Part shown: piece by piece, positions 1-36,574 of the stretch
How the letters are laid out: each line of letters begins with the position of its first letter
Position numbering within the stretch: position 1 is the stretch's first letter
From: Alphaproteobacteria bacterium
GTDB taxonomy: Bacteria; Pseudomonadota; Alphaproteobacteria; UBA8366; GCA-2717185
Assembly: GCA_040905865.1 (NCBI GenBank)
Contig: JBBDQU010000048.1
Span: 70,615-107,188, forward strand
Reading direction: 5' to 3'
DNA length: 36,574 nucleotides
Notes under the pieces: generated by a model
What the model was told of the DNA's origin: nothing
The model's database searches: none
Seen by the model: the letters and a program-made list of their open reading frames with translations, nothing else
Program-made: the position numbers and the translations under genes

Positions 1-125
1 TCCGATTGAAATAGCTGCATTGGATTTACCCTGTTATAGTTTTAGGCGGAGGATGAGTCGGTTAACGCACAAAACAAGACCTGAGCTACCCCGTCTATTG
101 CCTAAGATTATATTGACGCAATAAC

Positions 126-767
126 TTAATCTTGGACGCCACCAATCCCGCTGCCCGCTTCAATGACAGATAATAATTGACGCGCAAGCATGTTCTTTAT
201 CGCTTCTTCCATGGACGTTACGTCTACTTCGGAATTTCGACGGTACGCAGCGTCCGCCGCTTCCAGCGCCGAAAAATATCCACCTCTATTTTCCTGAATC
301 TGCTGAGGAATCGACGGAGAACCCGGCAATTCATATCCAAGGGCCGTACACAATAACACATACGATACAATTCTGCTCGTTCGTCCGTTACCTTCCGAAA
401 ATGGATGAATCCAGTTTATCCGCCACATAACGTATGCGGAAAGATGGAAGGGTGTCCTTTCATGCCAGTTATTGTTAACGTAGTCGCACATTTCCTGGCA
501 AAGAGACGGCACGAGATGCGGTTCAGGAGGCGTATGCCGGCTTTTTTCTATGCGAACCTTTCCTGATCGCCACTCGCCTGCGTCAGCCTCCAGCCCCTGG
601 ACAGCAACCTTCTGCAATTCGCGAATATGGGATGTCCGCAAGGAAAACGGGCGTTCCGGGTCCAGGAAGTATCGTATCATCTCGAGGCCGAGATCGAATT
701 GACGCAAGCCATTCGCCGCCTCGACTTCGGCTATTTCTTCCGGCGTCAGGTTCGATCCACTGGCCAT
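126..767 (-). CDS. fic: Fic-domain protein (probable AMP-transferase toxin)
   Basis: Fic enzymes move an AMP (or another nucleotide phosphate) from a nucleotide to a hydroxyl on a target protein; class I Fic toxins are held off by a separate small antitoxin. The 213-residue protein carries the complete core motif HPFSEGNGRTSR at residues 121-132, with catalytic His121, the acidic Glu125 and the two phosphate-binding arginines, so it should be active. It is a single-domain, short Fic protein without an obvious N-terminal alpha-inh helix of its own, which fits control in trans by the small gene just upstream (827-1006). Both are on the minus strand 59 bases apart and are probably cotranscribed. 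The segment is AT-richer than the following metabolic genes. The cellular target cannot be told from sequence. Confidence 0.93.
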   Translation of the reverse strand: MASGSNLTPEEIAEVEAANGLRQFDLGLEMIRYFLDPERPFSLRTSHIRELQKVAVQGLEADAGEWRSGKVRIEKSRHTPPEPHLVPSLCQEMCDYVNNNWHERTPFHLSAYVMWRINWIHPFSEGNGRTSRIVSYVLLCTALGYELPGSPSIPQQIQENRGGYFSALEAADAAYRRNSEVDVTSMEEAIKNMLARQLLSVIEAGSGIGGVQD

Positions 768-826
768 CTACGCAATTAGCTTTCAGCAACAGACAAACGA
801 ACCAGCACCAACACTGATTCGCACAC

Positions 827-1006
827 CTATTTTAGAGCGTCTGCTTCAAGGCGATTTGCCTCTCTATCAACGATTTCGCGGGTTACATTCTCGTTTTCGA
901 AGGCCGTATTGCCATATACGAAACTGCGGCGCTGCTCTTCCCTTTGCTCGTCCGTAACCCGGGCAGCCTTAGCCATTTCAACAAGTTGCGAAATACTGGC
1001 CTGCAT
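827..1006 (-). CDS. VbhA-like antitoxin of the Fic protein
   Basis: A small 59-residue protein with the central block QRRSFVYGNTAFENENVTRE (residues 25-44). This resembles the small proteins that precede class I Fic toxins, where a conserved Glu followed by Gly or Asn blocks the ATP gamma-phosphate site; here the candidate is the Glu-Asn of TAFEN. The canonical Ser/Thr four residues before that Glu is Asn here. The start is taken at 1006 and not at the longer in-frame start at 1036 because AGGGAGGA lies just upstream of it. The fic gene follows on the same strand. The role as antitoxin is inferred from position and motif. Confidence 0.82.
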   Translation of the reverse strand: MQASISQLVEMAKAARVTDEQREEQRRSFVYGNTAFENENVTREIVDREANRLEADALK

Positions 1007-1062
1007 ATTCTTTCCTCCCTCGCTGAAGCGGATCACCTCATTGAGTCATCTATATTTTAACG

Positions 1063-1079
1063 TGTCAACAAATTTGACA
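1063..1079. promoter_or_regulatory. palindrome upstream of the Fic module (candidate operator)
   Basis: TGTCAACAAATTTGACA is a perfect 6+6 inverted repeat with a 5-base spacer, 57 bases upstream of the antitoxin start, in AT-rich DNA. Read on the minus strand it includes TTGACA, a possible -35 box. Toxin-antitoxin operons are usually autoregulated at such sites. A convincing -10 box at ideal spacing is not visible, so the exact promoter is unassigned. Confidence 0.4.
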
Positions 1080-1404
1080 TGGAAATAAGTCTTCGGACCA
1101 GTATACCCAAATAAAAAATGTAAAATCTCCAATTTTAGTTTCATATTCAAATTAAATGTCTCAGGTATCGATAGATTTATAATAAATCATACGTTATTCA
1201 CAAATTTATATTATGGTTTCTAAAGGAATAGAATATTCGATCCCTTCCCCAGACAGTCCCGCCAGCGCGCATGGCTCTTCACCGGCCAGACATCCCTTGC
1301 CCTGTAGTATCGCGGCGCCGCCGGGACGCCGCCCGCCATCGGGAAAGCATCCGTGCCGGTCACGGGCGGGGCTCTTTCTGCAACGGCGCGGCGGTGGCGG
1401 CGGT
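1080..1404. other. intergenic stretch without a recognisable gene
   Basis: The first part (to about 1230) is strongly AT-rich and matches the base composition of the Fic module; the rest is GC-rich and leads into the REP cluster. The open frames here are short, overlap the repeat sequence and show no protein family I recognise. The composition break near 1230 may mark the edge of the transferred Fic segment. Confidence 0.5.
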
Positions 1405-1495
1405 ATGGATCCCGCATCAAGTGCGGGATGACAGGGGGAGGGCCGGGAAGACAGCGCGTGCGGTTTGCGCCCGCTTCCCGATACCTGTCACCCCG
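1405..1495. repeat. REP-like palindromic cluster, copy 1
   Basis: Begins with ATGGAT followed by the hairpin CCCGCATCAAGTGCGGG and GATGACAG, continues with GTGCGGTTTGCGCCC (from 1458) and ends in CCTGTCACCCCG. The same elements in the same order recur at 2632-2702 and, in a diverged form, at 16763-16830. It is a dispersed, non-coding intergenic repeat of the REP/BIME type; the two copies at 1405 and 2632 bracket the exchanger gene in direct orientation. Confidence 0.85.
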
Positions 1496-1565
1496 CGAAA
1501 CCTGACACCCCGCCTGCTGACATATAACATCTGATGGTATCTCAGGACCGAAAGGGGCGTCCGTC

Positions 1566-2609
<1,044 letters not shown>

Positions 2610-2631
2610 GGGGCATGGTCGGATTGCCGGC

Positions 2632-2720
2632 ATGGATCCCGCATCAAGTGCGGGATGACAGTTCGTGCGGTTTGCGCCCAATTCCCGAAACCTGTCACCC
2701 CGGACCACGATCCGGGGCCC
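2632..2720. repeat. REP-like palindromic cluster, copy 2
   Basis: Starts just after the exchanger gene with the same hairpin and spacer as copy 1: ATGGAT, CCCGCATCAAGTGCGGG, GTGCGGTTTGCGCCC and CCTGTCACCCCG. It then adds a second inverted palindrome, CCCCGGACCACGATCCGGGG (2698-2717). The two palindromes face each other, as in BIME pairs. It can form stable RNA hairpins and may also serve as the transcription end of the exchanger gene. Confidence 0.85.
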
Positions 2721-2871
2721 AGGCGCGGCCCCCGGGACGCGCCCGGCCGACAGGCCGCCATGCCGTTGGGAAGGTAGCTGTTTAAACTCAATTGTTGCTA
2801 TTTTGTTCTATTTATGATAGCGTCATGGACCGGGTTTGTGGAGCCGGTCAACCGGTACAGCCACAGCGGAA

Positions 2872-2901
2872 ATGATAATAAATGTTAAGCGATGTACATT
2901 T
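2872..2901 (+). repeat. three-unit 10-bp phased repeat, copy 1
   Basis: Three consecutive 10-base units, ATGATAATAA, ATGTTAAGCG and ATGTACATTT, run directly into a T-run and CCCGG. The same layout occurs at 2959-3004 and, on the other strand, at 16663-16715 and 19287-19338. This is the most diverged copy. No gene lies between 2720 and the antitoxin start at 3073; the short open frame across this repeat is only the repeat read as codons. Confidence 0.75.
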
Positions 2902-2958
2902 TTTCCCGGCGCCGGCGGAACGGCCAAAGGCGGGCAGGAGACGCGGAAAACCAGACAA

Positions 2959-3004
2959 ATGATAACAAATGTTAATCGATGTATATCGCAGGCATATTTT
3001 TTCG
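2959..3004 (+). repeat. three-unit 10-bp phased repeat, copy 2
   Basis: Units ATGATAACAA (2959), ATGTTAATCG (2969) and ATGTATATCG (2979), followed by CAGGCA and a T-rich tract ending in TTTTTTCG. The second and third units are identical to those of the copies at 16663 and 19287. It lies 87 bases after copy 1 in the same orientation and immediately upstream of the toxin-antitoxin promoter. Confidence 0.85.
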
Positions 3005-3025
3005 AATCCGGGTTGGCAAAAACAT

Positions 3026-3060
3026 AAAATAGACTAAACTAATAAGACTTAGTCTATTTT
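3026..3060. promoter_or_regulatory. operator/promoter of the Phd-PIN module
   Basis: A perfect 12-base inverted repeat, AAAATAGACTAA at 3026-3037 and its complement at 3049-3060, with an 11-base spacer, ends 12 bases before the antitoxin start. A possible -35 TTGGCA lies at 3013-3018 and a -10-like TAAACT at 3035-3040, so a repressor bound here would cover the promoter. Phd/VapB antitoxins normally autoregulate at palindromes like this. AGAGGA after it serves as the ribosome site. Confidence 0.75.
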
Positions 3061-3072
3061 ATAGAGGATAAA

Positions 3073-3321
3073 ATGCCCAAAACCGTCAATATGCATGAGG
3101 CAAAGACTCATCTTTCGCGGCTGGTCGAGGCTGCCGCGAAGGGAGAATCGTTTATTATCGCCCGGGCGGGAAAACCGCTGGTGAAGGTGACCGCGCTGGA
3201 CGCGCCCGAGGCCGGAGCGCAGCGGCGTCTCGGTTTCATGGTAGGCGAATTCGCAGTGCCTGACGATTTTGACCGCATGGGCGAAAATGAGATCGCCGAA
3301 ATGTTCGACGGGGACTCATGA
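3073..3321 (+). CDS. Phd/YefM-family antitoxin
   Basis: An 82-residue protein with the typical start MPKTVNMHEAKTHLSRLVE and the second strand FIIARAGKPLVKV of the Phd/YefM fold: an N-terminal DNA-binding dimer, then an acidic, flexible tail (residues 55-82) that wraps the toxin. It overlaps the PIN toxin gene by four bases (ATGA), giving translational coupling. Autorepression at the 12-base palindrome upstream is expected for the family. Confidence 0.93.
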   Translation: MPKTVNMHEAKTHLSRLVEAAAKGESFIIARAGKPLVKVTALDAPEAGAQRRLGFMVGEFAVPDDFDRMGENEIAEMFDGDS

Positions 3322-3704
3322 AGCTGCTGATCGACACACATCTGATCCTTTGGGCGGCCAACTCGCCCGAGCGACTTTCACCCGCTGCGCGTCTGCTCAT
3401 GGCGGATTCGGAAAACGATCTCGTTTTCAGCGCCGCCAGTCTTTGGGAAGTCGCCATCAAGTGCGGGCTGGGCCGGACGGATTTCAACGTCGCCCCTAGA
3501 CAATTGCGGCGCGGGCTCATCGAAAACGGCTGGCTCGAGCTGGCGATCAGCAGCGCGCACGCGGTCGCCATCGACGGGTTGCCGCCCATCCACAAGGACC
3601 CCTTCGACCGCCTGCTGGTGGCGCAGGCGCAGGTGGAAGGCATGTCGCTACTGACTGCCGACAGCGCCGTAGCCGCCTATGGCGACTCGGTCAGACGCGT
3701 TTAG
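3318..3704 (+). CDS. PIN-domain toxin (VapC-like ribonuclease)
   Basis: A 128-residue PIN-domain protein. The metal-binding acidic residues are present: Asp6 in LLIDTHLILW, Glu44 in SLWEVAIK, Asp94/Asp97 in HKDPFDRLL and Asp115 in LLTADSAV. VapC-type toxins are Mg2+-dependent RNases that cut tRNA or rRNA. The pairing of a PIN toxin with a Phd-type antitoxin, and the HKDPFDR signature, match the subgroup often annotated as type II toxin-antitoxin PIN protein. The gene begins inside the antitoxin stop codon region. It appears intact. Confidence 0.92.
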   Translation: MKLLIDTHLILWAANSPERLSPAARLLMADSENDLVFSAASLWEVAIKCGLGRTDFNVAPRQLRRGLIENGWLELAISSAHAVAIDGLPPIHKDPFDRLLVAQAQVEGMSLLTADSAVAAYGDSVRRV

Positions 3705-3752
3705 GCAACGAAAACATTCGCCCCTGTCCACACCCACAAGGACGACACCACG

Positions 3753-4364
3753 ATGAACACGACAGTACCCGGCCCCGACGGCAGGCCGCGTTGCGGCTGG
3801 TGCGGGACGATCCCGGAATTCTTCCCCTATCACGATGCCGAATGGGGTTTTCCGGTGGCCGACGATATCCGCCTGTTCGAGAAGCTGTGCCTGGAGAGTT
3901 TCCAGTCCGGGCTGAGCTGGCGCACCATCCTGGCCAAGCGGGAGAATTTCCGCCGCGCCTTTCACGGTTTCGACTATGAAAAAGTGGCGGCGTTCACCGA
4001 AGACGACGTGGAACGGCTGCTGCGGGATGCCGGGATCGTCCGCCACCGGGGCAAGATCGAGGCGGTGATCAACAACGCAAGGCGGGCGCGGGAACTGATC
4101 GCCCAGGAAGGCTCGCTCGCCGCCCATGTCTGGCGGTTCGAGCCGGACCCGGCCAGCCTCGGCGAACCGCAGAGCGCATCGACCTCGGCGGAATCCGTCG
4201 CCCTGTCGAAGGATCTGAAGAAACGCGGCTGGAAATTCGTCGGCCCCACCACGGTCTTCGCCTTCATGCAGGCGATGGGGCTGGTCAACGATCACATGGC
4301 GGATTGCGTGACCCGCAACGCGGTGGCCCGCGCGCGCCAGGGGTTCACGCCGCCCGGCTGCTGA
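3753..4364 (+). CDS. tag: DNA-3-methyladenine glycosylase I
   Basis: Removes 3-methyladenine from alkylated DNA as the first step of base excision repair. The 203-residue length and the sequence fit Tag throughout: RCGWC near residues 13-17, YHDAEWG at residues 26-32, LCLESFQSGLSW at 45-56 (catalytic-pocket Glu48 and Trp56), and NDHMADC near the end. The zinc ligands known in Escherichia coli Tag map to Cys14, His27, His181 and Cys185, all present. It lies 48 bases after the PIN toxin gene and appears to be a single-gene unit. Confidence 0.96.
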   Translation: MNTTVPGPDGRPRCGWCGTIPEFFPYHDAEWGFPVADDIRLFEKLCLESFQSGLSWRTILAKRENFRRAFHGFDYEKVAAFTEDDVERLLRDAGIVRHRGKIEAVINNARRARELIAQEGSLAAHVWRFEPDPASLGEPQSASTSAESVALSKDLKKRGWKFVGPTTVFAFMQAMGLVNDHMADCVTRNAVARARQGFTPPGC

Positions 4365-4377
4365 ACCGCGGCGGTCA

Positions 4378-4421
4378 GCCGCCCGAAACGAAAAAAGGGC
4401 GGCGACGGAAACCTTGTCGCC
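4378..4421 (+). promoter_or_regulatory. two mutually exclusive hairpins downstream of tag
   Basis: GCCGCCC (4378-4384) pairs with GGGCGGC (4397-4403). The GGC of that second arm also begins GGCGAC (4401-4406), which pairs with GTCGCC (4416-4421). The two helices share bases, so only one can form. No T-run follows on the plus strand. It may be the tag transcription end or a leader structure for the barrel gene that starts at 4507; I cannot decide which. Confidence 0.35.
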
Positions 4422-4506
4422 CCGTCCGCGTTTGTCCACCGGCAACCATACCGGCGCCCGGGGTGGGCGTGTGCCCGGAGCAGACAACCGAGAAAGGGAC
4501 CACAGG

Positions 4507-5052
4507 ATGATCGGAAAAGTTTTCACAGCCGCCGTGGCTGCCATCGCGTTCGCCGGCGCGGCGCAGGCGCAGGACAATATGCGGGACGATACGAGGGTCG
4601 GACCGGCAATGGGCGACTGGGAAGTAACCCTGTCCGGCAACGGCACCAGCGACAATGATTTCGACAACCATTCGCTCGGCCTGACAGGCAGCGCGGGCAA
4701 ATACGTTTCGGACAACGTGATGCTGGGCTTGCGGCAGAGCGTCAATTTCGCCGATATCGCCAATGGCGATTCGCAGGCGAACTTTGCGACCCGCGGCTTC
4801 GCCGATTATGTCTTCGACCTCGGCCGCTGGCGGCCCTATGCGGGGCTGTCGATCGGCGCCATCTATGGCGACAACGTGAATGACACCCTGGCGGCCGGGC
4901 CCGAGGTCGGCGTGAAATACTATGCCGACAACAGGACCTTCGTGTACGCCCAGGCGGAATACCAGTTCACCTTCGACGATGCGGGCGATGTCGACGACGC
5001 TGCCGATGACGGCCAGTTCTTCTACGGCATCGGTGTCGGTTTCAACTTTTAA
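4507..5052 (+). CDS. outer-membrane beta-barrel protein
   Basis: A 181-residue secreted protein. Residues 1-21 form a clear signal peptide (MIGKVFTAAV, hydrophobic core, cleavage after AQA). The mature part alternates polar and aromatic residues in short strands, has Asn/Asp-rich loops, and ends in GVGFNF with the C-terminal Phe recognised by the BAM machinery. This points to an 8-stranded OmpW/OmpA-like small barrel; no periplasmic domain is present. The start is set at 4507 because of AAAGGGA upstream and the signal peptide, although the frame stays open to 4414. Possible roles are envelope structure or small-solute passage. Confidence 0.85.
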   Translation: MIGKVFTAAVAAIAFAGAAQAQDNMRDDTRVGPAMGDWEVTLSGNGTSDNDFDNHSLGLTGSAGKYVSDNVMLGLRQSVNFADIANGDSQANFATRGFADYVFDLGRWRPYAGLSIGAIYGDNVNDTLAAGPEVGVKYYADNRTFVYAQAEYQFTFDDAGDVDDAADDGQFFYGIGVGFNF

Positions 5053-5091
5053 CCGCCATGCGACCCAAGCCCTCCCGGAGCCGGGCCGCCC

Positions 5092-5640
5092 CTATTCCAG
5101 CGGCGGCTTCGTGCCTTCGGGCAGGGGCGGGTCGAAGATGTTGAGGGTCATCGCGATCAGCGCGTAATAGCCCATGATGCCGACCAGGTCGACGACGCTG
5201 CGCCGGCCGAAGCGTTCGACGGCGGCGTCGAAGGTTGCGTCGCTGACCTTGTTGGTGGTGAAGAACTCGTTGGCGAACTTGTACACCAGCGTCTGGTCCG
5301 GGTCGTCAAAGACCGGAGTGCCGCGCGTGCGGATCGCCTCGATCGCCGCTTCCGGCACGCCCGCCTTCTTCGCCGATTCCATGTGCGAGGAGAATTCGAA
5401 CTGCGCGGTCCAGAACCGGGCGGAGATCAGGATCAGCAGTTCGGAAATCTTCGGCGGAAACGAGCTCTGGAAGCGGCAGAGCAGCCCCAGTTCCTGCACC
5501 CGGTCGAGCAGCAGCGGGCTGTGCAGCAGCGGCAGGAACGGCCCGTGGATTCCGCCGCGCGGCCCGGCCGTGATCTTGTCGACGACGGCGCGCTGGTCCG
5601 CATCCATTTCGTCATAGGTCAGTTCCGGCATGCGTTTCAT
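5092..5640 (-). CDS. carboxymuconolactone decarboxylase family protein
   Basis: A 182-residue all-helical protein of the CMD/AhpD-like superfamily. Recognisable are PPKISELLILISARFWTAQF and FEFSSHMESAKKAGVPEAAI, the central helix pair holding the family's active-site region. The Cys-x-x-Cys pair used by AhpD peroxidase partners is absent, so it is not a standard alkylhydroperoxidase; a lactone decarboxylase or other role is possible. AAGGGA precedes the start. It is convergent with the barrel gene and divergent from the membrane protein at 5838. Confidence 0.85.
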   Translation of the reverse strand: MKRMPELTYDEMDADQRAVVDKITAGPRGGIHGPFLPLLHSPLLLDRVQELGLLCRFQSSFPPKISELLILISARFWTAQFEFSSHMESAKKAGVPEAAIEAIRTRGTPVFDDPDQTLVYKFANEFFTTNKVSDATFDAAVERFGRRSVVDLVGIMGYYALIAMTLNIFDPPLPEGTKPPLE

Positions 5641-5837
5641 GATGTATTTCCCTTTTATCCGGTTGTTCCCCTGTTTTCGCGGCCAAGCCTAACCAAGCGC
5701 AGGTCGCCGCGCCAGCACGGTTTCCCCCCGGTCCTCGGACGGCGCCCCGGCAGACCCGCGAATTTCCGCGCGATTTCCGCCGGAATACTTCATAATCGGC
5801 ATGCCGCGCCGCAGGCGGAGTTCACCGGGAACGATTG

Positions 5838-6386
5838 ATGCCGATCCGCAAACCGGGCAGACGCCCGATCAGCACGACCCTGAAGATCGTTATCGGGATG
5901 GTGGTCCTGCTGGTCGTCGTGCCTTTCGTGATGTCCCTTTACGCGATGTACGAATTTTCCGACACGCCCTGCGGCAGGCTGGTCGAAACGGCGGGTGACG
6001 CGGAAAAGATGGCGTATCTCCGCGACTGGGCCGAAACCGCCACCCGCCGGAAAGCGGTGCTGGAATATCTGGGTCCGCAGGGACAGCGCAGCGCCGAAGA
6101 CGGTTCCGGCCTCCTGTCCAGGATCGATCCGGACTGGAACTATCTCGGCATCGATCCGCAGCGCGCGGTGTTCGGCGTGATCCGCCTGCCCGAAGACCGG
6201 CAGGATCACCTGAACCCGGACACGATCCGGTCGATCGCAATCGGCACGGACGAGAATCTGCTTGTCCTGAAGATCAACGGATCCGATGTCTTTGGCATGG
6301 AGGACGATAAATCCTACCGAAAGGACGACGCCTACGCGCCGGTGACCGAGACGGCCGGGGTGTATTGCAGGCTGACGGAGCGTTGA
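5838..6386 (+). CDS. membrane-anchored hypothetical protein
   Basis: I do not recognise a family. The 182-residue product has a basic N-terminus (about 16 residues), one hydrophobic helix (roughly residues 17-38) and a soluble C-terminal part of about 140 residues, probably periplasmic, with two cysteines (one in DTPCGRLVE, one in GVYCRL) that could form a disulfide. ATG at 5838 is preferred over a TTG directly before it. It sits 77 bases ahead of the dioxygenase and could be cotranscribed with it. Confidence 0.7.
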   Translation: MPIRKPGRRPISTTLKIVIGMVVLLVVVPFVMSLYAMYEFSDTPCGRLVETAGDAEKMAYLRDWAETATRRKAVLEYLGPQGQRSAEDGSGLLSRIDPDWNYLGIDPQRAVFGVIRLPEDRQDHLNPDTIRSIAIGTDENLLVLKINGSDVFGMEDDKSYRKDDAYAPVTETAGVYCRLTER

Positions 6387-6463
6387 AGCCGCCCCGCCGG
6401 CTTTACGCGGGCGGGACCCCCGTTCCATACTTGCCGCCTGAAAGCGCCAGGGAGGAATGCGAC

Positions 6464-7414
6464 ATGTTCGAGGTAAGGCAACTGCATCCGCTGTTCGTCG
6501 GCGAGGTCAGCGGGATCGACCTGCGCGAACCGGTCGACGACGCCACGCGCGACGCCATCGTCGCGGCGCTGGATCGCCATGCCGTGCTGGTGTTTCACGA
6601 CCAGCAGCTCGACGACGACCGGCAGATGACGTTCAGCGCCACCTTCGGCCCGCTGGGCCAGACCGCCATCGTCAAGCGCAAGGGCTACACGCCGCGGCTG
6701 AACCCGCATTTCACCGATATCTCCAACCTGGATGAGAACAGCGAAATCCTGGCGCTGAACGACCGACGGCGGATGATGGCGCTGGGCAACCGGCTGTGGC
6801 ACACCGACCACGCCTTCCGCCCGGTCCCGGCGAAATATTCGCTGCTCTACGCCCACGCGGTGCCGCCCGAAGGGGGCGAAACCGAATTCACCGACATGCG
6901 CGCCGCCTATGACGCGCTGTCCGATGCGCGCAAGGCGCGGATCGCCGATATGGTGGCGATGCATTCGCTGATGTATTCGCGCGAGGTGATCGGCTTCACC
7001 GATTTCGCGCCCGAGGAACACGCCGCCTTCCCGCCGGTGCCCCATCCGCTGGTGCGAACCCATCCCGGGTCGGGGCGCAGGGCGCTATATCTCGCCGCCT
7101 ATGCCAGCGAAATCCGCGGCATGCCGGTGCCGGACGGGCGCATGCTGCTGCGCGACCTGACCGAGCACGCCACCCAGCGGCAGTTTGTCTACACCCACGA
7201 CTGGCGCGTCGGCGACCTGCTGATGTGGGACAACCGCAGCCTGATGCACCGCGCCGGCGACTACGACATGACCCAGCGCCGCGACCTGCGCCGCAACACG
7301 GTGATGCAGGACATCTCTACGATGGAGGAAAAAGCGCGGGCGTCGGAAGCGGTCCACAGCGATTCCGCCCATCGGCCCGGCGGCAGCGGGTGTCAGTCGG
7401 CGATGGTGAGATAG
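6464..7414 (+). CDS. TauD/TfdA-family Fe(II)/2-oxoglutarate dioxygenase
   Basis: Hydroxylates a small substrate with 2-oxoglutarate and O2 as cosubstrates. The 316-residue length, the WHTDHAF motif (iron ligands His113 and Asp115) and the distal LMHRAGDYD motif (ligand His262) followed by the 2-oxoglutarate-binding Arg in TQRRDLRR place it in the TauD/TfdA group, closer to TfdA (2,4-D dioxygenase-like) than to taurine dioxygenase. The substrate is unknown. GGAGGAATG upstream fixes the start at 6464 although the frame is open to 6365. The 3' end overlaps the convergent egtD gene by 22 bases. Confidence 0.9.
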   Translation: MFEVRQLHPLFVGEVSGIDLREPVDDATRDAIVAALDRHAVLVFHDQQLDDDRQMTFSATFGPLGQTAIVKRKGYTPRLNPHFTDISNLDENSEILALNDRRRMMALGNRLWHTDHAFRPVPAKYSLLYAHAVPPEGGETEFTDMRAAYDALSDARKARIADMVAMHSLMYSREVIGFTDFAPEEHAAFPPVPHPLVRTHPGSGRRALYLAAYASEIRGMPVPDGRMLLRDLTEHATQRQFVYTHDWRVGDLLMWDNRSLMHRAGDYDMTQRRDLRRNTVMQDISTMEEKARASEAVHSDSAHRPGGSGCQSAMVR

Positions 7415-8394
7415 TGGATGCTGAACAGCCGGTTGGCATCGGTCCAGACCGCGCCAGGGTCAAACCCGGCGGCGCGCGCCAGGGCGGCGAATTCGTCGAT
7501 GGCGTATTTGTGGGAATTTTCGGAATGGATCAGCTCACCCGCCGCCAGCGCGAACCGGTCATCGCCAATGGCTATTGTCTGGTCCCGCAGGCTGCGCAGA
7601 TGCATTTCGACCCGGCCTTCGGCGTCGTTGTAGAAGGCGTAATGTTCGAAGCCGTCCGTATCCAGCTCGGCGCCCAGTTCGCGCACCATGCGGTGCAGCA
7701 GGTTCAGGTTGAACCCCGCGGTATATCCGGCCGCATCGTTATAGGCGGCGTTCAGCCTAGCCGTGTCCTTCTTCAGGTCGACGCCGATCAGCAATGCGCC
7801 GCCGGGACCGAGCACGCGGCGAATCAGCGCCATGAAGGTGCCGGCCTCCTCCCGCGTGAAATTGCCGATGGTCGAACCGGGAAAAAACCCCAGCCGCCTG
7901 CCGCCACTGTCGCTCACCGCCCCGGCGGGCAGGGCATCGAGCGTGGTGAAATCGGCGCAGACCGCGCCGACCCGCATGGCGGGGTAATCCCGGGCAATCG
8001 CTTCGGTCGCATCGCGCAGCGGTTCGATGGCGATATCGATCGGCACATATTGCGCCGGGCGGTCCAGCGCATCGAGCAACAGGCGTATTTTCAGATCAGA
8101 CCCGGCGCCGAATTCGATCACCGCGGCTTCCGGTCCGGCCAGCGCGGCGATCTCCGGCCCGATCCGCCGCAGCAGCGCCAGTTCGGTGCGGGTGACGTAA
8201 TATTCCTCGGTCTCGCAGATCCTGTTGAACAGCTCCATCCCGGCGGCATCGTAGAAGAACTTGCAGGCAAGCTGCCGGGGCGAACCGGACAAGCCGGCTA
8301 TAACGGATTCCCGAAAATCCGCGACGGCCGGTTCCAGGTCGATGAAGAATGCAAGGTGATTATCAGGCATAAAGTGCGCTGCCGAACCGGCCAT
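7393..8394 (-). CDS. egtD: L-histidine N-alpha-methyltransferase
   Basis: EgtD trimethylates histidine to hercynine with S-adenosylmethionine, the first step of ergothioneine synthesis. All family hallmarks are present: CKFFYDAAGMELFNRI and TEEYYVTRTE near the N-terminus, the SAM loop EFGAGSDLKIRLLLDAL, the LGFFPGSTIGNF motif and a C-terminal segment with NDANRLFSIHYL-like residues. About 333 residues from the start at 8394, close to the usual length; an ATG at 8370 is an alternative, and neither has a strong ribosome site. No egtB, egtC or egtE homologue is in the window, so the sulfoxide synthase must be elsewhere or absent. Confidence 0.93.
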   Translation of the reverse strand: MAGSAAHFMPDNHLAFFIDLEPAVADFRESVIAGLSGSPRQLACKFFYDAAGMELFNRICETEEYYVTRTELALLRRIGPEIAALAGPEAAVIEFGAGSDLKIRLLLDALDRPAQYVPIDIAIEPLRDATEAIARDYPAMRVGAVCADFTTLDALPAGAVSDSGGRRLGFFPGSTIGNFTREEAGTFMALIRRVLGPGGALLIGVDLKKDTARLNAAYNDAAGYTAGFNLNLLHRMVRELGAELDTDGFEHYAFYNDAEGRVEMHLRSLRDQTIAIGDDRFALAAGELIHSENSHKYAIDEFAALARAAGFDPGAVWTDANRLFSIHYLTIAD

Positions 8395-8452
8395 GGTTAA
8401 GGAACCGCTACGTAGCAGTTCTGACCGCCCGATGCAAAGGCGGCCACACACC

Positions 8453-8700
8453 CTATGCCGCGAACGCCGCGGCAACCGGGGGCCGCTCCATCATGCGGCG
8501 TCGGTGCCCGGCAATCCGCGGTATCCGTGCGGGATCAACGCCGTCGGATTCGAGCCATTGCGCAATCGTGAACAGATACGGATCGGCGACTGTATAATGA
8601 TCGCCCATGACCCACGGGCCCCGACCTCCTCCAGCACGATATGGGAGGCCAGTGAACAGGTATCGCGGGCGTAGTACAGCGTCAGCATCCTCGTGCTCAC
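8453..8700 (-). pseudogene. glutathione S-transferase remnant
   Basis: On the minus strand one frame from about 8688 reads MLTLYYARDTCSLASHIVL and EEVGA, the typical beta1-alpha1 start of a GST. After about 8625 a different frame reads MGDHYTVADPYLFTIAQW and continues with RIAGHRRRMMERPPV to a stop at 8453, the typical C-terminal GST helices. The two parts lie only about 10 bases apart, so roughly 110-120 residues in the middle are missing and the junction is out of frame. It is an internal deletion relic, not a gene. It sits just upstream of egtD and downstream of the MFS gene, all on the minus strand. Confidence 0.85.
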
Positions 8701-8714
8701 CGTAGCCGGGACCG

Positions 8715-9908
8715 TCAGTCGCCCGCCGCCGTTGCGGGTTCCGATGCCGTAACCCGTTCATGCATCAGGAACAGGATCGTCGCCACGATGCCCGCCGCGC
8801 AGAAAGACAGGACGACAAACAGACCGCTGAAGCCGCCGGTCCCGTGCATGAACGCCACCAGCGGCACCGCGACCGCGCCGACCGTCAGCGAGAGGACGTA
8901 TTTCATGGCGTAGACCCGGCCCCGAACGGCCGCAGTCGTATTGCGCGCGACAATGGCGTCGTTGATCGGGATAACGCCGAAGACCAGCAGCATGAAGCAC
9001 AGGGAAATCATCAGCAGCGGCATGCCGGTCAGGCTGAGCGCGATCAGGAACAGCGGTATCTGGAAGCCGGCAACGACGAGATACACGGTCTTCATCCGGT
9101 AGCGGTCGATCATCCCGCCCACCACGATCTGCGCGAAGGCGGCGAGAAGGAAGATCAGCGCCGCTGTCGAACCGATGCCCAGCGCGCTGACCGACAATTC
9201 GGGGACGCGTTCGTCAAACACCTTGGGCAGGGAAACGGTCGTCGCGTGGAAGATAACGCCGCCGAAGGATGTCGTCAGGGCGATAAGCGCCAGCACCCGG
9301 ATCATGCCGCGCCGGTCCGGCAGGTCGCCGACAGGCCTGGGCTTTTCCACGCGCGAAACCGTGCCGCCTCGGGCGAACGCCATATAGGCCAGCCCGGTTA
9401 CGATGGCGACCGCGCCGGGCACGATGAAGGCGGCCTGCCAGTTGACGAAATCCAGCATCGCGCCGGCCACGACGAAGGCGACGGAGAAGCCGAGATTACC
9501 GAACACGCCGTTGATGCCGAGGGCCCGGCCGATCTTGTCGCGGCCCTCGACGACCATGGGGATGCCGACGGGGTGATAGATCGACGCGAACAGCCCGATG
9601 CCGAACAGCCCCAGCCCGATCTGCAGCGGCGTCGACGCCAGCCCGGTCAGGATCGACGCCGATCCGATTCCCAGGAAGAACACGGTCAGCATGCCGGGCC
9701 GCGACCAGCGGTCCGCCAGCCAGCCGGCCGGCAATGCGCCGGCCCCGAAGGCAATGAAGCCCGGCGTCGCCAGCGGCAGCATTTCCGCATAGGTCATGTT
9801 GAATTCCGTGACCATCACCACGACCACCAGCGAATACAGCGCCATGAACATGTGGTCGTACAGATGGCCGAGATTCAGAAACAGAAAGGCAACCCGGTCC
9901 CGCATCAT
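8715..9908 (-). CDS. MFS transporter
   Basis: A 397-residue major facilitator with about 12 hydrophobic segments. The loop 2-3 motif is GWLADRWSRPGML (MFS motif A), and a related GGMIDRYRMK follows the central loop. The start at 9908 is chosen because GGGAGGATA lies just upstream; the frame is open far beyond but the extra part has no membrane segments and overlaps the AraC gene. The gene is divergent from the AraC regulator with 96 bases between them, which suggests the regulator controls it. The substrate is unknown. Confidence 0.9.
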   Translation of the reverse strand: MMRDRVAFLFLNLGHLYDHMFMALYSLVVVVMVTEFNMTYAEMLPLATPGFIAFGAGALPAGWLADRWSRPGMLTVFFLGIGSASILTGLASTPLQIGLGLFGIGLFASIYHPVGIPMVVEGRDKIGRALGINGVFGNLGFSVAFVVAGAMLDFVNWQAAFIVPGAVAIVTGLAYMAFARGGTVSRVEKPRPVGDLPDRRGMIRVLALIALTTSFGGVIFHATTVSLPKVFDERVPELSVSALGIGSTAALIFLLAAFAQIVVGGMIDRYRMKTVYLVVAGFQIPLFLIALSLTGMPLLMISLCFMLLVFGVIPINDAIVARNTTAAVRGRVYAMKYVLSLTVGAVAVPLVAFMHGTGGFSGLFVVLSFCAAGIVATILFLMHERVTASEPATAAGD

Positions 9909-9962
9909 CGCAATATCCTCCCAGACAGATGCCGCATTCTCGCGCTGGCCCGGCAGTCTGTC

Positions 9963-9991
9963 TTGCGATAAAATGACAATCGATATCGCAA
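9963..9991. promoter_or_regulatory. inverted repeat between the MFS and AraC genes
   Basis: TTGCGATA (9963-9970) and its exact complement TATCGCAA (9984-9991), 13 bases apart, lie in the short divergent promoter region. This is a good candidate operator for the adjacent AraC-type protein or another dimeric regulator acting on both genes. Confidence 0.6.
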
Positions 9992-10004
9992 AACGGACAA
10001 ATCG

Positions 10005-10781
10005 ATGAACCACGCGCGCACATCCAGCCATGTGAAGGCCGAAGGGCTGCGGCCCGACATCGTGGCGCTGGCCAATGATTACCCGGCCGGCCACGTGGTC
10101 GCCCCGCACCGCCACAATCGCGCGCAGCTTATCTTCGCCAGCCGGGGCGTCATGACGGTAACGACGGCGGAAGGCGCCTTCGTCGTGCCGCCGCAACGCG
10201 CCGTCTGGATGCCCGCCGGCACTGTTCACCGGGTCGAATCGCGCGGCGCCTATTCCATGCGCACCCTGCTGATCCGCGCCGAGACAATAGGCGGGCTGCC
10301 GGATCGCTGCCGCGTCGTAACCGTATCCCCGCTGCTGCGCGATATCATCCTGGCCATGGTCGATGCGCCGCAGGACTACCCGCCGGGCAGCCCGGAAGAG
10401 CGGCTAGCCGCGGTCGCCATCGACCTGATCGCCGCCCTGCCGATTGCGCCGCTGCACCTGCCGATGCCGACTGACAGGCGCCTGGGCCGCCTCACCGCCG
10501 CCCTGCTTGCCGAACCGGCGGATGCCCGCAGCCTGGACGACTGGGCGCGGGAAATCGCCGCCAGCGGGCGGACGCTGGCGCGGCTGTTTATCGCCGAAAC
10601 CGGCATGACCTTCCGGGCGTGGCGGCAGCAGGCGCGTCTGCTGCGGGCGCTGGAAATGATGGCGGCTGGACAGCCGGTCACCACCGTTGCGCTGGATGTC
10701 GGCTATGAAAGCCCCAGCGCGTTTATCGCCATGTTCCGTCGCGTACTGGGCGTTTCGCCGACCCGGTACTTCGCCAATTGA
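10005..10781 (+). CDS. AraC-family transcriptional regulator with cupin sensor
   Basis: 258 residues. The N-terminal half is a cupin-type sensor: HVVAPHRHNRAQLIFASRG and the WMPAGTVHRVES strand. The C-terminal part (about residues 170-258) holds the two helix-turn-helix motifs of the AraC family, ending in VALDVGYESPSAFIAMFRR and VLGVSPTRYF. This domain order is common in regulators of divergently placed efflux or uptake carriers. It is divergent from the MFS gene at 8715-9908; the inverted repeat at 9963-9991 lies between them. The inducer is unknown. Confidence 0.93.
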   Translation: MNHARTSSHVKAEGLRPDIVALANDYPAGHVVAPHRHNRAQLIFASRGVMTVTTAEGAFVVPPQRAVWMPAGTVHRVESRGAYSMRTLLIRAETIGGLPDRCRVVTVSPLLRDIILAMVDAPQDYPPGSPEERLAAVAIDLIAALPIAPLHLPMPTDRRLGRLTAALLAEPADARSLDDWAREIAASGRTLARLFIAETGMTFRAWRQQARLLRALEMMAAGQPVTTVALDVGYESPSAFIAMFRRVLGVSPTRYFAN

Positions 10782-10852
10782 GGCAGGGCTCGTCTTGCGC
10801 CGTCCCCCGGAACGCAGTAAGCCGTCAGTCGGACCGAAGACCGGAGTCAACC

Positions 10853-11077
10853 ATGACACAGAGCAGCAAGATCGGGTCACCCTGTGTGGGCGTCTGCGTT
10901 ATCGATGCGCGGGTCGGCGCCTGCTACGGCTGTTTCCGCACGCCGGACGAGATTACCGCCTGGCCGTCCGCTTCGGACCACGACAAGCGCGCCATTCTGG
11001 TGCGGCTGGACGAACGCCGCGTCAAGGCCGGCATGCCGGCAATCCACGCGGACGCGATCGCGGCGGAGAACGGGTAG
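10853..11077 (+). CDS. DUF1289 family cysteine-rich protein
   Basis: A 74-residue protein with SPCVGVCVID and ACYGCFRTPDEITAW, the four-cysteine pattern (Cys-x3-Cys, then Cys-x2-Cys) of DUF1289, a small probable metal- or iron-sulfur-binding family. Function is not established. CCGGAG upstream supports ATG at 10853. The MFS gene begins four bases after its stop, so the two are almost certainly one operon. Confidence 0.9.
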   Translation: MTQSSKIGSPCVGVCVIDARVGACYGCFRTPDEITAWPSASDHDKRAILVRLDERRVKAGMPAIHADAIAAENG

Positions 11078-11081
11078 CATC

Positions 11082-12338
11082 ATGGCGGTCGTCACGGATG
11101 CCGGCGCAAGCGACGCCAGGGTCATCGGCGTTCTGGGCGCCGGGCATTTCTTCAGCCATTTCTACCTGCTCTGCCTGCCGCCGCTGTTCCCGGCGATGCG
11201 CGGCGAATTCGGCGTCTCCTTCGCGGCGCTGGGCTTCATGATGACCAGCTACAACCTGATCGGCGGGCTGATCCAGGCGCCGATGGGCTTCCTGATCGAC
11301 CGCTTCGGCGCACGCTGGATCCTGATCGCGGGCGTCGTGCTGATGTCCGGTTCGGTGCTGCTGATGGGCTTCACCGAAAGCTACGAGGCGATCCTGATCC
11401 TTGCCGTGCTGGCCGGGCTGGGCAACAGCGTCATCCACCCGGCCGATTACGCCGTTATGTCCGGGGCGATCAGCGAAGGGCGGCTCGGCCGCGCCTTCAG
11501 CCTGCATACGTTCAGCGGCGAATTCGGCGGCGCGTTCGCGCCCGTCGTCATGGGCTCCCTGGCGGCGATGTGGGACTGGCGATCCGCGCTGATGGCCGCC
11601 GGCGCCGCCGGCCTGGTCGTCGCCGCGATCATGGCGAGCCAGAGCCGGCTGCTGGTCGACGACACCGGCGGGACCCGCGCCGACGCGGCGGCGGACGGCA
11701 AGGTGCAGGCGACCGGCGTGAAACTGCTGATGAGCCCGGCGATGCTGCTGTTCTTCGCCTTCTTCGTCGCCATCTCGCTGGCCGGCGGCGGCATGCAGTC
11801 CTTCGCCATCACCAGCCTGATCCAGACCCAGGACATCACCATCGCCGGCGCGACCATGGCGCTGACCGTTTTCCTGTTCTCGAGCTCCATCGGCGTGCTG
11901 CTGGGCGGGCCGATAGCCGACCGGGTGAAACGGCAGGAGATGACCATGATGATCGCGGTCGCGGTCGCCGCCGGCTTCATCATCCTGCCCGCCTTCATGG
12001 ACCTGTCGATCACCCTGCTGTTCGGCATCCTGGCCATCGCCGGGCTGGCCCAGGGCGTCACCCGCCCGGCCCGCGACATGATGGTCCGCGCCGCCACCCC
12101 ACCGGGGCAGAGCGGCAAGGTGTTCGGCTTCGTGTCGGTCGGGCTCAGCATCGGCAGTTCGGTCGCGCCGCCGCTGTTCGGCTGGATCGTGGACCAGGGC
12201 GCGCCGCGGATGGTCTTCGTGCTGACCTCGGCCTTCATGCTGCTGATGCTGGCCACGGCGCTGGCCGGGCATTTCACGGCCAGATCGGCAGCGTCGCGGC
12301 ATCGGCAAGACGCGGCGCGGTCCGGTCCTTGTCGCTGA
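11082..12338 (+). CDS. MFS transporter
   Basis: A 418-residue major facilitator of about 12 helices. It has GFLIDRFGARWILI after helix 2 (motif A) and GGPIADRVKRQEM at the equivalent place in the second half. The HPADYAVMS segment after helix 4 is a feature of a subset of small-molecule efflux carriers. The start at 11082 follows four bases after the DUF1289 stop. The last 65 bases overlap the convergent rfbC gene, so the final 20 or so residues, which are basic and low in complexity, may be a read-on beyond the ancestral stop. Confidence 0.88.
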   Translation: MAVVTDAGASDARVIGVLGAGHFFSHFYLLCLPPLFPAMRGEFGVSFAALGFMMTSYNLIGGLIQAPMGFLIDRFGARWILIAGVVLMSGSVLLMGFTESYEAILILAVLAGLGNSVIHPADYAVMSGAISEGRLGRAFSLHTFSGEFGGAFAPVVMGSLAAMWDWRSALMAAGAAGLVVAAIMASQSRLLVDDTGGTRADAAADGKVQATGVKLLMSPAMLLFFAFFVAISLAGGGMQSFAITSLIQTQDITIAGATMALTVFLFSSSIGVLLGGPIADRVKRQEMTMMIAVAVAAGFIILPAFMDLSITLLFGILAIAGLAQGVTRPARDMMVRAATPPGQSGKVFGFVSVGLSIGSSVAPPLFGWIVDQGAPRMVFVLTSAFMLLMLATALAGHFTARSAASRHRQDAARSGPCR

Positions 12339-12822
12339 GCGTCGTCGGCAACACCGGCCAGTCGATCGCCAGCGCCGGGTCGTCCCAGGCGATGGCGAAC
12401 GCCTCATCCGGCCGGTAGGCGTCATCGACCTTGTACAGCACATCCGCGCGATCGCTCGTCACCACGAAACCATGCGCGAAGCCGCGCGGCGCCCAGATCT
12501 GCCGCCGATCCGAATCGGACAGCGCCACGCCGACCCATTGGCCGAAATGCGGGCTGCCGCGCCGGATATCGACCACCACATCGAAGATCGATCCGAACAG
12601 GACCGTGACGAGTTTTCCCTGCAGGGTCGGGTACTGGTAATGCAGCCCCCGCAGCGTGCCGTGGCCGGACCGCGAGACGTTGTCCTGCACGAACTCATCC
12701 GGCAGCCCGGCATCGCCATGGCGCGTCCGGTTCCACAACTCGAAAAAAAAGCCCCGGTCATCGCCGAAGACGGCCGGTTCGAGAATTTTCACGCCGGGCA
12801 GCGCGGTATCCATGACCTTCAT
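12274..12822 (-). CDS. rfbC: dTDP-4-dehydrorhamnose 3,5-epimerase
   Basis: Third enzyme of dTDP-L-rhamnose synthesis: it epimerises C3 and C5 of dTDP-4-keto-6-deoxyglucose. The 182-residue cupin protein has FVQDNVSRSGHGTLRGLHYQ (residues 44-63, with the catalytic His61), VVVDIRRGSPHFGQW, WAPRGFAHGF and VLYKVDDAY, all hallmark segments of RmlC. The other rml genes (rfbA, rfbB, rfbD) are not in the window, so either they lie elsewhere or this copy serves a different nucleotide sugar. It overlaps the MFS gene end to end by 65 bases. Confidence 0.93.
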   Translation of the reverse strand: MKVMDTALPGVKILEPAVFGDDRGFFFELWNRTRHGDAGLPDEFVQDNVSRSGHGTLRGLHYQYPTLQGKLVTVLFGSIFDVVVDIRRGSPHFGQWVGVALSDSDRRQIWAPRGFAHGFVVTSDRADVLYKVDDAYRPDEAFAIAWDDPALAIDWPVLPTTLSDKDRTAPRLADAATLPIWP

Positions 12823-12974
12823 CGACTATTCCGTTCGTCCGCTGGAAGCCGCAGGGTAGAACATGTCCCGACCGATGGGAATCGCCGCCGGTCGGTTTTC
12901 CGCGACAACGGCGGCGGGAATCGCGTATTGCGGATGACCACCGGCAACACCAAACGATTCAGGGAGCATCCTCC

Positions 12975-13994
12975 ATGCTGAAACTGTCCGTTCTCGACCA
13001 GTCCGTCGCCATGGCCGAACGGCCCCATGCCCGGTCGATCCAGGAGACCCTGGCGCTGGCGCAGCATTGCGAGGCGCTGGGCTATCACCGCTTCTGGGTG
13101 TCGGAACACCACAGCCATCCCAGCATCGTCGGCACCGCGCCGGAGGTTCTGATGGCGGCCATCGCGATGAAGACCGAACGGATCCGCATCGGCAGCGCCG
13201 GGGTCATGCTGCCGCATTATTCGGCGCTGAAAGTGGCCGAACAGTTCCGCGTGCTCGACGCGCTGGCGCCGGGGCGGATCGACCTGGGGGTCGGCCGCGC
13301 GCCGGGGTCGGACGGGCGCACCGCCTTCGCGCTGAACCCGAACGCCAACACCGCCGCCGCCCAGTTCCCCCGGCAGGTACAGGACCTCATCGCCTGGGTC
13401 ACCGGGTCGCCGCTGCCGGACGGCCATCCCTTCCGCGAGATCGGGGCCCATCCGCTGGCCACCGATATCGACACCGCGCCCGATGTGTGGATGCTGGGCA
13501 CGTCCGAATACGGCGCGCAGGTCGCCGCCCATTTCGGCCTGCCCTACAGCTTCGCCCATTTCATCACCGAGGGGCGCGGCACGGCGCAGGCCATCGACCT
13601 GTACCGCAGCCAGTACCAGCCAAGCGAACGGCACCCGGAACCGCTTGCCAATATCTGCGTCTGGGCGCTGACCGCGGAGACCGAAGCGGAGGCCGAACGC
13701 CTGTTCACGTCGCGCGCCCGTTCCCGCCTGTCGCGGGACCGGGGGCTGCTGCAGCCGATCATGCCGCCGAGCGACGATTTCGCGAACGCGTTTTCCGCCG
13801 TGGAACGCCCCCGGGTCGACATGATGCGCCGCAACGCCTTCGTCGGCACGCCGGACCGGGTCGGCGCGCGGCTGCGCGAACTGGGGGCGGAACTGGGGCT
13901 GGACGAAATCGTCGTGCTGACCTGGACCTACGACCTGGAGCCCCGCAAACGTTCCTACGCCCTGCTGGCCGAGGAATTCGGCCTGAACGCCTGA
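12975..13994 (+). CDS. LLM-class flavin-dependent oxidoreductase
   Basis: A 339-residue single-domain TIM-barrel protein of the bacterial luciferase superfamily, in the MsnO8/YhbW-like subgroup. Diagnostic segments: FWVSEHHSHPSIVGTAP near residues 40-56, RIRIGSAGVMLPHYSALKVA, LAPGRIDLGVGRAPGSDG and VGTPDRVGARL near the end. Members use FMN or F420 for oxygenation or reduction; the substrate cannot be told. CAGGGAGC precedes the start. It lies 133 bases before the CoxG-like gene on the same strand. Confidence 0.9.
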   Translation: MLKLSVLDQSVAMAERPHARSIQETLALAQHCEALGYHRFWVSEHHSHPSIVGTAPEVLMAAIAMKTERIRIGSAGVMLPHYSALKVAEQFRVLDALAPGRIDLGVGRAPGSDGRTAFALNPNANTAAAQFPRQVQDLIAWVTGSPLPDGHPFREIGAHPLATDIDTAPDVWMLGTSEYGAQVAAHFGLPYSFAHFITEGRGTAQAIDLYRSQYQPSERHPEPLANICVWALTAETEAEAERLFTSRARSRLSRDRGLLQPIMPPSDDFANAFSAVERPRVDMMRRNAFVGTPDRVGARLRELGAELGLDEIVVLTWTYDLEPRKRSYALLAEEFGLNA

Positions 13995-14127
13995 ATGCCG
14001 GTCACGGCTTGTTGACCGCGCCCGAAGGCGATACGCTGTTCTTTCATCCGCGTCTTCCCGTCGATCCGGCGCCGGGCCTCCCGCCCGGAAAAATTCCCGC
14101 TCCCCGAATGCGAGTAGTTCACGAAGC

Positions 14128-14775
14128 ATGGTTTCACTCAGCGAAAAAACGATCATTCCCTCGCCGCCCGATACCGTCTGGCCGCTGCTCAGCGACCCGG
14201 CGCTGGTGGCCTCCTGCATCCCCGGCGCGGAGCTGTCGCCCGATTCCGGCGACGGCGCCTGGCGCGGCTCGATCCGGGTCAAGTTCGGCCCGACCGTCGC
14301 GACCTTCCGGGGCGAGGCCTCGCTGAAATTCGACGACGCGACAAAGACCTGCACGGTCGAAGGCCGCGGCATCGACCAGCGCGGCGCGTCGCGGGCGCTG
14401 GCTTCGGGCAGGCTGGCGGTGACCGGCGATACGGAAACCACGCTGGCCATCGAGGGCGAATTCAACGTCACCGGCCCGCTGGAAACCTTCGTCAACGCCG
14501 GCGGCATCCATGTCGCAAGGGCGCTGCTGGCGGAATTTTCCGCCAACCTGACGAAACTGGTCGCGGACCGGCCGGGCGGGGCAGCCCCCCCCGCACCGGC
14601 GGAAGCAGGCGCCGACCCGAGCGACCGGACGGCCGCCGCCGCGACCGATACGCCGCCGGAACAACCCGCGCCGCCCCGGCCCGCGCCGGCCGCGGAACTC
14701 GGCGCATTCAGCCTTCTCTGGCGGGCCTTCAAGGGATGGCTCGCCGCTTTATTCCGATCGAAAGGACAACAATAA
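14128..14775 (+). CDS. CoxG-like SRPBCC protein with membrane tail
   Basis: 215 residues. The N-terminal 145 or so form an SRPBCC (START-like) domain of the CoxG type: DTVWPLLSDPALVASCIPGAEL, then IRVKFGPTVATFRGEASL and GRLAVTGDTETTLAI. A Pro/Ala-rich linker (about 148-190) leads to an amphipathic or membrane-dipping end, LGAFSLLWRAFKGWLAALF. CoxG-type proteins assist maturation or membrane attachment of molybdenum hydroxylases, but no CoxL/M/S genes are here. Its stop overlaps the start of the thiamine-diphosphate enzyme (TAATG), so the two are made together. That partnership is unusual and is listed as a finding. Confidence 0.87.
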   Translation: MVSLSEKTIIPSPPDTVWPLLSDPALVASCIPGAELSPDSGDGAWRGSIRVKFGPTVATFRGEASLKFDDATKTCTVEGRGIDQRGASRALASGRLAVTGDTETTLAIEGEFNVTGPLETFVNAGGIHVARALLAEFSANLTKLVADRPGGAAPPAPAEAGADPSDRTAAAATDTPPEQPAPPRPAPAAELGAFSLLWRAFKGWLAALFRSKGQQ

Positions 14776-16439
14776 TGGAAAAGCTTCAGGTCTCCGACGT
14801 TCTCGCCCAGGCCTTCGTCGCCGAGGGCGTCGATATCCTGTTCACCCTGATGGGCGACGCGAACATGTACTGGTCCGCCAAGATGGGCGACAAATACGGC
14901 GTCCGCGTCATCCACGCCCGGCATGAACACTGCGCCTGCGCCATGGCCGACGGCTATGCCCGCGCCACCGGCAAGGTCGGCGTCGCCTCCACCACCTGCG
15001 GCCCGGGCTTCACCCAGATCATGACCGCGCTGACCATCGCGGCGCGCGGCAACGTGCCCATGGTGGTCTTCGCCGGCGACGCGCCGCTGGCTTCCGCCTG
15101 GTACCTGCAGCAGATCGACATGGCGCCGCTGACGCTCGCGACCGGCGCGCATTTCATCGGCGTCAAATCCATCGACCGGCTGCTCGACAACGTCCGCGAG
15201 GCCTTCCAGGTCGCGCAGGTCGAACGCAGGCCCGTGGTCATCAGCATCCCGATGGACCTGCAGGCGCAGGAATACCCCTACATGGCGGATTACATGCCGT
15301 CCGCCAGCATCATCCCCGCGGCCCAGCGCCCGGTCCCCGACCCGGCGATCGTCGACCGGCTGATCGACATGATCGCCGAAGCCGAGAAGCCGGTCATCAT
15401 CGGCGGCCGGGGCGCCACCCGTTCCGGCGCGCGCGAGGCGCTGGAAGCGCTGGCGGAGAAATCCGGCGCGCTGCTGGCGACCTCGCTGTTCGCCAAGGGG
15501 CTGTTCGGCGGCAACCCCTATGCGATGGATATCGCCGGCGCCTTCGCCAGCGACTTCTCGCGCGAACGCTTCGCCGAATCCGACCTGGTGATCGGCGTCG
15601 GCGCCGGGCTGGGCCATTACACGACCGAGGGCGGCTACCTGTATCCCGGCGCGCAGGTCGCCCAGATCGACATCAACCCGCGCGGGCTGTGGCAGGGGCT
15701 GCGCACCGCCGACCTGCATATCCGCGCCGATGCGAAGGCGGCGGCGGAAGCCATCGTCAAACGCATGGACGAACGCGGCGTCTCCCGCACCGGTTTCCGC
15801 AGCGGCGACATGGCGGCGCGGATCGCCGCCGACAACCCGGACGCCAAGGTCTATCCGGTGCAGGCCAACACGGTCGACCCGCGCAAGATGATCCTCGAAC
15901 TGGACCAGGTGATCCCCAAGGACTGGGACATCGTCGTCGGCGGCGGCCATTATTTCTCCATCGCCATGACCCACATGACCGGCCGCCCGGCGGAAAAATA
16001 CCATGTGGTCAACGACTTCGGCGCCATCGGCTCCGGCCTGCCCGCCGCCATCGGCATCGCGGCGGCGCGCAATGACGGCAAGGTCGCCCTGATCGAGGGC
16101 GACGGCAGCCTGCTGATGCATGTGCAGGAACTGGAAACCATCCGCCGCCAGGGCATCAAGCTGCTGATCAACATCATGAACGACGGCGGCTATGGCGCGG
16201 AATTCCACAAGTTCCGCGCGCATGACCTGGAAGCGGGCCAGGCGATCCACGGCCGCGGCGACCTGGCGGGCGTCGCCACCGGCTTCGGCATGCGCGGCGA
16301 AACGGTCAACCGGATGGGCCGGTTCCCCCAGCTGTTCGACGACCACCAGGACGCCAATATCGCCACCCTGTGGGACATCCACACCGACGACAAAATCCCG
16401 TCCCGCGCCTATCGCCGGGTGCATTACGGCGAAGCGTAA
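14775..16439 (+). CDS. thiamine-diphosphate-dependent enzyme, acetolactate-synthase-like
   Basis: 554 residues in the usual three-domain order: a PYR domain with catalytic Glu51 in HARHEHCACAMADGYAR, a central domain with EKPVIIGGRGATRSGA, and a PP domain with EGDGSLLMHVQE followed by NIMNDGGYG, the Mg-diphosphate motif (GDG ... NDG). Enzymes of this family decarboxylate 2-oxo acids and join or release aldehydes. It lacks signs of a regulatory partner, and the specific activity (synthase, decarboxylase or lyase) is not deducible. Translation is coupled to the CoxG-like gene by a one-base overlap of stop and start. Confidence 0.9.
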   Translation: MEKLQVSDVLAQAFVAEGVDILFTLMGDANMYWSAKMGDKYGVRVIHARHEHCACAMADGYARATGKVGVASTTCGPGFTQIMTALTIAARGNVPMVVFAGDAPLASAWYLQQIDMAPLTLATGAHFIGVKSIDRLLDNVREAFQVAQVERRPVVISIPMDLQAQEYPYMADYMPSASIIPAAQRPVPDPAIVDRLIDMIAEAEKPVIIGGRGATRSGAREALEALAEKSGALLATSLFAKGLFGGNPYAMDIAGAFASDFSRERFAESDLVIGVGAGLGHYTTEGGYLYPGAQVAQIDINPRGLWQGLRTADLHIRADAKAAAEAIVKRMDERGVSRTGFRSGDMAARIAADNPDAKVYPVQANTVDPRKMILELDQVIPKDWDIVVGGGHYFSIAMTHMTGRPAEKYHVVNDFGAIGSGLPAAIGIAAARNDGKVALIEGDGSLLMHVQELETIRRQGIKLLINIMNDGGYGAEFHKFRAHDLEAGQAIHGRGDLAGVATGFGMRGETVNRMGRFPQLFDDHQDANIATLWDIHTDDKIPSRAYRRVHYGEA

Positions 16440-16495
16440 GCGCAACCCCGCGCCGCCGCGCATGAAGCAACCGGCCCCGCCGCCCCACCTCACCC

Positions 16496-16620
16496 CGACC
16501 CTCTCCGCCCCAATGGGGCAGAGAGGGAGCCGCAGGCTTCGCCGCCACAACACATTCTTCCTCGCCCCCTTTGGGGGCTGAATCCTCCATAGAGAGGATT
16601 CGGAGCGAGATGAGGGGGGA
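16496..16620. repeat. composite of three hairpins after the TPP enzyme gene
   Basis: Three stem-loops in a row: 16500-16526 (CCTCTC-c-GCCCC against GGGGC-a-GAGAGG), 16564-16578 (GCCCCC/GGGGGC) and 16580-16601 (GAATCCTC/GAGGATTC). The CCCTCTCC...GGGGCAGAGAGGG type of sequence is a widespread intergenic repeat in Proteobacteria. No gene lies between 16440 and 16930; the stretch is built almost wholly of repeats. The hairpins may end transcription of the enzyme gene, though no T-run follows. Confidence 0.7.
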
Positions 16621-16662
16621 CGCGCAGGTTCTGCCGCATTGGTGGCATCACCGGACAAGGCG

Positions 16663-16715
16663 CCCCTCCCGAAAAAATCCTGCGGCGATATACATCGATT
16701 AACATCGGTTAACAT
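16663..16715 (-). repeat. three-unit 10-bp phased repeat, copy 3
   Basis: Read on the minus strand: ATGTTAACCG, ATGTTAATCG, ATGTATATCG, then CCGCAGGA, a run of six T and CGGGAGGGG. It is nearly identical over 52-53 bases to the copy at 19287-19338 in the same orientation. Without the IS the two would be about 320 bases apart. Confidence 0.9.
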
Positions 16716-16762
16716 GGAGCCACCCCGGACGTTCATCGCCCGCCGCGCCCCGGCGGCCGCGC

Positions 16763-16791
16763 ATGGATCCCGGATCGGGGTCCGGGATGAC
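16763..16791. repeat. REP-like palindrome, diverged copy
   Basis: ATGGATCCCGGATCGGGG followed by TCCGGGATGAC, the same frame as the REP copies at 1405 and 2632 with a different loop. It is followed by GTGTGGCGGGTTTGCGCGG and TTCCCGA, the diverged spacer of the same cluster. It faces the REP unit that the IS has split, so these two originally formed a head-to-head pair. Confidence 0.75.
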
Positions 16792-16862
16792 GGTGTGGCG
16801 GGTTTGCGCGGCCTTCCCGACGACAAGGCCGCCTCCGCGCCACGCCCGCACGTGTCCCCCGC

Positions 16863-16928
16863 ACACCCTGTCACGCCGCACACGCCCGACTGTCGCCCCG
16901 CACACTCCCGACTGTCACCCCGCACCTG
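16863..16928. repeat. 22-bp tandem repeat, about three units
   Basis: Units of 22 bases at 16863, 16885 and 16907; the last two share CCCGACTGTC followed by CCCCGCAC with few differences, and the first is more diverged. The last unit runs into the left half of the REP palindrome interrupted by the IS. The expansion appears to be of the GTCACCCCG arm of the REP unit. Confidence 0.6.
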
Positions 16929-16930
16929 AT

Positions 16931-16956
16931 GGGGAATAGTATACATGACGGAACAT
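16931..16956 (+). repeat. left terminal inverted repeat of the IS
   Basis: Begins GGGGAATAGTATAC and ends GACGGAACAT. It differs from the right end at 19202-19227 only at positions 8, 9 and 15. The start codon of the first passenger ORF lies within it. Confidence 0.92.
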
Positions 16957-17187
16957 AAATTGTCAGATCAGGACGCTAAAGCGCTGGAACCTGCGGGGTC
17001 TGGCGACGGGGCGATTCGTTCTGATGACGGGCCGGTTGTTACGGACGCGATGGTTGAGGCTGGCTTTGAAGTTCTTCAGGCGTCTGGAATAGCGGATGAC
17101 CTTTTGACGGCGGATAAGTGCACGGTTGCTGAAGTATTTCGTGCCATGTTTGCCAAGCATCCGCATCGCGGGGCAGCGTCCCGTTAG
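16945..17187 (+). CDS. IS passenger ORF 1, hypothetical
   Basis: An 80-residue small acidic protein with no function I can assign. The block VTDAMVEAGFEVLQASG followed by DKCTVAEVFRAMFAKH resembles short alphaproteobacterial proteins found near mobile DNA. The start lies inside the left inverted repeat, with GGGGAA eight bases before it acting as a possible ribosome site. Its last 149 bases are antisense to the end of the 220-residue gene on the other strand, so one of the two may be shorter than drawn. Confidence 0.55.
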   Translation: MTEHKLSDQDAKALEPAGSGDGAIRSDDGPVVTDAMVEAGFEVLQASGIADDLLTADKCTVAEVFRAMFAKHPHRGAASR

Positions 17188-17701
17188 AAACAATGGTGAA
17201 GATGCTGATTGCCGAGTGAACGAAAGTTGCTAGCTGACAAAATTCAATAAGGTCTGCTGTACCTAGTTTTGGTTGGTCAGACTTAAAAGCCCAAGCCGTT
17301 GGCGGTGTCAATTGAACGGGGGATGGTGGACCATTGTATTCATCTGCATTGAGATAGCTGACGGTGTGCCAGTGCACGATTTCATTCCGACGTTGATCCA
17401 AACTCCGAATTAAGTTGAATAGCCCTTTACGGTTTGGCGTATTGGGGACGCCGCTCCAAAATGCCGTATATGTGTCTCCGTAACGTTTTGAAAGCAGCGT
17501 TTCTATTATAGTGTTTCGCGAACTCGTATTTGTTATGCGGAAGAACACTATGCCAGCGTATTGTATCGGGGATTGGAGCAGGTCGGAGAACAGGATGGAA
17601 AGGCTTAATTCCATGGATGCGTATGCCTCGATTGCTTTGCCTCGCCAGTGATATAAGGGAGACGCGTTGCTTGGTATTTCATTTACGTCGGATGTAACCA
17701 T
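17039..17701 (-). CDS. IS passenger ORF 2, HEPN-like hypothetical protein
   Basis: 220 residues, predicted mostly helical in the first 130. The segment LDQRRNEIVHWH (residues 101-112) contains RNxxxH (Arg105, Asn106, His110), the catalytic signature of HEPN-fold RNases found in many toxins and defence proteins. I place it there only by this motif and helical context. The C-terminal part is Pro-rich. The start has TGGAG upstream; its ATG and that of the next passenger gene on the other strand overlap within one CCATGG. The base composition is AT-richer than the host genes. Confidence 0.65.
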   Translation of the reverse strand: MVTSDVNEIPSNASPLYHWRGKAIEAYASMELSLSILFSDLLQSPIQYAGIVFFRITNTSSRNTIIETLLSKRYGDTYTAFWSGVPNTPNRKGLFNLIRSLDQRRNEIVHWHTVSYLNADEYNGPPSPVQLTPPTAWAFKSDQPKLGTADLIEFCQLATFVHSAISIFTIVSNGTLPRDADAWQTWHEILQQPCTYPPSKGHPLFQTPEELQSQPQPSRP

Positions 17702-17885
17702 GGCTAAATCTCCAGAAAAGGACGGTCACCCGAATTCGGACGAACGTTCACCCGAAGAAACGGCACGCATCAGGGACGCTGCCTTGCGCCGCGCCCTGAG
17801 CATGCCACCGAAGCCGCACAAACCTAAGACTGGCGCAGCTTCAAAATCTTCGCGTAAACCTCGGCAGGAGTCAAAGGGCGCTTAG
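17700..17885 (+). CDS. IS passenger ORF 3, small basic protein
   Basis: 61 residues from ATG at 17700: acidic first half (SPEETARIRDAALRRAL), then a strongly basic tail with PPKPHKPKTGAASKSS. Small proteins with RRDAALRRAL and PPKPHK-like stretches are common companions of IS1595 transposases; function unknown. A TTG at 17667 with AAGGGAG before it is an alternative start and would extend the N-terminus by 11 residues. The 3' end overlaps the transposase gene by four bases, tail to tail. Confidence 0.65.
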   Translation: MAKSPEKDGHPNSDERSPEETARIRDAALRRALSMPPKPHKPKTGAASKSSRKPRQESKGA

Positions 17886-18835
17886 CCCCGCGCTTCTTCT
17901 TGGCCGTTAATCCGCCGATATGTCAGGCGCTTGCCGGTGATGCCAGCCAGCGCTTTGTCGGCGCGCTCCGCATCGCTGTATTCCAGCGCCATGCGGTAGT
18001 TGTAGCGGAAGTCGAACTCCGCCAGATAGCGCTTCAGATGTTTCGGGCTGACATGGTGATAGGTGCCGGTCAGGCCACGTTTCAACAGGGAGAAATAGCC
18101 TTCCACCGTGTTGGTATGCGCTTCGCCGCGAACATACTCACCAGAAGTGTGGTTGACAGCCTGATGTTCGAAATCGCGGTGCATGTGGCGGTACTGCCCC
18201 GCATCGTCGGTCATCAGTTTGGTGCTGCCTTCCAACTGCGTCACAAGTATCGGGCGTAGCGTCCTGGCGGACACGCTGGGCGTATGAACGGAACGGACGC
18301 GGCCTTTGCGTTCGACCAGAGAGAACACCATTTCACGGCCCCACAGGCCGCCAACGTGACGACCGAAGCGCTTGTTGCGGTGACGGTTCTTTTCCTTCCC
18401 GCCGATATGCGTTTCATCGGCCTCGACCACCTTGCCTTCGCCGCCCATGCCATGCGGTTTAAAGCCTTCGCGCATGGCTTCGCGGATGCGATGGGCCATG
18501 AACCATGCGGACTTGTACGTGATGCCCAGCATGCGGTGCAGTTGGTGTGCGCTGATGCCCTTCTTGCTGGACGCCATCAGGTGGAAGGCGAGCATCCACT
18601 TGTTGAGCGGAATCTTGGAGCGCTCGAACAGCGTACCGACCGTGACCGAGAACTTGCCACGGCACGAGCGGCAGTAATGCAAACCGGGCGCATGCGACTT
18701 GCCTTGCATGCGGTGAACCTCATCGGCTTCGCCGCAGTGCGGGCAATATGCGCCATCGGGCCAGCGAATCCTTTCGAGGTGTTCGCGGGCTTTTTCCACG
18801 TCTTGAAAAATGGGGTTGTAAATGTCGGCAGTCAT
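17882..18835 (-). CDS. IS1595-family transposase
   Basis: 317 residues, full length. The N-terminal zinc ribbon has Cys31, Cys34, Cys55 and Cys58 (CPHC and CRSC). The catalytic core (DDE_Tnp_IS1595) shows Asp140 in VEADETHIGGKEKN, Asp210 in LMTDDAGQY and HTNTVEGYFSLLKRG with Asn242/Glu245 as the third acidic position, then YHHVSPKHLKRYLAEFDFRYN. It mobilises the surrounding element by cut-and-paste with 8-bp target duplication. Reading frame and active-site residues are intact. Confidence 0.96.
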   Translation of the reverse strand: MTADIYNPIFQDVEKAREHLERIRWPDGAYCPHCGEADEVHRMQGKSHAPGLHYCRSCRGKFSVTVGTLFERSKIPLNKWMLAFHLMASSKKGISAHQLHRMLGITYKSAWFMAHRIREAMREGFKPHGMGGEGKVVEADETHIGGKEKNRHRNKRFGRHVGGLWGREMVFSLVERKGRVRSVHTPSVSARTLRPILVTQLEGSTKLMTDDAGQYRHMHRDFEHQAVNHTSGEYVRGEAHTNTVEGYFSLLKRGLTGTYHHVSPKHLKRYLAEFDFRYNYRMALEYSDAERADKALAGITGKRLTYRRINGQEEARG

Positions 18836-18891
18836 AGTTTCGGCCTTGGATATTGTTTCCGCAAATTCTCGTGGAAAGTGGACTATTGATT

Positions 18892-19161
18892 CTAGCCGTC
18901 CGAACGTTTCGAAAGAGAGACTAGGGCGTCTATGTTCTGACGCGCCGCTTCCCGGAGTTTCTCCATATGAGCCGCGTCTGCGCCGGGAACGTCGTAAAGG
19001 TCGATTGTCCGATAAAGGCTATTCACATATTCACGCATCGCTTCGTCAGGGCTTGTTTCGTTTTTCGCAAATCGTTTCAAGGATTCGCAAAGCAGGGCGC
19101 GCAGAATAATCTGATCGACCGCGACCGCTTCTAAAATTCTGTCGATTTGATCGTCATCCAT
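18892..19161 (-). CDS. IS passenger ORF 4, hypothetical helical protein
   Basis: 89 residues, almost entirely alpha-helical by composition (starts MDDDQIDRILEAVAVDQII), with AGGGAGG nine bases before the start, so it is likely translated. It lies between the transposase and the right end, on the transposase strand with 56 bases between them. I do not recognise a family. Confidence 0.72.
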   Translation of the reverse strand: MDDDQIDRILEAVAVDQIILRALLCESLKRFAKNETSPDEAMREYVNSLYRTIDLYDVPGADAAHMEKLREAARQNIDALVSLSKRSDG

Positions 19162-19201
19162 CTCGAAACCTCCCTATTTCGGAAAACCTACCCGATGAAA
19201 C

Positions 19202-19227
19202 ATGTTCCGTCAAGTATATAATTCCCC
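19202..19227 (-). repeat. right terminal inverted repeat of the IS
   Basis: On the minus strand it reads GGGGAATTATATAC and ends GACGGAACAT, matching the left end at 23 of 26 positions. TTGACG inside it may serve as an inward -35 element. Confidence 0.92.
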
Positions 19228-19246
19228 ACCTGATGCGGGGTCCATG
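19228..19246. repeat. right half of the interrupted REP palindrome
   Basis: ACCTGATGCGGGGTCCATG. The complementary left arm, GTCACCCCGCACCTGAT, ends at 16930. Joined at the duplicated target they form a REP unit of the same family as those at 1405 and 2632. Confidence 0.85.
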
Positions 19247-19286
19247 CCGCAACCGCGCGACATTGCCGGGACAGACGCCAGCGCGA

Positions 19287-19338
19287 CCCCTCCCGAAAAT
19301 TTTTGCGGCGATATACATCGATTAACATCGCTTAACAT
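19287..19338 (-). repeat. three-unit 10-bp phased repeat, copy 4
   Basis: On the minus strand: ATGTTAAGCG, ATGTTAATCG, ATGTATATCG, then CCGCAAAAATTTTCGGGAGG. It is 60 bases beyond the IS and in the same orientation as copy 3. Confidence 0.9.
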
Positions 19339-19473
19339 TTGCCGCCATCGCGCCCATTTTCGCCGCGCTACCCGCCGGGCAACCCACCGGATAATGCGAC
19401 GCGCGCGGTCATTGTGTCCGGCGGGAACGGCAACGGGTTCCGCGCCGCAAGAAAAGTATCGGATGGTTGGCTT

Positions 19474-19935
19474 TTATGGGCATTTATCGGCAATCCGGGG
19501 GGCGGAACCGGCGGCGTTTCCCGCGCGCGGGCGGCATCCGGCGCGGGCGGACGGGCCGGGGAAGGTTCGTCGGGCAAGGCCGGGGATGGCGCGGCGGGCA
19601 TGGCCGGGGGCTTCGCCTTGCGCCGTGACCTCCGGGGGCAGGCTCGCCTCCAGCGCCGCCAGCATCGCGTCGAGATCCGGCGCGGCGGCGGGCCGCGCGG
19701 GTTGCGCCGGGCGGGCCCCCTTCCGCCACGCGGGGGTCGCCTCGGAGACCTTCACCTGCATCGCCACGGCGCGCAGCGCGGTGTTCAGCTGGTTCTGCTC
19801 CAGCGCCAGCAACCGGCAGGCCTGCGCCGCCGCGTTGTCCGCCCCGTACCCCGCAGCGACGGCGGCGGCGCTGCCGACCGGCCGGCGGACATATTCCCGG
19901 CAGAACAATTCATGCCGCCCGTTTGGCCTGTTCAT
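19474..19935 (-). CDS. terminase-small-subunit-like HTH protein (orphan)
   Basis: 153 residues. Residues 7-47 read RHELFCREYVRRPVGSAAAV and continue AAGYGADNAAAQACRLLALE, closely following the DNA-binding helix-turn-helix of phage terminase small subunits (pattern xxFCxEYL...AAxxAGY...A...ASRLL). The rest is Ala/Pro/Arg-rich and of low complexity, unlike a full TerS oligomerisation domain. GGAGG eight bases upstream supports the start. No terminase large subunit, portal or other phage gene is present, so it is a prophage relic or a reused DNA-binding protein. It is divergent from brnT. Confidence 0.72.
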   Translation of the reverse strand: MNRPNGRHELFCREYVRRPVGSAAAVAAGYGADNAAAQACRLLALEQNQLNTALRAVAMQVKVSEATPAWRKGARPAQPARPAAAPDLDAMLAALEASLPPEVTAQGEAPGHARRAIPGLARRTFPGPSARAGCRPRAGNAAGSAPRIADKCP

Positions 19936-19968
19936 ATCCCTGACCTCCGTGAAAGGGAGAAAACAGGA

Positions 19969-19997
19969 ATATTATACTATTTAATGCTAAAAGTCAA
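19969..19997 (-). promoter_or_regulatory. promoter of the TerS-like gene
   Basis: On the minus strand TTGACT (19992-19997) is followed at 17 bases by TAATAT (19969-19974); a perfect TATAAT also occurs at 15 bases (19971-19976). AT-rich surroundings and the position about 35 bases from the start codon agree with a sigma-70 promoter. Confidence 0.6.
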
Positions 19998-20071
19998 TGA
20001 AACCCGGCCATCGCGAAAGCGGCCGGGCCACGTCCCGCATGAGGTTTTTTCGTTTTTTTGTTCTGGATTTC

Positions 20072-20099
20072 TTGACAAAATACGGGTAACCCGTATATC
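20072..20099 (+). promoter_or_regulatory. brnT promoter with embedded operator
   Basis: TTGACA (20072-20077) and TATATC (20094-20099), 16 bases apart, with the palindrome ATACGGGTAACCCGTAT (20080-20096) filling the spacer. A repressor on the palindrome would block RNA polymerase, as expected for an autoregulated toxin-antitoxin pair. The predicted transcription start falls at or next to the ATG of brnT (20104). Confidence 0.75.
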
Positions 20100-20103
20100 C
20101 ATA

Positions 20104-20388
20104 ATGGATAATGAAGAATTCGAATGGGACGATGACAAGGCGGCGTCCAATGCTGAAAAGCATGGCGTGACGTTTGAGCAGGCCTGCCTGGTATTCCGCG
20201 ATCCATTTGCAATCGAACTCCTGGACGACCGGGAGGACTATGACGAAGACCGCTATATCCTGATTGGCATGGCGGCAAACAGTTTCCTGGTTGTTGTCTA
20301 CACCGAACGGAATGACAGAAACCGGATAATTTCAGCCCGAAAGGCAGAACCGAACGAACGGCGATTTTACCATGAACAGAACCGATGA
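20104..20388 (+). CDS. brnT: BrnT-family ribonuclease toxin
   Basis: 94 residues with the BrnT pattern: FEWDDDKAASNAEKHGVTFE at residues 6-25, VFRDPF, then DEDRYILIGMA, VVVYTERNDRNRIISARKA and ERRFYHE. BrnT is a RelE-like RNase that blocks translation and is neutralised by the downstream antitoxin; here toxin precedes antitoxin, as in known brnTA loci. No ribosome site is visible before the ATG, and the promoter seems to place transcription start there, so translation may be leaderless. It overlaps the antitoxin gene by 17 bases. Confidence 0.9.
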   Translation: MDNEEFEWDDDKAASNAEKHGVTFEQACLVFRDPFAIELLDDREDYDEDRYILIGMAANSFLVVVYTERNDRNRIISARKAEPNERRFYHEQNR

Positions 20389-20632
20389 CCCCGATAACAG
20401 ACCGCTGAGCGACAACGATCTGGCGCGGATGAAAAGAACGCCCCGGGCGAAAATCATCCGCAGGGCGCTGAAGCTCAGCCAGCAGGAATTTGCCGCGCAG
20501 TTTCACATAGCCATCGGTACCCTGCGGGATTGGGAACAGGACCGCGCCGAGCCGGACGGCGCCGCAAAGGCATACCTCAAAGTCATCGCCCGCGAACCGG
20601 ATATGGTCCGCCGGGCGCTGAAAAATCCGTAA
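20372..20632 (+). CDS. HTH antitoxin paired with BrnT
   Basis: 86 residues. A helix-turn-helix of the XRE type fills residues 27-62: IIRRALKLSQQEFAAQFHI and GTLRDWEQDRAEPDGAA, followed by AYLKVIAREPDMVRRAL. Many BrnT toxins have such an HTH partner instead of the ribbon-helix-helix BrnA. It should bind both the toxin and the palindrome at 20080-20096. Start ATG lies inside brnT. Confidence 0.88.
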   Translation: MNRTDDPDNRPLSDNDLARMKRTPRAKIIRRALKLSQQEFAAQFHIAIGTLRDWEQDRAEPDGAAKAYLKVIAREPDMVRRALKNP

Positions 20633-20764
20633 GGTAGGTTTTTCTTCGAACCGTATACCCTACTTTATTTGTGTTGGAAGAGAGCCCGCAATTACGTCAA
20701 TTCCCGCCAAACAGCGTTACAATAACACTGCACGGTTTCCTTAAGAGAGATATTTAATAATGCA

Positions 20765-21688
20765 ATGTCGCCGCTTTTCGAATGCATTTTAAGGGGTTTG
20801 GTCTTGAATTGTGCTATCACGAATCGAATTCAAAATTCGTTCATAGTTTCCGTCCTGCAAGAACGGCTTTCTGCTCATCGGCACGACGACCTTTTTACTG
20901 TCTCCATGGATCATTCACCAAGCGAGCAACTGGAAAATGACGATACTTGGTACACTACTGTCTTGATACTCTCTTGCGGAGTTGAACACTCAAAACTGGC
21001 GAGACAAATTGCGACTGAAATTCGCCCTAAGAATAGAAATTTGAGAAAATGGTCAGCTAGGACTCCTGAGCTTTATAGAGCTAAATTTGCTGAGCATTTT
21101 TGCAAATTATTTCCATACTTTCCAGTGTATGTCTTCGCTATTTCCGCAAAAGGGAGCGTGATCAGAGAGAGTGAAGATCATTTCGTAAAACAACTGCATC
21201 TAAAAACCGGCTATCAGAAGCATATAAGTAAAAGAGGTAGAAGGAGAATTCAGATCGGTCCTCTTATGTCTGGACCGGAGAAAAAAAAGATACTCGTTTC
21301 TCTTGCCGAGCGTCGAGGCCAAATGGTTCTCTTCATTTCACATTTCGTGATTCGAATGTACGATATTATGACTGAAGCAATTTATGGCACCCAAAAAACA
21401 CCGGACAACGCAGGACTAAGATGGGGATTTTTGGCTGATAAATTTCCCGGACCTCCGGATGCGGATATGGATCTAATGTTCCGCGCTATACTTGGATTGC
21501 ACCGTCCACAAAAGAATATAATCTGGGGCTATTTTAAGGACGGAGATCGTGTTGAAACTGATCTTTTAGCAGATAACCTGGCTGGGCTTTTGAGCGGGTG
21601 TGCCAATGACCCGACCACGAGCGATAAAATTCGGTCAATCGAACCCGGCGAGAAGGGCGGTTTGTTCTATTGGGAAAAGTGGGACTAG
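20765..21688 (+). CDS. AT-rich orphan protein of unknown function
   Basis: 307 residues, clearly lower in GC than the neighbours, so probably acquired. I do not recognise a firm family. The C-terminal stretch ETDLLADNLAGLLSGC is reminiscent of the final helix of DUF3800-type RNase H-like proteins, which often carry a late LADxxAG motif, but the usual N-terminal acidic DES-type start is not seen. A basic patch, KHISKRGRRRIQIG, lies mid-protein. No clear ribosome site precedes the ATG; an AGAGAGA tract is 14 bases away. It stands alone between the BrnT pair and the thioesterase. Confidence 0.65.
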   Translation: MSPLFECILRGLVLNCAITNRIQNSFIVSVLQERLSAHRHDDLFTVSMDHSPSEQLENDDTWYTTVLILSCGVEHSKLARQIATEIRPKNRNLRKWSARTPELYRAKFAEHFCKLFPYFPVYVFAISAKGSVIRESEDHFVKQLHLKTGYQKHISKRGRRRIQIGPLMSGPEKKKILVSLAERRGQMVLFISHFVIRMYDIMTEAIYGTQKTPDNAGLRWGFLADKFPGPPDADMDLMFRAILGLHRPQKNIIWGYFKDGDRVETDLLADNLAGLLSGCANDPTTSDKIRSIEPGEKGGLFYWEKWD

Positions 21689-21765
21689 GCTTCTTTACCG
21701 GGCCGCCGAAAACAATTTCGGTCCTAGGTTATAAACGGACCAAATAAGCGAAAAAGAACCCGCCC

Positions 21766-22572
21766 CTACCCCGCCAGCAGTGCCTCCGCCCGCGCCCGCA
21801 AATCGTCCGCGATGCGTAGCGGCCGCCTGGCGTCCAGGTCGAGTTGCACGCCGAACTGGCTGAGGCCCGCGATATCCGCGCCGGTTTCCGCGTTGCGCAT
21901 GCGGTGGTAAAAGCGCACCGAGGAGCCGCCGAGCTGCGCGATGCAGGTTTCCACGTCGATCATGTCGCCCGGCTTCGCCCGGCTGTGGAAGGTGAGCTGG
22001 AATTCGAAGGTCGACAGACCGATGCGGTGCTTCGTCATGTAGTCGGGGGTCAGGCCGAATTCGGCGAGGATGAACATGTTGGCGGTCGAGAACCGGTGGA
22101 TATGGCCCGGCAGCGACAGGTTGCCGGCCCAGTCGGCTTCCTCCGGCCGGGCGATGTTGCGCAGGGTCGGCAGCCAGCTTGCGCCGTCGCCCGGCACCGA
22201 ACGGTCCTCGCGGATATCGCCGTCCCATGCGACGACCGGCCCCGGCAGCGAAATGCCCGCGAAGCTCTGCTGCATCGTGGTGCACAGCGCGCCCGTATCC
22301 GCCTTGAACAGCTTGTGGGCGATGGTCGGGCTGTCGCCGCCGGCGATCAGCGCCGTTTCGATCCGGTAGATGTCGCGGTCGCGCAGTTCGGCCTTGTAAT
22401 GGGTCAGCGCTTCGGTGGTGCGCGCCCGGGCCGGGTCGACGCCCGCCTGGCGCAGGAACCGCCAGGTCGCGGCCTCGAATTTCTCGTAATAATACGCGAC
22501 GGTGAAATGCTCCGTCGCGTCGACTTCCCAGGCCGCGACATCGCCGCGGAAGGTTTCGCTGTATCCGGTCAC
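21766..22572 (-). CDS. acyl-CoA/acyl-ACP thioesterase family protein (double hotdog)
   Basis: 268 residues with two hotdog domains in tandem. The first begins with ETFRGDVAAWEVDATEHFTV and YYYEKFEAATWRFL, the second with GHIHRFSTANMFILAEFGLT and FEFQLTFHSRAKPGDMID. The HFTV/YYxxFE and FHSRAKPGD segments match 4HBT-type thioesterases that hydrolyse acyl thioesters. Substrate length or type is not deducible. GC-rich codon use marks a return to host-like DNA after the accessory region. Confidence 0.85.
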   Translation of the reverse strand: MTGYSETFRGDVAAWEVDATEHFTVAYYYEKFEAATWRFLRQAGVDPARARTTEALTHYKAELRDRDIYRIETALIAGGDSPTIAHKLFKADTGALCTTMQQSFAGISLPGPVVAWDGDIREDRSVPGDGASWLPTLRNIARPEEADWAGNLSLPGHIHRFSTANMFILAEFGLTPDYMTKHRIGLSTFEFQLTFHSRAKPGDMIDVETCIAQLGGSSVRFYHRMRNAETGADIAGLSQFGVQLDLDARRPLRIADDLRARAEALLAG

Positions 22573-23002
22573 GTGACTTCCTCTGCTGGGGAAACGGCGG
22601 GTCCGCCGCGTTTTCAGGGTTCACCGCACGCTAATCCGGGCGGGCGAAAGATCAAACCATTTAATGCGCGGCGGCGGCCCGGGCAGCCCGGTGGCTGGCG
22701 GCGATATTAAAGACGCCGACCAGCGACAGTTCGAACACGCTACAGGCTCAGAGATAACGGGTTTTTGACTTTATTGAGAAAAATGGATCACCGGAGAATT
22801 GGATGGCGTGTGTCGAAAAATCTTACACTTTCCAAAACTTTGCTAATGATCCACTAGGTATTTGTTTTTATTTAATAATTTTCCATTTACCGCTAAAACC
22901 GCACCGGCGTTCACGAAATGTACCGTCGATATTCTTTACATTTTGCGCATGAGTTCTCGAGTGCAAATTGCCAACCTGTTGTTTTTGCGGAATTAACTTT
23001 TA
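22573..23002. other. AT-rich intergenic region upstream of the PEP-CTERM gene
   Basis: No gene seen. From about 22740 the DNA is strongly AT-rich. It contains the inverted repeat AAATGTA (22916-22922) with TACATTT (22937-22943), 14 bases apart and about 60 bases before the sigma-54 promoter, a suitable place for an enhancer-binding protein. A second weak dyad, TTGCGC with GTGCAA, lies at 22943-22974. Confidence 0.5.
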
Positions 23003-23017
23003 TGGCACGCTAATTGC
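23003..23017 (+). promoter_or_regulatory. sigma-54 promoter
   Basis: TGGCACGCTAATTGC matches the RpoN consensus TGGCAC-N5-TTGC exactly, with GG at 23004-23005, GC at 23016-23017 and the required spacing, followed by TT. Transcription would begin near 23028, leaving a leader of about 70 bases before the PEP-CTERM start at 23099. Sigma-54 promoters need an activator; PEP-CTERM genes in other bacteria are known to depend on RpoN with the PrsK/PrsR two-component system. Confidence 0.85.
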
Positions 23018-23098
23018 TTATATATTTAGCCAATAATGGCCTCATCGAAGCATCCCCGTTGGATACTTGGAAGGGCAAGTTAATCGGAGCAGTATATT

Positions 23099-23950
23099 AT
23101 GATTTCCAGCGTGTCATCATTAAAACGGGCGGTGCTTGCTGTTGCGCCCGTGAACAAACGGTTATTTGCCGGAATTGCGACCGCTGTTTTCGTGTTCGCC
23201 GGCGCACCGGATTCACATGCTGTTCCGATCAGTTTAGAGAAGAACGTCACGGGCGCCGTTTCATTCAACGACCAGACCTCGTTAGCCGACCAGACATCGT
23301 TTGCCGGGGCTGACCTGTCGGCGCTGTTCAAATTCGAGGCCGAGAGTACCGACACAACCGGCGTATTTTCCGCCGCAGTAACAAACACCAGCGATGCCGC
23401 GACGACGGCGATCATGACGGCGCTCGGCATCAAGATCAACAGCATGTTCACTCTGGAAAGTTTTAACTATACGAATACAGGCACGGGCAGTTCTGCCTTC
23501 AGCGACACGAATAGCGCTAACGCGGTATCGGGGTTTCTGACGATGGACCTGAATGACCTGACGGCAGCCAGAAACGGCCCAGGTGGCGTGAATAACGGGC
23601 TGAACATCGGCGAATCCGGGCTTTTCGAGTGGAACGTCTCCTTTGCCGCCGGCGCGCTGGATTTGGTGACCGACTTTTTCGACGTTTTCGACACGGAACT
23701 GGTTGACAACACCTTGTTGCACACGGGGGATGACGGCACGGATGTTACTGCGTTCTGGGTCGCGCATATGCAGTCTATCGATAATTTCGATTCGGATAAT
23801 CCGAACTGTACCTCGAATTGCGACGGATCGGTGAAGATTGGCGGTTCCGTGAATCAAAACACAGTACCGGAACCCGCCACCCTTGCCCTTCTCGGTGCCG
23901 GGCTGATCGGCCTGGGCGCGCTGGCGCGGCGGCGGCGCAAGACGGCGTAG
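23099..23950 (+). CDS. PEP-CTERM sorted surface/exopolymer protein
   Basis: 283 residues. An N-terminal signal peptide (hydrophobic core LFAGIATAVFVFAG, cleavage after SHA near residue 41). The body is low in cysteine, rich in Thr, Ser, Asn and Ala and beta-strand forming. It ends with the sorting signal VPEPATLALLGAGLIGLGAL followed by ARRRRK: the PEP motif, a hydrophobic helix and a basic tail. Exosortase (EpsH) and its partner enzymes recognise this tail and are linked to exopolysaccharide and biofilm or floc formation; no exosortase gene is in the window. GGAG lies 10 bases before the ATG. A sigma-54 promoter precedes and a strong terminator follows it. Confidence 0.94.
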   Translation: MISSVSSLKRAVLAVAPVNKRLFAGIATAVFVFAGAPDSHAVPISLEKNVTGAVSFNDQTSLADQTSFAGADLSALFKFEAESTDTTGVFSAAVTNTSDAATTAIMTALGIKINSMFTLESFNYTNTGTGSSAFSDTNSANAVSGFLTMDLNDLTAARNGPGGVNNGLNIGESGLFEWNVSFAAGALDLVTDFFDVFDTELVDNTLLHTGDDGTDVTAFWVAHMQSIDNFDSDNPNCTSNCDGSVKIGGSVNQNTVPEPATLALLGAGLIGLGALARRRRKTA

Positions 23951-23977
23951 TATTCACCGCATTAACCGACCGGATCG

Positions 23978-24010
23978 GGGCTGGCGCTTTTGTGCCGGCC
24001 CTTTTCTTTT
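23978..24010 (+). terminator. intrinsic terminator of the PEP-CTERM gene
   Basis: GGGCTGGCGC (23978-23987), loop TTTT, GTGCCGGCCC (23992-24001) and tail TTTTCTTTT. The stem is 10 pairs long with two G-U pairs. It lies 28 bases after the stop codon, making the PEP-CTERM gene a single-gene unit. Confidence 0.92.
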
Positions 24011-24121
24011 GTGTCCGGCCGGCCTGGCCCGTTCCAGACACGCTGACGCCGCCGGGCAAAGAATTCGGTGCCCCGGATCGGGCCGATAGGCTATATCTCC
24101 GCGCATCATGGAAAACGGGCA

Positions 24122-25339
24122 ATGAGCGGGCGGGCGGCGGTTGTCGGCGGCGGGCCGGCGGGGCTGATGGCGGCCGAGGCGCTGCTGGCGCGCGGCTGCG
24201 CCGTGGATATCTACGACGCCATGCCCTCGCCCGGCCGGAAATTCCTGATGGCGGGCAAGAGCGGACTCAACCTCACCCATACCGAAGCGGCCGAACCCTT
24301 CATGGCGCGTTACGGCGCGGCGCGGGACCGGCTGGCGCCGGCGCTGCGCGAGTTCGACGCCGCCGCGATCCGCGCCTGGGCGGAAGGGCTGGGGATCGCC
24401 ACCTTCACCGGCAGTTCCGGGCGGCTGTTCCCGGTGGATTTCAAGGCCGCGCCCCTGCTGCGGCGCTGGCTGCACCGGCTGCGCGGCGCCGGGGCCCGCA
24501 TCCATGTGCGCCATAAATGGCGGGGCTGGGCGGCGGATGGCGCGCTGGCCTTCGACACGCCGGACGGCGCGGCGACGCGGACGGCGGATGCGACCGTGCT
24601 GGCGCTGGGCGGCGGCAGCTGGCCGCGGCTGGGTTCGGACGCCGCCTGGATTCCCGTCCTGGCCGAAGCCGGGGTATCGGTCGCGCCGCTGCAACCCGCC
24701 AATTGCGGCTTCGACATCGCCTGGACCCCGGTCTTCCGGGAGCGTTTTGCCGGCGAACCGGTCAAATCCGTGCGCCTGTCCCATGGCGGGCGCGGCGTCA
24801 TGGGCGAATGCGTCGTCACCGGAAACGGGATCGAGGGCGGCGCGGTCTACGCCCTGTCGGCGGCGCTGCGCGACTGTATCGCGGCGGAAGGCGGCGCGAT
24901 CCTGACCATCGACCTCAGCCCCGACCGCAGCAGGGCGCGGCTGGCCGCCGACCTCGCCGCGCCGCGCGGGTCGCGCACCGTCGCCACGCATCTGAAACGC
25001 AGGGCCGGGCTGGCGGGGGTCAAGGCCGGGCTGCTGCGCGAGGGGCTGGCCGCCAGCGCCTTCGCCGACCCGGCGCGGCTGGCCGCCGGGATCAAGGCGC
25101 TGCCGCTGCGCCTCCTCGCCGCGCGGCCGCTGGAGGAAGCGATCAGCAGCGCCGGCGGCATCCCCTTCGCCGCGCTGGACGCGAAGTTCATGCTGCGGGC
25201 GCGGCCCGGGCTGTTCTGCGCCGGCGAGATGCTCGACTGGGAAGCGCCGACCGGCGGCTACCTGTTCAGCGCCTGTTTCGCCACCGGCCGGGCCGCCGGC
25301 GCGGGCGCGGCGGACTGGCTGGCGGCGCAGGCACGCTAA
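24122..25339 (+). CDS. TIGR03862-type flavoprotein (BaiN/HI0933-like)
   Basis: 405 residues. The start holds the FAD dinucleotide-binding fold AAVVGGGPAGLMAAEALLA; PSPGRKFLMAGKSGLNLT follows, the signature of the HI0933/BaiN family. Near the C-terminus are ISSAGGIPFAALDAKFML and LFCAGEMLDWEAPTGGYLF, the second FAD-contact region. Members are reductases of unknown or varied substrates (BaiN acts on bile acids). The start at 24122 is set by the fold and by GGAAAACGGG upstream. It ends one base before the convergent CMD gene. Confidence 0.9.
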   Translation: MSGRAAVVGGGPAGLMAAEALLARGCAVDIYDAMPSPGRKFLMAGKSGLNLTHTEAAEPFMARYGAARDRLAPALREFDAAAIRAWAEGLGIATFTGSSGRLFPVDFKAAPLLRRWLHRLRGAGARIHVRHKWRGWAADGALAFDTPDGAATRTADATVLALGGGSWPRLGSDAAWIPVLAEAGVSVAPLQPANCGFDIAWTPVFRERFAGEPVKSVRLSHGGRGVMGECVVTGNGIEGGAVYALSAALRDCIAAEGGAILTIDLSPDRSRARLAADLAAPRGSRTVATHLKRRAGLAGVKAGLLREGLAASAFADPARLAAGIKALPLRLLAARPLEEAISSAGGIPFAALDAKFMLRARPGLFCAGEMLDWEAPTGGYLFSACFATGRAAGAGAADWLAAQAR

Positions 25340-25340
25340 A

Positions 25341-25739
25341 TTAGACTTGTTCTTCCTCGCGCATCTCCCTGAACACCTTCGTGGCGATGATCATCGCCTC
25401 GCGCACCGAGGGCACGCCGATATAGCCGCCCGTATGCAGCAGGGCCTCGGCCAGTTCGTCCTCGGTCCAGCCCTGGCGGCGGGCCATTTTCAGGTGCAGT
25501 TCCAGTTCCGGCCAGCGGCCCGTCGCGGTATCGGTGATCACGCAGATCAGCGCCCGGGTCTTCGTGTCCAGCCCCGGCCGGGTCCACAGCAGGCCGAACA
25601 CGGCCTCGCGCGCGTAGTCGCCGAATTTCTGCATGATCGGGTCGTCATAGACGGTCTTCGCCATCGCGTCGGCGAGCTTGTCGCCCATCAGCTGGCGGCG
25701 CATTTCACTGCCTTTTTCGTAGGCTTCACTTCTCGGCAT
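25341..25739 (-). CDS. carboxymuconolactone decarboxylase family protein (PcaC-like)
   Basis: 132 residues, close to the length of 4-carboxymuconolactone decarboxylase. Key segments: GLDTKTRALICVITDTATGR, LELHLKMARRQGWTEDELAEAL and LLHTGGYIGVPSVREAM, the helices with the active-site His and Glu. AAGGGAG upstream supports the start at 25739. It diverges from hyuA. A role in lactone or beta-ketoacid chemistry of the following cluster is possible but unproven; it is the second CMD-family gene in this window. Confidence 0.9.
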   Translation of the reverse strand: MPRSEAYEKGSEMRRQLMGDKLADAMAKTVYDDPIMQKFGDYAREAVFGLLWTRPGLDTKTRALICVITDTATGRWPELELHLKMARRQGWTEDELAEALLHTGGYIGVPSVREAMIIATKVFREMREEEQV

Positions 25740-25882
25740 GTTCGGAATCTCCCTTGGGTTAGAGCCTGAGCCTAGCGCAGGGACGCGCCCTTTGGGAAAC
25801 CCCCCGCCCCGACCGCTGGACAGCGCCGGAGGGCGCATGCTGATATGCGGGCCGGACAGATGCAGAAAGGCAGGGCGTTTTC

Positions 25883-27934
25883 GTGCGTATTTCCATAGGT
25901 GTCGATACCGGCGGCACGTTTACCGACCTCGTCCTGCTGGACCGGGAATCGAACCGACAGAGCATCCACAAGCTGCCGACAACGCCGGACGATCCGGCGC
26001 GCGGGATCCTGGACGGGGTGCGCGCGCTGCTGGACAGGGCGGCGGTGGCGCCGGACGCGGTCGACCTGTTCGTGCATGGCACGACGCTGGCGACCAACGC
26101 GGTGCTGCAGCATCGCTGCGCGCGGACCGGCATGCTGGCCACGCCGGGGTTCCGCGACGTGCTGGAAATCGGCCGGCAGCGGCGGCCCAGCTTCTACAAC
26201 CTGTCGGTCCCGAAACCGGCGCCGCCGGTCGCGCGCGACTGTATCGTCGAAATCGGCGGGCGGCTGGACGAGCGCGGCAATGTGGTGACGCCGCTGGACG
26301 AGGATGCGGTGCGCCGCGCCGCCGAAACGCTGAAGCGGAAGGATGTCGTCGCCGTCGCGATCTGTTTCATGCATGCCTACGCCAATGCGGAACCGGAGGA
26401 ACGGGCGCGCGATATCCTGCGCGAATGCTGGCCGGAAGCGTATATCTGCACCTCCGCCGAAGTGCTGCGCGAATTCCGCGAATTCGAACGCTTTGCCAGC
26501 GCCAGCGTGAACGCCAGCCTGCTGCCGGTGATCGACCGCTACCTGGAAGACCTGGTCGCCGGGCTGCGCCAGGCCGGGCTGCGCACGGCCCCGCTGGTCA
26601 TGCAGTCCAATGGCGGGGCGGTATCGGTCGCGACCGTGCGCGCCGCGCCGATCAACACCTTCTTTTCCGGCCCGGCCGGCGGCGTGATCGCCAGCGCGGA
26701 GCTGGGCCAGCGGACCGGCCAGCCGGACATGATCTCCTTCGACATGGGCGGCACCTCCACCGATGTCTGCCTGATCCGCGACGGGAAACTGACCAAGCGG
26801 GGCTTGCGGGAAATGGGCGGCTTTCCCGTCCGCATTCCGACGCTGGATATCCATACCATCGGCGCCGGCGGCGGCAGCATCGCCTGGGTCGATCCCGGCG
26901 GGTTGCTGAAGGTCGGCCCGCAGAGCGCCGGCGCGGACCCCGGCCCGGCGCTGTACGGGCGCGGCGGCACGGAAGCCACCGTGACCGACGCCAATGTGGC
27001 GCTGGGGCGGCTGTCCGGCGGCTCGCTGATCGGCGGCGCGATGACCGTCTACCCGGAAAAATCCGAAGAGGCCCTCACCCGGCTGGGCAACAGGGTCGGG
27101 CTGGACATGGTGGATGTGGCCGCCGGGATTATCGAGATCGTCAACGTCAACATGATGGGCGCGGTCCGGGTGGTGTCCATCGAACGCGGCGAGGACCCGC
27201 GCAGCTGCGCGCTGGTCGCCTTTGGCGGCGCCGGGCCGCTGCACGCGGTGGAAATCGCGCGGGAGATCGGCATCGCGCGCGTGGTCGTGCCGCCCCGGCC
27301 GGGGATCATGTCCGCCATCGGGCTGATCGACGCCGACCGGCGCGGCGATTTCAGCGTGACCCGCCTGGCGCCCGCATCGCCCGACAGCCTGGACGCGCTG
27401 CGCGAAGGCCAGGCGCTGCTGAACGCGGACGGGCTGGTCTGGCGGGAATCGGAAGCGCTGGACGAATCCGGGCTGGCCCATGAATGGGGCGCCGACCTGC
27501 GCTATCGCGGGCAGGCCTTCGAACTGACCCTGCCGATTGCCGACGGGGTCATCGACGCGGCGGCGCTGGACACGCTGACCGGCGAATTCCACCGCCAGCA
27601 CGAAGGCGTGAACGGCTACGCCATGCCCGGCCATCCGGTCGAAATCGTCACCCTGCGGCTGGCCGTGGTGGCGGCGCGGCATTCCGGCGCGCGCGACGAC
27701 CGCAAACCCGCCGAAGCGCCGGTCGCGGACGCCATCGCCACGCGCCGGCAGGTCTGGTTCCGCGAAACCGGCTTCGTCGAGACGCCGGTCTACGACCGCG
27801 AGCTTCTGCATCCCGGCCACGGCTTTACCGGACCCGCCATCGTCGAACAGACCGATTCCACAACCGTGGTCCCGCCCGGCGCCGCCGTCGATGTCGACGC
27901 GACCGGTTCCCTGCAGATACGGTGTACCCCATGA
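25883..27934 (+). CDS. hyuA: hydantoinase/oxoprolinase subunit A
   Basis: 683 residues, the usual length. An N-terminal Hydant_A_N domain starts RISIGVDTGGTFTDLVLLD (ATP-binding), with LFVHGTTLATNAVLQ and a second phosphate loop, FDMGGTSTDVCLI, near residue 290. The Hydantoinase_A domain follows, and the C-terminal beta domain ends in VEQTDSTTVVPPGA. With HyuB it forms an ATP-dependent ring-opening enzyme (N-methylhydantoinase or 5-oxoprolinase) or the carboxylase group that acts on ketones such as acetone or acetophenone. The start is GTG. The stop overlaps the hyuB start (ATGA). The substrate is undecided. Confidence 0.93.
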   Translation: MRISIGVDTGGTFTDLVLLDRESNRQSIHKLPTTPDDPARGILDGVRALLDRAAVAPDAVDLFVHGTTLATNAVLQHRCARTGMLATPGFRDVLEIGRQRRPSFYNLSVPKPAPPVARDCIVEIGGRLDERGNVVTPLDEDAVRRAAETLKRKDVVAVAICFMHAYANAEPEERARDILRECWPEAYICTSAEVLREFREFERFASASVNASLLPVIDRYLEDLVAGLRQAGLRTAPLVMQSNGGAVSVATVRAAPINTFFSGPAGGVIASAELGQRTGQPDMISFDMGGTSTDVCLIRDGKLTKRGLREMGGFPVRIPTLDIHTIGAGGGSIAWVDPGGLLKVGPQSAGADPGPALYGRGGTEATVTDANVALGRLSGGSLIGGAMTVYPEKSEEALTRLGNRVGLDMVDVAAGIIEIVNVNMMGAVRVVSIERGEDPRSCALVAFGGAGPLHAVEIAREIGIARVVVPPRPGIMSAIGLIDADRRGDFSVTRLAPASPDSLDALREGQALLNADGLVWRESEALDESGLAHEWGADLRYRGQAFELTLPIADGVIDAAALDTLTGEFHRQHEGVNGYAMPGHPVEIVTLRLAVVAARHSGARDDRKPAEAPVADAIATRRQVWFRETGFVETPVYDRELLHPGHGFTGPAIVEQTDSTTVVPPGAAVDVDATGSLQIRCTP

Positions 27935-29577
27935 CCGACGCACTCGATCCCGTCACCACCGAAATCATCGCCCGGCATGTCATCGCCACGGCGGAGGAAA
28001 TGGGCGTCGTGCTGATGCGCACCGCCTTTTCGCCCAATATCAAGGAACGGCATGACTGCTCGACCGCGATCTTCGACGCGAAGGGCAATGTCGTGGCGCA
28101 GGCGGAGCATGTGCCGATCCATCTGGGCTCCATGATCGGCGCCATCGACAGCATCCGGGCGCGCTTCCCGCAGCAGGAAATCCGCCCCGGCGACATGTTC
28201 GTCGCCAACGACCCCTATAACGGCGGCGGCTCGCACCTGCCGGATCTCAACGTCATCGCCCCCGTCTTCCATGCCGGCCGCATCGTCGCCTATGTCGCCA
28301 ATATCGCCCATCACGCGGATGTCGGCGGCATGGTGCCGGGCAGCGAGGCCGCCGTCTGCGAGAGCATCTTCCAGGAAGGGCTGCGGCTGCCGCCGGTCCG
28401 GCTGATGCGGCAGGGCGCGGTCGCGCAGGACATGTTCGAGGTGATCCTGCTGAATTCGCGCACGCCGGAAGAGCGCAAGGGCGACCTGAACGCGCAGCTG
28501 GCCGCCAACCGGGTCGGCATCCGCGCCGTCGAATCGCTGATCGCCCGGTACGGCGCGGATATCTTCGAACAGGCGCTGTCGTCGTATCTCGACTTCACCG
28601 AACGGCGCTTCCGGGCGGCGGTGTCCGACCTGCCGGACGGCGATTACTTCGCCGAGGATTTCCTGGGCGGGGACGAGGAAGGCACGCTGGCGCGCCTCGC
28701 CTGCACCCTGACGGTCCGGGGCGGCGAGCTCACCTTCGACTTCACCGGCACCGACCCGCAGCTTCGCTTTGCCCGCAACATCCCCAACCAGGCGCTGGTC
28801 GCCACGGTCTATTGCGTCGCCAAGGCGATCCTGGACCCGGACGCCCCGGCCAATGGCGGCGCGTTCCGCATCATCAACATCGCGGCGCCCAAGGGCAGTA
28901 TCGTCCAGCCGGTCCCGCCCGCCCCGGTCGGCACACGCTCCATTTCGTGCAGCGTGCTGTCCGATGTGGTGCTGACGGTGCTGTCGCAGGCGATCCCGGG
29001 GCGCGGCTTCGCCGGGTCCGGGCCGCATGCGCTGATGGTCCTGTCGGGCACCGACCCGCGCACCGGAAACTATTTCGTCGATTACGAAACCGTCGCCGGC
29101 GCGCTGGGCGCGCAGACCACCTGCGACGGGCTGGACGCGGTGCGGACCCTGACCTCCGGCAGCGCCAACCTGCCGGTGGAGGCGCTGGAGCACGCCTATC
29201 CGCTGCGGGTGGAAACCTATGCGCTGCGCACCGGGGCGGGCGGCGCCGGCCAGTATCGCGGCGGCGACGGGATCGTGCGCGATTTCCGGGCGCTGGGCGA
29301 CGACATCACCGTCAGCGTTTCCGGCGAACGCCAGCATGCGGCGGCTCCCGGCGCCGCCGGCGGCGGCGACGGCGCGCTGGGCAGCTTCATCCTCGACCCG
29401 GGCGGGCCGAACGAGCGCAAGCTTTCCGCCGCCGTGGGTAACGAGCCGCTGCCGCGCGGCGCCATAATCCGGGTAACGACGCCGGGCGGCGGCGGCTGGG
29501 GCGACCCGGCGCTGCGCGATCCGGCGCTGATCGCGAAAGACATCCGGGAAGACCGGGTCAGACCTGAAGGGAGTTGA
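27931..29577 (+). CDS. hyuB: hydantoinase/oxoprolinase subunit B
   Basis: 548 residues. It opens with TDALDPVTTEIIARHVIATA and has AFSPNIKERHDCSTAIFD and NDPYNGGGSHLPDLNVIAP, hallmark stretches of Hydantoinase_B. The C-terminus has the Gly-rich VTTPGGGGWGDP near the end, also typical. It is the second subunit of the HyuA/HyuB complex, coupled by the ATGA overlap. No separate small (gamma) subunit, as in acetone or acetophenone carboxylases, is seen nearby, which favours a hydantoinase/oxoprolinase type, though not decisively. Confidence 0.93.
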   Translation: MTDALDPVTTEIIARHVIATAEEMGVVLMRTAFSPNIKERHDCSTAIFDAKGNVVAQAEHVPIHLGSMIGAIDSIRARFPQQEIRPGDMFVANDPYNGGGSHLPDLNVIAPVFHAGRIVAYVANIAHHADVGGMVPGSEAAVCESIFQEGLRLPPVRLMRQGAVAQDMFEVILLNSRTPEERKGDLNAQLAANRVGIRAVESLIARYGADIFEQALSSYLDFTERRFRAAVSDLPDGDYFAEDFLGGDEEGTLARLACTLTVRGGELTFDFTGTDPQLRFARNIPNQALVATVYCVAKAILDPDAPANGGAFRIINIAAPKGSIVQPVPPAPVGTRSISCSVLSDVVLTVLSQAIPGRGFAGSGPHALMVLSGTDPRTGNYFVDYETVAGALGAQTTCDGLDAVRTLTSGSANLPVEALEHAYPLRVETYALRTGAGGAGQYRGGDGIVRDFRALGDDITVSVSGERQHAAAPGAAGGGDGALGSFILDPGGPNERKLSAAVGNEPLPRGAIIRVTTPGGGGWGDPALRDPALIAKDIREDRVRPEGS

Positions 29578-29580
29578 ACC

Positions 29581-30771
29581 ATGGGCGCCAATTTTGCCAG
29601 CCTCCGGACGCGATTTCCGGGCGCTACCCGAAGCACCTACATGAATGTCGCGGCGCGCGGGTTGATGACCGCAGGGTCCCGCGCCGCCATCGACCGCATG
29701 CTGGACGCACGCCTGTATGGCGAGGCCGACAAGGCCGCCATGTTCGACATCATCGAAAGCAGCCGCCGCCGCTATGCGGCGCTGATCAACGCGGAACCCG
29801 ACGAGATCGCCATCACCAAGAACGTGTCGGAAGGGCTGAACGCCATCATCGCCAGCCATGACTGGCAACGCGGCGACAATGCGGTGATCTGCCCGGACCT
29901 GGAGCATCCCAACAACGTCTTTCCCTGGCGCAACCTGTCGAAGCGGACCGGCATGGAGGTGAAGACCGTAGCCCCGCGCGACGGGCGGATTTCGGTGGAG
30001 GCCATCGCCGACGCCATCGACGGCAATACCCGCATGGTCACCGCCTCCAGCGTCACCTTCGCGCCGGGTTTCCGCACCGATATCGCCGCCATCGCGAAAC
30101 TGTGCCGGGAGCGGGATATCCTGTTCCTGGTCGACGGGGTGCAGTCGGTCGGCATCCTGCACACGGATGTGAACGAACTCGGCATCGACGCCATGGCGGT
30201 GTCGACGCAGAAGGGGTTGCTGGGCCTGTACGGCATGGGCTTCCTGTATTGCCGCCGCGCATGGGCGGAACGGATCACGCCGGTCTACCTCGCCCGCTTC
30301 GGCGTCGATATGGGCGACGCGCATGAGGCGGCGCTGGGCGATGGCAATGACCGGCTGGCGCCGGGGGCGCGGCGGTTCGACCTGGGCAATTACAATTTCG
30401 TCGCCGCGGCGGCGGTAGACGATTCCATCGGCATGATGCTGGACACCGGCACGCGGGAAATCGAGGAACACGTCACCGGGCTGACCCGCGACCTCGCGAC
30501 CGGGTTGCTGGATATCGGCCTGCCGGTGGTGGGCGGCGAACCGGGACCGGCGACCGCCAGCATCGTGTCGGTCGGCGCCATCGGCGAAGGCCAGCATGAC
30601 ACGGTCGACGATCCCGCCATGGCGGCGCTGCACGATCATCTGACGGCGAACGGCGTCAACCTGTCGATCCGGCGCGGCATCCTGCGCTTTTCGCTGCATC
30701 TGTATAACGACGCGTCGGACGTGGCGCGGGTCATCGACCTGGCGCGCGGGCACAACCGCAGCGCCGCCTGA
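29581..30771 (+). CDS. class V aminotransferase-fold PLP enzyme
   Basis: 396 residues of fold-type I. The PLP site is FLVDGVQSVG (Asp185, Gln188) and STQKGLLGLYGMG with Lys211 as the Schiff-base lysine. ITKNVSEGLNAIIASHDWQ and DLEHPNNVFPWRNLS are the other cofactor-region segments, as in cysteine-desulfurase-like and isopenicillin-N-epimerase-like proteins. It starts three bases after hyuB, so it is cotranscribed. It could act as an aminotransferase, lyase or epimerase on the product of ring opening; this is inference. Confidence 0.9.
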   Translation: MGANFASLRTRFPGATRSTYMNVAARGLMTAGSRAAIDRMLDARLYGEADKAAMFDIIESSRRRYAALINAEPDEIAITKNVSEGLNAIIASHDWQRGDNAVICPDLEHPNNVFPWRNLSKRTGMEVKTVAPRDGRISVEAIADAIDGNTRMVTASSVTFAPGFRTDIAAIAKLCRERDILFLVDGVQSVGILHTDVNELGIDAMAVSTQKGLLGLYGMGFLYCRRAWAERITPVYLARFGVDMGDAHEAALGDGNDRLAPGARRFDLGNYNFVAAAAVDDSIGMMLDTGTREIEEHVTGLTRDLATGLLDIGLPVVGGEPGPATASIVSVGAIGEGQHDTVDDPAMAALHDHLTANGVNLSIRRGILRFSLHLYNDASDVARVIDLARGHNRSAA

Positions 30772-30798
30772 ACACATCGATCCGGGAGGAACAAAATC

Positions 30799-31824
30799 AT
30801 GGCCACGGACAGGAAGGGCAAGGAATGGCTCGCGCTGACGCAGGAGGAAACACTGGAGCCGGATCTGCCGATCGTCGATCCGCACCATCACCTGTGGGAG
30901 GGGCATACCCAGCACGCCTGGCCGCGCTACCTGCTGGACGACATCCTGGAGGACCTCAACGCCGGCCATAATATTGTGTCCACCGTGTTCATCGAATGCG
31001 GCGCGATGTTCAGGCCGGACGGCCCGGCGGAGATGCGCTGCATCGGCGAGACCGAATTCGTCAACGGCATCGCGGCGATGAGTTATTCCGGCAACTACGG
31101 CAAACCGCGCGTCGCCGCCGGAATCGTCGGCACCACGGACCTGAAGATCGGCGACCGGGCGGCGGATGTGCTGGACGCGCAGATCGCCCATGCGGGCGGG
31201 CGCTTTCGCGGCATCCGGCTGGGCGCGACCAACGACCCCAGCCCGGACGTGCCGAACCACCGCACGAAGCCGCCCGAAGGCATGATGCTGCGCGAGGATT
31301 TCCGCGCCGGCTTCAAACATCTGGGCCCGCGCAAGCTGAGCTTCGAGGTCTGGTGCTACCATCACCAGATTCCCGAAGCCACCGACCTGGCCCGCGCCTT
31401 CCCGGACACGACGCTGGTGCTGGACCATTTCGGCGGCCCCATCGGCGTCGGCCCCTACAAGGGCAAGGGCGACGAAGTCTTCGCCGAATGGAAGGCGAAT
31501 ATCACCGAACTGGCGAAATGCCCCAATGTGGTCGCCAAGCTGGGCGGCATCGCCATGGAGGTGAACGGATTCGGCTGGCACGAACGCCCGAAGCCGCCGA
31601 CCAGCAGGGAGCTGATGGAGGCGACGAAGCATTACTACGACCACACGATAGAGGTCTTCGGCCCCGACCGCTGCCTGTTCGAAAGCAACTTCCCCGTCGA
31701 CAAGGTCAGTTGCAGCTACAACGTGCTGTGGAATTCCTTCAAGCTGCTGACCAGGGATTATTCAGCCGCCGAAAAGGCGAAGCTGTACCACGACACGGCG
31801 GCGCGGGTGTACCGGCTGGGGTAG
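30799..31824 (+). CDS. COG3618-type amidohydrolase
   Basis: 341 residues, TIM-barrel metal hydrolase. PIVDPHHHLWEG gives the metal ligands Asp-x-His-x-His (Asp27, His29, His31). The later segments LVLDHFGG and FESNFPVDK carry the further His and the catalytic Asp. The group covers lactonases and 2-pyrone-4,6-dicarboxylate hydrolases as well as amidases. CGGGAGGAA precedes the start; 27 bases separate it from the aminotransferase, so it is the last gene of the hyuAB operon. Confidence 0.9.
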   Translation: MATDRKGKEWLALTQEETLEPDLPIVDPHHHLWEGHTQHAWPRYLLDDILEDLNAGHNIVSTVFIECGAMFRPDGPAEMRCIGETEFVNGIAAMSYSGNYGKPRVAAGIVGTTDLKIGDRAADVLDAQIAHAGGRFRGIRLGATNDPSPDVPNHRTKPPEGMMLREDFRAGFKHLGPRKLSFEVWCYHHQIPEATDLARAFPDTTLVLDHFGGPIGVGPYKGKGDEVFAEWKANITELAKCPNVVAKLGGIAMEVNGFGWHERPKPPTSRELMEATKHYYDHTIEVFGPDRCLFESNFPVDKVSCSYNVLWNSFKLLTRDYSAAEKAKLYHDTAARVYRLG

Positions 31825-31826
31825 GT

Positions 31827-31880
31827 CAGATCGTGTTTGTCTGGAATCGCCTCTGGCGATCCAACCAACACGTGAATCTG
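31827..31880. terminator. candidate bidirectional terminator between convergent genes
   Basis: An inner hairpin (31842-31863: TGGAATCGCC with GGCGATCCA, one bulged A, three-base loop) lies inside a longer imperfect inverted repeat (CAGATCGTGTT from 31827 with AACACGTGAATCTG to 31880). It lies in the 105-base gap between convergent genes. No T-run, so termination would be inefficient or structure-based. Confidence 0.45.
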
Positions 31881-31929
31881 ATCTATCTTATTGAAGACAT
31901 AGCACCTTCACAGGTTGATGCGCTATAGG

Positions 31930-33054
31930 TCAGAGCGGCGCGAGGAATTCCAGCAGGCGCCGGGTCACCGCTTCCGGCTGTTCCTGCTGCACCCAATGGC
32001 CCGCACCCTCGATCAGATGGCAGCCGCGCATATCCGTACAGGCGAAGGCCTGCATGGCCTCGATGGCGCCGGGGCGCTGCTGGGCGCCCCAGTCGGATTT
32101 GCCGCCGATAAACAGCGACGGCACATCGACGGTGCGGCCGGCGAACAGGCGCAGTTCGGCGGCGATGGCCGGGCTGGTGCCGCAGCGGTACCATTGCAGC
32201 CCGCCCTGGAACCCGGTTCGTTCGTATTCGCCGCTGTAGACGCGCAGTTCTTCTTCCGGCAGCCATGCGCAGGCGGCGATCTGCGCCGGTGACGGCATTT
32301 CCGGCGCGACCGTTTCCGCCATGTTCCGGTCCCGGTCCATGATGTAATAGGTCGGCATCTTCGCCAGTTCTTCGGCCGTCCAGCCGCGCAGCGGGAAGGG
32401 CCTGTTACCGGCCCAATCGGCGCTCTTGTGGTGGTAATAGGCGCGCAGGAAATCATGCACGCCCTGCGGACATCGCCACATGTCCCCGTTGGCGTTACGG
32501 GTCGAATAATACCACTGGTAATGCTTCCGGGGCCGGGCCAGCGCCGCCAGCGCGGCATGCACATCGGGCTGCGGTTTCGGTGTCAGCGGCGGCGGGCCGG
32601 CATAGGGCGCGCTCATCAGCACCATGGCGCGGAACACGTCCGGCCGGATCAGCGCGGCATGCGCCGCGACATGCGCGCCGAAATCATGCCCGATCACCGC
32701 ATCGACCGCGCGGCGGCCCAATGCGGCGGCCAGCGCCAGCATGTCCGTCACCAGGTTCATCTGCCGGAAGGACCGCAGGTCGCCGTCATACGCGCCGTCC
32801 CAGCCCGTGGTGCGGCCATACCCGCGCTGGTCGGGCGCCACCACGTGATAGCCCGCCGCCGCCAGCGCCGGCATCACCCTGCGCCAGCTATAGGCCAGTT
32901 CGGGAAAGCCGTGCAGCAGCAACAGGCAGGGTCGGTTTTCGACGTCGTATCCCGCTTCCAGCACATGCATGCGCAACCCGTTGACCCCGTCCACGAAACG
33001 CGAGCGGATACCGGCCGGCAGGACGGACGGGTCGTATGAATTGATTTCGGTCAT
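31930..33054 (-). CDS. alpha/beta hydrolase, epoxide-hydrolase-like
   Basis: 374 residues. The oxyanion motif is LLLHGFPELAYSWR (residues 45-58), followed by VVAPDQRGYGRT. The nucleophile elbow is VIGHDFGAHVAAH, with Asp124 in place of the Ser of esterases, the mark of epoxide hydrolases and haloalkane dehalogenases. The catalytic His353 is in GAGHWVQQEQPE. The Tyr pair that activates epoxides may include those in KHYQWYYST. It is divergent from the enolase-superfamily gene (33152). Substrate unknown. Confidence 0.88.
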   Translation of the reverse strand: MTEINSYDPSVLPAGIRSRFVDGVNGLRMHVLEAGYDVENRPCLLLLHGFPELAYSWRRVMPALAAAGYHVVAPDQRGYGRTTGWDGAYDGDLRSFRQMNLVTDMLALAAALGRRAVDAVIGHDFGAHVAAHAALIRPDVFRAMVLMSAPYAGPPPLTPKPQPDVHAALAALARPRKHYQWYYSTRNANGDMWRCPQGVHDFLRAYYHHKSADWAGNRPFPLRGWTAEELAKMPTYYIMDRDRNMAETVAPEMPSPAQIAACAWLPEEELRVYSGEYERTGFQGGLQWYRCGTSPAIAAELRLFAGRTVDVPSLFIGGKSDWGAQQRPGAIEAMQAFACTDMRGCHLIEGAGHWVQQEQPEAVTRRLLEFLAPL

Positions 33055-33151
33055 CGCATTCCCCCTGTGCGCTGGTATCTTCTAATATACCGCGCGCGCG
33101 GGCACTATCGGGATGCGATGGCCTGTCGCGGGAATGTTCTGGAGGAACAGG

Positions 33152-34267
33152 ATGAAGATCGAACGGGTTGAAACGTTTCAGGTGCAATGGTCGCCAAAGG
33201 ACACGCCGGGACAGCGCAGCGCCTTTGTCCGCATCCGGACCGATGACGGGCTGCACGGCATCGGCGAGGTCTCGCCCATGCAGGGCGGGCTCGCCTCGCT
33301 GCTCATGATCGTCCACAACATCGCCCCGGCGCTGATCGGCGCCGATCCGCTGGACCATGCGGTCATTCAGGACCGGCTGATCCACAGGCTGGTCAAGCTG
33401 GGCCCCGAGGGGGCGCTGACCGGCGCGCTGGCGGGGGTCGATATCGCGCTGTGGGACCTGAAGGGCAAGGCGTTCGGCCAGCCGGTCTACAAACTGCTGG
33501 GCGGCGCGTGGAAGACCGCCCTGCCCTTCTACGCCTCCATCGGCGGCAACGGTCGCGGCCGCGGCCTGGACGAGGTGCTGCGCATCGTTGCGGCGCGCAT
33601 GGAAGACAAGCCGGCGGCGATCAAGATCCGCTTCGACAACAGCCGGACCGACCTGGACACGGAAATTCCCGATCATATCGAGAAGGCCCGCGCCGTGCGC
33701 AAGCTGGTCGGCGACGGCTTCCCCCTCGCCTTCGACGCGAATAACGGGTATTCCGCCAGCGGCGCGATCCGCGTCGGCCGGGTGCTGGAGGAACTGGACT
33801 ACTGGTGGTTCGAGGAACCGGTGCAGCACTACCACGTCAAGGGCACCGGCGAGGTGGCGCGGAAATTGTCCATCACCGTATCGGCGGGCGAACAGACCTA
33901 TACCATGGGCGGGCTGGTGGAAGTGATCGAGGCCGGCGTGCGCATGATCCAGCCGGATATCGTGAAGATGGGCGGCATCACCGGGCTGCAGCGCTGCGCC
34001 GCGCTGGCGCAGGCGCACGGGGTGGAACTGGTCTCGCACCAGACCCAGCCGATGGTCGGCCACCTGGCCAACCTGCATGTCTGCGCCGCGCAGATGCATG
34101 CAACCAAACCCTGCGAGTGGAACGACCCTTCGGCCCGCACCCATGACATCTTCGACGATCCGCCCATGCCGGTGGACGGGCTGTTCCACCTGAACAGCCG
34201 GCCGGGACTGGGCATCGATTTCGATGAAACCGCGCTGGCGAAACGACGGATCGACGTGACGGGTTAG
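33152..34267 (+). CDS. enolase-superfamily dehydratase/racemase (MR subgroup)
   Basis: 371 residues with a capping N-terminal domain and a TIM barrel. KIR at 158-160 lies at the second strand (the KxK position of mandelate racemase, with Arg for the last Lys). The Mg2+ ligands are Asp195 (LAFDANNGY), Glu221 (WWFEEP) and Glu247 (VSAGEQTY), and His296 (VSHQTQP) with Asp269 forms the His-Asp dyad. This fits an acid-sugar dehydratase or a racemase, which I cannot distinguish. GGAGGAACAGG before ATG fixes the start at 33152. The end overlaps the convergent PrpD-type gene by four bases. Confidence 0.9.
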   Translation: MKIERVETFQVQWSPKDTPGQRSAFVRIRTDDGLHGIGEVSPMQGGLASLLMIVHNIAPALIGADPLDHAVIQDRLIHRLVKLGPEGALTGALAGVDIALWDLKGKAFGQPVYKLLGGAWKTALPFYASIGGNGRGRGLDEVLRIVAARMEDKPAAIKIRFDNSRTDLDTEIPDHIEKARAVRKLVGDGFPLAFDANNGYSASGAIRVGRVLEELDYWWFEEPVQHYHVKGTGEVARKLSITVSAGEQTYTMGGLVEVIEAGVRMIQPDIVKMGGITGLQRCAALAQAHGVELVSHQTQPMVGHLANLHVCAAQMHATKPCEWNDPSARTHDIFDDPPMPVDGLFHLNSRPGLGIDFDETALAKRRIDVTG

Positions 34268-35592
34268 GCGATGAGGTCGAGCACGCGGGACAGTTTCCCC
34301 GGTTCCTCGACCGTGACCAGCGCGTCGTGCAGTGCCGCCGCCCGGTCGCCGAGGACCGGTTCGACCAGCGCATGGAACTTCGCGTCGATATCCTCCCGGG
34401 ACATCGGGTTGTCCGGGTTGCCGAGGGACCGGGGCACCTCCGCGTGCAGGATATCGCCGTCTTCCAGCGTGATGTCCAGGATCGAGGCGTAACGCTCCAG
34501 CGCCGGGTTGACCGAGAGTTCGACCCGTTCCATCAGCGCGCGCAGGCGCGGGTCGCCGACCCGGTCCGGAGCGAAGTCGCGCGGCATGACCGGATGGCCT
34601 TCAAGCGCCAGCGCGATGCAGAAGGCGACGCTGAACTTCCCTTCCAGCGATGTGACCGGGAGCGGCTTGCCGACCAGCCTGGTGCTGATTTCGGCCACCT
34701 GGCAGCGGATATGCGCGACCGCCCGTCCCGCCACCGCATCGCGCAGTTTTCGCGCGGCGTCGATATGGGGGTGGATCAGCTTGCCGCAGGCATAGGGCTT
34801 GTAGGAATTGTCGAACAGGCTCTGCCCGGCGGTGAAGGCCAGGCCGCTGAATTCGAAATGTTCCGTCTGCACGAACGTATCGGCGAAGCCTCCGGCGGTG
34901 TCGAAGGCATGGCGCGCCGCCGCGAAACCGCGCGAGGCAAGCTGCGCCGCGAGGATGCCGTCCATCGCCGCCCGGCCCGAATGCAGCGGCTTGCCCATCG
35001 TCCCGAAGGATGTCGTCAGCCCGCCCGCCGTGGTCGCCGCCACGCCCAGCGCATGCCCCGCCTGTTCGGCATCATGGCCCAGCAGCACGGAGGCGGCAGC
35101 AGCGGCGGACAGCCGGCCGAAAACCGATGTGGGGTGGAAACCGGCCGCCTGCATGCGGTTGCCGAAATTGCCGTCGCCCAGCACGGCGGAAATTTCATAG
35201 CCGGTGATGAAGGCGTTCAGCGCCGTGGCGCCGTCGCAGTCCAGTTCCCCGGCCAGCGCCAGGACAGCCGACCAGGTCGGCGAACCCAGATGGCTGGGCG
35301 CATGGCCGCGCGTATCGTCGAAATCGAAGGCATGGCCCATCGTGCCGTTGCACAGCGCCGCCAGCGCCGGGGTCGTCAGCGGCCCGCGAAAGATGCGGCC
35401 CCGCCCCTCGGCGCGCCAGGACAGCGCGGTTTCCACCGTGGCGCGGGACACGGGTTCGTCCACCGCCCCCATCGCCACCCCGACCCAGTCGACGAGGCAG
35501 CGCTTCGCCTCGCCGATCACCGCCGCGTCGTATTCGCGGTCCCGCGCCGCCGCGATGAAAGCCGCCATGCGGTCGCCAACGGGATGTACCAT
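34264..35592 (-). CDS. MmgE/PrpD family protein
   Basis: 442 residues, close to the family length. Typical segments: AKRCLVDWVGVAMGA, FDFDDTRGHAPSHLGSPTW, GYEISAVLGDGN, GFHPTSVFGRLSAAAAA, SFGTMGKPLHSGRAAMDG and KPYACGKLIHPHIDAARKL. PrpD is 2-methylcitrate dehydratase; related members include aconitate-type enzymes and decarboxylases with other substrates. No prpB/prpC is near, so propionate catabolism is not supported. AGGAGA upstream supports the start. The gene follows the zeta module by 18 bases on the same strand and may be read through from it. Confidence 0.9.
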   Translation of the reverse strand: MVHPVGDRMAAFIAAARDREYDAAVIGEAKRCLVDWVGVAMGAVDEPVSRATVETALSWRAEGRGRIFRGPLTTPALAALCNGTMGHAFDFDDTRGHAPSHLGSPTWSAVLALAGELDCDGATALNAFITGYEISAVLGDGNFGNRMQAAGFHPTSVFGRLSAAAAASVLLGHDAEQAGHALGVAATTAGGLTTSFGTMGKPLHSGRAAMDGILAAQLASRGFAAARHAFDTAGGFADTFVQTEHFEFSGLAFTAGQSLFDNSYKPYACGKLIHPHIDAARKLRDAVAGRAVAHIRCQVAEISTRLVGKPLPVTSLEGKFSVAFCIALALEGHPVMPRDFAPDRVGDPRLRALMERVELSVNPALERYASILDITLEDGDILHAEVPRSLGNPDNPMSREDIDAKFHALVEPVLGDRAAALHDALVTVEEPGKLSRVLDLIA

Positions 35593-35610
35593 GCGTTTCT
35601 CCTGCGCCGC

Positions 35611-36177
35611 TTATCCCAAAGCCCGCTTCAGCCAAGTCGGCGGTTCATCCGCCATATAGACAACCGTACCGTCTTGCGCCTCAAGAACGCGTAAAAATCC
35701 GTTTGCGGTGCTGTTATCGTAAAGAATGGCGACATTGGCGAGCCGGAGGGCAACAGGCAAGTTTCGCAAGCTCCGGTCGTACCGCCGACGCACATCCTCG
35801 GGCTGGACGTTGTGACCGCCACGCCGGTAGCGCTCCTGAACGCGCATTATCGCGTCGTTTGCATTTTCCACACAGATATAGGCGAGGCCGACGGACCACC
35901 CGGCATGCCGCGCTCTACGCATCAGGTTAACATGCAGTTTCCCGGAGAGGGTCGTTTCGACCGAGAAGTTGCCGTTCCGGGCAAACGCCGCATCGATGGC
36001 TTCAAGCGCTCTTTTCCCTGCCTGAACTGTTACGAGGCCCGGTTGGGCGGGTTGCAACTCCCGGGCAATTATATCGGGATTTATGTTCAGCAGATTTCCG
36101 TATTGATCCGATGCGAGCGTCGATTTCCCGGTACCGTTCGGCCCGGCGATCAACCAAAACCACGGCGGCGCATTCAT
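35611..36177 (-). CDS. zeta-toxin-like P-loop kinase
   Basis: 188 residues. Walker A GPNGTGKST (residues 12-20), followed by NINPDIIAREL and NFSVETTLSG, the pattern of zeta/PezT-type toxins and related small kinases, with RVQERYRRGGHNVQPEDVRRRYDRS holding the Arg-rich substrate region. Zeta toxins phosphorylate UDP-N-acetylglucosamine. This short chromosomal subgroup is often listed as an AAA or zeta-toxin family protein; the target has not been fixed by sequence. It overlaps the upstream small gene by four bases. Confidence 0.87.
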   Translation of the reverse strand: MNAPPWFWLIAGPNGTGKSTLASDQYGNLLNINPDIIARELQPAQPGLVTVQAGKRALEAIDAAFARNGNFSVETTLSGKLHVNLMRRARHAGWSVGLAYICVENANDAIMRVQERYRRGGHNVQPEDVRRRYDRSLRNLPVALRLANVAILYDNSTANGFLRVLEAQDGTVVYMADEPPTWLKRALG

Positions 36178-36443
36178 CCGACCGAAAGTTGTCGAATCAC
36201 TGTCTCGGTGCCGGATTCCGAAATCTCAACGTGAAATCGTCTGCCGTCAGGCATTTCCTTGACCAGTAGCTCATATTTTGCCGGATCCCGGAAATAGATG
36301 GGGTTTCCGATTGCCTTGTGATCGGCGATCGCTCTCGCCACGGCCCGCTGTCCGCCCGCCTCGACCGCACGGGCAAACTCGTGGACCTTCTCCGGAGAGG
36401 TCAGGTCCAGGTTGTTCCAATCTATATACGAAGCTGACTCCAA
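36174..36443 (-). CDS. putative antitoxin partner of the zeta-like kinase
   Basis: 89 residues from TTG at 36443, with helical first half (SPEKVHEFARAVEAGG) and a beta-rich end (YFRDPAKYELLVKEMPDGRR). The frame is open to 36503, but that part covers the promoter at 36475-36503 and cannot be in the mRNA; AAAGGGG nine bases before 36443 fits the shorter start. The gene overlaps the zeta-like gene by ATGA, so the two are coupled. The antitoxin role rests on position and size; no family was recognised. Confidence 0.75.
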   Translation of the reverse strand: MESASYIDWNNLDLTSPEKVHEFARAVEAGGQRAVARAIADHKAIGNPIYFRDPAKYELLVKEMPDGRRFHVEISESGTETVIRQLSVG

Positions 36444-36474
36444 GCGACTGAACCCCTTTAATAGCAATACTTTA

Positions 36475-36503
36475 AGTATAATTGTCAGAGCATTGAATGT
36501 CAA
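36475..36503 (-). promoter_or_regulatory. consensus sigma-70 promoter with operator
   Basis: TTGACA (36498-36503), a 17-base spacer and TATACT (36475-36480) on the minus strand. An inverted repeat, ATAATTG (36478-36484) and CAATTAT (36501-36507), brackets both boxes and is a likely autoregulatory operator. It drives the antitoxin-zeta operon. Confidence 0.9.
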
Positions 36504-36574
36504 TTATCACCCATCGGACACCAGGGCAACGAATCCAGGTTAACGATCCATGGTTCCGAGGATTGATGCCAGGA

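Follow-up and report, generated by a model that had tools for sequence, protein, structure and literature searches.

A putative PrsR-controlled sigma-54 promoter of a PEP-CTERM protein gene in an alphaproteobacterium, with banded spacing and a candidate IHF-like element in comparable promoters

Within the window, i.e., the whole 36,574-nucleotide stretch of DNA analyzed here, we identified a region from which a single PEP-CTERM gene is very likely expressed through a sigma-54 promoter under PrsK/PrsR control, as part of the XrtA/PEP-CTERM system (Table 1). This reading is supported, among other things, by the recurrence of the same arrangement, an upstream motif (motif 1) and a -24/-12 element, before PEP-CTERM genes and by the way in which the composite tracks PrsR across genomes. 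PrsR/sigma-54 control of PEP-CTERM genes has been known as a regulon since 2006. The window represents one more case of this published regulon, with a corrected candidate activator site for its gene, and the comparison with other genomes yields a spacing rule and IHF as a candidate third factor.

Table 1. Features of the promoter region and the adjacent PEP-CTERM gene (positions in the window)
Feature	Sequence	Position	Strand	Remarks
Motif 1, distal copy, candidate PrsR site	TGTCGAAAAATCTTACA	22811-22827	+	exact match to TGTCG-N7-TTACA
Dyad of the sequence-only reading	AAATGTA-N14-TACATTT	22916-22943		overlap with motif 1 probably coincidental
Motif 1, proximal copy, candidate PrsR site	CGTCGATATTCTTTACA	22924-22940	+	one mismatch to TGTCG-N7-TTACA
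IHF-like element	CAACCTGTTGTTT	22972-22984	+	YAA-N4-TTG; begins 31 nt ahead of the T in TGGCAC
Sigma-54 -24/-12 element	TGGCACGCTAATTGC	23003-23017	+	exact match to TGGCAC-N5-TTGC
PEP-CTERM protein gene		23099-23950	+	283 aa; tail VPEPATLALLGAGLIGLGALARRRRK; TIGR02595 33 bits, PF07589 31.2 bits
Terminator-like hairpin with T-rich tail		23977-24002	+	pattern match just past the stop codon

The exact -24/-12 element that an earlier, sequence-only reading had placed before the gene is present and has no second exact copy in the window; when up to one mismatch was tolerated, two matches were obtained, vs 2.57 in shuffled sequences. Judging from the position of its -12 part, transcription is predicted to start near 23028-23029. 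Throughout the 4.37-Mb genome, the exact pattern occurred 15 times, vs three times for a reversed control. Four of these 15 elements fall within 3 kb (C74:81685-84569, in L097) in a flagellar cluster encoding two flagellins, FlbT, FlaG and a hook-length-control protein, and therefore the pattern does find plausible sigma-54 promoters in this genome. FlbT, along with the overall gene content, suggests an alphaproteobacterium. The numbers of exact matches in the genome and in its reversed control leave some room for the match before the PEP-CTERM gene being due to chance and for the gene being read from another promoter. However, the placement of the element relative to motif 1 and to the gene, the same arrangement at other PEP-CTERM genes, and a pattern scan of 22700-24150 that returned no sigma-70-like promoter (0.9 in shuffles) make this the least probable of the alternatives considered here, and one that is hardly credible.

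Comparing the upstream regions of the PEP-CTERM loci in the genome, we found the motif TGTCG-N7-TTACA, of which the window contains two copies 113 nt apart, similar to the other tandem pairs of the genome (101-121 nt). The distal copy ends in CTTACA and the proximal one in TTTACA, and 62 nt lie between the latter and the -24 element. The sequence-only reading had instead proposed the dyad AAATGTA-N14-TACATTT, inside which the proximal copy sits, as a candidate activator site and as a handle on the binding site of PrsR. This perfect 7-base dyad is located at a usual enhancer distance and has a single exact copy in the genome, but it was not enriched, as up to three mismatches gave 29 places in the genome vs 36 for the reversed control, and none of the 29 was in the promoter region of another PEP-CTERM gene. 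With up to four mismatches, the loci with PEP-CTERM hits contained one further match, located within a coding region (L006). Moreover, the TTTACA with which motif 1 ends accounts for the right arm of the dyad. We therefore rejected the dyad, which is very unlikely to be the activator site. The handle on the candidate PrsR site is instead TGTCG-N7-TTACA, a motif published in 2006. Elsewhere in the window, a sequence on the minus strand (35718-35734) resembles motif 1 with one mismatch, but it was followed by a poor -24/-12-like stretch without TTGC, lay within a reading frame and was dismissed as a chance match.

The arrangement in the window corresponds to the one reported by Haft et al. in 2006 (PMC1569441). 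The sections of that article considered here describe a 17-nt motif 1 ending in TTTACA, which is sometimes repeated, and a motif 2 containing the -24/-12 element, separated by a spacer with a mean of 62.8 nt (SD 10.6, range 32-92), with the start codon about 71 nt past motif 2. They also name PrsK, PrsR and PrsT and mention a few sites before other genes. With regard to these sections, the window matches in its 17-nt motif 1 copies, its 62-nt spacer and its exact -24/-12 element, and the source genome in having PrsK, PrsR and PrsT; the likeness of motif 1 was judged on the 17-nt length and the TTTACA end.

The genome encodes the expected machinery. The sequence-only reading had named prsK, prsR, an exosortase and rpoN as the genes to look for, and all of them were found above their cut-offs. 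The exosortase (C23:23078) scored 170 bits to TIGR02602 and 241 bits to the XrtA model TIGR03109, and the same contig, C23, encodes PrsK (673 bits) and PrsR (671 bits), each above the curated cut-off. PrsT is encoded twice, on C23 (737 bits) and on C22 (425 bits), both above the cut-off, and the second copy directly precedes a PEP-CTERM gene. Contig C23 also carries the PEP-CTERM-linked transferase EpsB_2, an XrtA-type amidotransferase and a nearby PEP-CTERM gene. RpoN (433 bits, above its cut-off) and IHF-alpha (132 bits, cut-off 120) are present as well. PrsR consists of a receiver domain, a sigma-54 activation domain and a Fis-type helix-turn-helix; its sigma-54 contact loop reads GSFTGA, not GAFTGA, and its 12 remote named relatives share 39-47% identity with it. 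Together with the published two-motif arrangement and spacing at the promoter, the presence of XrtA, PrsK, PrsR, PrsT and RpoN supports the earlier suggestion of a conserved control circuit.

The predicted gene itself is genuine, with scores for both TIGR02595 and PF07589 above the cut-off. Its product shows the hallmarks of an XrtA/PEP-CTERM substrate, i.e., the PEP motif, a transmembrane stretch and a basic tail at the C terminus, and an N terminus that appeared signal-like when the translation was judged by eye. It matched the cistern-family model NF033947 over most of the protein (50.6 bits, below the cut-off of 60) and the PepA flocculation model NF033554 over nearly its whole length (38.9 bits, below the cut-off of 80). 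These matches, both under their cut-offs, suggest a distant relative of the cistern-family and PepA proteins; because of the NF033554 score, we did not file it as PepA. The alignment with its paralogue on C56 was confined to 51 residues of the tail, and a search of the genome contigs collection returned no named relatives. The terminator that the sequence-only reading had seen after the gene is present as a hairpin, but such patterns were no commoner in 22700-24150 (two sites) than in shuffles (2.1), and it is thus by its position that the hairpin is supported.

For the genome as a whole, eight places scored over the PEP-CTERM cut-off, seven of which were kept; the eighth (L008, 16 bits, exactly at the cut-off) was rejected because by eye it reads as a transporter. 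L009-L011 scored under the cut-off. TGTCG-N7-TTACA occurred in 15 exact copies, three of which (C36, C45, C78) were attributed to chance in view of their GC-rich middles, and in 195 matches with up to one mismatch vs 107 for the control. Motif 1 was found upstream of six of the seven PEP-CTERM genes, namely the window gene, those on C56, C22, C23 and C51, and the second gene on C48. In five of these six it is in direct orientation, and the proximal copy ends 62-64 nt before the -24 element. Two of the five proximal copies carry one mismatch (window, C56), and in two the -24 element departs from TGGC-N7-TTGC (ATGC on C23, GGGC on C48). The sixth (C51, L006) has its motif 1 in inverted orientation at a distance of 81 nt, and a second inverted copy follows the promoter. 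Upstream of the remaining gene (C44, L003), allowing one mismatch revealed no motif 1, and the -24/-12-like stretch found there is weak. In this genome, motif 1 mostly occurs in pairs, at 101-121 nt (C10, C22, C23, C48 twice, C56 and C85). Across genomes, six of 50 promoters compared, one of them from this genome, had a second upstream copy within 200 nt at up to one mismatch.

To assess the distribution of this promoter type, we searched for a composite of TGTCG-N7-TTACA, 36 to 96 bases, and TGGC-N7-TTGC. Among 385 genomes of the class, the composite was detected in 23 genomes at 66 places (reversed control: 2). A search of 398 genomes of the phylum again found it in 23 genomes (reversed control: 3) and contributed another 33 places, some of them in further genomes of the same class. 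After removal of one of two copies of one site (L179/L180), 99 composite sites were kept. More than half of them (52/99), from 24 genomes and 19 families, precede PEP-CTERM-like proteins; 44 of these promoters belong to the class of the window and eight to other classes, and 18 were new from the phylum search, including ten of the window's class. The window's own promoter, with a mismatch in the proximal motif 1, does not fit the pattern and is therefore outside this set. PEP-CTERM-like status was assigned by a pattern on the protein tail, except that L177, L181, L188, L189, L190 and L243 were set by hand, L159 was excluded by hand and L252 was removed as a false tail match.

PrsR was found above the cut-off (E ≤ 1e-130) in 32 of the 385 class genomes, the set in which it was scored. 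It was present in 18 of the 23 class genomes with the composite but in only 14 of the 362 without it (Fisher p = 4e-18, table counted by hand). The five composite-bearing genomes with no PrsR hit at this threshold are heterogeneous: G033 and G260 share one site with a 67-nt spacer that is outside the bands described below, G163 and G210 have their sites before PEP-CTERM-like genes, and the site of G224 has an in-band spacer. These five genomes would be compatible with another enhancer-binding protein, e.g., a different regulator of the NtrC family, driving the promoter, in which case motif 1 would not be the PrsR site. Three further regulators of the source genome resemble the PrsR model (325-345 bits, under its cut-off), and the flagellar cluster with its four exact elements shows that other sigma-54 regulons exist. 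We nevertheless consider such a regulator unlikely, given the association of motif 1 and -24/-12 with PrsR over the 385 genomes, the location of PrsR on the same contig as exosortase A, PrsT and other genes of the PEP-CTERM system, and the fact that the flagellar elements lack the IHF-like element (see below) in place.

The spacers between motif 1 and the -24 element fell into bands. For the 52 PEP-CTERM promoters, these were 50-53 nt (8 promoters), 61-66 nt (33), 73-75 nt (5) and 83-87 nt (6), with means of 51.5, 62.9, 73.8 and 84.8 and hence a step of about 11. None of the 52 had a spacer of 54-60, 67-72 or 76-82 nt, vs seven of the 47 other sites. Of the latter, 30 were within the bands, eight had 43-44 nt and nine were outside; seven of these nine came from genomes with a single match, as expected of chance matches. 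The 19 spacers outside the main band keep its phase at 10.5 bp (p = 3e-6 vs a uniform choice of other lengths), and so do 12 spacers when one per family is taken (p = 2e-5). The same test gave p = 0.005 for the class search (nine spacers), p = 0.006 for the new same-class sites (six) and p = 0.001 for the other classes (four). The periodogram of the spacing was broad, with 0.76 at 10.5 and 0.80 at 11.0-11.5, and the 43-44 nt group lies about 8 below the lowest band, short of a full step. Since the spacer sequences are mutually unlike (median identity 0.29, maximum 0.56), the bands are not explained by recent duplication. These data suggest that the distance of motif 1 from the promoter changes in increments of roughly one helical turn, as would be expected if PrsR had to approach the promoter from one particular face of the helix. 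Such a rule helps to separate real from chance sites in new genomes, including those of regulon members that are not PEP-CTERM genes. In the sections of Haft et al. considered here (PMC1569441), spacer bands about one helical turn apart are not mentioned.

When the promoters were aligned on the -24 element, the columns about 32 to 19 nt upstream tended to TAA-N4-TT-N-AAA (best single-promoter form TAACCCATTGAAA), which we take to fit the reverse of the IHF consensus. AA-N4-TTG beginning 29-33 nt upstream of the -24 element was present in 25 of the 52 PEP-CTERM promoters, vs 0.5 expected from shuffles of 51 promoters. By set, these were 21 of 34 promoters from the class search (0.26 expected), two of ten further same-class promoters (0.1) and two of eight from other classes (0.1). 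Because the element was first noticed by eye in the class-search listing, the phylum-search sites provide the fair test, and here it was above chance but in a minority (4/18). Promoters with unusual spacers indicate what the element is placed against: with 73-75 nt spacers, it was in place relative to the promoter in three of five cases and relative to motif 1 in none of five; with spacers under 58 nt, in three of eight vs one of eight; and with spacers over 80 nt, in one of six either way. Twelve of the 47 non-PEP sites likewise had it in place. A matrix trained on class-search promoters with 61-66 nt spacers located the element in six of the nine class-search sites whose spacers had other lengths (0.9 expected, shuffle maximum 5) but in only five of the 18 new phylum-search sites, a weak result (1.6 expected, shuffle maximum 6). 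In the source genome, the element is in place at four of the eight direct motif-1 promoters, including that of the window, which is the only one of the 15 exact sigma-54 elements to have it.

An activator site, a bend site and a -24/-12 element with dependence on the helical face are the parts of IHF-assisted sigma-54 enhancers, such as the NifA and NtrC promoters. Candidates for these parts emerge here from a pattern that recurs in genomes sharing the regulon. Following this scheme, PrsK would phosphorylate PrsR, which would bind motif 1 at the proximal copy, perhaps aided by the distal one. IHF, if the IHF-like element is its site, would bend the 62-nt spacer, and PrsR on the helix side facing the polymerase could then contact RNA polymerase-sigma-54 at the -24/-12 element and open the promoter. 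The product would be exported, sorted by exosortase A and join the cell surface or the exopolysaccharide matrix. Binding by PrsR and IHF, transcription of the gene and the function of its product are inferences from sequence. The more general proposition is evenly balanced in our view: PrsR promoters may be three-part switches with motif 1 at steps of about one turn (about 52, 63, 74 and 85 nt, and about 43 nt in one family), an IHF site at a constant distance of about 30 nt upstream of -24, and the -24/-12 element itself. The regulon may also extend beyond the PEP-CTERM genes, for example to a conserved small membrane protein of one family, to a PAS-domain protein and, possibly, to a short RNA.

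A precedent is provided by pepA of Aquincola tertiaricarbonis RN12 (PMC9850573), the one gene with measured RpoN dependence in the literature considered here. According to the parts of that study considered here, it depends on RpoN1 and its transcription start was mapped at a -24/-12 element; an enhancer was predicted upstream, control of pepA by PrsR is a prediction, with the role of PrsR left open, and the prsK mutant could not be complemented by its authors. As far as these parts go, both cases share a PEP-CTERM gene, a TGGCAC -24 element, a predicted upstream enhancer and a terminator, in the window a terminator-like hairpin, past the gene; they differ in that no prsT was found among the tested neighboring frames of the window and in that the window protein is under the PepA cut-off. 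The main text of PMC1569441 contains neither "IHF" nor "integration host". A literature search of titles and abstract openings, with most subscription journals uncovered, returned no report of PrsR binding or of an IHF site at PEP-CTERM promoters. The sequence-only reading had pointed to control by PrsK, PrsR and RpoN in Zoogloea, and no paper demonstrating it was found among titles and abstract openings. The considered parts of PMC1569441 and PMC9850573 contain neither the banded spacing nor the IHF-like element nor these particular targets outside PEP-CTERM.

Three additional promoters of the source genome, on C10, C66 and C85, have a 63-nt spacer and are located at non-PEP places. On C66 (C66:59660-60620; L090:2161-3121), motif 1 and a sigma-54 element lie 272 nt before a gene for a PAS_5-domain protein (PF07310), which matched the MopJ model weakly (44.5 bits, cut-off 200). 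On C85 (C85:45802-46313; L091:2303-2814), a 51-residue membrane-like protein follows a sigma-54 element and motif 1 in two copies. The promoter on C10 (C10:27455-27663; L089:1956-2164) has a tandem motif 1, with one copy mismatched, and a sigma-54 element without a clear gene. Visual inspection showed an inverted repeat about 90 nt on, GC-rich and with TTTT behind it, which could possibly end a short PrsR-controlled RNA.

The composite with the 43-44 nt spacer was found in eight genomes of one family, f14 (L206, L207, L208, L227, L228, L233, L235, L236). In seven of these genomes, the gene behind it encodes a conserved small membrane-like protein (71-85 residues) without a PEP-CTERM tail, and in the eighth (L233) a later-starting frame reads as a relative. 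PrsR was present in all three f14 genomes that were scored for it (G145, G244, G325).
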